A DNA stretch of 64,000 nt, from positions 20,212,853 through 20,276,852 of the forward strand of contig OZ023213.1 of the NCBI GenBank assembly GCA_963995525.1. Reading direction: 5' to 3'. Within the stretch, counting starts at the first letter, position 1. The number at the start of each line of letters is the position of its first letter. Made by a program: the position numbers and the translations under genes. This document shows positions 1 through 64,000 of the stretch, piece by piece. The stretch is from Escarpia spicata. Lineage: Eukaryota; Annelida; Polychaeta; Sabellida; Siboglinidae. The notes beneath the pieces are model-generated. The model was not told the origin of the DNA. It ran no database searches and saw only the letters and a program-made list of their open reading frames with translations.

Positions 1-406
1 CAAAAGAGGCATGGGAGTTAGCTAAAAAGTGTTTAGAAATTGCGGAAAAGCGAGTGGACGATAGCAAACAGAACTTGAAAGATGCACTGGATAGAAACAA
101 CGAGGCTAAGGATGCTCGAAATGCAGCAAACAATAATTTGCAAGAAACAGAAAAGGTTGTAAAGGAAAGTACCAACAAAATGGAAAGACTACAAAAAAGT
201 TGTTGCTGCGAATGACAAGCGGACAGATGCGAAGAAAGTAATGGACAAATCCAAGAAAGAAGTACGTGTTGCAGCAAATGCACTCCGTAATGCTAAAGCG
301 GATGAGCGGACCGCTGATAAAAAAGTAATAATTACAAATAAAAAATTAGTACAAGAGAAAAACGCGCTCGTAGATGCGTATCTTCAAGATAAACCGTTGC
401 CCAAGA

Positions 407-409
<3 letters not shown>
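1..409 (+). pseudogene. inverted, frameshifted partial copy of the coiled-coil exon
   Basis: This plus-strand stretch is a near-identical inverted copy of 3440-3853, part of exon 2 of the secreted coiled-coil gene. Only a few substitutions are visible. One A-run is two bases shorter (around 190-197), which shifts the frame, so the copy cannot encode the same protein through that point. The similarity stops at 409, inside the codons for a KK-Q-V stretch, where a (TA)n tract begins; the complete gene has no exon boundary there. The left end lies outside the window. It is most likely a recent inverted segmental duplicate that is now a pseudogene. A neighbouring paralogue broken at the TA tract is the alternative. 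Confidence 0.85.

Positions 410-441
<32 letters not shown>
410..441. repeat. (TA)n microsatellite at the duplicate breakpoint
   Basis: About 16 TA units begin directly where the inverted exon copy stops. A similar but longer TA tract lies next to the intact exon at 3896-4118. Confidence 0.95.
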
Positions 442-444
<3 letters not shown>

Positions 445-1161
445 GTAAATATGCTAAATATTCATAAATGTGTCCTAATGTACCGTTCCACAATGGGGGT
501 AAGTCATTTTATATAAATGCGTTTTATGGAGGGTCTTGAACTTGGTTAGTGCTTCTGTTATAATTAAGATGGTATTTAGCATAATATAATGTAAGCATTA
601 ATTTTAAAAAACTAAGCGAGTTTAAGAACAGAATGAAATACAAATTTGGTTTGATGGATACTTAGTTACTGATTTCAATTAATTACTGATTTTAATGTCT
701 TTTTACTGGATAACATGTTTACATGATTTATGAGTTGTACAATATTCCAATTCAGCTACATTGTTTTAATTGATAAAAACACCGTTTTCGTAAGAGTTGT
801 AATATATGCCATGAAACAATTACTAAATAAAACTGTTAGAGGCTCTTTGTAAGATATGAAGTTAGTTTCTCACAAATGCCCATGCAGTACGATTCCTTTG
901 ATACTCTTTAAAACTGTACTTTCTTTTTTAGACCATTTGACGATAACTTGTATTAAAGCCATAGATCTTTAATTTGTTTTGGTTAATCCAACTAGTACTA
1001 GCGTTTAATCGCGAGAATCCATTTTACTAAGCAATATAGTTTTTTGCAAATTATGTGTCCATGTATTCCTTAATCAATTAAGATAGAACATTTTGTAGTA
1101 TTTACAAACCAGTTTTGTGTAACCAAACTGTCGTAATGAAACGTTTTAACCAGCAATCTAC
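442..1161. other. AT-rich stretch without a recognised gene
   Basis: AT-rich sequence between the truncated exon copy and the stop codon of the convergent minus-strand gene. It should contain the 3' UTR of that gene. A minus-strand ATTAAA-type hexamer near 968-973 is a possible poly(A) signal. No long open frame or repeat is seen. Confidence 0.5.
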
Positions 1162-1775
1162 TCACCCCTTACAAAGATACCTTGGCCACGGTTTCCATTC
1201 TGGCCACTCGGGCCAATTTGGGTAACTTGGTGGCCACTCCGGCCAATTTGGCAAATCTGGTGGCAAGTCTCGTGGCAAATCTGGTGGCCACACCGGTAAC
1301 CAATTTGGTGGCCACTTTGGCAGCCACTTTGGTGGCCACTTTGGTAGCCAATCTGGTGGCCATTGTGGTGGCCACACTTCTGGCCACTTTGGTGGCCACA
1401 CCTTTGGCCACTTTGGCGGACGTATTGGACGCCATCTCGGTGGCCAATTTGATTTCCTGGGTTTCTGCGGAGTTCTTTTCGCCTTCTTCCATGCCTCGTA
1501 CGCTAGCTTCCATGCTTCCATTGGTCCCTTCCCTTCCTTTCTTGCTTGATCCCACGCCTCTCTCGCTCGTCGCCATGCTTCCTTTTCTTCAGTCCACGCC
1601 TCTTTTAATCGCTTCCACTTCTCTGTTGCTTGGTCCCTTTTCTGCTTTTCGACTTCCGCAGCCTTCGCCAACTTTTCCAGTGCATCACATATCGAATCGT
1701 TCACGTTCCGCGTGCAAGGTGCCTGGGTATGTGGTGTTACGTGTGGGACGAAATAGCAACCACCACATTGTTCAC
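1162..1775 (-). CDS. exon 3 of secreted coiled-coil / Trp-Pro repeat protein
   Basis: Last predicted coding exon, residues 605-808 of the joined protein. The acceptor is a pyrimidine-rich ttattttCAG just above 1775, and the codon phase (2 nt completing a codon) matches the exon 2 donor. It opens with four cysteines (C608, C611, C625, C634). Next is a basic helical stretch with Trp at 658, 665, 672, 679, 693 and 700, that is, one Trp per heptad in KEAW-like repeats with one position replaced by Gly at 686. The last 95 residues contain 19 Trp; from 727 to 767 eleven Trp are spaced exactly four apart (W-[PL]-P/E/K-x). The frame ends in TGA at 1164-1162. A strong donor, GGG|GTGAGT, overlaps this stop (intron would start at 1165), so a further exon outside or below is possible. 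I know no family with this architecture. Confidence 0.7.
1182..1450. repeat. 12-bp coding tandem repeat (W-P-P-x tetrapeptides)
   Basis: Degenerate 12-bp units built on ggtggccactttggc-like DNA (plus-strand view) encode the Trp-every-fourth-residue tail on the minus strand. All frames stay fairly open because the unit length is a multiple of three, which explains overlapping frames on the other strand. Confidence 0.85.
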
Positions 1776-2260
1776 CTGAAAATAATTGTGTCACACTGTT
1801 GCATCATACATAAAGGAATATGCTTGATATCTTTCTCGCAATTAATAAATAACTGATGTTAAACTCATTTGTGTTTAGTCGTAGTAGTAGTAATAATAAC
1901 AATATGATATTAATTATTGTACTCGTATCATTAGCAATTTATCTCTTTTAAAGCAAGTTAAGAAAACCTTTGTTAATGGTATGCTAATTTGTTCTACTGT
2001 TTCAGTGGGTTGCTTTTGTATATTTGTTGCCAATATATATTGCGTGGTTCACAACTAACTGTCCAGAATTATTTGATTTAGCTTCCTGGTCGTTGGCCCA
2101 CATCATGTACTGCTGAAGACATAACATATGATCTCTTGCAAGTATTGCATCCATATTTCTAGTCTTTCTTTAATCACCCACCATATATATTAAAATAGTA
2201 GAGAGAGACGCAGTAATATATTGACGTAACCTTTTGTATTATTCACATTAATTGACGTAC
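1776..2260 (-). other. intron 2 of the secreted coiled-coil gene
   Basis: 485-bp AT-rich GT-AG intron: donor TAA|GTACGT at 2260, acceptor TTTTCAG ending at 1776. It is phase 1, like intron 1. No repeat or open frame of note was seen. Confidence 0.7.
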
Positions 2261-3880
2261 TTATGGAAGTTGTTTCCGGTCCTTGTTCGGTGGTTGTGAT
2301 TCCATCGGATGTTGTTTCCAGTACTATTTTGGTGGTTCTGTCTCCGTTGGATGTTGTTTCAGGTACTTGTTCGGTGGTTCTGACTCCATCGGGTGTTGTT
2401 TCCGGTACTGTTTCAGTGGTTCTGACTCCATCGGATGTTGTTTCCAGTACTTGTTCGGTGGTTCTGACTCCTTCGGATGTTGTTTCCGGTACTGTTTCGG
2501 TGGTTCCGACTCCATCGGATGTTGTTTCCGGTACTTGTTCGGTGGTTCTGACTCCATCGGGTGTTGTTTCCGGTACTGTTTCGGTGGTTCTGACTCCATC
2601 GGGTGTTGTTTCCGGTACTGTTTCGGTGGTTCTGACTCCATCGGATGTTGTTTCCAGTACTTGTTCGGTGGTTCTGACTCCTTCGGATGTTGTTTCCGGT
2701 ACTGTTTCGGTGGTTCCGACTCCATCGGATGTTGTTTCCGGTACTTGTTCGGTAGTTCTGACTCCATCGGGTGTTGTTTCCGGTACTGTTTCGGTGGTTC
2801 TGACTCCATCGGATGTTGTTTCCGGTACTGTTTCGGTGGTTCCGACTCCATTGGATGTTGTTTCCGGTACTTGTTCGGTGGTTCTGACTCCTTCGGATGT
2901 TGTTTCCGGTACTGGTTCGGTGGTTATGACTCCATCGGATGTTGTTTCCGGTACTGGTTCAATGGTTATGATTCCATCTGATGTTGTTTCCGGAAATGGA
3001 ACGGTTGATTTGGTTCCATATAGTGTTGTTTCGGATGTTGATCCAATGGTATTCTTTTTGCAGTTCAAGCTTTTATCCAAGTTATCCAAGGCTTTCCTAT
3101 ATTCGGCTGTGACTTCTTCAAGTACTCTTTTCCATACCTCAAGTTCATTTTTTGCAATCTGCAAATCCAAGTTCGTCTCGATCAATTTCATATCTGCATT
3201 CTCAAATTCTGTACGTGCCTGTTCACAATTCTTCTGTTTTTGTTCGTGCATCTCTTTGGCAATTCCATGAACATTCAAGGCTTGTTTGTGCGCTTTTGCA
3301 GTTTCTTGCAAGATTTTTCCGCATTCTTCAAGTGCAGTTTTGCTTCGTCCGACTCTTTTTGACGCACTATTCAGATTTTTCACTGCTTTACTGTAGGTGC
3401 TCTTTGCCAATGCAACTGCACGTTGCGCGTCAACAACCTGTTTCTTGGGCAACGGTTTATCTTGAAGATACGCATCTACGAGCGCGTTTTTCTCTTGTAC
3501 TAATTTTTTATTTGCAATTATTACTTTTTTATCAGCGGTCCGCTCATCCGCTTTAGCATTACGGAGTGCATTTGCCGCAACACGTACTTCTTTCTTGGAT
3601 TTTTCCATTACTTTCTTCGCATCTGTCCGCTTGTCATTCGCAGCAACAACTTTTTTTTGTAGTCTTTCCATTTTGTTGGTACTTTCCTTTACAACCTTTT
3701 CTGTTTCTTGCAAATTATTGTTTGCTGCATTTCGAGCATTCTTAGCCTCGTTGTTTCTATCCAGTGCATCTTTCAAGTTCTGTTTGCTATCGTCCACTCG
3801 CTTTTCCGCAATTTCTAAACACTTTTTAGCTAACTCCCATGCCTCTTTTATCAAGTTGCAAAATAATTTATCCCGGAGGC
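2261..3880 (-). CDS. exon 2 of secreted coiled-coil protein: coiled coil plus 14-aa Thr-rich repeats
   Basis: Large 1620-bp exon (exactly 540 codons, entering and leaving in phase 1), residues 65-605 of the joined protein. The acceptor is tcgttgtcttgtttCAG above 3880. Upstream sequence in the same frame is only translated (TA)n, so the exon does not extend into it. Residues about 66-338 are rich in Lys, Ala, Glu and Leu with heptad character, predicted as a long alpha-helical coiled coil with scattered Cys. Residues 348-601 are 18 tandem units of 14 residues (consensus ETTSDGVRTTETVP) plus a partial unit. These are Thr/Ser-rich and could be O-glycosylated like a mucin. The unit order shows a higher-order period of about four units, a sign of recent unequal exchange. 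The role is unknown; a secreted structural, adhesive or matrix protein is inferred from composition only. Confidence 0.8.
2277..3032 (-). repeat. 42-bp coding minisatellite, 18 units
   Basis: Eighteen 42-bp units encode the 14-residue Thr-rich repeats. Units differ mainly at S/P, D/E/N and the T/Q before VP or VL. Similar runs of four units recur (about 168 bp), consistent with expansion in blocks. Copy number is probably polymorphic. Confidence 0.95.
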
Positions 3881-3895
3881 CTGAAACAAGACAAC

Positions 3896-4026
3896 GATAT
3901 ATATATATATATATATATATATACGTGTATATATATATATATATATATGTGTAAATATATATGGGTGTTAGCATACATATTATATTATAAATATATATAT
4001 ATATATGTATATATATAAAATATATA

Positions 4027-4064
<38 letters not shown>

Positions 4065-4118
4065 TATATATTATATATATAATATTATATGATATATATA
4101 TATATAATATATATATAA
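3896..4118. repeat. (TA)n-rich tract
   Basis: Imperfect TA dinucleotide repeat of about 220 bp with short interruptions. It starts a few bases from the exon 2 splice acceptor. Confidence 0.95.
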
Positions 4119-4119
4119 T

Positions 4120-4376
4120 ACACAAACATCACACATTCACGCACACATCCCTCCCCTCACGCACACTGTCTCTCAAACACAGACACACACACACTCACAC
4201 ACACACACACACTCACACACACATACACACACACACACACACACACTCACACACACTCACACACACACACACGCACACACATGCACACACACACACACAC
4301 ACGCACACACACACACACGCACACACATGCACACACCAACAACCAAACACACGCACGCACGCACAAACACACACAC
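4120..4376. repeat. (CA)n-rich tract
   Basis: CA-rich microsatellite with CACG and CACT interruptions, directly next to the TA tract. His/Thr and Cys/Val open frames here are artefacts of the repeat. Confidence 0.95.
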
Positions 4377-5412
4377 AATGAGATCAACTTTAACATCCAT
4401 TTGATCCGCGTAAAGCGATTATGTCGTGATGCCATACTCGCATCGCGAAAACCTGTTTCGATGTAATCGAGTTACTGGATTTTCCGGCTGAAATTTAATT
4501 CCAACGCAACATTTGGAATGAAATTAAAACAGACACACGAAGTTCGGTGTGAGCGCGTGTACGGAATGGAAACATGCATACTCACAAGCACGCACTGGCG
4601 CACACACGCACGCACACACGCACATACGCACGCACGCAGGCATGCACGCTACCGTACACGACCATTCTAGCATATGCTACGAAATGCATAAACATACATT
4701 GTAACTAAAAATGGTGTTCTACATTTCCCTTCAAAACATTTGGCGTATGCACAGTTTCGTTCAGAGGGGCAAACATGGTGACAAACGGCTATGCTTTCTT
4801 GTCCTTGTTCTACTTCTCGATTGAAAACAAAGGTAACTATGAACATTCTATATTGTGTTCTAAATGCAATTGCGTGTTACAGTATTGTTTTAATTTAATT
4901 CTACAATTTTCGTTTCGACAAAATTGACAAGCAAGAGGCTCACCGTCATTTGTCGAACAACATGCAAACATGGCCTGTACCCCGTTGATAACTAGGGGAA
5001 GGCAGTGTTAGTTGAGCCATTTTTTAAATTTTTTATATATACGACAAAATTATATTCCTAAGTGAGAATTGTGTTTACTCATATAAACTATGATTATTTG
5101 CAGATCTTTTGCGGAAACTAAAATGTGTCTAACGTGAATAAATAACTAGATATAGCTAATTCAAAGAGTGCTGGTCAAGTGGTTCAACTAGCCCTATGTG
5201 TGGGGTAATTTGAGCCACAGTTGGTAAAGGCTTTAGTTTACGTAGGCCTACTAAAATGTCATAACTGGGCCAACGCAATTAAGTTTATACCCAAAGGGTA
5301 CATAAACACTGCTCACTTACAAGTCAAAACGCATAACTACTAAATACACACACGTAATTAAGATACCATATTACAGTGCCATTGCAACCACAGTGTAACC
5401 ACCACACCCTAC

Positions 5413-5605
5413 CTGGAGGTAGAATTGGCCGATTTGCGATGTCTCTTTTGCGTCGTTCCAAAGCATTGTGCGTCAAATTGTCTGGCTCCTCATTGCCAAT
5501 CTGGTTGACGTTGTCGAGCGGTTGGAGGGCGACTCTGGCGGTGATGTCGTCGATGTAGCAGAGCAACATTAGCAGTCCCGCGACACAGATGGCCGGACGG
5601 GACAT
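5413..5605 (-). CDS. exon 1 of secreted coiled-coil protein: signal peptide and furin-like site
   Basis: The first coding exon supplies residues 1-64 and one base of codon 65. The ATG at 5605-5603 has A at -3. Residues 5-18 form a hydrophobic core followed by a polar stretch, a typical secretory signal with cleavage likely around residues 23-26. N43-L-T is a possible N-glycosylation site. R51-R-K-R54 followed by Asp is a furin-type proprotein site, so the mature chain may start at about 55. The exon ends CCAG|GTAGGG in phase 1 and joins exon 2 in frame with a Gly codon formed across the junction. Reading past the donor gives unrelated sequence, which supports splicing here. The role is unknown; targeting to the secretory pathway is inferred from the signal peptide. 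Confidence 0.72.
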
Positions 5606-5649
5606 CTTGCTGTTTCTTCACCGTTATGCGTGTTCTACGGTAAATATGA

Positions 5650-5662
5650 CTATTTAAACGTT
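5650..5662 (-). promoter_or_regulatory. possible TATA-like box of the secreted coiled-coil gene
   Basis: The minus strand reads TTTAAATAG about 50 bp upstream of the start codon, compatible with a short 5' UTR. It is a single weak motif in AT-rich DNA. Confidence 0.25.
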
Positions 5663-6411
5663 GTCAACGATATAACAAATAGCTCTGTTTACGTAAGCAG
5701 GGTGTGTCAACTATGTATGTGAAGATATGCCTCGGTACTGCGTCATCTATATTTAGGAAATTATTCAGCGCCGCTCAATCATACACGTTGGAACAGGGGA
5801 GGGGTAGACCATAAGCGCTGCAAACGAGGGGGCGGGCCTCCAACATTTTGGTGAGTATTTGGTTAATTATGACATTTTGTAGTCCCTTGCATGCTCTCAA
5901 AACAGCTCCTCCTTTCCCCATTATGTAACAGTACGTGTATCTGTTTGTATGTTTGTCTGTCCGTCAGAACATTTGCAGGAATGTTAGGTTAAAAACTACG
6001 CTAATGACGATAATTTATCGAGACAGTGGTCCGGAGGAATGTGGGGTGAGCTTTAAATGCAGTGTATTTTGAGGGTGGGTCGGACTTAAGTTGGACATTT
6101 GGGGTTGGATCAATTTTCAGTGTTCAGAATTATGCCAACACTATTTTTGTGTACAAAATTACAATTACAGTTCAGTGCAAATTATTCACGATCATACACA
6201 TAAGGCATGCTCAGAAATATTCTGAACCGTCCACCAGACTTCGGTTACCTCGGCTGAGTTTACAACATCCAGCTGTTGTTTATGTCGCGGATTCAAAAAC
6301 GAAAAGAAGAAAAATGGAAAGGGACAATCTATGGAATAAACGTAGAGGGACTATACCGGCAGCACATGTCAGATGGATTGATTGTTAACTGAGCATACGT
6401 GAAGACGTATA
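5663..6411. other. upstream region, no gene recognised
   Basis: Flank upstream of the secreted-protein gene. It is moderately GC-richer around 5760-5840 and contains no convincing open frame or repeat. Confidence 0.4.
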
Positions 6412-6600
6412 CTCGGGCTGCATAAATAATCATCCACGTGGCAATAAGCTCAACGTGGTTCATGTAAACACAAACATTTACGGGCTATTTTGCGCATATA
6501 AGACTACAATTATACATACAATGCAACAAGTAAGTGGCAGAGAATGTTTACATCTCGAATATATCATTAGCTTACAAAGAATTGTTTTAACGTCGGAGTG
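6412..6600 (+). repeat. dispersed repeat, copy 1
   Basis: About 190 bp beginning near gctgcataaataatcatccacgtgg and ending near cttacaaagaat. It is clearly related to 10471-10670 in the same orientation. It carries a CACGTG core near its start. The class is unknown; no terminal repeats were found. Confidence 0.75.
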
Positions 6601-6635
6601 TCATGGACGTCCTACGCTTCCACTCCCCAGCTGAT

Positions 6636-6637
<2 letters not shown>

Positions 6638-6693
<56 letters not shown>

Positions 6694-6699
6694 TGTACA

Positions 6700-6742
<43 letters not shown>

Positions 6743-6752
6743 GTATGATTAA
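6638..6752. repeat. (TA)n microsatellite
   Basis: About 115 bp of TA repeat with occasional TG interruptions. Confidence 0.95.
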
Positions 6753-8483
6753 CCACAAACAAAAGAGTCGACTATTCAAACAGGCACTGTGCCAAATAAC
6801 ATGGATTCATTTCCTTTCAGTCTCGGCATCACGTACTGCACCGGTGAACGCCCCTTAACAGAATAGTGTGAAGCGTGTAATTTAGGGTTCTTTGCTCTGT
6901 CTTTCTTCACACTTCCTAACAACTTGTACGCGTTTTATGAGCGGACTGCGTTTATGGGTGACAAAACTAAACTAAAATAACCACATTTCAACAAAGGAGT
7001 GTCGCTTACAAAGGTACATGTCGTGCTTACGTTGCTCAAAAACAAATTAATAAATCATCACCCCGACCTGGACAATTTTGCAAATAGATCATACAACATG
7101 TGGGACCGGGGGCCGGAAATACGTTCAGCCTCCAATAGTTCAACAAGGTATAGTTGGCAGTTTTAGTGAGCCTCAAGACAGGTGTAGTTGAATGGTTTTG
7201 GTGAGCCCCCCCCCCCAAGTATTCACCACAGTTGCTACGCCAAGGTGCCGTATATGGTTGACCGCTGCAGGCTATTGGGAGCCAGAACCATTGATATGTA
7301 TTTATCAATGTATCTGCTAATGGCCAAGGGCCGCTGTTCAATTGGTACTATATCATAAAATCTTCAGGGTCTCACGTAATACATGTACGCAACGTGTCAC
7401 AGTTGCATACCAAAGGGAACCAGTCTTGTCTATTTTATGTGCTAATCCCCCTAGCTATATTTATTTTCCTAATTTATATCAGGGACTAATTTGTAAGTTA
7501 CGTGGTATACCTAGGTATATAATAAGGAAATTGTATTTGTACGCAAATGTAGACATATTGAGGTTTATGGAACAACGATTTTTCTCAACCAATCTACCTG
7601 TGGTTTACTGCAATAACCATCAAAACTATGATGATTTTTTGCAAATTTTTGAAATGTGTCGTTATCTGCCACCTTGTCTTACTAAATGTAACTTAATGCA
7701 CTTAAAATCAACATTTAAGAAATGAAAATGATACCTAGTGCAAAGCGAGACACTGGCCACGGCATGCACAACAATAATTAATATACGCATTATTGACCAC
7801 CACAGAGGTGTCCTAGCAAAATACGACCTTGTTTTTGCTGATGTGGAAATATGAGAAATGGTCAAAGTCGGTCGGTTTCCAAAAGCTGCTATTCTTAAAT
7901 CAGGAAAGCCATACAATTTATTTTATTGTGATATCCTTCACTGGGCCCTGTCGTATGGTGTGTAACAATGGGGTTCGCCTCAAGTGGACATGTGGCTGAT
8001 TGCATGGCAATCGACACATATCGACAAATTTTATAAAAATAGAACATACAATTTATTGATTTTGAACCTTTGGATTATGGCGTGAAACCTCGATGCAAAA
8101 TATATCACGAAGGTTAAAATAGCATGTATAATCAAGTAAACATGCGTACATAAATAACAATAGTGTGTTCCTTCGATTCTTTCCAGTAAAAATACTACAT
8201 CGTTTACGTTATTTAATATTTATAATGACATCTAGAACATTTGTGGAAATATCAACTAATTAAATATTTCGGCGATGTAGTACAATTAGCATGGATCATT
8301 ACGATTTACACTGCCGTATACGGATAAGGTAGGACACATACAAATATGAATTTTTCGTTGACTGATTTATTAAAATATACGTCCAAATATAACATAACCT
8401 GAACATATTGTCGATTTTTCACTATCTTTTGTAGCAACTTTTGAAATACACATAGCTTAAATATACACACATGACAAGACTAT
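6753..8483. other. intergenic stretch, no gene recognised
   Basis: It contains a 12-bp poly(C) run at 7207-7218 and one plus-strand open frame (7342-7725, 127 codons) with no domain, splice context or coding bias that I can recognise. I do not call it a gene. Confidence 0.4.
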
Positions 8484-8640
8484 GCAGTAGCGCAGTGGCT
8501 AGAGCTTCGGACTCTCGACAGAGAGAACGCGGGTTCGAATCCTGTGCGGCGGTGTCGAACCTTGGGCAAGTTCGTTTACTCTACATTGCTTCAGTTCACT
8601 CAGCTGTATGAATGAGTACCTGGCTATAGACAGTGGTGGA
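8484..8640 (+). mobile_element. tRNA-derived SINE, copy 1
   Basis: The head is tRNA-like with pol III promoter boxes. Box A is TAGCGCAGTGG at 8488-8498 and box B is GGTTCGAATCC at 8532-8542, both exact matches to the consensus. The body (cttgggcaagttcgttta... to gagtacctggctata) is shared with the copy at 14883. The 3' limit is set by the end of the similarity. Confidence 0.85.
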
Positions 8641-8870
8641 TATCTGTGTACGAATAGTCTTCGCGGAATAATTGCAGCGTGGCTGAATGCTTACCAGGGA
8701 AGTCGAGATGGAGTTCGATCGAACAGGTCTGCCAGGGAGTAAAACACACAAGTTGCTAACCCTGGCAAGATGTTTGCATTATTTGTTGGTATAACTACTT
8801 TGTTGGTACACATTAACTCGTTCAACAGAAGAAAATGTAACGGTCATGCCATTTGTTGTGCCAACGTTGC
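8641..8870. other. SINE flank, nothing recognised
   Basis: Unique-looking sequence after the SINE. The SINE tail may extend into its first part. Confidence 0.3.
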
Positions 8871-8901
8871 CTACGTTATCCGTTTTCAACAGATAACGTA
8901 G
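8871..8901. repeat. inverted repeat CTACGTTATC/GATAACGTAG
   Basis: A 10-bp perfect inverted repeat (8871-8880 and 8892-8901) with an 11-nt loop. The same motif recurs at 9762-9773 (TTCTACGTTATC) and 10223-10235 (GATAACGTAGAAC), suggesting terminal motifs of small DNA elements. Confidence 0.6.
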
Positions 8902-10470
8902 AACACCGAATCGCCCTGTAAACGATTGGTACAGATAAGAAACGATCCTAGCACCTATAGAACATAACTATATGTGCTTAAATGCCTTAAATGTTTGCAG
9001 TGATCTGTATGTTGTAATATGTGGGATTAGTGTGGCCACTATTACCTCCCATCGACGATCTCAGTTGGAATATGTTAGATTAATGTGGCCAATACATCCT
9101 CCCATCGGCGATTTCAGCGATTTTCTTACGGACGTCTTCTTACCATATAATTTCACTGCAACAAAGTTCTCAACAATAATCTCGTGTGTTTTCCAATAAC
9201 GCATGACATCTCCAGATTTCTGAGATTAGTGAGTTGTTGATTCCTCAGTTGTCAGCGTGTCATCTTCGTCTTCTTTTGCTGTTTCATCTATGGTCACGCA
9301 TGTTTCCTTTTTGTTTTACTCATGGCATACCAAGGCCATTTAGAAAGAATGTTTCTAAACGACCAGCAGAACGGATTGAAACACTATGTACTATGTAACA
9401 GTCGACTAGCTTCACAGCGTGAGTTCACATTGAGCCTTGGACTCTAACAAATCCGCTTGAAGGTTTTGGATATGTTTTTTCCCTTCACTGCATCGTTCAT
9501 GTCTACGGTACTGCTGACGTCTGAGAAATACCCCATGCATAGAAGTATTGTGCTGTCGTAATATCTGTCTTACCTACCTACCCTAATAATTGAGAGCATG
9601 TAACAGGAAACACAAATATTATTCTGAAAGGCATAAGTATGATTCATTATTCTACAGTCTTAGATGACAATAAACGGCGACTACAAGTTACAGGAAAATA
9701 CTGAGGGATATTGTTTAATCACAGTATCGATAAATGCTTAAAAAAATAGCAGCAAAATGTCTTCTACGTTATCCATTTGTATTCTACATTATCGATAACA
9801 TTTTACGATATTGATCCTTTGCTCTCGGAGTGGCAGGCAGCTTTTGGCAGGTAACAAGTCTGCTAGTCTCCACTTCAATTCGAACACCAAAATGTTTCAT
9901 TATAAGTGGAAATATGTTAGTAAGTTCTCAATGTCAACGGAAATTAGCTCAGACGAGGACAATACCATATGTGTTTGTTAGGCATTTAGAGATAAATAAA
10001 GACTTATTTTGGCTTTGCAAGCTGAGAGTGCCGTCTCCTAGCAGAACTACATCTGAATCTGGCACGGAAACGTCGCCATCTAAGGGTAGTGACACTCTTT
10101 TGGTATTTTCGACCCCTCTGGTGTCAAATTAGGTGTGCATGGCCAGCAGTGCCTTTGGTTAACAAAAAAGAAGCAATACATGTCACAATTAAACCTGAGA
10201 ACATTCATAACTGAGAAAACTTGATAACGTAGAACACATTCTTATCGAGGACGCTTATCTGTACATTAGATGTGTTGTGACGACCAGTGAAGTTGATTTA
10301 TCGTAAGACTTTTGCCGTTGGGTGATAGCCTCATATGTCTACAAATGGCTTATTTACAATGCCATCGCTTGAATCAACTCACCTCGGAATCTGACATGTT
10401 GACTGTGTGTGACGTCAACACTCCTTGCGTGCATCATTGCGCGTGCATGCATATTCGTTATACAGCTGTA
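8902..10470. other. intergenic stretch, no gene recognised
   Basis: Short open frames only, none with recognisable domains. The recurrent GATAACGTAGAAC motif suggests that decayed DNA elements occupy part of it. Confidence 0.35.
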
Positions 10471-10670
10471 CTCAGGCTGCATAATTAGTCATCCACGTGG
10501 CTGCAAGCTCAAAATGATTCGCATAAACACAATTATTTATCGGCCTTTTGCGCAGAAAATACCCAACTTATGCATAAACATGCAACAAATATGTAGCAAA
10601 CAAAGTACTTATGGAAAGCTATCATGTTTTGATACAGTACATCTCGAATGTATATTAGCTTACCAAATCC
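10471..10670 (+). repeat. dispersed repeat, copy 2
   Basis: Same family as 6412-6600: shared ggctgcataa-tcatccacgtgg start, ttgcgca and catgcaaca middle, and cttac end. A short tail (tattagcttacaaagaat) recurs again at about 10822-10840. Confidence 0.75.
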
Positions 10671-10840
10671 ACCTTGAAAAGGGGTGACATTGACCTGGAT
10701 TTATGTGCTCTCAATGTGGGAAGATGTGCCGAGGTGAGATTGGCCTGATAAGCCACCTACAAACACGTATCAAATGACGACAATCCATTCGCTACGAGAG
10801 ATCGCCGAAGAGAGAGAGATATATTAGCTTACAAAGAATC

Positions 10841-12272
<1,432 letters not shown>

Positions 12273-12562
12273 ATGTCGAGACTAGCTTCTTCTTCTTCTT
12301 CTTCTTCTTCCCCTTGCTCCCTTGCGGGGTGTGGTCCACGTCACTTGGTAGCTTCTTCTACTTTTCTTATCAGTTCTTTCCACCTGTCTCTCGTGGCCGT
12401 CCATTCATGGCTGTTCATGCAACCCTCCCCAGGTCTCGTTTTATGCTGTCGTTCCATCTGAGCCTTGGTCTTCCTCTCCTTCGTCTGCCACCCTCTTCTA
12501 CTTTCCACGCTCTTTTCGCCAGTCTGTCTTCACTCATTCTATGTACATGTCGAGACTAGCTT
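12273..12562 (-). mobile_element. 5'-truncated RTE-like LINE 3' end with 16-bp target-site duplication
   Basis: The minus strand, allowing frame shifts, encodes the C-terminus typical of RTE-type reverse transcriptases: a basic GRRRRGRPRLRW stretch, then a DRWKELIRKVEE helix and stop, followed by a short 3' UTR and a (GAA)n tail. The insertion (12289-12546) is bounded by perfect 16-bp direct repeats, ATGTCGAGACTAGCTT, at 12273-12288 and 12547-12562, the signature of target-primed reverse transcription. It is a dead, severely truncated copy. Confidence 0.85.
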
Positions 12563-12996
12563 AGCGGTGGAAATGCACAGTGGCGACGTCTCGTGAACCA
12601 TCGAGAAACCCGTTACCACGGACGTGACGTAACAATCAAAAAACAGTGCGTCATTTCCGTACGTTTTTATAGATGTATAAAGCGCGGTCCCCAGTCCACA
12701 TGACTGCTGAAGGCGTCTTAAACTTCCCCCACTGGCAGACCTTTTCACTCCAACACCATCTCGACTTCTCCGAGAAGCATCCAGCCACGCTACAATTACT
12801 GCGCGAAGGCTATGTGTGCACTCTGGATTAACCCGAACTACGACTGCACGGTGCGATAGGCAGCGAAGGAAAACATTCAACGCACTTGGAAATACCAATG
12901 GTACAGCTATTGTTGTAAGTTGACACATTATTCTAGTTTTATCATCCCTATTTATCCCAATCATCTTTAAAAACAAACACACAAATCAAGAAACTC

Positions 12997-12998
<2 letters not shown>
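12563..12998. other. unique flank, nothing recognised
   Basis: Somewhat GC-richer than its surroundings with short open frames only. Confidence 0.35.
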
Positions 12999-13074
<76 letters not shown>

Positions 13075-13102
13075 TGCGTGCGTGCGAGTGTGTGTGTGTG
13101 TT

Positions 13103-13145
<43 letters not shown>
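12999..13145. repeat. (TG)n/(CGTG)n microsatellite
   Basis: About 70 bp of pure TG repeat followed by interrupted TG and a CGTG run at the right end. Confidence 0.95.
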
Positions 13146-13844
13146 TTGACATAATCTTGGGCAAGAGCTGAACTAATCCTCTACATCCACAGAAATAATC
13201 ACCAGATCTACAATGACGCATTTGTGGTAAAGAACATATTCATCCAATATGCTGATACGGAGCACAATAGTTTGGAAGATAACTGAAACACGGGTAACAC
13301 TGTTAGGACATTGACCTCAATCACAGGCTGCAGAATAGACATAGAAATTCCACCGGTTATGTTCGTGCGACATCAAACCGCTGTCTAACCGTTAATGGAC
13401 TCAGGGCGGCTACTTTATGTCGGAATCTCTTTAGGGCGGGGGGAGGCTGTTTCAATGTTTGCTTAATAGGGAGCAGCTAGGCCCACGTGCACCTTCATTC
13501 GCTCGATGGTTAATGTTCCATAAAACATATAACAATTAGCGCGATTCACTTTTAAAAAGTTAAGTTACAACATGTATACATTTATACGTGAATTGATTGT
13601 TACTATTAAAACATAAAGCCAAAAATTTACGAACGCAGAAACTTGTACTCGGAGCACACAAACTATATCTGATGGTCGTTAAACTAGGGTTATTTCCATG
13701 AAGTTGAGTTTTGATCGTGTTTATTACTGTGCACTACAACGGATTTAACGTACCATTTACAGTTTGTTAATTCTTCCACGTGTTAGCTGCCGTGCTCCGT
13801 GTGTTACCAGAGTAATGCAATGCGTATATTACTCCACGCTATAT
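13146..13844. other. intergenic stretch, nothing recognised
   Basis: No open frame, repeat or RNA gene that I can support. Confidence 0.35.
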
Positions 13845-14080
13845 TCGATGTATTCGTGATCTTGTAACACCCTAATCCCCCACCCGCAACCTCCGATCTG
13901 CTGATCTGCGTCTGCTGTTAGTTCCGCGCTACAACCTAGAGGGCTACGGCAGGCGGGCTTTCTTTGCGTCCGGACCAACACTGTGGAACGCTTTGCCAGT
14001 CAACATTCGCCGAACAGACAGTCTGACCAGATTTAAGACTCTCCTTAAAAACTCACCTATTTAAAGTGGATTGCTTTAAC
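13845..14080 (+). mobile_element. 3' end of a Jockey/L2/CR1-type LINE reverse transcriptase
   Basis: The plus-strand frame from about 13890 encodes the conserved LINE C-terminal block: VPRYN, GRRAFFASGPTLWNALP, then R-x-x-x-x-L-x-x-F-K-x-x-L-K-T-H-LF. This block is standard at the end of Jockey/L2/CR1-group ORF2 proteins. Upstream similarity decays at about 13845. It is a 5'-truncated, non-functional copy. Confidence 0.75.
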
Positions 14081-14316
14081 TAAAAACAGTGTTGTAGGAC
14101 ATCTTGTATGAACATGTGTTTTAAAAACTGTTTTATTTACTGTTTTTTTAATTTTTTTTATTGTTATTATATAATATAATACTTTACTTATTTTGAGCAT
14201 ATAACAACATAATTCATTTGAATTACATAAAATATGCATACTTTTTATATTTTAATATAATATTATTTTACAAGGATTATATATTTCTTAAACATTGCAT
14301 ATAAATCCACGTACAT

Positions 14317-14317
<1 letters not shown>

Positions 14318-14363
<46 letters not shown>

Positions 14364-14366
14364 TAC

Positions 14367-14417
<51 letters not shown>
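14318..14417. repeat. (TA)n microsatellite
   Basis: About 100 bp of TA repeat with two TACATA interruptions. Confidence 0.95.
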
Positions 14418-14422
<5 letters not shown>

Positions 14423-14882
14423 GGCGCTTTAGAAATGTTGGTAAATAATAATAATATTGAGGGATCCTAGCCTTACTACATGCGAAGATGGCCAGATACA
14501 TTCTACAGAACCTAGCGTACAGTGACTAGGAGTGGTATGCAGAATCGCACGACATTACAGGCAAATTGTTTTGCATACACTCGTGTCTGTAGGGTACTGT
14601 ACTTTTCGTAGCAATAACTTTTTTAAATAATGAGTTGACTGATAGCTTGTAACTGTTCTGCGCATTTGTTCCATAATTTCGTAATTTGTTGTTCTGTCCA
14701 CAAAGCTGTTGCTCGTGCATATTACGACTTGACAGAAGTAAACATAATATTATGTTTCATACGAAATTGGGTTGATCGATTTCTGTTTTGTTTTCAACCG
14801 CAACGCGCCGGTTTGCAGAAGGACACACGATTTAGGACACCACACAGTATGGGCGGGGTCACTGTCTTAACATGGTTGTGTC
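14418..14882. other. unique stretch, nothing recognised
   Basis: Short frames only. Confidence 0.3.
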
Positions 14883-15045
14883 GAGGGCGGTGGCTCAGTG
14901 CCTAGATCATCGGACTCTCAATCAAGAGAAACCGAGTTGGAATCCTGTTATGTGCGCTGCCGTGTCGAACTTTTGGCAAGTTCGTTCACGCTACGTTGCT
15001 CCAGTTCACTCGCTGCATTAATGAGTACCTGGCTATACGCAGTGA
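14883..15045 (+). mobile_element. tRNA-derived SINE, copy 2
   Basis: Same family and orientation as 8484-8640. Box A is TGGCTCAGTGCC from 14891. Box B is degenerate (GAGTTGGAATCC). The body ends at the shared atgagtacctggctata. It is older or more diverged than copy 1. Confidence 0.82.
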
Positions 15046-15227
15046 TAGGGTAAGTCCTTAGATACTGTAACCCCTAAAGAGAAATGGCTATCATTTGACG
15101 ATAAAACAAAGAAGGATCTGCTAACAAAGTTTGATCGAAGGCAAATATATCAAAGTACCGTCACGAAAAACTGTATGATTGTATCTCCTTAATTTTGGAG
15201 ACAGAGCAAAAATTTAAAAATTATGTC

Positions 15228-15331
15228 AATGGTCCAATATCAAAACCCTATCATTAATATTGTACCAGATGGTTTCCAATATTGTACCAGCTGGTTCAAT
15301 ATTAAAACCTGTAATTTCATATTGGACCATT
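15228..15331. repeat. short palindromic element (MITE-like)
   Basis: Perfect 13-bp terminal inverted repeats AATGGTCCAATAT (15228-15240) and ATATTGGACCATT (15319-15331). Inside are direct repeats of a CAATATTGTACCAG-like motif. The 104-bp unit would fold as an imperfect hairpin. Confidence 0.65.
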
Positions 15332-16204
15332 TTCAAGACTCACAGAGAAAACAATAAAAAGGCAGTTTCATAACTTTTATAATCACGCTTTTAATTGTGA
15401 ATTAAAAGAAAATGAAGTTATATTCAATTTTGAAGCCATTTCTGTGGAGAAAAAAATTATTTTCCACTCCCACACCTAAGCAAAACAAACTAACATTCGC
15501 TGCTCCAAGACTGTCGACTTTAAAAGCTGGCATCTGCCGTTGTCAAAGACTTCAAATCTGGAATTTGATGTTGTGCACAGTATCTTTTGGCTGCCTATAT
15601 ATTACACTTTGATAATGTATTTATAAGATCACAATATACAAATATTAAATAAAACTGAACAAAAATCTTCCAAAAAGCCGTCTTTACCTCACGTTTACGT
15701 GGGAAATATGCAGAAAATGTAGCGACAGTGAAAATAAGTTTGGCTGCTGTTTAGTCAAGGCTTAATTTGCACACATCACAAACAAACTGTGCTCCGGGAT
15801 TTCCTGCACAGAGAAAATGAACCCATCTACTGCACACCTGGCACTGTATCATATCCTCTTTACATGTCACATAAGGAGCAATACGAAGTATTTTCACTGT
15901 TGCCGTTTTCATTGCATTGTTTTAGTACATTTCGCTACATTGGTATTGTTTTTGTTGTGTTTCTCTTCTTTCAATTAAAGGAAACTACCGTCTTTTTTAT
16001 TTTATTTTACTTCATCAGTGCCCTTCTTCATTGTCTTGTCGAGAGACATCTGGTATGGGCTTGCGGTTAGGATTTCAGCTTTCGTCTTTCTAAACATCGC
16101 TTCAGGAGACTAGGTTGCCTGACCGGCAGAGCAGCTACTTCTACAACTGGCACTCGCCTGGGTGATTGGAAGTTATGATCCCCTTCGTAGATAGGATGCT
16201 TACA
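15332..16204. other. AT-rich stretch, nothing recognised
   Basis: No supported gene. Confidence 0.3.
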
Positions 16205-16450
16205 ACTGTTGTGGGCTGAAGAAGAAGGCATACCACTTTGGTCAGTGAGAGTAGACGGCTGCGTACTGTCGTAAGAAGTAAAGGAAGGCTACCCAGGCTT
16301 GTGAGGGGTGAAAGGCTGCCCACTTTCCTCAGAAGACGTGGAAGTCTGCCCATTCATGTCGGAGGAGGTAGAAGTCTGCCCGGTCTGGTTGAAGAAGGTA
16401 GAAGGCTGCCCTCTCTGGTCGGAGGAGGTTGAAGACAGCCCGAAGAGCAG
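16205..16450 (+). repeat. 30-bp minisatellite, about 8 units
   Basis: Eight degenerate 30-bp units built on gaagtctgcccNNNNNgtcggaggaggta. The last four remain open on the plus strand and would encode a decapeptide (E-V-E-x-C-P-x-x-S-E type). An in-frame stop precedes them and no splice context is evident. It may be non-coding or the remains of a coding repeat. Confidence 0.8.
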
Positions 16451-18858
16451 TAATAAAATTATTATTTGTCACTCAGACAGAAAAATATGTGTAATAAATA
16501 CACATACGTTGCATTAACATTAAGTGCAGCTGCGCAAGTCAAAAAAGTTTAAATAACCAAAATATAAATAATTAATAACTGGACTTCTGTAATAAAGACG
16601 TTTAAAATAATTAACAATGACGATTACAATTTACAACATGCGATCTTCCCTGTTTACTGACGAGTGCTGCGTGACAACCGATCGAGTGAGAAAAAGGCCG
16701 GCCGTGAGCGGATACAATTTCACAGGCGACACACCATTAACTTGTAACTTTGTCTTTCATCGACGCTTGCACTCGTTGTTGTATGAGAAACCCGGCACCC
16801 ACCTGCAGTCTACTGAACCTGTTGATTTTCCTTGAAATTTAACATTCCGTGTGGTGTAGTTTACCCAAAATTGTAATGAAAACGCCATGCCTGTAATCGA
16901 ACGAGCGATAATTCCGGACAACGAAGTGGGCTCCGGAAGTGTATAATCTCGTTAACTATCGCATCAAAACGGACCGGAAACGAGAATCACTTGCGTCCCC
17001 TATTACATTACCATGTCTGCGTGACATCTCATAAATCAAACTTTTCCGCATACAGTTGTCACTTTAGAAACTTTGCTTTATGTTTTTGTCATAAAGAAAC
17101 ACTTTTGTGGCCAGAATTTCAACAAAATACACGATCGCACCACGTGTTTGGCATCCATTTGTATGGCTTGACGGAGCTTTTGCTAGGCAACATGATGGAT
17201 AGGTCAATTGGTAGATCATGGGTCGATAGTTCAAGGAAGCGAGCAAACAGTGGAAAGATGAGAGTGTACCTCTGTGTGTCCGGGCCCATAGCCAGGTGGT
17301 TCACGTGAACCTCCTTTTTGTGAATCCCCTTTCTCCAAAATGTGAACCCCACTCGAATGTCATCTTTAAAATGTAAACCCCTAATTGTATATTTAATATA
17401 ATTCCATGTTTCTCAATAGCTGCAGGATGTTGTTCAAACATTATTAGGTATGCCAAGGAAGCCTGGTTTGGAAAAAAAGTTAATGAAAGAACCTTTATCT
17501 ATTAAGTGATTCATTTGTGAATTAATGGGAAGCCTGGCTGTGGGGTCTTTCCCAATGCCTTGTGTGAAAAAGGCAGGTCTTAGGTCGGTTACTCCAAACA
17601 GCCCAATCCTGGGCTAACGCAGGAATCTGTGGTGCCATCCAATTAGCCACACAGCAAAATGTCACACTATCCCATGGCCTTCTGCTAATTAACTCGTGGG
17701 ATAACAAATATAAAAGAAGCCAATTTTACACCAAATGTAAATGACTCCTAATTGTAGTAACTCACAGGTGACTGATGCCGATAAAATCCTGGTGGATGAA
17801 AGTGATGACGATGATTTAGCAATTAGGAGCACAGAAACAATGAATTAGGACATATAAAAATAATTCCTGGTTTCTCATCAGAACTCTTTTAATACGTAAA
17901 TGAGTGGTGCGGTCTTTTAGTTTGAGTATGCTGATTAGGGTAACTATTGCCTGTCGAGGCTATTCTCAACAATCTACAACGATGTGTAGCGAGAGTATTT
18001 CTTTCAAGCTGCAAACCCGTAGACAAATTCATCTGGCTTGACACAAATCATAGTTTTCAATGAATATCATTGCGCTGGAACACGTATTTCAATTAATATT
18101 TATATTTAAACAATGAAAATAAAGTTTAACGGTAACTATTTTAAATGCGCGTGCTGCATGATGAGAAAACGGTAGTTGTGTGGCTGTATGGTTGTCGAAA
18201 TCCTGTGGTTGCTAGTTGCATGTTTATAGATCTCAGAAAGGGGAGCTTTATCTCGGATGAGGAGGCAAGAATGTTTGAAGGGCCTTTATTCTCAATTATT
18301 ACGTTCATTTTGTGTTTCGTATAGTTGTACACAAATACAGTTAACGTTTCCTGCAGTCAGTGTGGCGTAGAGGTTCTGGTATTAGACTATTTGGTACCTA
18401 GAATTTCATTCAAATTCCACAAGACAACTTTTTATAATCTAGCTTCTATAGAAATATATATATATATTTATGGTATATGTTTTACAAAGGTTTGTTAAAT
18501 CACTAACTTAATTCTGTTTTTGAATAAATTATGGAACATTTGCACTGCAGATCAGACAAATATAATTTAGTAATTGACTGAAAACCGTTATTGTAAATGT
18601 CACGAAATTGTATCACTTTAAGTATTTATTCTAAAAAAATAACTTGGACGTACACACCCACACTTCTTTGAGCCTTGTTTTCATTATATTAATATGAATA
18701 TATTCAAAATAACTGCGCACACGACGAAGGGTTTCGAGTAAATAATTAAGTTATGTTACATATAATATACTATCACTGTGTGTGCTTTTGTGAATAAAAT
18801 TTGACGTAAATTGGGCTTAATCTACAAAGAAATGGGACAAATCTCCACGGACCTATGG
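16451..18858. other. intergenic stretch, no gene recognised
   Basis: About 2.4 kb with scattered short frames. I see no domain, LINE remnant or RNA gene. Confidence 0.35.
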
Positions 18859-19600
18859 AATCGCTCACTAGATCATGGCAGGTCAGGTGGTCATAATAAA
18901 ACTAATTTCAACCAACCGTGGCTCGTGTTACATGCAATGTTTAAGAAGTAGATGCAGTTATTCGAATACATAATATCGCTCAGCTGCTCGTGCTAATGGG
19001 CGAACGAGTCATTATATATTGGGATTCCCAGAAGTCGTTTATCCGTCTTCAAATTGGGACGGGTATTTGCGCTGTTCTCACAGGTGATGCAGTCGCGACT
19101 GGCGAAATCAATTACTAATTAACTAGTTTGACTTAGCTAACTTCCGCACTTCGCGTAGGAGATCAGGCAGGGCTAGTTTTGCATAATAAACAGCCCTGGC
19201 GAAGTGCGGAAGTTTTACCATGGTTTATTACAGTGAATACCATATTCTACTATGATTTACTATGGTGAAAGCATGGTAAAATGCAATAGACTATGGTTTA
19301 CTATAATTCACCATGATTTACTATAGATGTATGGTGGTTTACCATAATAATCTGTAGTACATTTTTAGCAGGGAGAACAGCGCAAATACCCGGCCACTTT
19401 GAAGACGGATAAACGACTTCTGGGAATCCCAATATATAATGACCAGTTCGCCCATTAGCACGAGCAGCTGACCGGTATTGTGTATTCGAATAATTGCTTC
19501 TACTTCCTAAACATTGCATGTAACACCAGCCACGGTTGTTTTAAATTAGTTTTATTATGACCACCTGACCTGCCGAGATCCACAAATCTAGTGAGCGATT
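18859..19600. mobile_element. foldback element with about 225-bp inverted arms
   Basis: The left arm (18859-19079) and right arm (19373-19600) are inverted copies of each other at high identity. They run from the ATCGCTCACTAGAT end inward to GCGCTGTTCTC. The 293-bp centre has its own 16-bp perfect inverted repeat (AACTTCCGCACTTCGC, 19139-19154 and 19199-19214). A run of degenerate TTTACTATGGT/ACCATGGTTTA motifs follows (19212-19345). No protein is encoded. It resembles foldback or long-TIR non-autonomous DNA elements. Confidence 0.8.
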
Positions 19601-19606
19601 TCTTAG

Positions 19607-19817
19607 GCTGAGCTTAAATTCAGAGTTTCGCAAAGCGATCAGCCAGGGGATACTGCTGGCTGGCACTGACGTAATCAGCAGCAGCGACCCCTGGCGCGCG
19701 AGGATGGGCTAGCTCCCTGGAGTCTGTATTGGGAAAACGTGAATCCCTTTGTGAAAATCCGGCTACGGGTAGCTGGTCTCAGCATCCTCGCGCGCTAGTC
19801 GGACGATAAGCTCAGCC
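19607..19817. mobile_element. MITE-like element abutting the foldback
   Basis: 11-bp perfect inverted ends, GGCTGAGCTTA (19607-19617) and TAAGCTCAGCC (19807-19817). A second inverted pair around GCGCGCGAGGATG (about 19695) and CATCCTCGCGCGC (about 19781) lies inside. It has no coding capacity. Confidence 0.6.
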
Positions 19818-19837
19818 AAATTCCGGTGGTTTGGGAA

Positions 19838-20090
19838 GTACACGTAGTTAGGTATTTGAATACACAATACTGCTCAGTGGCACGTGAGAATGGTCGAATG
19901 GGTAATTATATAGGAATTTATGGAACTGGAGCGCTTCGTCTTGGAATTGGGGCACTAGTCGGACGGGTTTCTGCACTGTATGCACGGGTGATACGGCGAA
20001 GTGAATAATGAGTTTGATTCAGCAGACTTCCATACAATGCGTAGGAGATCTGTCAGGGGTAGTGTACATAGTCACATCCCTGGCTGGCGA
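19838..20090 (+). repeat. third, diverged copy of the foldback arm
   Basis: It follows the left arm and centre of 18859-19200 in the same orientation (gtatttgaatacacaatactgctcag..., then gcgtaggagatctg-caggg, then the catccctggctggcgaggatgg block), with many substitutions. Confidence 0.65.
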
Positions 20091-20145
20091 GGATGGGTCT
20101 CACTGGAGACAGACTTAGTGTGTGAAATAAATAAAGATGCGATTT

Positions 20146-20200
20146 CACACCAGATGGCGCCACCTAACTGGTTGTTAAATCATGCACTAGGTGGCGCCAC
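20146..20200 (+). promoter_or_regulatory. paired CTCF-like motifs
   Basis: ACACCAGATGGCGCCA (20147-20162) and GCACTAGGTGGCGCCA (20184-20199) match the CTCF core pattern CCANNAG(G/A)(G/T)GGC(G/A). They lie in the same orientation about 37 bp apart. The GGCGCC core is palindromic. A related site is at 55462-55482. Binding is not shown by sequence alone. Confidence 0.35.
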
Positions 20201-22014
20201 ATGTTTCAATATGCCCTAAGGCTAAGTAGCGTGAGAGTGTGTGCAAGTTTCAAACTAATAGATTTGTATAATTTTATAATAGAAAGATTATCGCAAATGT
20301 AGCAACATTTCTGGCCGTTACAATTTCAGTATATTTTGTTCAAATGAGTACAGAGCACATTCTTTGCAGCCTATCAGTTTTCTTATTTAAAAAATACACA
20401 TTGATTTCGCATTTCTGTCATGGTAATCCAAAAGGCTGTGATGTAAAACAGGTAAATGCACAGGCACAACCACACAGACTGAAAGAAAGCAAACCGAATG
20501 ACAAATGCTGCAGGGAACTGCCACTTGGTGTTTAGTGATGTTACTTTTGGTTTGACGATTTGATATATATTGAGCCAAATCACTAAAAAAATTGGTCGTT
20601 AAAAATGATAACTTAATAATGCAGCTACAATTGTGATGTTTAGATCTTGGGCAGTTTGCAATCAGATGTGAAACGAATGTTTTGTCAGAAGGCAATAGAA
20701 CAAAGTAGTGGGACATAAATCAGAAGTCAATAGTTTGGGTGTTTTCCCTTACAAACTAATAGATTCCAGAGGATGGGCAAATTTTGCTAATACAGTAAAC
20801 CTCAGTAAAACCTCACCTCAGTAATACAGCCACCTCACAATTAAGGTTGCCATAGGACAGTCCCAAATAATCTCTTTATCAGTAAAGTATAGGAAACCAG
20901 TCTCGCTAATATGGTCACCTCACCATTGAGGTCACTTTTATCCAGTCCGAAGGGAATCCCAATAGTAAGGTTCCTCTGCATAAACAAGTAATAAAAACAA
21001 ACCATTTCAAACTTGGCCATCTCAGTGACAAACTATGTCTATCATCTGAAGTTTATTGTGATGTCGCACATATCTAGACACAAACACATAGCTTTTTCAC
21101 CAATTCAATTAGTATTTACAAGCCACCAAACCACTCTCTCTTCTCAAACCACTCTGACCTTTGTACATAACATCTAATGATGTGGGTATTGGCAACAGAT
21201 CCATACGAATGCTTGAACATGGCCGAGAATAAACTCAGACAAAGGAACAGCGGTGTTTTTGACAGTAACAAGACCCAAGTAAATGTGTATACAATATATT
21301 CAATTATTATTACACGTAAGGCAAGTTTTGTCAACACAACTGTGAAATCTTTGTATGTACAATCCTGTGCCATGGCATGTATTACTTGAGCAACATTTGA
21401 AACAGAATAATAACCTAGGTAAAATAAGGTTTAATCTTGAACTGATTCTGCCAAAGCAGCAAGACTATTTCCACTTCATCTCGAGCATTCGGTATTACAC
21501 TTTGCCAACATACCACACTCTACGTTCAAATTTACAACTTATTTCCTTGTGAAACACTGCACAAACATAAACAACAGCCACAGAACAATTCATACAACAT
21601 AAATAAGATAATAATAATCATTCTCTTCGTTCAGTCATAACTAGGACGAATCGACATAAATTGCATACCTCAATAAATTACTTACAGGCTACTCTTAAAA
21701 ATAGGGGATCCATTAATTACCGACATACAGATTTGTTTACATGATGGCCTGAAATTAGCTCATTATTTACATCATCGGACATCTAGACTTGCCGAAACCA
21801 GCCGCTCCGATATGCATGTCTGCCGGTTCGACGCAGACATCAGCACACTCTGATAGCAGGTTTGTGAACATTCTCAATGAAACTAGATTCGCAACTTGAT
21901 CATCACCCGTCTTTGAGGAGTTTCAAAACCAAGTAGTTTCAACAGGCCCTGAATTAAAGGTGAAATTGATCAAATGCATTAACCATTCTCACACATTTTC
22001 GCTGTATCAGATGC
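20201..22014. other. flank and probable 3' UTR of the Spinster-type gene
   Basis: AT-rich. A minus-strand AATAAA (plus-strand TTTATT at about 21051-21056) could be a distal poly(A) signal for the gene that stops at 22700. Otherwise nothing is recognised. Confidence 0.3.
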
Positions 22015-22345
22015 TATGTTCCATGCTGATGAACACAAAACTACACCCGCATTCATGTCCCATGTTGACGACGATGCATTGATGAACATGAAACTCAACC
22101 TGCAGTGATGTTCCATATTGACAACAATACGTTGATGAACATGAAACTTCACCCGCAGTAATGTTCCATGTTGATGATGATGCATTGATAAACACCAAAC
22201 TTATCCCGCAGTAACGTTCTATGTTGATGACGATGCACTGATGAATATAAAGCAATCTGCAGTAATGTTCCATATCGACAACGATGCACTGATGAACATA
22301 AAACAACATGCAGTAATGTTCCATGTTGACCATAATGCATTAACT
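22015..22345. repeat. 53-bp minisatellite, about 6 units
   Basis: Units start at about 22056, 22109, 22162, 22215, 22266 and 22317 (spacing 53, 53, 53, 51, 51 bp). They share tgttccatgttgacNacgatgcaNtgatgaacat plus a variable tail. The array lies within 700 bp downstream of the stop codon of the minus-strand transporter gene, so it may be transcribed in its 3' UTR. It has no spacer diversity and is not CRISPR-like. Confidence 0.85.
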
Positions 22346-22699
22346 CTGACAACAAACATGAAAATCCACAACAATTGGCTGCTACCGCGTTCGCGTGTTG
22401 TGCTGATGACGTGGAATGCGTATATTGTGGACAGATCGCGGCATGGAAACCTTCACCCGGCCATCACAGTAGCTGGGTTCTTTGGCACATCGCCCCTGTG
22501 TTGACTCGCCCCCAGCAGTGGCTTGTGAATTGAGATCCGCGGGGCGATAGTTTTCATAGCAATTACGTTTGGAGCACCTGGGTTTACCGGGTGTGCTGAC
22601 ACACCCGTTGTCGGAGAAACAAGCTCTTTGAGCGCCTCCAAAAGATGACGTATCACGATTGCACGTCGTGAGTTAATGTCCTCGAACGTCTTCTCGGGT

Positions 22700-22845
22700 C
22701 TACGCGACTTCTGTGTTGTTGACGAGTGGCTCGGAGCTACGTGGGTCGTGATCGCCATTGATGCATACAGCGCTCTCCGTTGACTGGATCATTGAACTAG
22801 TGCTGCAACTGCTGCTCCCTTCACTGTCCGTCATCGCCAGAATAC
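22700..22845 (-). CDS. Spns1-like: Spinster-type transporter, exon 11 (C-terminal tail, stop)
   Basis: Acceptor cttcttcccgCAG above 22845; the entry phase completes a Gly codon. It encodes residues 490-537 (isoform b), a Ser-rich cytosolic tail, and ends in TAG at 22702-22700 after the peptide EPLVNNTEVA. This matches the short, poorly conserved tail of the family. Confidence 0.85.
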
Positions 22846-23552
22846 CTGCGGGAAGAAGACACGTCCATTTATTAGATTATATAATAATATATAACAGAAT
22901 TGTCCTTAAAACAACAAACTTCTGCCAAACAAGGTACATATTTTACTAAACATATATAATAATATATAATAATTTATTTTCTTGCTATCACGAGATTGAA
23001 TAAAATACAAGAAACTTGATAAAACATTATTTGTTAAAACTAGTACAATTTGTTAGAAAATAAATTAAGTTAAAAAACATTAAAAAAGAGATATATATAT
23101 ATATATACATACATACACACATTTATCGGCATTACGTATTTCTTCTTGAAAATAATAATACTGTATTTATTGAATGCTAAATCCTGTTTGGCAGATCGAT
23201 GCGCTGTATAGTAACGCTAAAAAAATAAAGAATAAAACTATATGACACCAAGAAACTACCGACTGACTTGGGAGTATTGTGTGAAGAGATCTGGTGGAAT
23301 TAGCATGGGATTGGCGAATGAGAAACTGGGAGGAGACCGCAGTGAATCGGAAGCAGTAACAAAAAAACGAAAGCAATATTTGAGGACCAGTATCAAGGTC
23401 AGTATTATCTTGAATCTGAGGAACTAGCAGGCTTCAAAACTCACCACATTTGGGGAGTCCAGTTATTCAGTCTATATGGCAACTGCAAGCCACATATGGT
23501 ATAGAAAATCACACATCGGTGGAAATTACATAATAAAACCCTGGCTGCGTAC

Positions 23553-23730
23553 CTTGGACGTATTTGTCGACTTTCCCACGGTCGTGACATATGAAGAGGG
23601 CAGTTGCTAGGAAGAAGCCACCCCCGAGCACGCACACAAAGCAGGTTATGTAGAGCGCGAGCTGCAAACTTGCAAACTTGGTCGCCACAGACTTCACAAA
23701 ACCTCGACGACGACCAATTGCATCAGACAC
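23553..23730 (-). CDS. Spns1-like: Spinster-type transporter, exon 10 (last two TM helices)
   Basis: Residues 431-490. It starts V-S-D after gtttttgtgccgCAG and ends CCAAG|GTACGC. It encodes the short loop after TM10, then the last hydrophobic helix pair (YITCFVCVLGGGFFLATALF) and a charged HDRGKVDKYVQ end aligned with the family's ADRRRAQLHVQ. Confidence 0.9.
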
Positions 23731-24017
23731 CTGCGGCACAAAAACACAACTCATAAAATACAGAAAGATGAGATGTATTACAGGTGGCCCCATAAGATCA
23801 CAGTCTAAAAATATCTAGTGTTTTATACGGGTTCAAAGTTGTAGCCTTTTGTATTGGTTCAAACTTGTAAAAAAGTAAAGGTAAGTTCCTATATGTAGCG
23901 CAGTATCCAGTCCTCAAAGCGCTTTACACTTTACTCTGCTTTGCAATTTAGGTTTTTGAGCATTCTAAAACCACAGCAAATAGCTGCCGGATTCAACTGA
24001 TGTTACATGGTTCTGAA

Positions 24018-24190
24018 AACATTACCCACTGGCCTGGTTCTGATGTCTACAATAGCATTAGTCAATATCTGCTCCACCCAATAGGTTGCACCACTGCAAA
24101 AACATTACCCACCAGGCTGCCTGGTTCTGATGTCTGCAATAGGATCAGTCAATACCTGCTCCACCCAATAGGTTGCACCACTGTGAAAAT
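24018..24190. repeat. tandem duplication of about 85 bp
   Basis: Two copies of a block running from aacattaccca to ggttgcaccactg (from about 24017 and 24099) lie within intron 9. They differ at several sites. Confidence 0.85.
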
Positions 24191-24690
24191 ATATTTCCCA
24201 GTGCTACCACTACCAACCCACATATAATTTTTGGGGGCATTGCAAATTTATGCAACCACACCCCTTAAACTTACTATAGATTAATGAAAAAAACAGCACC
24301 ATTTAATAAACTGGCAAGACTCAACATACCCTGTCATAGGGACATAACATTACAGCCAAAACAACATTTAATACTCAGTTCAATGACAGCTACTTCATTA
24401 AAGAGGTAAGTAGCTTCTGAAGTATTTGCAGTTCGACAACCTATTTTAGGAACAGTGCCGAAACTATTGCACTTGAAAATAAGAAGAACACTTCAATGCA
24501 TTAGTCATTGATACATGACGTGTTGTAAGGTTGGCAAAGCTTTTATGCAACAAGGTATAAACTGTTAAAGAGAAATTTTTCTGTAAAACTTCAATATTTG
24601 TCAGATTTTTCTAATTTACAACAGAAGAAGAGTGCAGATATGCGTGCACACGTGGAAATAAAGTCAATAACAGAATCTGTTTTAACTTAC

Positions 24691-24789
24691 AGCTCCAATG
24701 AGGTAGGGACTGCCAGCATCACCGAAGGCGTGAGATATCAGGATCTGTATAGCTTCGGCTGTCGACCGGCGTGTTGGCACAACAATGTA
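24691..24789 (-). CDS. Spns1-like: Spinster-type transporter, exon 9
   Basis: Phase 0 in and out, residues 398-430. It starts [13 protein letters not shown] after tatgtttCAG and ends [23 protein letters not shown] and [10 protein letters not shown] are among the most conserved Spinster motifs. Confidence 0.93.
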
Positions 24790-25492
24790 CTGAAACATAA
24801 CAAAAGGAAACATGCAGGGTCGACACCCGAGAACACTGTCAAGTTGTAGTAAAAGAAGGTCCAGACATTACACTGACTACTGTATTAACCAGCCAGCAAG
24901 ATGCCAATGATCTTGTGAATCTACCAACATATACCATGTTTTATTATCTCAATACTTATACTGAACAATGTCCAATTCATAATTGTTATCTATGCAATAC
25001 ATGATTGAGTAACTCTCTACCTCCTTGGTTATAAATGACTTAATTTAAAAACCAGACTATTTGTATATTGAGCATGTGTACAGGCATATATACATTTATC
25101 TTATGTGATGATTCACTAATTGTACTAGGGATTTTCATATGTTTATATAAGTTAAATAATAGTTGAAATTATTTCATAGGGTGGCTCTTAAGACAACAAC
25201 TATAATTAGTCTTAGTAGGAGTCTCCCGTCCCTTATATGACATCATCTTTTATTTTCCTATCATACATTATATACTTACCACTTTGTTTTTTACTTTTTA
25301 GATTCAATTGCAATATATTGTATGGTCTTATGTTTTTATAACAACTATTTTGTTGTATTATGTATTTAGGACAAATAAATATTTCCTGTTCCTATACCAG
25401 TTTTCGGACAATTTGATATAAAACAAATTTGCTGCTTTTATCAGCCAATTTTTTATGAACACATGCAAAAGGAGTAATTTATTTACTCACTA

Positions 25493-26501
25493 TACCGTAA
25501 TGACCGTATGTATTGGGCCACCATATGTTTTGAGACACCCTAAAAATCTAGACAAATTTTGGGACATCTTTGTAAATGCAATTATTTTTTCCCTATGTAT
25601 TGGGACATCAATTATTTGTATTTCCGACGAGCGCGGACCCACTTTTTTTCTTGATGCAAATGTGTAAATAAAAACAGTGTATCAGTAAAATGTATTACAA
25701 TCGCAGCTGCTCTGATGTAAACAACACAAACTTGTGTGATGTCAATTACTATAGCACAAGCAATGATGTTTTGCCCTTCTTTCTCTCAGCTACCAGCTAG
25801 CCTTTATACATTTAGGAAGTATCACAATTCGCATCTAAAATCCTAGCTGCAGACCCCAATGTTTAGCTGTAACGTGCAAAACTGCAGGATCTGTCTGCAT
25901 TTTCCCAAGATTTGCACACTGTTTCACATATAGTTAATGTTTTAATCTGCATATATGGACCTTCATCCACCAAGAAATTGGTTACTAACAGTGAAATGGA
26001 CAACATCCTGTTAATACCATGAAGGTTTGTTGCATTTCTGCACGTTTATCCTCTATAATTTGATAACAAACGTGTTTCTGTATGTGGTCAAGATGGGGGT
26101 GGGTGGTAATGCATGTATGGGCAGTACTGCAGTCAAATTCGGTACATGTCACTCAGAAAATAGTCATCAAACAAGTGTGGGAAACCAGTACCAGACAGAC
26201 TAAACATTTCACATGGCTGAGGATGTAGTCCCTACATATAACATTTGCTTCACAGAATCTACAGCCATTCAGCTATTCAAAAAATACTTAGAAGCAGGGT
26301 AATACACGAGGTAACCATGGTGAAGTTATAAAGCCAGGTTAACAACTGGATAATATAATGGGGATGACATAACATCAGGATTCGTTCATGTCCCTAAGTA
26401 CTGGGACAGCGAATCAGAATTATTTTTGCACACCCTATGCTTTGGGACAGCTGATAATTTAATTATTTTTAAGTGTCCCAATATATACGGTCATTACGGT
26501 A
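25493..26501. mobile_element. TIR element with TA target site and internal GGGACA repeats
   Basis: Inverted ends TACCGTAATGACCGTA... (from 25493) and its complement (to 26501), followed inside by TATTGGGAC-like motifs repeated several times near both ends. Flanking TA dinucleotides fit a Tc1/mariner/pogo-like target site. No transposase frame survives. A fragment of the same end occurs at 58404. It lies in intron 8 of the transporter gene. Confidence 0.75.
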
Positions 26502-27064
26502 TAATACAGTAACTCAATTTATCTAATATCCTAGTGATTTTTTTATTCATTTTTAGACAACAACCGAGTTTCTCTTGTAACTTCAATAACAAAAACACTG
26601 ATTGTGCAATTTAATAAGTACGACTGCTGAAGCAAGGTTTTTAGTAATTTCTTGGATTTACAAAGGGTCGCAAATACATTATGTATCTTCTTTGTCAAGT
26701 TTTACGAATGTTTAGCGTCATCTACATTTAACATGGTCTTTCAATATTATTCTAAAAGACTATGTGGTTGGTGCCTGTGTAATACTATACATTTTGCTTA
26801 AATCCTGGTAAACTTCAGCTCAGAAATGCAACAAGCCAGAATCATTAAGAATTATTATGAAGACAGACACACAAAGTTATCAACACAGTGAACGACTGTT
26901 GAGGATTCACGGTGCCCATGCAATTTTGATTAAATGTCTTCAGTTTTTATGGACAGTGGCTATGACTATGCAGCGACCGGAAGTTCGTTATAGAGTCAGA
27001 GCGCAGCTACACAACAGGTTAAGCTTAGTTTCAGGAACAAGTTGTGAAATCTTACTGAACTTAC

Positions 27065-27130
27065 CAGTAACATATCAGTGACTAGAGACCAATTGAGACA
27101 GAGCAGAGTCTCGGCTAAGAACACAAGCAC
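27065..27130 (-). CDS. Spns1-like: Spinster-type transporter, exon 8
   Basis: 66-bp exon, phase 0 in and out, residues 376-397. It encodes VLVFLAETLLCLNWSLVTDM, the helix that in SPNS1 contains GETLLSMNWAIVAD. Splice sites are ctcttgCAG and TACTG|GTAAGT. It is too short to find without the gene context. Confidence 0.9.
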
Positions 27131-27875
27131 CTGCAAGAGAGGAAAGAAGTTCAGTACGTGACACCTTCAACGTTGAAGCTCCACTTTACCATGAGTCTAT
27201 ATTTTTAGAATTAAAATATTAATTTACAAATAACATACTATAAACTTTACATTACTCACAACACACAGTACTTTTACAACCTGTTGATTTAGTTGTACCA
27301 TGGTCTACTTTCGACAACTGGGATCTAATCGGATAAAAGTAAGCACACAGGTATTCCACACGAGTACCCTTCAATGGTGCCTGTCACTGTCAATCTTTAA
27401 ATATAATTTATTTAAAAATGTAAACAAAATGTTTAGCTTCATCATCATTGAAACTGTGTTGTTTACTACAAAATCTGTTACAAACATGAAAGTGACGTTA
27501 TTACATTCTGGCAAATGAGAAAGTGTATAATCTTGAAGCAATGGTAAATTCCAAAATTGCTCAACCAATTAATGACACTGATGTGGGGAGCCAATCAGGA
27601 CCAAGATTACCATTAGATGCACCATATATAAATAATATTTATTTTATTTAGTGCCACATCCAATGTAGTTCTTTACAGATATATAGAAAATATGTTTAAA
27701 ATTATGTATAATCTACATTGCTATGAAATAATTATAATAATTAAGAAAATTATTATAACATGGAATACTGATATAAATATGGAATAGAATCTACAACTCC
27801 AAGGTTGCTCACATGCGGATCCCGCTAGTATCACTTTGATAACAATAACACCATCATCTATGTCGACACACTTAC

Positions 27876-28071
27876 CCATGTAGCAATGGTGTTTTTGTCG
27901 GAAAGGTAGATTGCGAGACAGAACAAGGGCGCGCTACTGATCAGTCCAAACGCACACACCAGGGGGTCGGCAAAGCCGTACGTTTTGCGGAGTCGACGCC
28001 CTGCCTCCGCACCAACCATCACTCCGATTAACCCCGCAAAGCAGGTGACCACCCCAAACTTCCACGGAACA
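27876..28071 (-). CDS. Spns1-like: Spinster-type transporter, exon 7
   Basis: Residues 310-375. It covers two TM helices and the loop GAEAGRRLRK...ADPLVCAFGL, the second-half counterpart of motif A in the family. Acceptor tatggttggCAG; donor ATGG|GTAAGT; exit phase 0. Confidence 0.93.
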
Positions 28072-28239
28072 CTGCCAACCATAAACAAAATGGTCAACTT
28101 AACTCAACTGTTTGGATAAATATATGTTGTGGTGATCATACAAAAATAATAAGCAAGATTGTAAAGATAAGTTTTGAAATGATAGCAGAATTGTGTAATA
28201 TTTTGAACTGATCTAACACCAAGATGATCAAAGATGAGT

Positions 28240-28620
28240 AAAGACAACCTTGCAGCATGTTAATAATTGTCGGTTAATGCAGCTGGAGAAAGCTTTAAAG
28301 CGTCCCGAGAAATAGTAAGTGGAGGAATGGAGATACATGGAAAATGAAGGTAGGAGAGATGGGCAGGACAGGACACGCATAGAGGATGAGTTAGGAGAGA
28401 TTGAACAAGAGTGCATAGAAAACAGAAGAGGAGGTTGGAGAAGACCAACAATTAAGATGGATAGATACTGTTGAGATCTCAAAAAGGCAGGGGTGAACAG
28501 TGGAGAGTGGGGGAGAATGACAGAGGATCACGACAGTTGGAGACGACTCGTGAAGAGGGTGGAACAGTTATAAAATTATATGTCCCCTCACCTTTATAAT
28601 GGATCATGGGGGAAGAAGAA
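28240..28620 (+). mobile_element. RTE-like LINE 3' fragment
   Basis: The plus strand from about 28430 encodes, with stops, a GGWRRPTIKMDRYC block, then DLKKAGVNSGEW and DHDSWRRLVKRVEQL before a stop, the usual end of RTE-type ORF2. It is in intron 6, antisense to the transporter gene. It belongs to the same broad group as 12273-12562 but is a different copy. Confidence 0.7.
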
Positions 28621-28784
28621 ATAGTGTAACTACTTTAAAACATCAACACAAAACTATGAATCATACTAAAACTAACAACTGATTCACATAAAACTTCCAT
28701 GACACATAAAACAGTTGTCACTGCTACACCCGACTGATACAAAGAGAAAGCAAAAGTGAATATGCCGTCACCGGCAGCACATAC

Positions 28785-28925
28785 CTTGACTCGAGATCCT
28801 TAGTAGACGAGGCATTGCCTTGGTAAACAATGGCGTACTCCATGAAGAGGGGAGCCCACAATGCAAGGGCTCCAGCCACAAAGGCCACACAGGTGAAGCC
28901 AGCCGTTGACAGCAAGAAACTCTTG
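28785..28925 (-). CDS. Spns1-like: Spinster-type transporter, exon 6
   Basis: Residues 263-310. It starts with the codon split after AA, encoding N-K-SFLLSTAGFTCVAFVAGALALWAPLF, a TM helix conserved in SPNS1 (SSLGFTAVAFVTGSLALWAP), followed by an extramembrane loop with N-A-S-S. Splice sites are tgtgtttgCAG and TCAAG|GTATGT. Confidence 0.92.
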
Positions 28926-29432
28926 CTGCAAACACACATTAACGTCATTAATTAACAAAATGCCATCATTACACAGACTAGTACCGTTTACTGACAGCTT
29001 GTATTTTATGGTTAAGGTAACAAATATTAATTTTATTAAAGAGTTTGCTATCATTTGTAATTTTGATATTATGTCATTTTGAATTGGAATAGAACATTCC
29101 AGTTGGTAATATAATCGGTAGCCATCTTGAATTTACAACATTCATGTTTTTATGCATGTTATCGTCATTGAAAATTGTGTAATTTGAAAAGTAACCACCA
29201 GAATCATCTGCCATCAGTATGGTGTAAAATAAGAAGGCTGTCTACCCAGTTATGAGTTAAGGTCAAAATAACGTATTAGTAGGCATAGGTGCCTGGATCG
29301 TGACTTGATCCAATTCGAAACTCTATACATCTTTGAATTTTGCGAAAATATGGTCCTTAGGAACCTAGAGTAGAGTGTATGGCATTAGGCATGTTCTCTA
29401 GTGAAATCTCAATGGAATACACAAAAACTTAC

Positions 29433-29569
29433 TTCTTCATGAGTGACTTGACGTCGGTGAGCCACGAAGTGTTCGCCAGGTGTGTTCCGCCCTCAGCTGC
29501 ACCCCTAGGGGGCTCTCTCAGAACTAGTATAATCAGCACCACACACAGGATGCCGAACCCTGGCGTCAC
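29433..29569 (-). CDS. Spns1-like: Spinster-type transporter, exon 5
   Basis: Residues 218-263. It starts VTPGFGILCVVLIILVLREPPRGAAEGG, matching the TM6 end and the conserved REPPRGA of the family, then the long central cytosolic loop with TSWLTDVKSLMK. Splice sites are ccctgtgttCAG and AAGAA|GTAAGT. Confidence 0.93.
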
Positions 29570-30202
29570 CTGAACACAGGGAGGATCCATTCAAATAAAA
29601 CGTTCAAGTCAAATTCAATATTACAATGGATTATAAATGAACGGTACAAATCATCTGCTGATTGCAGAGTCAATGTTTGAAATTTAATTTACAAATATCT
29701 CAAAATGGTTGGACTCTCGATAGGTCAAAGGCTTATTGCTCACTCCCCATATAGGGTTTGTTCTAGTGGCTATATTGTTCAATCTTGACTGCTAGTCTCA
29801 AGACAATTTGTTACAGACAGCAAATGTAAACTATTAAGGAGGATCTTATTTTGCAACAATGTTGATGTCTTCCACTAAAACACTGACATGCCACAAAAAA
29901 CTACAACAAATCCTAAATTTACAGAGCAAACATTTCATGAAACAGTCTTTCACAGCACATTATTACTTCACAAGTAACTGCATTGAAATCAGGTCTTACA
30001 ACTAAGTAGGTGGAGAAAATCGATCATGCAAACACTTCTAAAAAAACAACAACAACAGAAACGTGACACCTCAAAACAGAGCTGTATTTAGGACAGGACT
30101 GGTTTAATTTTAGAAACGTTTCTCTGAACACAACACAACACCAAATAGTCACCAAATAGAATACAGCTGGTGGTGACATACTAAAAGGTCATAAACACTT
30201 AC

Positions 30203-30269
30203 CCTCAGTGCCCACTGCCAGCCACCCATAGCATGGGCTACGTTGGACCCAACAATGTACCCCAGACCA
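30203..30269 (-). CDS. Spns1-like: Spinster-type transporter, exon 4
   Basis: 67-bp exon, residues 195-217. SGLGYIVGSNVAHAMGGWQW, the TM5-6 segment of SPNS1 (SGLGYIAGSKV...GDWHWALR). Splice sites are tttctcttgCAG and GAGG|GTAAGT. It is shorter than simple frame searches detect. Confidence 0.92.
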
Positions 30270-30689
30270 CTGCAAGAGAAACCCAAGGGTTGAGTTTCTT
30301 GTTATTTACATGACAAACAAAGCCTTGTTAGTCTGTTTATTCTCACCTATTCTTCCAGTGCCTTTTGCACAGATTACTTGTTAATGTCACAATGATCACA
30401 AAGTATACGAAAACCTTGAGAATTTGTTGCAGTTTATTTGTAGTACCGGGTATGTGCCTCGTTTTGCATGATTTCTTCTGCACCTCTTTATACAGCCCTT
30501 GGTAAGAGTCCATGCGACTATTTTAGAAGACGACAAATCCATTGTTAAATTGATCAATTCAATGCCAACTATGGTCCATCAATGTGCATGTACACTGCTG
30601 TATTTTGAGTACCCGGTACTGAACAGTCGTACTCTATATTGTTTGTTTACAACTGCATGTGAACACAGAGTAAGCAATAAGACATGATT

Positions 30690-30810
30690 TCTATGGTAAC
30701 AAGGTGAACTTGCCTGGCAGCCTGTGATCTTTAATTAAGAATGCCATGGTGTCTTAGCTATTATTGTGACCTTTGCTTGTTTCCAAATATGCCAAATATT
30801 CTCCATATTC
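30690..30810 (+). repeat. dispersed repeat shared with 39080-39190
   Basis: Both copies share atggtaacNNggtNaac-ctNcctggcagcctgtg, then catggtgtct, then gcttgtttNcaaatNtgccaaatat. The class is unknown. This copy lies in intron 3. Confidence 0.65.
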
Positions 30811-31108
30811 ACGGTAACTGGTCACGGCCATCCTATATTACAGACTAGGAAGTTTATCAAACAGATTAATCATTATTCGTATTATAATTATGATTTGCAT
30901 GCGTTAGATGGTGAAAGTAAACTGGAAACCATAACCAAAAAACTATTACATTTTTTTATTTACAAAGAAAACTATCTGCCCTTTAAGGAAATATATAATT
31001 GCATACTAAACACATAAAAATACAAGTTTAGAATGATGGCCATGTCTCGAAAAATGGTTGGCCATTCTTGTACGTTTTGTTTGCTACTGAAACAGTCCAA
31101 ATTCTCAC

Positions 31109-31260
31109 CTGCCAAGTGGGATAGCGATGTAGAAGATGGTCAGTGCCTTTGTTCTCATGTCCTTCACAAACAGGTCGGCAATGATGGTGGGCGCAATGGT
31201 CGAGTAACTCGCCTCCCCGATTCCAACCATCGCTCGCAGGAACAGGAATGTGTAGAAATT
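31109..31260 (-). CDS. Spns1-like: Spinster-type transporter, exon 3
   Basis: Residues 145-195. It contains [19 protein letters not shown] and IFYIAIPLG, the TM4 signature and following helix. The glutamate (E160) is invariant in the family and implicated in substrate/proton coupling. Splice sites are tgtctgttgtCAG and GGCAG|GTGAGA. Confidence 0.95.
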
Positions 31261-32199
31261 CTGACAACAGACACAAAAAGGCACATCAGAGTCATTGAGA
31301 AACAACACTAAATTTGTGAGGACAACTCACAGTACTTGCTATGGCCAGCAGCTGATAGATAACACTTTGATGTTTATATGCAGGCCTTGACATTAAGGTT
31401 TTGTACCCACTGGCCCAGTAGATTTTAAAACTTACTGACCCGCCCAAAAAAGTTACTGGCCCGGATTTTTAAAAAAATACGGTCGTATGCTGTCATTCAC
31501 TTCACTGTAGAAGTCCACAAAGTCTAAGGCTTGCTTGCAGCGACATCATGCTGACTTTCCGAAGTTCTTATTTGTGCACTTCATTTACAAAATTAAGACA
31601 GCGACTATAAGAAGTGATAACGTACAGTTATATGAAGATTTTTTATTGTGGTATCACTCTGCAGTCTGCTATTAATGTAAAATCTGAGACATCAACTATT
31701 TTCAGCTCGGGGCTTGATACTTTGGCTGGCTGTCCTCAGCACATCATGAGCATTTCTTGGTTTTGGCTGTGCCTGAGGCTTAATGCTAAGCTGGTATTGC
31801 CAGGATCAGGCACATTATACCATGATAAATGTGCTTCTAAACTGTCCAGAGTCCTTGCTCTCCTTCTGCCCATGGCACAGCTGTATTACAACATCCACCA
31901 CTGCAGACATGGTATTTAGCAATGCTATCAAATGTCTGACAGTGTAACAAATTTCCTTGATGCCTTTCCATTATGGAATATTATATGCACTAGCATTTTA
32001 TCATGCAGACAGTTCAGATTGCCTGCCATCCCTAGCCAACTTGTAACAAGACCGCTTATTGGGTGAATAATAAATGACTCCCCGCCATTGGCGCGTGAAT
32101 GGATACAAGATTTAACAAGACAAGATTGCCATCCAGAAAATTACTCTGGATGGCAGTTGGACAAGGAAGCCTTTTGGCTTATCGAGAGTCCAATACTTT

Positions 32200-32599
32200 T
32201 TATCTACATGTATCCCGCCTTTTTAAGGTGTGTGTCGATTTTATTTTTAAACATATTCACGCTACTAGCACCAACACAATCAGGAGATAATCTGTTCCAT
32301 TCATTTACAGTCCTTTGTGAGAATGAGAACTTTCTTATATCTAATCTACACTGCCCCTTTACTAATGTAGCTTCATGTCCTCTGGTCCTTCTATCTTTCT
32401 TAACTCAGAAAAAAAAATTTCTATCAATATTTTCATAACCATTCAATATTTTAAACACTTCTATGTGATCTCCTCTCAATCTCCTGGTCTCTAGTGTTGT
32501 TAAACCACATTCTTTTAGGCGTATTTCGTAACTAAGATCCCTCAGATTTGGTATCATTTTAGTCGCTCTCCTCTGTACTCTTTCTAGCATATCTATGTC
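32200..32599 (-). pseudogene. CR1/Jockey-like LINE ORF2, C-terminal part (split by a DNA element)
   Basis: The minus strand continues the reverse transcriptase of 33652-35618: DMLERVQRRATKMI, then LKECGLTTLETRRLRGD, then after a frame shift in an A-run near 32410 the KDRRTRGHEATLVKGQCRLDIRKF block and the ENIDRNFF/WNRLSPDCVGA type ending. The frame is exactly contiguous with the upstream half if the inserted element and one target copy are left out. Confidence 0.88.
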
Positions 32600-33651
32600 C
32601 ATACATGCCAACTCTTACGGATCACCCGTAAGTCTTACGGATTTTCTAAGATTTGACGGTCTTACGGGCGTAGGACAAATTCCTTACGGGTAACGCGTTT
32701 TCATGTACTTAGTTGTTTTATTATTATTTGGTTATACGACTCGTTATCATCAAACTAAATTATCCTTCCTGAATCGAGAAACGACCATTTGTCCAGATCA
32801 TTTTAGTGGAGTTCAGTGCGCTAATCGAAGTCTCGCGAGATGCGAAGAATATATCCCAGATTGCAGTGCAGATACCTTTTTAGCATGCGCGGCAAACCAT
32901 CTAGCGAAAATTCGTACCGCATGTAAATTTCGAAGAAGATGGAGATTCCGGCGAGGAAGCGAAAACAGAAGCAGTATGCCGGGACGTATCAGTCCAGTTG
33001 GAATGGTTTGTTTAAAGGCATCATTAGTGAAAGTAAGTTAGGGAGCAACTACGCATGGTGTACTGTCTGTTGTCGAGACATTAAAGTGGCCGCCTCCGGC
33101 AGGTACGATGTGCGCGAGCACGTTAAATCGAAGACGCACGAACGACAATTGCAGTGTTCGCAAATAACCAGCTTTTTCAAGCCCAACTCTACGGACTCCA
33201 CCGACTCGACCACAAAAGCGGCAGACCATTTTACCGACCTGGCCCGCCAAATGTTCCCAGATAGTGAGATCGCTAAGCGATTCAAGTGTAAGAGGACGAA
33301 AACAACCCAGATCGTGAAACGGTGCTTGGCGCCGGCAGCTACGACGCCCGTCATGGACCGCTGTCGAGGCGGACCTTTCTCTTAACTTTGACAGCTGCTG
33401 TCATCAGTTAAAGGTGTCGCCCGCGATGCTCCGCGACGCAAAGCATGCGTGCTATGAGGATAAGCTCGAGCACCTGTCTGACAAGTGAAGGTCAATAAAG
33501 AGAGTTGTGTGAACAGGTGTTGTTGTTAATGCCGGTATATTAGATATCAGCTGTATTGTCCTGTCGCTACACTTGCAGCTTGCTTATGGCTGTCTTATGG
33601 ATTTTTGCCCATAGTCTTACAGGTGTGGATCACTGAAGGTTGGCATGTATG
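32600..33651 (+). mobile_element. hAT-like non-autonomous element inserted in a LINE
   Basis: 1052 bp with perfect 13-bp inverted ends CATACATGCCAAC (32600-32612, and complement ending at 33651). A perfect 8-bp target duplication TCTATGTC flanks it at 32592-32599 and 33652-33659. The 8-bp duplication and the ends are typical of hAT elements. It carries only the N-terminal zinc-finger part of a transposase-like protein and so appears internally deleted. Confidence 0.93.
32939..33385 (+). CDS. transposase N-terminal zinc-finger fragment within the hAT-like element
   Basis: Open frame of 148 codons starting MEIPARKRKQKQY. It contains a BED/TTF-like zinc finger with C-x2-C (WCTVCCRDI) followed by SGRYDVREHVKSKTHE (H-x5-H-like), then a QITSFF motif. 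That order (finger, then SLTSFF-like motif) is usual at the N-terminus of hAT-derived transposases and ZMYM/ZBED-like proteins. The catalytic RNase-H-like region is absent. It may be a truncated transposase gene or a non-functional remnant; coding today is unproven. Confidence 0.65.
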   Translation: MEIPARKRKQKQYAGTYQSSWNGLFKGIISESKLGSNYAWCTVCCRDIKVAASGRYDVREHVKSKTHERQLQCSQITSFFKPNSTDSTDSTTKAADHFTDLARQMFPDSEIAKRFKCKRTKTTQIVKRCLAPAATTPVMDRCRGGPFS

Positions 33652-35618
33652 TCTATGTCCTTCTTGCGATATGGCCTCCATGCTTGTATACAATATTCTA
33701 AATGAGGCCTCACTATTGTTTTGTACAGCGGTACTATGAATTCTTTTTTCTTATACGCTATATTTCGCCTAATTAATCCAAGGATTTGATTTCCCTTTGA
33801 CGCTGCAATTCCGCACTGCTCTGAAACCTTCATATCAGCACTAATGGTTAACCCTAAGTCCTTTTCTTTTACTGTAGTACTTAGAACAGTACCCCCCATT
33901 TTATATTTTACCTCTTCATTCCCATGACCTGTGTGGAGGCATTTACATTTCCCAAAATTGAACAGCATTTGCCACTTTTCAGACCATTTGATCAACCTAT
34001 CAAGATCATCTTGTAAATGCTGTCTGTCTCCATCACTTTTAATCCTTCTAAACACTTTTGTATCATCCGCAAATTTTAACACCTTGCTTGTTATATCATC
34101 GTCCAAATCGTTGATATCTATTAAGAATAATATAGGTCCTAGTACTGATCCCTGTGGTACCCCACTCAATACCGATTTCCAGTTTGAAGCCTCCCCATCA
34201 ACTACTACACGTTGTCTTCTGTCATTCAGCCATTTTTCTATCCAGTTTATTATACCATTTCCTATGCCATGGGCCTTTAGCTTAAGGAGTAATCTTTGAT
34301 GTGGTACTTTGTCGAAAGCTTTTTGAAAATCTAAATAGATGATATCTACTGGTGATCCCTCATCTACCCACGTAGTGATGTCTTCCAAAAAACATAACAT
34401 ATTTGTTAAGCATGACCTCGCTTTTAAAAACCCATGTTGAGATGGGTTTATCAAGTTATGTTTAACAAGAAAATCCACCATGTGATCTTTAATTAGTCTT
34501 TCTAATAATTTGCAAATCACTGATGTTAAACTCACTGGTCTATAGTTCTCTGACTTGTTTCTCGAACCTTTTTTAAATAACGGTATAATGTTTGCCTCTT
34601 TCCATTCTAAAGGAACCACTCCCTCTTCTAATGACAAATTTAAAACTGTTGCAAGCGGTGCGCTGGTTTGTTCTACAATTTCCAATAGTAGTTTGGGCGG
34701 AATCCCGTCCACTCCAGGTGATTTATTATCCTTCATAGCCCTTATTTTCTTAGCTACCATTTCCGAGGTTACAACTAACTGTCCTAAATAGTCTGAATCT
34801 GCCCCCTTGAACTTAGCCTCTGGTACTGGCAGTGAACTAATATCTTCCCTGGTAAACACTGAACTAAAATACTCATTCAGGTCTTCTGCCATTAAGAATC
34901 CCTCTGATATTGTATTTCCAGCACTATCTTCTAGAGGACCGACCTTATCCTGAACTTTCTGTTTGCTTCGAATATACGCATAAAAACTCTTACTGTCATG
35001 TTTTATATTACTAGCTAATTTTTTTTCATAGCTTCTCTTTGAATTTCTAATTTCAGCTGTAGCTTGATTAAGTGCTTCTTTATAAATGTTGTAGTCTTCA
35101 TCATTTCCAGTACATCTATATGACTTCCACATCATTTGTTTATACTTAATTTTTCTAATGGCTTCTTTCGATAAGTGTTTCTTTTTAGACCGTTTCCCTT
35201 GTTTTTTGAAAGGTACAAATTTATCGACTATGCACTTAATTTCACTAATTAAGATATTCCAGCATTCAGTTGCTGTCTTATTCTTCAGTGTGTTATTCCA
35301 GTCTATCTTTGCTAAATATTTCCTCATGTCCTTATACATTCCTTTGTGGAAATTTCTCCTATACTGCTTTTTACTATTCCTTTCTGATTTTACTTTGATG
35401 GTAAAATGTATCTGGTTGTGATCACTACTCCCCAGTGGCTCACATATCTTGACATTGTCAACTAATTCTTTCTGTGAGGACAAAACTAAGTCTAACACAT
35501 TCTCTCCCCTGGTTGGTTCTAGCACATGTTGAGAAAGGAAACTATCTTGTACTAAAACTAAAAACTTGTGGTCCTCACTCCCCATACTCTGTAGAGGGGA
35601 GTGAGGACCACAAGTTTG
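33652..35618 (-). pseudogene. CR1/Jockey-like LINE ORF2 (endonuclease end and reverse transcriptase)
   Basis: A long open minus-strand frame. It begins inside the APE-type endonuclease domain (GENVLDLVLS...GSSDHNQIHF, the SDH end of the domain). It continues through a linker into the reverse transcriptase: SPGVDGIPPKLL, NIIPLFKKGSR, NYRPVSLTS, QHGFLKARSC, YLDFQKAFDKVPH, SGVPQGSVLGP and the catalytic KFADDTKVF. The 5' end is truncated at about 35618. The 3' part is displaced by the hAT-like insertion. The sequence retains a near-intact frame, so it was a fairly recent arrival. Confidence 0.92.
35562..35617. repeat. 22-bp perfect hairpin at the LINE 5' truncation point
   Basis: Arms 35562-35583 and 35596-35617 (AAACTTGTGGTCCTCACTCC and complement) surround a 12-bp loop. 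The arm is LINE sequence duplicated in inverse orientation, as expected from 5' inversion (twin priming) or template switching during insertion. Confidence 0.85.
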
Positions 35619-36411
35619 GCAATGCATACACCTTATCATATACGCATGACTAAGTTTGCCGTTATTTAATTAGTTATATCAAAAATGTAACAAAACAAAC
35701 TTTGATTTAAATATCAACTAAAAAGATTATGCTTTAGGGTTGTCCTATTTATCTAGGTAGGATCGGGTTACCAGAAACAGTTTGGTGGTTAATCGCATTG
35801 AAACCAGTGGCCCGACGGGCCAGTAAAATATGAAAACTGGTAGCCCGACAGCCTCAAAAAAGGAGCCGGGCTAGCGGGCCAGTGTTAATGTCAAGGCCTG
35901 ATATGCCAAAGAGAAAACAATGTAAAGATATATATATGTATCAATGTTATGATAGATTTATTGTGCAGATTTTATCTACAAAAGCAGCAAAAACAATGTA
36001 ACATGAGGTTGTCAGCATTTTCTCTCCAGTATACCCTTTGACCCCAGAAACAATCGCCTCTGTACCCCTCAGAACATTCAGCATCCATTCAGTGATTATG
36101 ACAGCCACTTTAAAGAGGTAAACAGATGCATGTTTGCAGTAGGACAACTTATTTGATGACCACTCAGTGTGGCAAAGTTATTGCACTTGACCTTAGTTTC
36201 TGCTGACCTCTGCTTTCTTCATGACCTCTTACACATAATAATACTAACATGTTAGTCATTATGTAATTACAGGTAGTGTGAAACTGCTAGTTCTACTTTA
36301 ATTGTTCTACTTATAATTTAAGTTATATGTGCTACATTACATATATCTACACACTTGTGATAGTAAACGTTTGTGTGAAACTGTACGACAAATGCTGGTA
36401 TCAAAACTTAC

Positions 36412-36614
36412 CTCTCGCGGGACAAAAGAACCGGCAAGGGTGACTCCTGACCAGAAGAAAATACCAACGGCCATGATGATTTTTCTGTTATAGCGGTCAC
36501 CAAGGTAACCAAATATAGGCGATAGAAGCATATAGCTGACGATGAACGACGTCTGTAAGAGACCAGTGTCTGCATTGCTGATGTTGTAGAATGACTGCAC
36601 CTCACTCAGAACTC
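36412..36614 (-). CDS. Spns1-like: Spinster-type transporter, exon 2
   Basis: Residues 77-144 (isoform b). It starts by completing a Gly codon and encodes V-L-S-E-V-QSFYNISNADTGLLQTSFI, TM2, then the MFS motif A GYLGDRYNRK and TM3 with SGVTLAGSFVPRE. Acceptor tggttttggttgCAG; donor CGAGAG|GTAAGT, phase 0. Both alternative first exons can splice here in frame. Confidence 0.95.
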
Positions 36615-38207
36615 CTGCAACCAAAACCAGACAGTCTGTGAGCAGGCTGTTATAATTATGTAACAAAATGTCATTTAAGTCACGTTATCAAGGGCCACAA
36701 TATGATGGCCAAAGATGCCATGTACAAAGAAGACAAGTTGTGGTGGAGATTAAGGGTAATCGCTGGTATGTAAGTTAGTGCATAAAGGTGGGGGGTGAGT
36801 TGGTCATTGCTATATTTAGCAGGAAAAATTAATCTCACACTGAGAATGTTCAAACAACTTAGTAGTGCACATTGTAAAGGGTCTGAAAGGTGGCTATACT
36901 TCCTTTCTATTCAGTAATGTTCTTGTTTATCCATTCTAACTTTATAATCTGATAGAGCTGGTTGGCAGCTGTGATATTTTCTGGACAAGTGCTTTACAGA
37001 AATATATCCTGGAAGTTTTTATTTACGTTGACAGCTCTGAGCATTGACATTGTCAGTCGTCTTGTAAAGATCATGTTTTAATATATGATTAGCGATTAAT
37101 ACCGGGATAGTCATGATATTAGTTACATGTTTAGTTTGCTTACTCATGCTGAGTTAGCTGCAGGTGTTGCAACCAGTGTTTTGACTGTTTTCATAGGTGT
37201 ATCCATACACAGAATTACAGCCATACCTCCCAAAGGTTATTCCTGATTCTTAATGCTTTTCTAACTCTCAAATGAACATTATTCTAACTTCTTGTAGTTT
37301 ATTTAATAAAGCCCTCATTGTGGATTGAACTAAGAATTTTTTTTTAAATGTTTATTTCTGATAGGTGCTTATAAGTTTAAGACTTTGTATATCACATTCA
37401 CAATATGCATACAACATTCCAAATTATGTCAACCTTATTACTACACAACTGCAGCAACTAGCATCGCATGACTACACCGACTTTTTTATGCTAAAACACT
37501 ACCATAATAAGTAAAGTTTTTTATATTAGAAATATATCAACTACTACCTCATAATAATATATAGTTGTTTAAAATGTTGTATAAAATGGTACAAAATCTG
37601 GGCTGTTACAAATTTCAAGCACTGTACATGTAGTAACAGGTCAAGGTACTGTGCTTACTAGTTCTGGTGACTGATGTTATGCAAGATTTAGGATTGGATT
37701 ATAGCTGGGATCCCTCCAGGTACCAAGGGGCACTAGTCACTCATCAACATTCAACAGGGAGATGTGTGTTCTGACTAATAGTAATTGATCAAAATATGCA
37801 TCACTGAAACAATTTGTTTTTGTGATGCTACATGTATGTCATGCATACCAGTAACATTTCCAAGATGGGTTACAACATATTGTAAACTTATAACTGTTTC
37901 AGTATCCAACATCACAGACTGACAATTAAGTGATGTTTCAGTTCACATATAAAACCATCGACTTGGCCATTAATGAGAATCTTTCAACCTCGTAATCATC
38001 ATACATCCATGGGGACAATTACACAATATTTAACTTACTCTTTTCTGTATTTATTATTTTTATTAATTCTTGTTCTGATTACACACATTGCAAGGAGGCA
38101 CTATTTTAGTTTACTTGCAACCAATATTGGTGAATTATTTAAACAGTCGTTATGTCTAATTATTCCACACATACATCATTTGTGTAATATGACAGTTATG
38201 CCATAGG
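36615..38207. other. intron 1 (3' part), nothing recognised
   Basis: AT-rich intronic sequence without repeats or frames that I can name. Confidence 0.35.
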
Positions 38208-38809
38208 CAGGGATCTCTCTAGGCACGTATCATTTTGAATTGGCCCGCGAACAACTCAACAAGTGGGTCAACCGGTTCATCACTTTGTCAATCAATATAT
38301 TTAATTAACTTTGGCCACAAGTGAGATACAATCCTACATTCACATTAAGAATGATCTTAGTTAGACTTACAGTTGTGAGTTGATATTTGTTTTGTCTTGA
38401 ACGTTTGTAGTCATATTTTACATTAGCGTAAGAATGAACTGTTAAAAATTGTAACTGTAAAACAAGTAAGATTTAAAAGCATGAACAAAAGTGATGAGAC
38501 TCTTGCTAACACATAGACAAGGAGTAGTTTGTGGAACTCATTTGAAACAGTGCTGAAACAGTGGCAATAGCAATGATGGTACAACATTTTTGGCCACTTT
38601 TAAAGATGTCACATAAAAGGGTCTAACAAAATATGATTTAAATGTACGACACAGAACTGTTGTTTTCTAGATTTGCATATTACGCATCTACAATGTAAAC
38701 AAATATAACCGACAGAAAAATACTGACCCACTCATCGCTGAAATGACCCATAATATTTAGTTGGTATGGGCCAATTGGCCCATGGCTATTTTTCCTTGGA
38801 AGATCCCTG
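38208..38809. mobile_element. short TIR element, hAT-like ends
   Basis: Inverted ends CAGGGATCTCTCTAGG (from 38208) and the complement of CAGGGATCTTCCAAGG (to 38809). CATAGG lies directly outside both ends, a 6-bp target duplication. 602 bp, non-coding. Confidence 0.75.
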
Positions 38810-39079
38810 CATAGGTCAAATAAAAACATCTTGAACTATAGTAGCACAAAAGGTATTCGCAATGCTGGACATGAAACTTTCCCCAACCTATTCCCAGTGA
38901 AAGTAGGGTAATAGTTTACTAGTAATGAAGGCTTGACCCTAAATTTCCCAATTAGCCTCCAACAGACTGGTAGGACCTTCCCTGCTCCCAGAAGTAAGAC
39001 ACCAGTGAAGGCTTGACCGCAGGTGTCAGCCCATACAGTTTACAGCAACTGCAAACTGCCCACACGGTTGCCATGGTAA

Positions 39080-39190
39080 CTTGGTAACCTTCCTGGCAGC
39101 CTGTGCTCCTCAGGAATGTCATGGTGTCTCACCCACATTTGTGAGTTGTGCTTGTTTACAAATGTGCCAAATATAATTTCTTCCATATCA
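39080..39190 (+). repeat. dispersed repeat shared with 30690-30810
   Basis: Second copy of the family described at 30690, in the same orientation, next to the piggyBac-type element. Confidence 0.65.
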
Positions 39191-39235
39191 CTTAAATTAG
39201 TTAGCATTCATGTTAATTAGTTTTTTATGTATTAA

Positions 39236-40356
39236 CCCTCTCGTGGTCAGAACGCCCGAATCAACCCGAGTATGCCTCACGGCCAGAACGCCCGAATCAA
39301 CCCGAATACAGGGGCACATTTAAACTAGTACCACGAAACAGTGTCATCCAATAACGGCCATTTATTTCGGCAGTTAGCATTTAATAATATTGAAGTTTCA
39401 CTGGGACGCATCAAAAGTGAGAAATGATGGCGATTTCCGTGACTAAATAGCGCCAACCACCACGCGGTTTTGTAGTCGAACGCAGCGACACACAATTTCC
39501 GGTCCCTCTTTTACGCCACGCAGTGAATATTTTAATGGTGATTTTCAGCCAATGAGATTAAAGTTTAACATTTGCTGCGGGCATAAACATGGAAGCACCC
39601 AGGAATTAGTCCAAAACACGCATCCGCAGGCGATTTCTACGATTAAATGCTAACTTTTGAGCGGTCTATTTTGTTGTAAAGAAGTATTAATGCGCCGCGC
39701 AACGAAGGGGGTGGTGTTTTTTTAGCTTTGTTGTAATTCTCGACATTGTCATTATGTCGAACTCCAGTAATTCGGACTTTGACGGGATTTTCGAATCGAG
39801 TTTATAATGAACGCTGCCATCGAAGGGGAATGTTTTGTACTGTGATTACGCATTTTAAATATAACACCAACTTAATAGTTCAGACGGGATGACGGCTATG
39901 ATCACAAAGAACGCCATTTTGTATAAAATCTTGAAAATACATGCACTCTGAAAAACTGAAATTATTTCAGTTTTATTTACCATAGACATTTAGTTAGTTT
40001 TCCATTCTGTAGCATAGTAATTTATGAACATTTCATACGCAGCATGTAACCGCTAATTATTAATGAAAAATATTTAACAAAATGAATTGTTGAAAATTAT
40101 TTTAGTATTTTATTTTTGTCAAACTTTAGCAATTCATATTCGGGTAATAAATTGACATATATGTCACATACTTGGCTAGTTACACCAGGAATTAGTTCCT
40201 CAAATGTAGTGAAAATTTTACTTGAATCGGATCAAAAGTTATTTATTTGCATTCATGCAACCCGAGTATATCACATGATTCACTCACAGCACATTCTCTC
40301 GATTTAATAGGATTTAATAACAGGCACATATTTGCATTAATCTGGCCTTGAGAGGG
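39236..40356 (+). mobile_element. piggyBac-type non-autonomous element in TTAA
   Basis: Flanked by TTAA (39232-39235 and 40357-40360), with inverted ends CCCTCTCGTGGTCAGA and the complement of CCCTCTCAAGGCCAGA. A roughly 35-bp direct repeat (cagaacgcccgaatcaaccc) occurs twice near the left end. A 17-codon frame at 39754-39807, MSNSSNSDFDGIFESSL, resembles the acidic N-terminus of piggyBac-derived transposases and then stops. The rest of the transposase is gone. Confidence 0.85.
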
Positions 40357-40360
40357 TTAA

Positions 40361-43300
40361 CACCTAATGTATGTATCAAGTGAAGCATCTTAGATGTGTG
40401 CATCATTTAAATTGGGTGACAGTCTGTTTTTATTTTATAATTACTGTTTTCATGGTTTTAGCATACCTATTTACATAATACAACAAAGTTATAAATATCT
40501 GTGCAAACGACATCACACCATTTATGTATACATTGTTGACAACCAATCTGAAATGAATTATATGGACTGTTATTACTTTTAATTTACTTAATTTTAACTT
40601 AATGAACTGCAGTACACAATAACATTAATTAGGTGGTCACTTATTAGTCTAAATAAACTGATACAATGCCATACATACAATATATGGGTCAATTGTGTTT
40701 ACTATGATAGTAGATTTTACTACAAACATCCGCTTACTAGACTACATTCTTGTTATCATGCCAAGTCAACTCTGCACATTCATACCCACAACAGTTGTGT
40801 ATATTCGGACAATTAAACTGTCAAGCTGACTTGGTGTACTGCCAGTGGCAGTGTTACCTACATCATGCCTGGATGAACACAAATCCAGTTAACTGGTCTG
40901 GTCCATTCCAATGACATACAGTGCAGGAGGTCAAGGTTGTTCTGACAGGTCAACCACTATCAGGCCATCCCCTAAAAATGGGTCATTACAAAATCCTTGC
41001 ATCCTTGAAGGTTTGGCTGTTTGTCAACAAGTATTTCCAGATAAAATGGCCACCACTACTAACACCTGCAGCACAGTAGCTTTAGGTGCAACCAGTAGCC
41101 TGACTTGTTTGTGACAGAGCTGGGTACACATGCACCCAACTGCAACAATATCAAAACAGGCAATGGGCGGAGCTTAGTGATCAGCCAATGAGAAGCTCCT
41201 CAGTGGCACAGCCCCCACATGGAGTCACATTGATAAACAGTTGCAAGCTGGTGCTAGGTACATATGCACTGGTATATACAGAATGAAACATAGAATCTGC
41301 CCACCAGCGGATTGACGTCACAGATTGATTATAATAATTGCCACTGTCTGGTTTTGTGGCCTTTGCTGAACAGGAAGCTGTGAAAGTAAGCCTACTTTTA
41401 CATGCAGCCTGATAGCTCAACTTGATAGCTCAGCACTACGCATGCGTTTTATTGATTACCCTGAGTAACCTTCTAGAAAGACCAGACTGGCCTGATCAAC
41501 TCAGTGACTAAGAGGAATGCTAAACATTCTAGAACATATTCCACACTTCTAGGAATGGAATCATTTCTATGTGTGTACTGGAATGGCACCAAACTTAAAT
41601 TTATAAATAATTATTGGGTTGAGGGTTTGAGAAACAAATATTTTTATCCAGAAATCAGACAATACAAAACATTATGTTTCAATATTAATTTCTTATTCAC
41701 ATTTACCGATCAACAAGAAAAGTTATATTAATGGCGTCTCTTATTCTAGTTTATGTAGACATGTACAATTAAATACACCTGTAGAGGGTTATGTGTAAAA
41801 AAACGATATCCGACATTCTTTTGTGTTTTATTTCTGTTTCAGTGTTTGACATGTTTTCTTCTAAATGTTCAAGACACATATTGTGTTAAATAAACCCCTT
41901 AGTCAAACTTGAACAACAACCCGCAGAATAAACTTCAAAAGAACGTCTGATGATTCATCCCAATTTTAACACAAATGTTAACCATTTTGAAATACAGCTG
42001 TACCCGCTAAGTACAAGGTTTTAAATGACAGTGTACTGGTCGTCTGATTTCTAGATAAAATGCTGAATAACCAACACAAACCATGTAATAGATCTAAGAG
42101 AGGAAACTAACAAAACATACATTCAGCAGACATGAAAAGCTATTATCTCTTTGGTTCTTCCCCTGACTTTGAGGATTTGAACCTGACACGACTACCCTGT
42201 TCCCATGGTCAGATAAAATGTCCTTCGGAACACATCCTTTGTGTTGCTTTTCGGAACAGATTGCAATCACAGATGTGTGTCAAAAGATTATAATTTTACT
42301 GCGTGACTCGGTGTCCATTCGCTGAAATACATGACAACATTCATGCATGTAGAGGGACACCTTGCAAAATCATCTGTTTATAACTATTATTTGATGTGTC
42401 ATTGTAGAATTATATGTACAACAAAGAAACAAGGGAGCATACTCACTGTATGGACGATCGATCGACAATGTGTTTAATTACTCTTAGTGTGCTGTGGTGT
42501 TGGTCAATTGTGTAACTTATTTATGAAACTTTTCAGCTTCCAACACGAGGAAATAAAATGGTCCTTAATACAATGGATTATCACTATAGCTTATAAGGGC
42601 TCCCGACTAACGGAAACTCCACTTAAAAGGAACAACTCTGAAATACCCGACTCTGTGAATGTTAAAAGGAACATGGGATATTTATGATTTATGAACAGTT
42701 ACTGTGTGGTTGCTTTGAGCTCAATAGAAGAATCAGACTATCAGATAAAGCGACATCTCGACCACAGATACATATTCTCCTGTTGCCTGTTTCTTTCGGT
42801 CACACTGGTCTCATTTTAGGAGTGCCCCCAAAAGGATGTGTAGCACAAAAGGGGCTTCAGCCTTCTAGTATTACAACAACAACATCCAGATAAATTTCAG
42901 CATGTACATCAGTGTTTTGTCCTGACAGAGCAGGATTTCACATGGACAATTTGCCCATACGAAAGGCATTAATAACAAGCTTTACAAATGATCAGTCTGC
43001 AGCATGTATCACCTGTTATTCTAGCTTGTTTATTATAAATATAAAATAAGTAGAATATGTACATAAATGAGCTAATTGTGATATTGAGATCTTATTAAGC
43101 GCATACTACTTGAAACATGTAAATGTGTGGCATTAAATCCTCCAATCCCTTGATATTTCTCCCTTTAAATAAGTCCCAGCATCTAGAAATACGTACAGTT
43201 TATATACCTAAACTTGTGTTATATTTTTATGGTAACAAATACGCTGTAAATAACTAAAATTCTAATCAATTGAAATAACTTGATTCAGTCAAAAATAATG

Positions 43301-44377
43301 TAATACTTTGTCTGAGGCTTTCAAGAAAACTAAATAACAAATGTGTACCTAAACAAGTTAGCAGGTATTATAATTAGACAAGCAGAAAATAAAGAGTTTG
43401 AAAATGTTGACATTTTTTTGCCTGTCATTGTTTCTAAGCAAGACGTCACTCTGCTGGAACACTATCATTATCAATATGCAATGCCACGTAGTATCCAGCC
43501 GTTTTAACCACAGCAGCCATAACGAACATGCGCTATGATTAAAACACGTCCCCGATAAAGTTTTTTGCAGCACTTGAGTAACAGTAGATGTATCAGTATG
43601 CCAATATCATACAATGGACTTGACTGGCAACCACTGTACTGCAACAAGTGCTTGCCATTACTAGCACACACAGCAGAGCCTCAGGGAATACAGGGCTATT
43701 ACCAACAGCTAGTGCTTACAAAACTTGTATTTTTTCCTTCATTTTTATGTCTGGTACAAAGCCACCATGTAGACGAAGGACAAAACACCTATAAAAAGTA
43801 AGGGGTCATCGCAAAAGTTTGCAAATTCTCAAACTACAGTAGGCATTATATACTAGGGGGTGGGGTTTGGTTTGATCGGCACCAAGTATCATGTAGAAAA
43901 TAAATTGCTACAGTGGCACTACAAAGCAATGCACACTGAACTGGTATCTTGGTAATGTATGACAAATGCTCATGGGCCGTGCGTCAACATTTCTTACTAC
44001 TGCGAATTAAAATCCTTTATTTGATGAATTTTACATGTGTTTTTGTGCTGCTCAAATGACTGGACTTTGAAACTTCAGAATCGCAGTGATTTTAACTTAA
44101 TGATCAACAGTCTAGTCAGTAGTGGTTTTCTTGAGAAAGGATACAGGAACTGCGGAATCCTGTGACAGATGTGGAATTCACAGTTTCTGACACAAAAATC
44201 CATATTTCACGGTGCACAATTGTTTTGAAGGCTGCTCAAGATGATGTGTGTGTGTGAAACAATCGATAATGTAAACTGCTGTATAATTTATAACATCCGT
44301 GGCCTAAGGGTGTTGTTGCTTTGTCTCTTTAACATATTTACAAGCAATTTTAATTGTTTACTAATTATCAGCATGTA
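40361..44377. other. intron 1 (middle), no gene recognised
   Basis: About 4 kb of AT-rich intron. A GGGCGG and a CCAAT element lie close together at about 41165-41188, without other promoter signs. A (CAACAA) tail near 42870 suggests the end of an old retroposon. Nothing else is seen. Confidence 0.35.
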
Positions 44378-45565
44378 CAGTCGCGCCTCGTTATAACGCG
44401 CCCCGTTATAACGCGGATTCGGTTATAACGCGGTCGGTCGTGGACCCCGAATTTCTGCCGCCGGGGGAACATGGGCGCTATGACAAACTATATTAACACG
44501 GTAATAACTGTCAATTGTTTTTTGTGAAGTTATCCCCGTCTTTGTCCACGGCATGTGTATATTGAAAGACTAGTTGGCGGACAATAAATTTAACGTTGAC
44601 GTACAACTGCAACGAATCAAGTGCGAGGCGCGTCACTACATTGCCGTTGTGTATTCTGCACTGCCAATGCTATCAAAGTTTCGTTGACTATGATCAATTA
44701 TGTTCAGTTTTAACTTTAGGAACAGTAAATGTGGAGCAAGGTATTGTTTGTTTTGCGCCGACATCAAACGAATCGTTTCCAATCTGCTAGTCATGCTCAT
44801 GTCATGGCTTCTGCGGATCGCCAGGTTTCGGCGCCGGGCGGCTTGTAAAGTGCAATTGAAATTCACAAATACGCCTTGCTTAAGAATGGGTTAAATACGT
44901 TTTAATACAGATTAGTAGACAAGATCAGTAAGCTAACATTGCATAACAAATATTAGCTTTTCGCTGCGATGAACGCAAAGCTACTGCCTGTACTGGTGCG
45001 CCAAAATATTAATTCGTCAACCGCATATGAATTGGTGAATCGTAATATTGTTCGGCACGGTAAATGTGCTTTCTAAATTGGTATTTTTATATTGATTGAA
45101 AGACGAAGTTACGCCAATTGTGAACGTACTTATAGCTTTAAATCCTTAATAAACTCTAACACAGCGTTTCTCAAATAATTTGCGTATTCGGCTGCTGAGT
45201 GCCAGGTCATTATTTTAGATCTTACGTCAGCGGTACCATATTATCGTTCAGTTGACCGTGGCTTGTTGGTCCGTTGTTTATTTAAAAACGGTACACAATT
45301 CATGAATTTTATTCAGTTCAACAGTGTCCAAAAGTGTACGACATTTAAACAGAATACACATTGACATTGGCTGGCAGTTTAATAAGCTTCATAAACTGCG
45401 TAAAGACTGCGCGACGTGCACACTTTGGTTGGCTTCGATGGCATTCTTCGTGCAGCAGCGGTGTCGGTCGTAGCGCCCCTAACGGCAGATATGGGAACGC
45501 GCCTCGTTTATAACGCGGATTCATTTCGTGGACCCCGACTACCGCGTTATAACGAGGCGCGACTG
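44378..45565. mobile_element. pogo/Tigger-like TIR element in TA
   Basis: Perfect 23-bp inverted ends beginning CAGTCGCGCCTCG, flanked by the TA dinucleotide (44376-44377 and 45566-45567). Near both ends the pieces TTATAACGCGGATTC and GTGGACCCCGA occur in direct orientation. 1188 bp with only short frames (for example minus 44636-44866) that I cannot match to a transposase. Non-autonomous copy. Confidence 0.85.
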
Positions 45566-45685
45566 TATGTTGTTACTGGATTCAGTTATGTTCATAATTG
45601 GAAGTATGAAGTTACCTTTCTGAATCCTTGATTTCTCCTACAGAGCTATCGCTGTCCTCACGACACCATCATCAGCGTTGGACTG

Positions 45686-45874
45686 CTAACTCTCGGTCGT
45701 CATGTGACTTCGTTGGTGGTCGCCACATGACAGCAGTTCCAAGAAGATCGCGGGAAGGTTGTAACCGGTGTCTCTGTTGTTGGCTGGTTGCCTCTCTCTG
45801 ATCTCTATTGCTTCACTGATTTTCTTTTGCCAGTAGTTGTTTTCGCTGGCGAGCACTGATGCGTCTTTGGCCAT
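45686..45874 (-). pseudogene. Penelope-like GIY-YIG endonuclease, C-terminal piece
   Basis: Longest unbroken part of the endonuclease end: KDASVLASENNYWQKKISEA, then IEIRERQPANNRDTGYNLPA. The preceding catalytic-core part (CPDCQQTYVGETSRALGARL, about 45880-45985) is in a different frame, so the gene is broken. Confidence 0.75.
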
Positions 45875-46275
45875 GATGTTGTGGCCCTATATTCGCCTAC
45901 TGCTGTGAGTGGGGCCCTGGTGTTACTGTGCTCTTTAAGTCGGGCTCCCAGAGCTCTGCTGGTTTCACCTACGTAGGTCTGCTGACAGTCCGGACATCAA
46001 TTTCATTATATATATCACTCCACACATGTTGTTCTTTGGATTTTGTCCTTGGTGTTCACCACTGTAGATCTTATAGTATTGTATGGTTTGTGCTACGTCC
46101 CCACTCCATGTTGGTCAATTTCTCTGATAGGTTGCATGCGTATGGTAAAGGGATGTTCGGTGTGTGGCTGGTCTGTTTTTCTGCACTTGATGTGATGTTG
46201 AACATCCACTCTCTGTAGATGTTGGCTTTGAGTTCTAACGAAGTCACATGACGACCGACAGTTAGCAGTCCAACA

Positions 46276-46304
46276 CTGACGATGGTGTCGTGAGGACACT
46301 GAAA
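46276..46304 (+). ncRNA. hammerhead-like core in the Penelope arm (tentative)
   Basis: CTGACGA (46276-46282), a 6-bp stem GGTGTC/GACACT with loop GTGAG (one extra base before the stem), then GAAA (46301-46304). The other arm has CTGATGA at 45669-45675 on the minus strand but an altered GAAA. Penelope-like elements are known to carry hammerhead ribozymes. I could not find a good stem III or cleavage site, so this is weak. Confidence 0.25.
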
Positions 46305-46355
46305 GCTCCGTAAGAGAAATCAAGGATTCGGAAAGGTAACTTCATACTTCCAATT

Positions 46356-49300
46356 GCTTACTAATTATTAATTTCTACCTTTATTTTGGAATTGGAAATG
46401 GAATTTGCCTTGATGACACATTGCATTTTAACTGCCAACACAGTTCAAACAATTTCACAAATATAAGTATTATATTACTATAATCACTTACGTAAATGAC
46501 CTGTAGTAGTTTCAAGATCCTGCTGAAAAGAGGCTACTTGAAACAAAATCAATATTAGAGTTAACTGGAGCCTAAATATTCTCCATTCATGAACATAAAT
46601 AGATGTTTCTAGTACTACTAAATATTATCGCTATCTACAACTGAAGTGACGCGTTGACTGTAATCCTTGTAATCCAGATGAAGTTTAATCCAAACAGTTG
46701 CCTGCCCCACAAATACTTCTGCTTAATTAGTTAATATCTGAGTTAAGTATCATCTCTTTTATAATATTGATATGTAATTGTAACAAAATTAATACACGCT
46801 GAAGTTATGGTAATAAAGAATTAAATATTAAATCAGGCCTACATTGTAAATTGCAATGGAAGCTATGCAAATTGCAATGGAAAGCCAGAAATAAGGTATT
46901 CTATAATTTATTTTGTTTCACTATCAGAGTAATGCAGTTTCAGTCTGCTATTCGCAGTCGCAACAACTTGAACAAATACAATTTAAAAAGTGGAATACAA
47001 AATAATCTGGAGTGGGTACAGAAAATTATGTGAAAAACTGTTGCTGGTTTTATGCATTAATACAGACTTGTTGTGCTGGGTTTTAATGCTAGTTTTAGAT
47101 TGGAGAACAAAATATTGGATTATAACTATTAATTAGTATAAGTTATAAGCACTATTATACTTCTTACCAGGCTCGAGCCTAATGCTGTCAAACCTTTGGT
47201 TGGGCAAGTTAGCATTAACTGTGTGTGATTAACATCTGTTATAAAATATCCTCTTCATATAAGGATTGATAATTACCATTCATTAACCAGAGAAAACCAG
47301 AACTGAGGTGTTCACTTTTGGCATGACCAGCAATTTACACAAGTATGTGTTTACATGTAATCTCCTTAAAATCATAATCCTTTGACCAGTGACCATAAAC
47401 ACCAGGTCCAACAATGTATACCCCAAGAGCAATATCAACAAGCTTACCTTGTTATTAACTAAACTCTAAATTAAGTAATCCATATGTCAGTTCAATTAAT
47501 TCTGACTATTGGGCATCACTATTTGTTATAATTGTAGATAAACTCAATTTTAGCAGTCTGATTCTTAAACAAAATTATGAACTTTCAACGAGGATCAAAT
47601 CCAGTTTAATTAAAACGTAATTTCATGTGTTTCTGAACCACAAGTTTTAAAACATACAGTTTGAATGTTATAAATCTGTCTTTTTATGTTTTCGGGCAAA
47701 CGTAGTGTTTGCGTGTGAATGGAAATGTACATTTATGGGTGTTAATGATATTCCCATCATGTGATACCATGAACGCCTGATTCTTATCAACTTTGTACAC
47801 AGCCATTATAAATTGTTGACAGCCATACGGAGTCCTGAACAAATTATGACACAACTGATATACATCAACAGTCAAAGTTCAGTAAAATTACATTAAAAAC
47901 AAAACTGATTAATTGAGACACATTTGGGCGGTTAAGCTGTAAGAATACATTAACCAATATACTTAGTCTATGCTATTAGTATTATAACATGAAATTACAT
48001 GATGTTACAATTTACTATCTCATGCTTTTTAATTAAAAATGCACAATTTTGTTGATGCTGTTTTATATAAGACAACCTTGTATACAGTCCCTGGGAATGA
48101 AAACCACGGGACTGCACCAGTTACTGGAACTAGAACTAGGCTAGAGCTGAGGACACCAAGTTGAACTGAGGTGAGCTATGTGTATTTCAGTTCTGGCAGT
48201 TTGATTAGAGATTGGATTAGGATTTCAGTTCCAATCTCACACTATGTCACATAATTACGGTAATCTAGTTAGTGCATTTTCTTGGCCTATGGCTTTGCCC
48301 ATATCTAGACTGACACTTGTAATAAGCTACTGGCAACCTGTGTTTCCAGTAACCCGACCGACCATCTGTAGTATTTTTGTGCGACTCCAATGCATTTTTT
48401 CAAAAGAAAATATTTTTTATGATGCCGGCCTTCGACCCTTACCTGACCAAAAACTTCTTTTAACATTATATTATATTCCGGCAACAGACTATCACAACGT
48501 TCATTCAACATGATAAAAATACAGATAACCATTACAAAAGTCATGAAAAGTGAAATAAGAATTGACCTTTTGGAAAGGAAATTCTGCAATCATGTAAAAT
48601 GGATGGAATTCCGTGTAATCAACATTTTGTCACGGGATTTGCATTTTCGAATGGAAACTGTAAACACTGAAAGAGTAAATTTACCAACACCGCAAATGAT
48701 ACCGACTTTATTGGCGATATTTTGACATAAACCTTGATTACTATTTATTATGTAACGGTATTCTTTTATTTTGGTGGATTTATGACGCACAAGGCAAATT
48801 GTTGCGAAGTGTCATAGCGCCCCTGCTACCTCGTGTCAACCTAAGTAAACAGGGATGCAAACGGAAGGCGCTAACATAAACTGTTTCATGATCATAGTTT
48901 GGTTTTCCGCTAAGCGCATTGAACATGTATGTTGTTAATTAAATACACTTGTCACATCGTTAGAATACGTATAAGTGTACAGATTCTGGTTATGAACACA
49001 AAACTTGAAGGAATAACAACAGCCTAGGTTACGCTGGCTCAAAGTGATATAGTCTGGGTTTCGTAGTTCTAACAAATTCCATTGGATGGCGTCATATATG
49101 ACGCAAGCTAAATTGGTTGAACAAAAATAAATAGTGACACTGAGCTTGCATAGTCCATGGCCTGTACTGTAGGGTTGATTTCTTTAATATATTATCAATT
49201 TTGGCTGTGACATTACTTTAAAGTGTAATTGCTCATAGTACTAGTAGATAGCTTTAGGCTTGATTTGATTTCACATATTATGACGTCACGTTTTAATGAA

Positions 49301-50614
49301 TGTTATATCCTTTTACCACATAATCGTATTGCCTATGGATTACGCATCACGGTTTTAGCGATTTATTTATTTTTTTAATTATCATTTATTTAACTAGCTA
49401 GTTTCAACATTCGTGTATTAATCTATTTTTGCGCCTGTGAATGGACTTTTGTCTAGATTTATGGTGCTCTACAAGTTGACTCATTATTATTATTTCAGTG
49501 TTGATAAATTATGCACACTGCAGCTTCTAATGTCATTTTAAATTAAAAGGTATGACAGATTGAATTCGGTTGCTTTTGTTCTACTGTAACTGTAACTCAC
49601 ATTGATGAAAGACCATTTAAATGTACAATTCCTTATTTTGTAACTCACATCGATTAAAGACCATTTATTTTAAATGTCCAATGTGTTAGAGCTTGTTTTA
49701 CTCCTATTAAAGTAAACAGTGGGTTGTATGGTTTAACTAGAAGATATAGTTTATCTTGATATTTCATGTTCAATTAATAAAACAAGTGTATTTTTCTTTA
49801 TCACATTAAGATACATAATATAATTATAACAGTACCTCCCAGTTTAATTGAAATGTGTCCATTTCATATTAACCCCAGCAGTGCAAGGTATAACATATGC
49901 CTTTTCAGACTCCCGGAATTGTTATAGACTGATGAAAATAAAATATTACAATAGATCTGCCTACTATATTTTTTTCGCAATAAAATGTTTTTCCTTACTA
50001 CCTACCTACCTACCCTATTTTTAAAATCAATTTGATAGGAAACACAACTATATTTTATTTAGGCTGTAACAAATCTACTGTCCCACCTCTAGACTAAAAT
50101 AGATGGTTCCGATTCAGAACTGTAGATTGCTTTTAAAACATTAATTGCTGGTTGTTGGCTATTTTGTTTGTTATCAGGTTTTTGGTAGAAATAAAATAAT
50201 ACATAATACAAATGAGCATATAAATATAATATATGCTGTTATGCATGGTCAGACACAGATATATTTATGATGATAGACATAACTGTCATAACTAGTCTTT
50301 CTTGTGAGACGTTTCCACATTTAACTTTCCATTTGGAACAGTACTTGTGTATTGTTTTGGATCATGGATGACAATATCAATGTTGTTAAATCTAAACCAT
50401 GTTTTTAAAACAGCTTTATTTATTTGATTTATAATAGAAAACAGAGTATGGTCTAGCCCTAGCCTAGGCTAGGGCCAGCCTCCAGGGCCAGGGCACAGAC
50501 TGCAGTACAGACGACACTGATTACGTGTACACACAATGTCACTGACTACACTCTCTACAGCTATTTCAGCCCATGATAACAAGGAAGTGAAAATGAAAGG
50601 AGTTATCTACACAC
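46356..50614. other. intron 1 of isoform 1b (5' part), no gene recognised
   Basis: About 4 kb of AT-rich sequence. No element with clear ends, no exon consistent with the gene's phases, and no RNA gene seen. Confidence 0.35.
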
Positions 50615-50843
50615 CTGCTAACGTGTATCGGTCTATGTAGTTGAGCAGGTTTGCTAGCAGTAACACGCCCAGTGTCATATGTGCTCGCCATCTTACAACG
50701 TTCCTAGCATCATTCCGCATGTTCAGTTCACGGACGGTTTCTTTAACCATTTCATCGACCAGTTCATTTTCGGCTCTCAGCTTCACGGAGACGTCTTTAG
50801 TGTCTTCGTCTGTCAGTTGTGGTACGATGTTCATACGGGTCAT
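50615..50843 (-). CDS. Spns1-like: Spinster-type transporter, alternative first exon 1b
   Basis: Encodes residues 1-77: an acidic N-terminal cytosolic tail, then TM1 ending LLANLLNYIDRYTLAG. The donor is TAGCAG|GTGTGT in phase 1. The ATG at 50843-50841 (ACG before ATG, A at -3) is preferred; the open frame continues upstream without an ATG. A second ATG lies three codons later. The predicted protein with this exon has 537 residues. The N-tail is unlike that of exon 1a although the TM1 ends match, so the two exons are probably used from separate promoters. Confidence 0.88.
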
Positions 50844-51027
50844 CGTTGCGGTTTTCAAACGCTTGCCGATGCGGAACGACTGCGCGTACGCCGGGTGATA
50901 GGAGACTGCAGAAACGTTTCGCTCGACTTGTGTGGGCGACAATGCGTTCTCGGCCTGTCGTGAAATACTCAACCGGTAAACTCACAGACAATGTCCTCAT
51001 TCAACGTAGCACTGGCCAGTGTCGGTG

Positions 51028-51250
51028 ATTGGTCATCGAGCGCCCATCCCACTCGTTACACATCAACATCAGATTCAGACAACAGCGGCGCGCTTTGATG
51101 CCGGGAGATGCTGGTTCTACCGGCGCAAATGTTCGTCGTATTGTGTCAAATAATATCTGTCTGGTGAAACACGTTCACTGGTAACTCACTCGCCTGTTCC
51201 GATGTCGCCTACCTAACCAGTTAAACTCGCAAATAATCTGACACGTGTCA
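51028..51250 (-). promoter_or_regulatory. candidate promoter of exon 1b: CCAAT box and CACGTG palindrome
   Basis: The minus strand has CCAAT (plus ATTGG at 51028-51032) about 190 bp above the start codon. TGACACGTGTCA, a perfect 12-bp palindrome with an E-box core, lies at 51239-51250. The region 50.8-51.5 kb is richer in CpG than the surrounding intron. Confidence 0.35.
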
Positions 51251-51499
51251 AATAGCAAAAACAGCCGACACTTTACTGGTTTAAATGACATGAACTGTTA
51301 TCCTTCGACGCCGTGACCTTTCTCCGCTGCCATTCAAGCCGCTGCACCGGCTTATGAATATGTATGACACACGTCATCAGTCGATCACGCGATGGCGTTC
51401 CTGGCAGAGTACAAGTTCACCCGCACCTGCCACCTCGTCATCGCGAGTAAGCTCCGCCCACCGCTTAGCAACGAACGACATTCGTAGGTCACCTAGCTA

Positions 51500-54400
51500 G
51501 CGGCCGCCATGACTTTTTCAAAACGCGGGTCCTTTCAACAAATGACAGATATGTCTGTGTTCGCATGACTGATCACTTTAGGAAAATGAGGTGCAAATAA
51601 CGGTTGGCCAAAAACAAAGCGCCAGTTTGATGCTGTGTTTACATTTATTTTGATGTGCTACGCGTTGTTTTCATTGGATCTTTGTGGAATAATATTGTGT
51701 ACTGATATACCAATAAATTATATATAATATTATCTGTACGAATAATGTTTCATTGGAACAAAAAAGTTTCCTGCTCATAAAAAATTATCAATACTGGTTT
51801 GTCTGGTTCTAGTTGTAGGTCAAATAAGTTGTTTTATTTCAGCGGTATGTCCATATAAAATAATAAATCAAAACAGTACAACAGCAATTTAATACAAAAC
51901 ATTTACAGTTTAAAAAAATACCAATGACAGGGAAATGGTGGCAAAAATCATTCAGCCTCAGTTTAATTACAAAATATAAACACCTAAACTGAAATGTCTA
52001 TTTTCAATGCTAATTAAATATAAAACTATTAATATATATAATCATACCAATTAAATAATTGTCACTGTTGCTGAGTAGACTGCCTGCTATGTAACCTACA
52101 GGGTTTACCAAGAAGGTGATCCAATGGTGTTAATAAACGACGTTGACATGCCACGCCACCATTTTTACAGACATCAGCGAACTGGTTCAGGATGATGATA
52201 ATTTTTGAAACTTTATGTTCAGTAAGAAACTAAAATCAAACCAATGTGATTATTTGTTATTACCAAAAAAAAATGTTTGGTTCCATCTCTGCCAGAAGAT
52301 ACATCATTGACAAAGTTAGAATTTAGTATCACAAAATCAAAGAAGACACAATAAATATGATGCTTAAGTTCAGTTTGGAGCAATCTGCAGTGTTCTAAAC
52401 AAAATGTTTCACTATCATTATTACTGTCATTCATCCTGTATTACAAGTTAATCATCATGTTCTTGCTCAATGACCTTTGACAGAACATAGGATATACTCG
52501 ACTAATGTCATATTATTGGCTAATCAATCCAGTCTTACATATGTGATTGACACATTAATGAGAGGGGCAGAGACAAGCTACACATGAATGAACCAAACAC
52601 AAGAAAACTTAATCATTCATGCATTGTGCAAACAGAACTCAGAAGGCTGGCATCAGAAGCATGCAAACAAAGGATTGCTGAAGATAAAATTTGAACAAAA
52701 AAATATTCTGACTGATGTCAATATCATGATTTTCCAGAGTGTTTTACAACCCTTGCTTTATATTAAATGTGGTGATTTATTAACGTTACACTTACCGGTA
52801 CTGACTTACCTGTCTTCTTTTTGACCTAGTTTTAATTTTGTACAATTAAATATAGCTTTGTCCCTTGCTGTACATGTATATGCATTTGCTTAAAAATAAC
52901 AATTAATCAATATTAACAATACATTACCATACATACAATATATAAATGTTATGGTCTAGTTACAACAAACATACAGTACTGAGTTTTACTACAATAATTA
53001 TTATATTTATTACCTGACTTAATATAGTTGATATAAACAAGTTACCAGGTTTTATTTTATTACCTTTTTTAACTCACAAAACATTTGAATTATATTCAAA
53101 GGCACATGTAATTTGTAAAATATAAATAGTCTTGCAAAAATGGAATATCTCCATTTAAATGCAATCATTATTCATGGTTGCATTGCATCCTTTCAAGCAT
53201 TTCTATGGATGACTTACATTTGACCCCAAGCCTGATAACAGGTATATGTGTTAAAGGTGACAAGGATTAATTAACGCTCCAAATTAATCAGTCACAACAT
53301 CAGCTGATGCCTCCCTGATCCCTTGGCACTGCTGCTGGTTATAAACTTGAACTTTGGTTTGTTTCAGCAGCACCTAAGATATCCACAATAACAATCACAC
53401 CATCGGGAGACACCAATACAAAGTCCCGTTGTGTTTGTCAACAGACTCCTGAGAAGAATTAAGCAAATCTCCAGATCTGGGAGCAAAAGTAGCCGGAGTA
53501 GATCACTGCACCAGTTTCACATGAGATGGCATAAAGTCCGTTATAAAAAAATACGGTGTCAGTGCAGGTTTTTTAGTGCAATGTTGCATTCTCTAGGCTA
53601 AGACAACGGTTTGTTTTTCTGTACCTGTATTTATTTTAGTACTACAGCATTTAGAGGTAAATTATTTATGTTTAAAAACTGTTAAGACTATGATAAAAAT
53701 ATACCTGCCACAAAATTGTATGTCATAATATCAGTGTCAGTGACTGGTAAGGACTACCATACTAGTAACACCCTGGAATAGTTTACATCACTTTAGAATT
53801 TGTTCATCTTGCAATGTCGCTAGCAATTAGTTTCATGTCCTGTATAATACATGCATCTTTAGAAGTACAGTTTGTTACTTGCAAAAAGTTACAAGTTTTG
53901 TTTACAAAATGCATTTTGTTCATTGACTTTTACGCAACTTGCTACCCAAAATGCAATTCCCATATCATGGAGAATTTCAACGACAACGAAATTCAGATCA
54001 ACTGAACTCCAAGTCTAAATATAAAGCACTGACACAATTTCTTTAGAGATTTTTTGAAATTAGATGTTTGTTGATCTTTGGAGTCTTACTTTGGTGCAGT
54101 TTGCTACAAGTATTGTTAGTATAATGTTAACACAGCAACCATTCTAACCTGGTAATAGTTATACGCACCGCTAAGTAATTTAGTCAGTCCCCCACACATA
54201 CTGGCAGAACATGGGGAGGGCAATGGGGACAATAGCGTTGCTTAAGTATGGGACAAGAGTGAATGAGTGTCCGGCGCTTCTGTCCACCCAGCAAAAGCTG
54301 ATGAATGTCGGAGAATTTCTTGTTGTAATCACTGACTTGACAGCATTCAAAGCCTGAAGTATTTATAGTATTAGAGAAAATGAAACAAATGAATCTCTCC

Positions 54401-55461
54401 ATGTATTGTTGTCGTCACTGCTGTAACCATAGCAGGTTGACTAACAGTAACAGGTGTACAGTGAACAAAGAACTCATGTTATGTTGACATTTAACATTTT
54501 TTCCATTAAATATTCAGTACTTTGTTGGCTCATTATTACAATGATTACCTTATGTAATCATATATATATATATATAATTGTAATTTTAAGAACAAATTAA
54601 ACTTGTGTTATAACTGTGACCAATTTAGTCAAGACAAAATTAAACACAGTTGCAGATATTTGACTGTGTGTGTAGTGTTTAGACGCTAAACAACATAAAT
54701 ATGCACAAGAAAATCATAATCATGATTACATCATTACAATGACTTTGGCAATATAATTGAGAATTATTACAAGATAAACATCATTATTACTTGAAGTTTT
54801 CGACAAATATAATCAAGTACTCTTGCTCAAAATTTGGCCCAATTATTGAGTCCAATTCCACCCATCTCTGAAGAGAAATAGTCAGTGCCAATTCTTGAGT
54901 AATCCAAACCTGGGAGGCAGTTGGTAACAGAAGTCTATAAGATGACAAATGACCCCGTAAAATTATCTGTCAGTCTGAGTGAGTATGTCCACTGGTTTGT
55001 AGTACTTGAGCTTGATGGCAAGATCCTTTTATTATTATATTATTTTTTAAATGTACAATGCCACAAAAACGTGTTTAAAATGCACAAAACTGTCAGGAAT
55101 GTCTCCAAGGATTCGAACTTATGTACCTTGTAATCTTGACAATAATGTTTTATAAAATTCAAGTGTACGACCTATACGTAACACAGGTAAACAATCAGAT
55201 TTGGCACTTGTGATACATCAAAAGCAGTTTACCAACAACTTGTATTTCACTTTTAATCTTATGTATTTATACATATTATCTTTTAAATATTATGTGTTGT
55301 ATCATACTTTTTGCTTGTCCTTATATTAACTGCTGGATGCTAAACCTTTATAATTTATTACATGTTGCACTGTCTTAGTCTCACATAAGGCAATATATTA
55401 CACATGAAGCAAAGTTGACTGTACCGTAGCGACATCTTGTGAAGGCAGAGAAATCATATTT
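51500..55461. other. intron between the two first exons, nothing recognised
   Basis: AT-rich sequence with no clear repeat ends and no exon candidate in the phase of the gene. A short (TA)n occurs at about 54559-54576. Confidence 0.35.
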
Positions 55462-55482
55462 CACCAGAGTGGCGCCACCTAA
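55462..55482. promoter_or_regulatory. CTCF-like motif, third copy
   Basis: CACCAGAGTGGCGCCACCTAA shares the CCAG-GTGGCGCC core and the flanking ATTTCAC and CACCTAAC with 20141-20167, suggesting a repeat-borne copy. Confidence 0.3.
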
Positions 55483-55639
55483 CATAGTATATTGTAATTA
55501 ATTTGGTTTCGTTGTTACAAGTTAGGGCCAGGTCTTATTTACATGATGACTCATACCAGACTCATAGGCTGGGTGCGATGGGTGCTCCCCCACCCTGCTG
55601 AGGCAAAAGTGTTCTGTTTAAAAGCAGAGTTCTACTCAG

Positions 55640-56045
55640 AGCTCTCAAGGGAGGGGTGCAGCTGAATTTTTGGGGAGCCTCACTCAGGAGGGCAGTTGGA
55701 GGTCTCAAGAGGAGGTCAAGTTTGGTGTTTTGGGAGAGCATCAATAGAGATGCAGCTGGAGGTATCAAGGGTGGGTGCAGATGGTGATTTTGTGAGCCTC
55801 AAGGGGGGTACATTTGATATTTTTTGGGAGCACCAAGAGGTGCAACTGGATATTTTGGGACCCCTATAGGGTGCAGCTGGAGCTTTTTGAAGCCACATAG
55901 GAGGATGTAGTTGGTAATTTTGTTGTGAGCCTCAAGGAATCAAGGGGGTGCAGTTGGAGGTTTTTTGGAAGCATCAACAGGGTTGCAGCTGACGGTTTTT
56001 GAGACCATCAAGAGGGGTGCAGCTGGAGGTGTGTTGAGAGCCTAC
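55640..56045. repeat. degenerate tandem array, about 40-50-bp units
   Basis: About eight units of the form ggtgcagctggaggtNttttgggagcNtcaagagg, with variable length. Minus-strand open frames across it are a by-product. Confidence 0.75.
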
Positions 56046-56561
56046 AGTTACAGGATGAAATACCCTACTAATCAACCACACTGTGGGTCTGAATTATATT
56101 CCCACTAGATCAGTAGATAATTAATTTGCTTAGACTCTGACTGTCTTTGCCAGTTTATAAAAACTACAGGTACTAGCGTTACATTTAAAATGATTATCCA
56201 CACAATTATTTACATACCTCAGTTTATTAGTTGGTCCCACGATGTGCGTCTCCAGTTAAAAGGAACAAGATTTCTGTAAATGCCGGTATCTAACCTACCC
56301 ACAGTTAAGCATTCTATTGGCATCAATGCCTTTGCAATGGAACATGCAACCTTTTTAACCATACCATTAGTATGATAATTTCTGCAATGTCATATGATTA
56401 TTTTTACCAATGTCACATGATTATTTCTACCATGTCACATGACGAACCATGTTGCTACTAGTACTAGTACTAAGTTTCAGGGCCAAGGAAAACATGACTA
56501 AATTATTTTTAACAATCCGATAACCTGGATGTTAGATTAAGTCACACACAATCATCTTGCC

Positions 56562-57079
56562 AATTACACCAATCATCCAAACAATGCAAACTCAAATAAG
56601 ACGTTGACCACATTCCTCTTGAAACCTCTTGTCGTAAGTGGATACTTAACTGTCTTTAAACTACTGTTTCCTCTTTTTTAATATAATGTTCATAATATTT
56701 ACAAGAATTTAATAAAATACTAGAATATATAAGTTGAATGTATAAACTGCATTTAGTAAGCCCAAAATATTAGTTTGCAATTTGAATGCGGCTCCTACAA
56801 AATGGTCAAATTGTAAGCAAAACATTCAACGAGTAAACAATCACAGTTAGCACTTATTGTGGAGGTAGATGTTCCTACAAGCAAATCTCTTTGAAGTTGG
56901 ATGGCTCCCACACTCCTGACCACAAAGGTAGGTTAGTAAGTTCAAAACACCATTCCTAAGTTACAGTCAGAACTTATGTGTTTTGAACCTAGGTTCAAAA
57001 TACTGTAGGATGACCAACTTCATAACGCTTCATGTACAATCCAAACACTTGAATGTAAAGTAAGTTCAAAACGCTTGGG
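56562..57079 (+). repeat. segmental duplicate, copy 1 (continuous)
   Basis: Block A (56562-56927) and block B (56928-57079) are contiguous here. Both recur at 57958-58323 and 58994-59157 with very few differences. Non-coding, in the intron above exon 1b. Confidence 0.92.
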
Positions 57080-57957
57080 CCCCTAAAAACATATTTACAT
57101 GTTACATTAATTGCACTACGAATAGACACACTTCATCAACCCAAATTCAAGTACACTTAAAATAGCAAGCACAATTTATTTTACAGGATAAAAAGTATTG
57201 TCCAAAATTATCAATATGTTTCAAATACATCATACATTAAGAAGTCATGTTATGTGCCACATAGGAGATGAAGAGGATTGAGTGAGTGATACATTTAGAA
57301 ACACCATGTCATAATCTTCATTTAAAGAAATGACTCATAAACATATATATATATATTCAAACATAATGTGCTAGATCATTAGTGTATATCTGTACATACT
57401 GCCGTGAATGGAGGACAATTGGAGGCATATCAGTGCATCAGCATTTTATGTGGTTTTGAAATCAATAGACTTAGATACTGTTCTCTGCGTTAGCCAAAGA
57501 ACTAGACATTTTGAATATAATTACTACCGGTGGGTAGACTTTATCTGAAAACAACTAGATTCTAACTGGTCATTTTCATTGGATTTAGTCAATGTAATAC
57601 TTTAATATACACTGTATATATATATTTTGCATTTATAACAGAACTTTTGTTTAGATGTTGATCACTGAAGCATAAACTGTACCTGCTGGACTCTAAACAA
57701 CATGCAGTTAGTCATATGGTATTCAGTCATATGAAATATGCCTGATAGGGGGATCAGGACCTATTTATTTGGCTTTATCTATATACATTTTGATTAGATA
57801 AGCACAACTGGCAATCTTTAACTTAACTGGCCTAAATTGTGTCCAAGTCCTCCTACTAGATAGTCCCCTTGGATAGAGATGGTAGAGGCACAACTAATTA
57901 AGCCATCTAATACTAAGTTAGAAAATGTACAAGGAAGAGTTACCAAGATGATTCCTG

Positions 57958-59157
57958 AATTACACCAATCATCCAAACAATGCAAGCTCAAATAAGACGT
58001 TGACCACATTCCTCTTGAAACCTCTTGTCGTAAGTGGATACTTAACTGTCTTTAAACTACTGTTACCTCTTTTTTAATATAATGTTCGTAATATTTACAA
58101 GAATTTAATAAAATACTAGAATATATAAGTTGAATGTATAAACTGCATTTAGTAAGCCCAAAATATTAGTTTGCAATTTGAATGCGGCTCCTACAAAATG
58201 GTCAAATTGTAAGCAAAACATTCAACGAGTAAACAATCACAGTTAGCACTTATTGTGGAGGTAGATGTTCCTACAAGCAAATCTCTTTGAAGTTGGATGG
58301 CTCTCACACTCCTGACCACAAAGTGGGATGGAGCACAACTGATTCTGGGAACTTCCTGCTAATAATACCACCCTCATTATACTGATTACGTGTACTCGTG
58401 TAATACCGTAATGACAGTATGTATCTGGACACTGGCTACAAATTAATTATTTTTGTGTACCATATATTTTTTCGGACCCCTCTGTAAAATATGATTTCTT
58501 TGTTCCTAAGTAATCAGACACCAAATATTAGTGATGTTTTATAAAGTATAACCTCTCAAAGACCACATTACTAACCCCTATTAATTTATTGTGATATGTA
58601 GTCAAATAAGACACAATATCAGGGCTTATTCATGTTTGTAAATTTTCAGACGGTGTGTCTGAACAATGTGGTACTTGTGTTTGTTGTGACTGTAAGTAAA
58701 ATAGTTTAAAACATGAGGTATATAACATTATTAATTTATATGTACTTTGTGAATGAAAAGAAGAAACGAGGCATTTTAATAAAACACACTAGTGCTTGAA
58801 ATACATGTTAACTGTTACATACTGTACCAATATACCAATCTGCAAAAACAGATGTATTTTGCAACTATCACTGATTATGGTGCAATTTTTTATTAACATG
58901 CATTACATTTAATAAAATTTACAATCTCAACAGTAACAAATTGAATTAATTCTGTTAGCACAGTATTTGAATCCATTATTCCACTTCCATCTGGTAGGTT
59001 AGTAAGTTCAAAACACCATTCCTAAGTTACAGTCAGAACTTAAGTGTTTTGAACCTAGGTTCAAAATACTGTAGGATGACCAACTTCATAGACATAAATT
59101 CATAATGCTTCATGTACAATCCAAACACTTGAATGTAAAGTAAGTTCAAAATGCTTG
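57958..59157 (+). repeat. segmental duplicate, copy 2, split by a 670-bp insertion
   Basis: Block A (57958-58323, 366 bp, same length as in copy 1) and block B (58994-59157) are separated by 58324-58993, which copy 1 lacks. Copy 2 is therefore interrupted, or copy 1 suffered a precise deletion. Confidence 0.9.
58324..58993. mobile_element. 670-bp insertion with a TACCGTAATGAC-type end
   Basis: Present in copy 2 of the duplicated block only. It contains TACCGTAATGACAGTATGT at 58404, matching the end of the TIR element at 25493 and its following GGACAC-type motifs. The true ends of the insertion are not resolved. Confidence 0.6.
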
Positions 59158-59287
59158 ACTCTCGATAAGCCTAAGGCTTCCTAGTCCACATACTATCCGG
59201 AGCATGTAGCTTTGGATGGCAACCCTGTTACATACCTTGTTAAATAAATAAAACATTACCCCAGACCCAGGGCCTGGCTAGGCTTAC

Positions 59288-59627
59288 CTGCAACGGTATA
59301 TCTATCGATGTAGTTGAGCAAGTTGATTGTTGTCAGAATGACCACAGCGGCGATGTTAATGTAACGTCCACATCTTCCCCCAGACCCCGACAAAATGCTC
59401 GGGTCGACGCTAATAACCTGTACAACACTTTCTACATTGTCGACATCATCTTCAGCACCATCGCCAAGACTTCTTTCTTCTGAATCGTCCAGTAGAAGCG
59501 GAACTTTGTCGCCGCTCGGCGGAAAATTTTCTAAGTTCTCACTGTCAGCGACATGTGCTACTTCCGCCATTTGAACACTGTTGTCTAGCGGTGATTTTAG
59601 TGGTCTACCTCGCGCAATGACATTCAT
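59288..59627 (-). CDS. Spns1-like: Spinster-type transporter, alternative first exon 1a
   Basis: Encodes 113 residues plus one base: an acidic N-tail with a possible dileucine-type signal (DKVPLLLDD), then TM1 ending TTINLLNYIDRYTVAG, closer to vertebrate SPNS1 (INLLNYMDRFTVAG) than exon 1b. Donor GTTGCAG|GTAAGC, phase 1, compatible with exon 2 at 36614. The first ATG is at 59627. A second ATG at 59570 (ATGGCGG context) may be the real start. With this exon the protein is 574 residues (555 from the second ATG). A separate tandem paralogue is less likely because no other downstream exons are present. Confidence 0.85.
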
Positions 59628-59744
59628 ACGTTTGCCGGAGTAAACTAGCTAGTTCGCTTTAATGAGTGTGCATTCCGCTGCACTTCCTGAAACAAAACAA
59701 ATCTCTGCCATTTTTACTGACAGCCTCGTTGTGAACTCGCCGGT

Positions 59745-59769
59745 CATGTGGCTCCGTTACGGAGATTGG
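59745..59769 (-). promoter_or_regulatory. candidate promoter of exon 1a: E-box and CCAAT
   Basis: GTCATGTG (E-box CATGTG, 59745-59750) and, on the minus strand, CCAAT (plus ATTGG at 59765-59769) lie about 120-140 bp above the ATG. CATGTG/CACGTG boxes are targets of TFEB/MITF factors, which control lysosomal genes; this link is inference. Confidence 0.3.
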
Positions 59770-59947
59770 CGTTGGGCCAGTCGGATGATGGCCAACAGCA
59801 CGGGTTAACACGGACCTGTGTATACACGTATTCATCGAGTGGCTGGAATTAGAAAAATGTTGCATTTATATAGGGTTATAAGAAGATAGGTTTATGCATA
59901 TACCATGTGCTGGCAGCCGATGCTACAACATTAATTAGGTCGCACTG

Positions 59948-61059
59948 ACAGCAAGAGAATGCTGGAATATCTTGAAGAATGAAATAGTGTGCATCGTAGA
60001 TAAATTTGTTCCCTTCAAAAAACAAGGGAAACGGACCAGAAAGAAATACTTATCGAAAGAAGCCATTAGAAAAATTAAGTATAAACAAATGATGTGGAAG
60101 TCATATAGACGTACTGGAAATGACGAAGACTACAACATTTAAAGAAAGAAGCACTAAACCAATCTACAGCTGAAATTCAAAGAGAAGCTATATGAACATA
60201 AATTAGCTTGTAATATAAAACATGACAGCAAGAGTTTTTATGCGTATGTTCGAAGCAAACAGAAAGTTCAAGATAAGGTCGGTCCTCTAGAAGATAGTGC
60301 TAGAAATATAATATCACAAGGATTCTTAATGGCATTTTAGTTGAATGAGTATTTTAGTTCAGTGTTTACCAGAGAAGACACTAGTTCACTTCCAGTACCA
60401 GAGGCTAAGTTCAAGGGGGCAGAATCAGACTATTTTAGACAGTTAATTGTAACCCCAGAAATGGTAGCTAAGAAAATTAAGGCTATGAAGGATAATAAAT
60501 CACCTGGAGTGGATGGTATTCCACCCAAACTACTATTGTTCGACTGCCCTGACGTTACGCACTGCACAAATCCCAGTTTAGCTGTGAACAGCTGTAAAGG
60601 GATTACTACATCAAACAAACATCAAACATCAAACATTGGAAATTGTAGAACAAATTAGCATACCGCTTGCAACAGTTTTCAACTTGTCATTAGAGGAGGG
60701 AGTGGTTCCTTTAGAATGGAAAGAAGCAAACATTATACCGTTATTTAAAAAAGGTTCGAGAAACAAGTCAAATAATTACAGACCAGTTAGTTTAACATCG
60801 GTGATTTATAAATTATTAGAAAGACTAATTAAAGATCACATGGTGGATTTTCTTGTTAAACATAACTTAATAAATCCATCTCAACATGGGTTTCTAAAAG
60901 CGAGGTCATGCTTTACAAATATGTTATGTTTTTGGAAGACATCACTAAGTGGGTAGATGAGGGATCACCAGTAGATATCATCTACTTCGATTTTCAAAAA
61001 GCTTTCGACAAAGTGCCACATCAAAGATTACTGCTTAAACTAAAGGCCCATGGCATAGC
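59948..61059 (+). pseudogene. decayed second copy of the CR1/Jockey-like LINE
   Basis: Colinear with the minus-strand LINE at 33652-35618 in inverse orientation. It has frame shifts, a stop before the N-E-Y-F-SSVF segment (about 60340), and a 100-bp insertion. Recognisable blocks are NKSPGVDGIPPKLL, NIIPLFKKGSR, NYRPVSLTS, QHGFLKARSC and FQKAFDKVPH. The similarity ends abruptly at 61059, where the LTR element begins. Confidence 0.9.
60538..60637. mobile_element. 100-bp insertion in the decayed LINE
   Basis: Compared with the other LINE copy, 100 extra bases interrupt the PKLLL-EIVEQ coding sequence. They end in a (CATCAAA)n-like tail, as in small retroposons. Flanking duplication is only ATT. 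Confidence 0.7.
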
Positions 61060-61222
61060 GCCATATTGGATAAGTATCACCTTTCCGCTTCCTGTATTAT
61101 TGCGTTGGTTAATTCCATACCTTGTTCCTGTTGTACGTTCTCTTGCCTCGACTTCCGCTTTGAGATAAGTCTGTTCAATAAATGTTTTCGTCGTTATCGA
61201 GTCTTTCCCTTCTATATTGGTG
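61060..61222 (+). mobile_element. probable 5' LTR (or its 3' part) of a Ty3/Gypsy element
   Basis: Sequence between the LINE breakpoint and the candidate primer-binding site, with AATAAA at 61177-61182 near its end. No second LTR is in the window, so the ends cannot be confirmed. Confidence 0.5.
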
Positions 61223-61233
61223 TGGTGGCAGCG
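61223..61233 (+). other. candidate primer-binding site
   Basis: TGGTGGCAGCG begins with the TGG that pairs with a tRNA CCA end, just after the presumed LTR and about 150 bp above gag. The tRNA is not identified. Confidence 0.45.
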
Positions 61234-61384
61234 TTTTAACTACTGAAGTGGATAGATACTCGTATAGCCAAATAAACGGCACGACGAATGCTTACTTTCC
61301 GTACGCAGTAATTAACATTGAACATTGAACATTGAACATTGCCGGCATTTGCATAGACGATTGAGCTACACGTCAAACGCGACA

Positions 61385-63160
61385 ATGGCTCAGTCACAGA
61401 GAGCTCCAAAACAGTGGTCTCTTTCAAAACACGAAACACTGACGTCATATGAGAGCTGGCGCCAAAACCTCCAATATACTCTATCATTGGACGCGAATTT
61501 CGCACCATTCCTACTCGACCAGGCAACATGGGGAAAGAAAACTAACACTTCTCCACTCAGAGGCTTACTTGACGATATCGAAGACACACCAGGCTTGGTT
61601 AGGCGGACGGCACAACAAAAAGTCGCGCACTTAGAATTAATGCTTGGGCAGATTGCCAACTTCTGTCCGATCATATCGCGAAATACCATCGTCAAAAACT
61701 CGACATCCGTCAAATCCATATGGCAGGCAATCAGACTTCACTTCGGGTTTCAGACAAGCGGCGCTCACTTCATAGATTTCGCCGACATAAAACTTGAATC
61801 AGACGAAAACCACGAGGACCTATTTCAACGCCTCATGGCGTTCGTTGATGATAGTCTGCTGACAGTGGGTGGCGGTATATCACATCACGACGAGTTTCTG
61901 ACCGTAGATGAGGACTTATCACCGTCGCTAGAGAACATGGTTGTATTGAGCTGGCTTAGACTTATCCATCAGGAGCTACCTAGACTCGTAAAACAGCGCT
62001 ACGGAACCGAACTGCGGAGCCGCACACTAGCCAGTCTTAAACCAGAGATCTCTCAAGCCCTGGGGTCCCTACTGGACGAGATCCATTCTATGTCAGAGAC
62101 AAAAATCCTGAGACAGTCAACCTACTACCAACCACGCACACGCTCTGGGCCCGCTCGCCCACAAAGCTACCAACGAACCCAACGAGCAAAACAATGCCCA
62201 CTCTGTAAGCAGGCTGGTAGACCGATAGTAGACCACTATCTAAGCGCTTGCAAGTATTTGCCCGAGCAAGACAGGCTGTTCATGACTAAGGCACGCAACG
62301 TGACAGGACTAAACTGCGAAGATAGCGGAGACGATGAACCACCAGTGAATGACGACTACGTCAATGACGTACAAAACGTGTCGGCGACTTGTTGCGTAAA
62401 TACGAAACAGTCTCCATTCTTCAAGGCGTTCCATCGTCACCACCCAATACGTCTTACCCTCGACACTGGGGCCGAAACCAACATGATTAGAGAGACGGTG
62501 GCCAGGTCAATTGGTGCAAAAATCACCAAAAGCTCCCAGCTCGCAAGACAAGCTGATGGTGTAACCCCACTCAATGTAGTCGGAGAAACAAGGCTCGTGT
62601 TATCGCGGGATAATCTTGACCTACACCTCGATGCCCTTGTCGTTAAAGACTTGGATGTCGATGTACTTGCGGGAACACCATTCATGACAACCAATGACAT
62701 ATCCGTTCGTCCCGCCAAAAATCAGATCAGATTTGACGAAACTGTGATACACTACGGGATGGAGAACGTCAACCGTTCCCAATATCACACGATTCGCAGA
62801 GCGCAGGCCTACGTGTTGCGTGCGCCACCCGCGTCCACTACTGTTTGGCCAGGCGACTACATAGAACTGTCTATTCCATCAGCACTCGACGATCTTGTAG
62901 TGGCGATCGAACCTCGTAACGATCATAAGTCAACATTGAACTACCAAGATTGGCCCCAACCTGCCATTGTCGAGGCAGTCGGGGACAAAATCCGTTTACT
63001 AAACACGTGTACACATCCCTTGAAAATAGGACGCAACGAGCACTTTTGCCAAGTGCGTGGTACCACAGCATGTGACACCAACTACGTGGAAGACATCGTA
63101 GTCAAAAACACAAGCACACACACGCAGCAGACGTGCAATTTTCAGACACTATCGAACTAG
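61385..63160 (+). CDS. Ty3/Gypsy-type retrotransposon gag-protease ORF
   Basis: 591 codons from the ATG at 61385 (an in-frame upstream stretch lacks ATG). The N-terminal 250 residues are capsid-like and helical. C271-x2-C-x9-H284-x4-C289 is a zinc-knuckle variant with wider spacing than the CCHC of retroviruses. D360-T-G-A is the active site of the aspartic protease, in the context [12 protein letters not shown], and the fold's second half ([10 protein letters not shown]) follows. The frame ends TAG at 63158. The polymerase continues in the -1 frame with an overlap of about 70 bp, so frameshifting or a mutation links them. The intact length suggests a young copy. Confidence 0.88.
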
Positions 63161-64000
63161 ACAGTGGCAACCTCTTGTCTGACGACTTGCGCAACCAGTT
63201 CCGCAATCTGCATCAACAATTTGACACCGTGTTCAACTCGAAAATCGTAGGATACAACGGGCATGCGGGCCCATTCACAGCAACTGTAAACATGGGACCA
63301 GTCCAACCCCCGCAGCGAAAGGGGAGGTGTCCGCAATACGCTCGCGACAAACTCGTCGAACTCCAGGAACAGTTTGATGATTTGGAGGCGGCCGGTGTAT
63401 TCCGTCGTCCAGAAGATATCGGGGTGGTGGTCGAATACCTTAACCCGTCATTTCTCGTACGCAAAGCTAATGGAGGATCACGACTCGTCACTGCCTTCAC
63501 GGAAGTAGGACGTTACAGCAAGCCGCAGCCTTCTCTCATGCCAGACGTGGATTCGACACTAAGATCCATAGCTTGCTGGAAGTACATCGTTGTATCAGAC
63601 TTGACGAATGCATTCTATCAGATCCCTCTATCGAAGGACTCACTTAAATACTGCGGAGTTGCGACACCCTTTCGTGGAGTTCTCGTGTACACACGATGTG
63701 CCATGGGCATGCCCGGCTCGGAGACGGCATTGGAAGAACTCATGTGCCGAGTCTTTGGTGATCTGTTACAAGAGGGCGTCGTCGCCAAGTTGGCTGACGA
63801 TTTGTACTGCGGGGGCAACTCGCCACAAGAGCTACTAGACAACTGGAGTCGTGTCCTTGATGCCCTTGCTCGATGCGATTTACGACTTTCAGCAAAGAAG
63901 ACCAGGGTTTGCCCCAAATCAACGACCATCCTAGGCTGGGTGTGGTCAGAAGGTACACTACATGCCAGTCCTCACCGCATCGCTACTCTGGCATCGTGCA
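63091..64000 (+). CDS. Ty3/Gypsy-type reverse transcriptase (partial, runs off window)
   Basis: Open to the window end in the -1 frame relative to gag-protease. RT motifs in order: [14 protein letters not shown], then [16 protein letters not shown] (domain with catalytic Asp), [11 protein letters not shown], and [10 protein letters not shown] with the catalytic LADD in place of Yx[16 protein letters not shown] follows. These are standard for Ty3/Gypsy polymerases. RNase H and integrase would lie beyond 64000. No stop is seen in the visible part. The exact start is not defined, since it is probably made as a fusion with gag-protease. Confidence 0.88.

Follow-up and report, generated by a model that had tools for sequence, protein, structure and literature searches.

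The gene described here, apparently a single gene of the annelid Escarpia spicata encoding what looks like a secreted fibre-like protein, is well supported. Judged from the sequence, we lean towards a secreted fibrous protein that would give structure or cohesion to an extracellular secretion, be it mucus, tube, cuticle or glue; this function is something that we infer, and nothing found points specifically to adhesion. Splicing of three minus-strand exons (5605-5413, 3880-2261 and 1775-1162 of the window, i.e. the whole 64-kb stretch of DNA analysed) gives 808 residues and a stop. Exon 1 (5413..5605, minus strand, as are all features below unless stated) opens with an ATG at 5605-5603 and runs through residue 64 to the first base of codon 65 (phase 1), exon 2 (2261..3880) is 1620 nt long and symmetric in phase 1, and exon 3 (1162..1775) ends with a stop codon at 1164-1162. 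Both introns are GT-AG and phase 1: intron 1 (3881..5412, 1532 nt) has the donor CAG/GTAGGG and the acceptor TTGTTTCAG/G, and intron 2 (1776..2260, 485 nt) has the donor ATAA/GTACGT and the acceptor TTATTTTCAG/G. TA and CA microsatellites lie inside intron 1. The stop-free frame over exon 2 is 626 aa, a count to which the repeats and part of the adjoining intron sequence contribute, and the non-repetitive coil portion amounts to about 280 codons; the longest stop-free frame in random sequence (60 Markov sequences of 64 kb each) was at most 209 aa, with a mean of 164. In the exon 3 region further reading frames are likewise open.

The predicted protein begins with a signal-peptide-like start (5537..5605, residues 1-23, cleavage after A23 being a guess), and the most hydrophobic 13-mer of the whole protein is found at residue 6 (mean KD 2.7). 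In a hydrophobicity scan no 19-mer past residue 40 exceeds 0.47, so that there is no second membrane-span candidate. A furin-type site, RRKR, follows at residues 51-54 (5444..5455), where processing may occur. Exon 2 then encodes two coiled coils separated by a PLP break, coil 1 at residues 67-203 (3465..3875) and coil 2 at residues 213-336 (3066..3437), each assigned from periodicity, a heptad table and a helical model. In a register that we assigned ourselves, position a is Leu, Val or Met in 13/19 heptads of coil 1 and Leu or Val in 11/18 of coil 2, and position d is Ala in 12/20 and 10/18 respectively. A third helix lies in exon 3 (residues 637-706, 1471..1680, with a GKGP break at 686-689), in which a is Trp in 6/10 heptads, d is Ala in 5/10 and Leu in 2/10, and g is Ala in 6/10. 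The heptad tables also hold polar residues at several core positions. All three helices show a 3.5-residue periodicity whose power was reached by at most 1 of 500 shuffles, and single-sequence AlphaFold models give helices for both queries (in query numbering, 2-139 and 146-277 for exon 2, 22-79 and 84-99 for exon 3). BLASTP gave no support for a common origin of the coils in these two exons (best E 0.059).

Between the coils of exon 2 and the Trp helix lie a Thr-rich array of 18 complete 14-mers (2277..3032, residues 348-599, a 42-bp repeat in the DNA), the first unit of which is degenerate, and a linker with four Cys (1687..1767; residues 608, 611, 625 and 634). Thr and Ser make up 99 of the 260 residues at 345-604, and the single-sequence AlphaFold pLDDT of blocks in the array is 28-55. 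The protein ends in a Trp/Pro tail (1165..1446, residues 715-808) built mostly of WPPx-like tetrads, in which Leu (TTG) replaces Trp in the tetrads at 771, 775 and 779, and whose C-terminal stretch (1186..1245) contains four WxxW motifs at 782, 792, 795 and 798. Block pLDDT in the tail is about 37-52, with no confident fold. The preliminary description had proposed three exons, two phase-1 introns and about 808 residues, in the order signal, RRKR, coil, 18 14-mers, four Cys, Trp helix and Trp tail, and this gene model and order are recovered here, the exons splicing in frame to 808 residues. Its coiled coils are borne out by the periodicity, heptad tables and helical models; its six Trp (658, 665, 672, 679, 693 and 700) do share one heptad position, and its eleven Trp at exact four-residue spacing could be located at 727-767. 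Its count of 19 Trp in the tail stands, and the length that it gave (95 residues) becomes 94. The glycosylated spacer and the aromatic cohesive end that it put forward stay at the level of proposals.

A Trp-Trp spacing of seven (four pairs in residues 634-713) was reached by 1 of 20,000 shuffles and a spacing of four (11 pairs in the tail) by 0 of 20,000, although it should be noted that both spacings and their segments were picked after inspection of the sequence. At the DNA level an imperfect 12-bp tandem repeat underlies the tail, so that its regularity alone is not evidence of selection. Over 11 tail tetrads, 0/33 bases of the Trp codon are deviant versus 24/99 bases at the other positions, a contrast that becomes weaker when two Leu tetrads are added (2/39 versus 27/117, p 0.008). 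The ratio of pN to pS among the tail tetrads is weakly below one (0.273 versus 0.338), and frame +1 gives similar values (0.272 and 0.349). When copies of the Thr array were compared, pN (0.176) was above pS (0.108), and for that reason the array was rejected as evidence of purifying selection.

As far as the search reached, the gene appears to be single-copy. In its own 1.06-Gb genome exon 3 gave one match (150 of 4974 candidates scored), and exon 2, for which 119 of 236 candidates were scored, gave one match and one broken piece, searches that distant paralogues could escape. Within 100 kb on either side no tandem paralogue was found in the sequence free of N (N fills 19.8 kb of the 269 kb); exon 1 alone gave three extra short matches there (E 2.2, 2.2 and 6.1). 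Among 5.8 billion proteins no relative was found at E ≤ 0.01, and the same set returned 615 relatives for a neighbouring retrotransposon frame. Pfam, NCBIfam and PDB likewise gave no match that attained a cut-off or was significant, the best E in the PDB sequence search being 0.04 for exon 3 and 0.39 for part of exon 2. The sub-threshold profile hits were rejected and taken as coiled-coil composition: Flagellin_N (16.9 and 18.3 bits against a Pfam curated cut-off of 26.6), DUF745 (11.4 and 13.1 bits against 33.3) and, likewise below cut-off, SH3BP5, SMC and PgrA. Foldseek with the exon 3 model returned 17 matches at E ≤ 10, none of which was at E ≤ 0.001, and neither the 30 pattern matches of exon 3 in prokaryote genomes nor the two in viral contigs were confirmed. 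Rfam found nothing within the window, and no description of this protein was recognised in the literature searched. The absence of a recognised family, already claimed in the preliminary description, agrees with profile and protein searches (Pfam, NCBIfam and the 5.8 billion proteins) that gave no accepted match. The mantle and foot of its tissue list do not fit, being at odds with the mitogenome in the same assembly, which has the annelid gene order, an order set apart in PMC2639372 from the mollusc and brachiopod orders compared there. On this gene order a mollusc origin was rejected.

Several known systems resemble parts of this protein. The mussel byssal protein Pvfp-1 of Perna viridis has Trp repeats that contain Pro, with a decapeptide as the repeat unit, and is not known to have long coiled coils. 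The protein described here differs in being annelid, in its tetrads and in its long coils; on the side of resemblance it has a Thr-rich array and a Trp/Pro repeat with four WxxW motifs. PMC4275877 describes O-glycans on the Thr and mannose on the Trp of Pvfp-1, which is also entered in a table of PMC8433626; these modifications are reported for Pvfp-1, whereas our protein has candidate motifs only (the four WxxW and the Thr array). The Thr-rich 14-mers, with their Thr and Ser content and 42-bp repeat, also resemble mucin-type PTS repeats, although at E ≤ 1 Pfam revealed none of the domains of gel-forming mucins (VWD, C8, TIL, cystine-knot), nor any thrombospondin type 1 repeat around the WxxW motifs. 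Bee silk is not known to contain Trp heptads, nor a Thr-rich array or a Trp-rich tail. According to PMC12284834, bee silk has Ala-rich coiled-coil cores, with long coils flanked by other parts, and Ala at g is linked with higher oligomers. The coils described here are similarly Ala-rich at d (12/20, 10/18 and 5/10), as in bee and hornet silk; bee silk is made of four different chains, whereas the genome searches found one gene here. In the designed tryptophan-zipper coiled coil, a pentamer, Trp fills a as well as d, and the present helix differs from it in having Trp at one core position and mostly Ala or Leu at the other. Trp at heptad core positions is what the two have in common. The name of the designed coil and its PDB code, 1T8Z, appear in PMC4619341.

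By analogy, the best reading is that the protein would work as a coiled-coil silk does, with a Trp module of the Pvfp-1 kind attached, while standing outside both families. The signal peptide would direct export and a furin-type protease would cut at RRKR, removing residues 24-54. The two coils of exon 2 (about 19-20 nm), whose a positions are mostly large and whose d positions are mostly Ala, may then build a rod, whether one chain folds back at the PLP break into a hairpin or separate chains pair up. The Thr-rich spacer, and so the protein, is probably O-glycosylated, as its composition suggests, and would be extended and hydrated. The Cys cluster could cross-link chains that the third helix, in which Trp occupies a and Ala occupies d and g, would oligomerize, and the Trp/Pro tail could touch its neighbours through aromatic, cation-pi or sugar interactions, the four WxxW at its end being candidate C-mannosylation sites. 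This last step would be undone if the basic sites of exon 3 (KAKR 702-705, KWKR, KQKR) allowed the tail to be detached. A bolder version, which we regard as doubtful, is that the Trp/Pro tetrad polymer, with its C-mannosylated WxxW end and the Trp-ladder coil, forms a new cohesive module, i.e. an aromatic, DOPA-free glue or silk of one annelid lineage. Discussion of natural wet adhesives usually centres on Tyr and DOPA. If the best reading is right, this would be a natural secreted chain that places Trp both in a coiled-coil core and in a regular Pro-rich polymer, and its possibly mannosylated Trp chemistry would be a directly testable alternative to Tyr/DOPA. It would also show how a protein without known relatives can be assembled from a coil and a spacer and tail both born of minisatellites.

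A polysaccharide-binding matrix protein is a rather unlikely alternative, in which rows of Trp in the tail would stack against chitin or another glycan and thereby fix the rod to the cuticle, the chaetae or the wall of the tube, with the tail recognizing sugar and not itself. A Pro-rich chain with evenly spaced aromatics (its 94 residues include 19 Trp), the secretion-like start and the lack of a second membrane-span candidate would suit it, but no carbohydrate-binding Pfam family was found at E ≤ 1 and the tail has no confident fold. It is less probable that this is a defence protein, whose positive Trp/Pro-rich tail would act on microbial membranes in the manner of Trp/Pro-rich antimicrobial peptides, either freed from the coil and mucin-like part or borne by them. 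Residues 707-808 do contain 16 Lys and Arg versus 8 Asp and Glu, together with the 19 Trp, and KAKR at 702-705 and the RK pair at 711-712, at the junction of Trp helix and tail, make proteolytic release possible; however, similar basic sites lie within the helix (KQKR 648, KWKR 657), so that KAKR may be mere composition, and a chain of 808 residues that includes a long rod and a mucin-like spacer does not resemble short antimicrobial precursors. A rapidly evolving seminal or reproductive coat protein, a very improbable reading, would account for the orphan status and the repeat arrays and is consistent with the failure of the protein searches to find a relative and with pN above pS among array copies, but nothing noticed in the sequence hints at gametes and many structural secretions evolve equally fast. 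Least probable is a decaying or non-functional locus whose frame stays open because the repeats hold no stop: tandem repeat makes up much of the protein, alternative frames over exon 3 are open, the Thr-array copies lack a sign of purifying selection and a nearby inverted copy of exon 2 is frame-broken, but against this stand the open frame of about 280 non-repetitive coil codons with one heptad register per coil, consensus splice sites with agreeing phases, and the triplet EAW, kept in five heptads of the Trp helix while its synonymous codons vary (GAG/GAA, GCG/GCA). The inverted copy (2..410, plus strand) is a partial one of the first half of exon 2; over its 0.4 kb it differs by four substitutions and a 2-base indel, and it stops at a TA repeat and abuts a run of 5000 N.

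The minus-strand intervals 5605-5413, 3880-2261 and 1775-1162 splice into a frame of 808 residues plus stop, the two introns (1532 and 485 nt) both being GT-AG and in phase 1. The preliminary description, which had joined three exons in this way, was accurate. The open frame of exon 2 (626 aa, counting its repeat array and some flanking intron) compares with a mean of 164 aa and a maximum of 209 aa for the longest stop-free frame in 60 random 64-kb sequences of local composition. The hydrophobic maximum of the chain (13-mer scan) lies at residue 6 and a hydropathy scan of all 808 residues gave no candidate membrane span elsewhere; an RRKR motif (residues 51-54, minus strand) is encoded a little upstream of intron 1.

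Hydrophobic residues recur with a period of 3.5 in residues 67-208, 213-336 and 634-706. For each of these segments none of 500 shuffles matched the observed power at the exact coiled-coil angle; for the range 85-115 degrees the corresponding numbers are 0, 1 and 0 of 500. With the a/d register assigned by us from heptad tables, position a is Leu, Val or Met in 13/19 heptads of coil 1 and Leu or Val in 11/18 of coil 2, d being Ala in 12/20 and 10/18, while in the third coil a is Trp in 6/10, d is Ala in 5/10 and Leu in 2/10, and g is Ala in 6/10; the core positions include some polar residues. AlphaFold, run exon by exon on single sequences, predicted helices at residues 2-139 and 146-277 of the exon 2 query (block pLDDT 69-88) and at 22-79 and 84-99 of the exon 3 query (block pLDDT 83-94 across residues 31-100), and gave no confident fold for the Thr-rich array or the C-terminal tail. 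BLASTP lent no support to a shared origin of the coils in exons 2 and 3 (best E 0.059).

The Trp patterns exceed chance in shuffle tests for which spacings and segments were chosen post hoc, after inspection of the sequence: four Trp pairs at spacing 7 in residues 634-713 (as many in 1 of 20,000 shuffles) and eleven pairs at spacing 4 in the tail, residues 715-808 (0 of 20,000). The tail DNA is a 12-bp tandem repeat, so that much of its regularity is explained by mechanical expansion. There are signs of constraint, in that five Trp-helix heptads carry EAW with differing synonymous codons and the Trp codon of 11 tail tetrads is invariant (0/33 deviant bases against 24/99 elsewhere, Fisher p 0.0004). 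Against constraint, adding two complete Leu tetrads changes these counts to 2/39 and 27/117 (p 0.008), a third Leu-bearing tetrad exists but is incomplete, and pN/pS between tetrads is only slightly below 1, with frame +1 giving a similar value. Four WxxW motifs, the recognition motif for C-mannosylation according to PMC8433626, lie close to the C terminus. Cleavage could occur at the basic sites KQKR (648), KWKR (657) and KAKR (702), and a cut at the last would release the tail. The Thr-rich array comprises 18 complete 14-residue units, the first degenerate, coded by a 42-bp repeat. Comparison of units (17 of 19 anchors, excluding the degenerate first and incomplete last) gave pN 0.176 and pS 0.108; no purifying selection is visible between these 17 units, as in a homogenizing minisatellite.

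Protein searches returned nothing at E <= 0.01 from 69 candidates for exon 3 or from 7962 for residues 1-345, and Pfam, NCBIfam and PDB searches gave no match that was significant or above cut-off. A control query of the same protein collection with a retrotransposon frame of the window found 615 relatives at E <= 0.001, and among the 120 listed are records named as Pinctada, Mytilus and Paramuricea; the collection therefore contains animal sequences, although spliced animal genes may be under-represented. The assembly from which the window comes totals 1,060,511,957 bases over 1097 contigs, and the window lies on one of 62.6 Mb. In this genome exon 3 had no match other than itself, with 150 of 4974 candidates scored. 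For exon 2, with 119 of 236 scored, eight matches were obtained: the exon itself, five inside the repeat array that it contains, and an inverted partial copy of its first half, matched in two pieces. The frame of this copy (1-410, opposite orientation to exon 2) is broken by a 2-base indel; the copy also carries four substitutions, has one end at a TA repeat and adjoins an N run whose length is exactly 5000. Counting that one, the surrounding 269 kb contains N runs of 7302, 5000, 5000 and 2500. The copy may be a true partial inversion or an assembly artefact. No additional copies were found within 100 kb on each side, outside N runs.

The best-supported mechanism is that of a secreted fibrous protein, in which coils 1 and 2 would form a rod, the Thr-rich array a hydrated spacer, the Cys cluster a cross-link, the Trp coil an oligomerizing part and the tail a cohesive or sugar-contacting part. 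The structural or adhesive polymer proposed earlier is plausible and partly supported: the gene model, the periodicities, the patterns, the copy number as far as the search reached and the phylum stand, and secretion, glycosylation and cohesion, like processing, oligomer formation and tissue, are what we infer. Lineage-confined secreted repeat proteins are common, which limits the surprise; a Trp/Pro tetrad tail coming after a Trp-core coil is an unusual combination, and a testable one. The working principle resembles that of Ala-core coiled-coil silks, as described in PMC12284834, and of Pvfp-1, a mussel protein with Thr O-glycosylation and Trp mannosylation (PMC4275877); by the tests made, the window protein belongs to neither.

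The phylum was read from the 15,939-bp contig C1097, the mitogenome. A Pfam scan of twelve plus-strand frames (code 5) matched 11, ND2 just to a family common to other ND subunits; the remaining frame, between COX3 and CYTB, was taken as ND6. That strand also carries the LSU rRNA; neither ATP8 nor the small rRNA was found in this contig. The circular order is COX1, COX2, COX3, (ND6), CYTB, ATP6, ND5, ND4L, ND4, LSU, ND1, ND3, ND2. Provided that the unmatched frame is ND6, this has all four features of annelid order given in PMC2639372 (nad6/cob follow cox3; atp6 separates cob from nad5; nad5 and nad4L/nad4 have changed places; nad1 and nad2 flank nad3). Gene location on a single strand is described for annelids in PMC4505326 and PMC5487361, and PMC7682095 names exceptions. 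A TA-rich simple repeat of about 1 kb between ATP6 and ND5 (2881-4131 of the mitogenome sequence, L034) is probably the control region; PMC2639372 places that of Clitellata, Maldanidae and Terebellidae there, a weak hint towards that side of the phylum.

Elsewhere in the window, a reverse transcriptase frame (33633-35669, minus strand, Pfam RVT_1) has part of its translation repeated some 25 kb away in a short plus-strand frame (60588-60953). Plus-strand frames at 61322-63999 resemble an LTR retrotransposon, the first having an aspartyl-protease match and its best three of 615 relatives being 70, 90 and 75% identical. Possible transporter exons, all on the minus strand, are 36340-36684, with an MFS_1 match, and 50610-50981 and 59259-59648, which gave no Pfam match at E <= 0.001 and have in common the motif NYIDRYT, which occurs in spinster-type transporters. 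Minisatellites lie at 16312-16441 (30-bp unit) and 22027-22341 (unit of about 53 bp).
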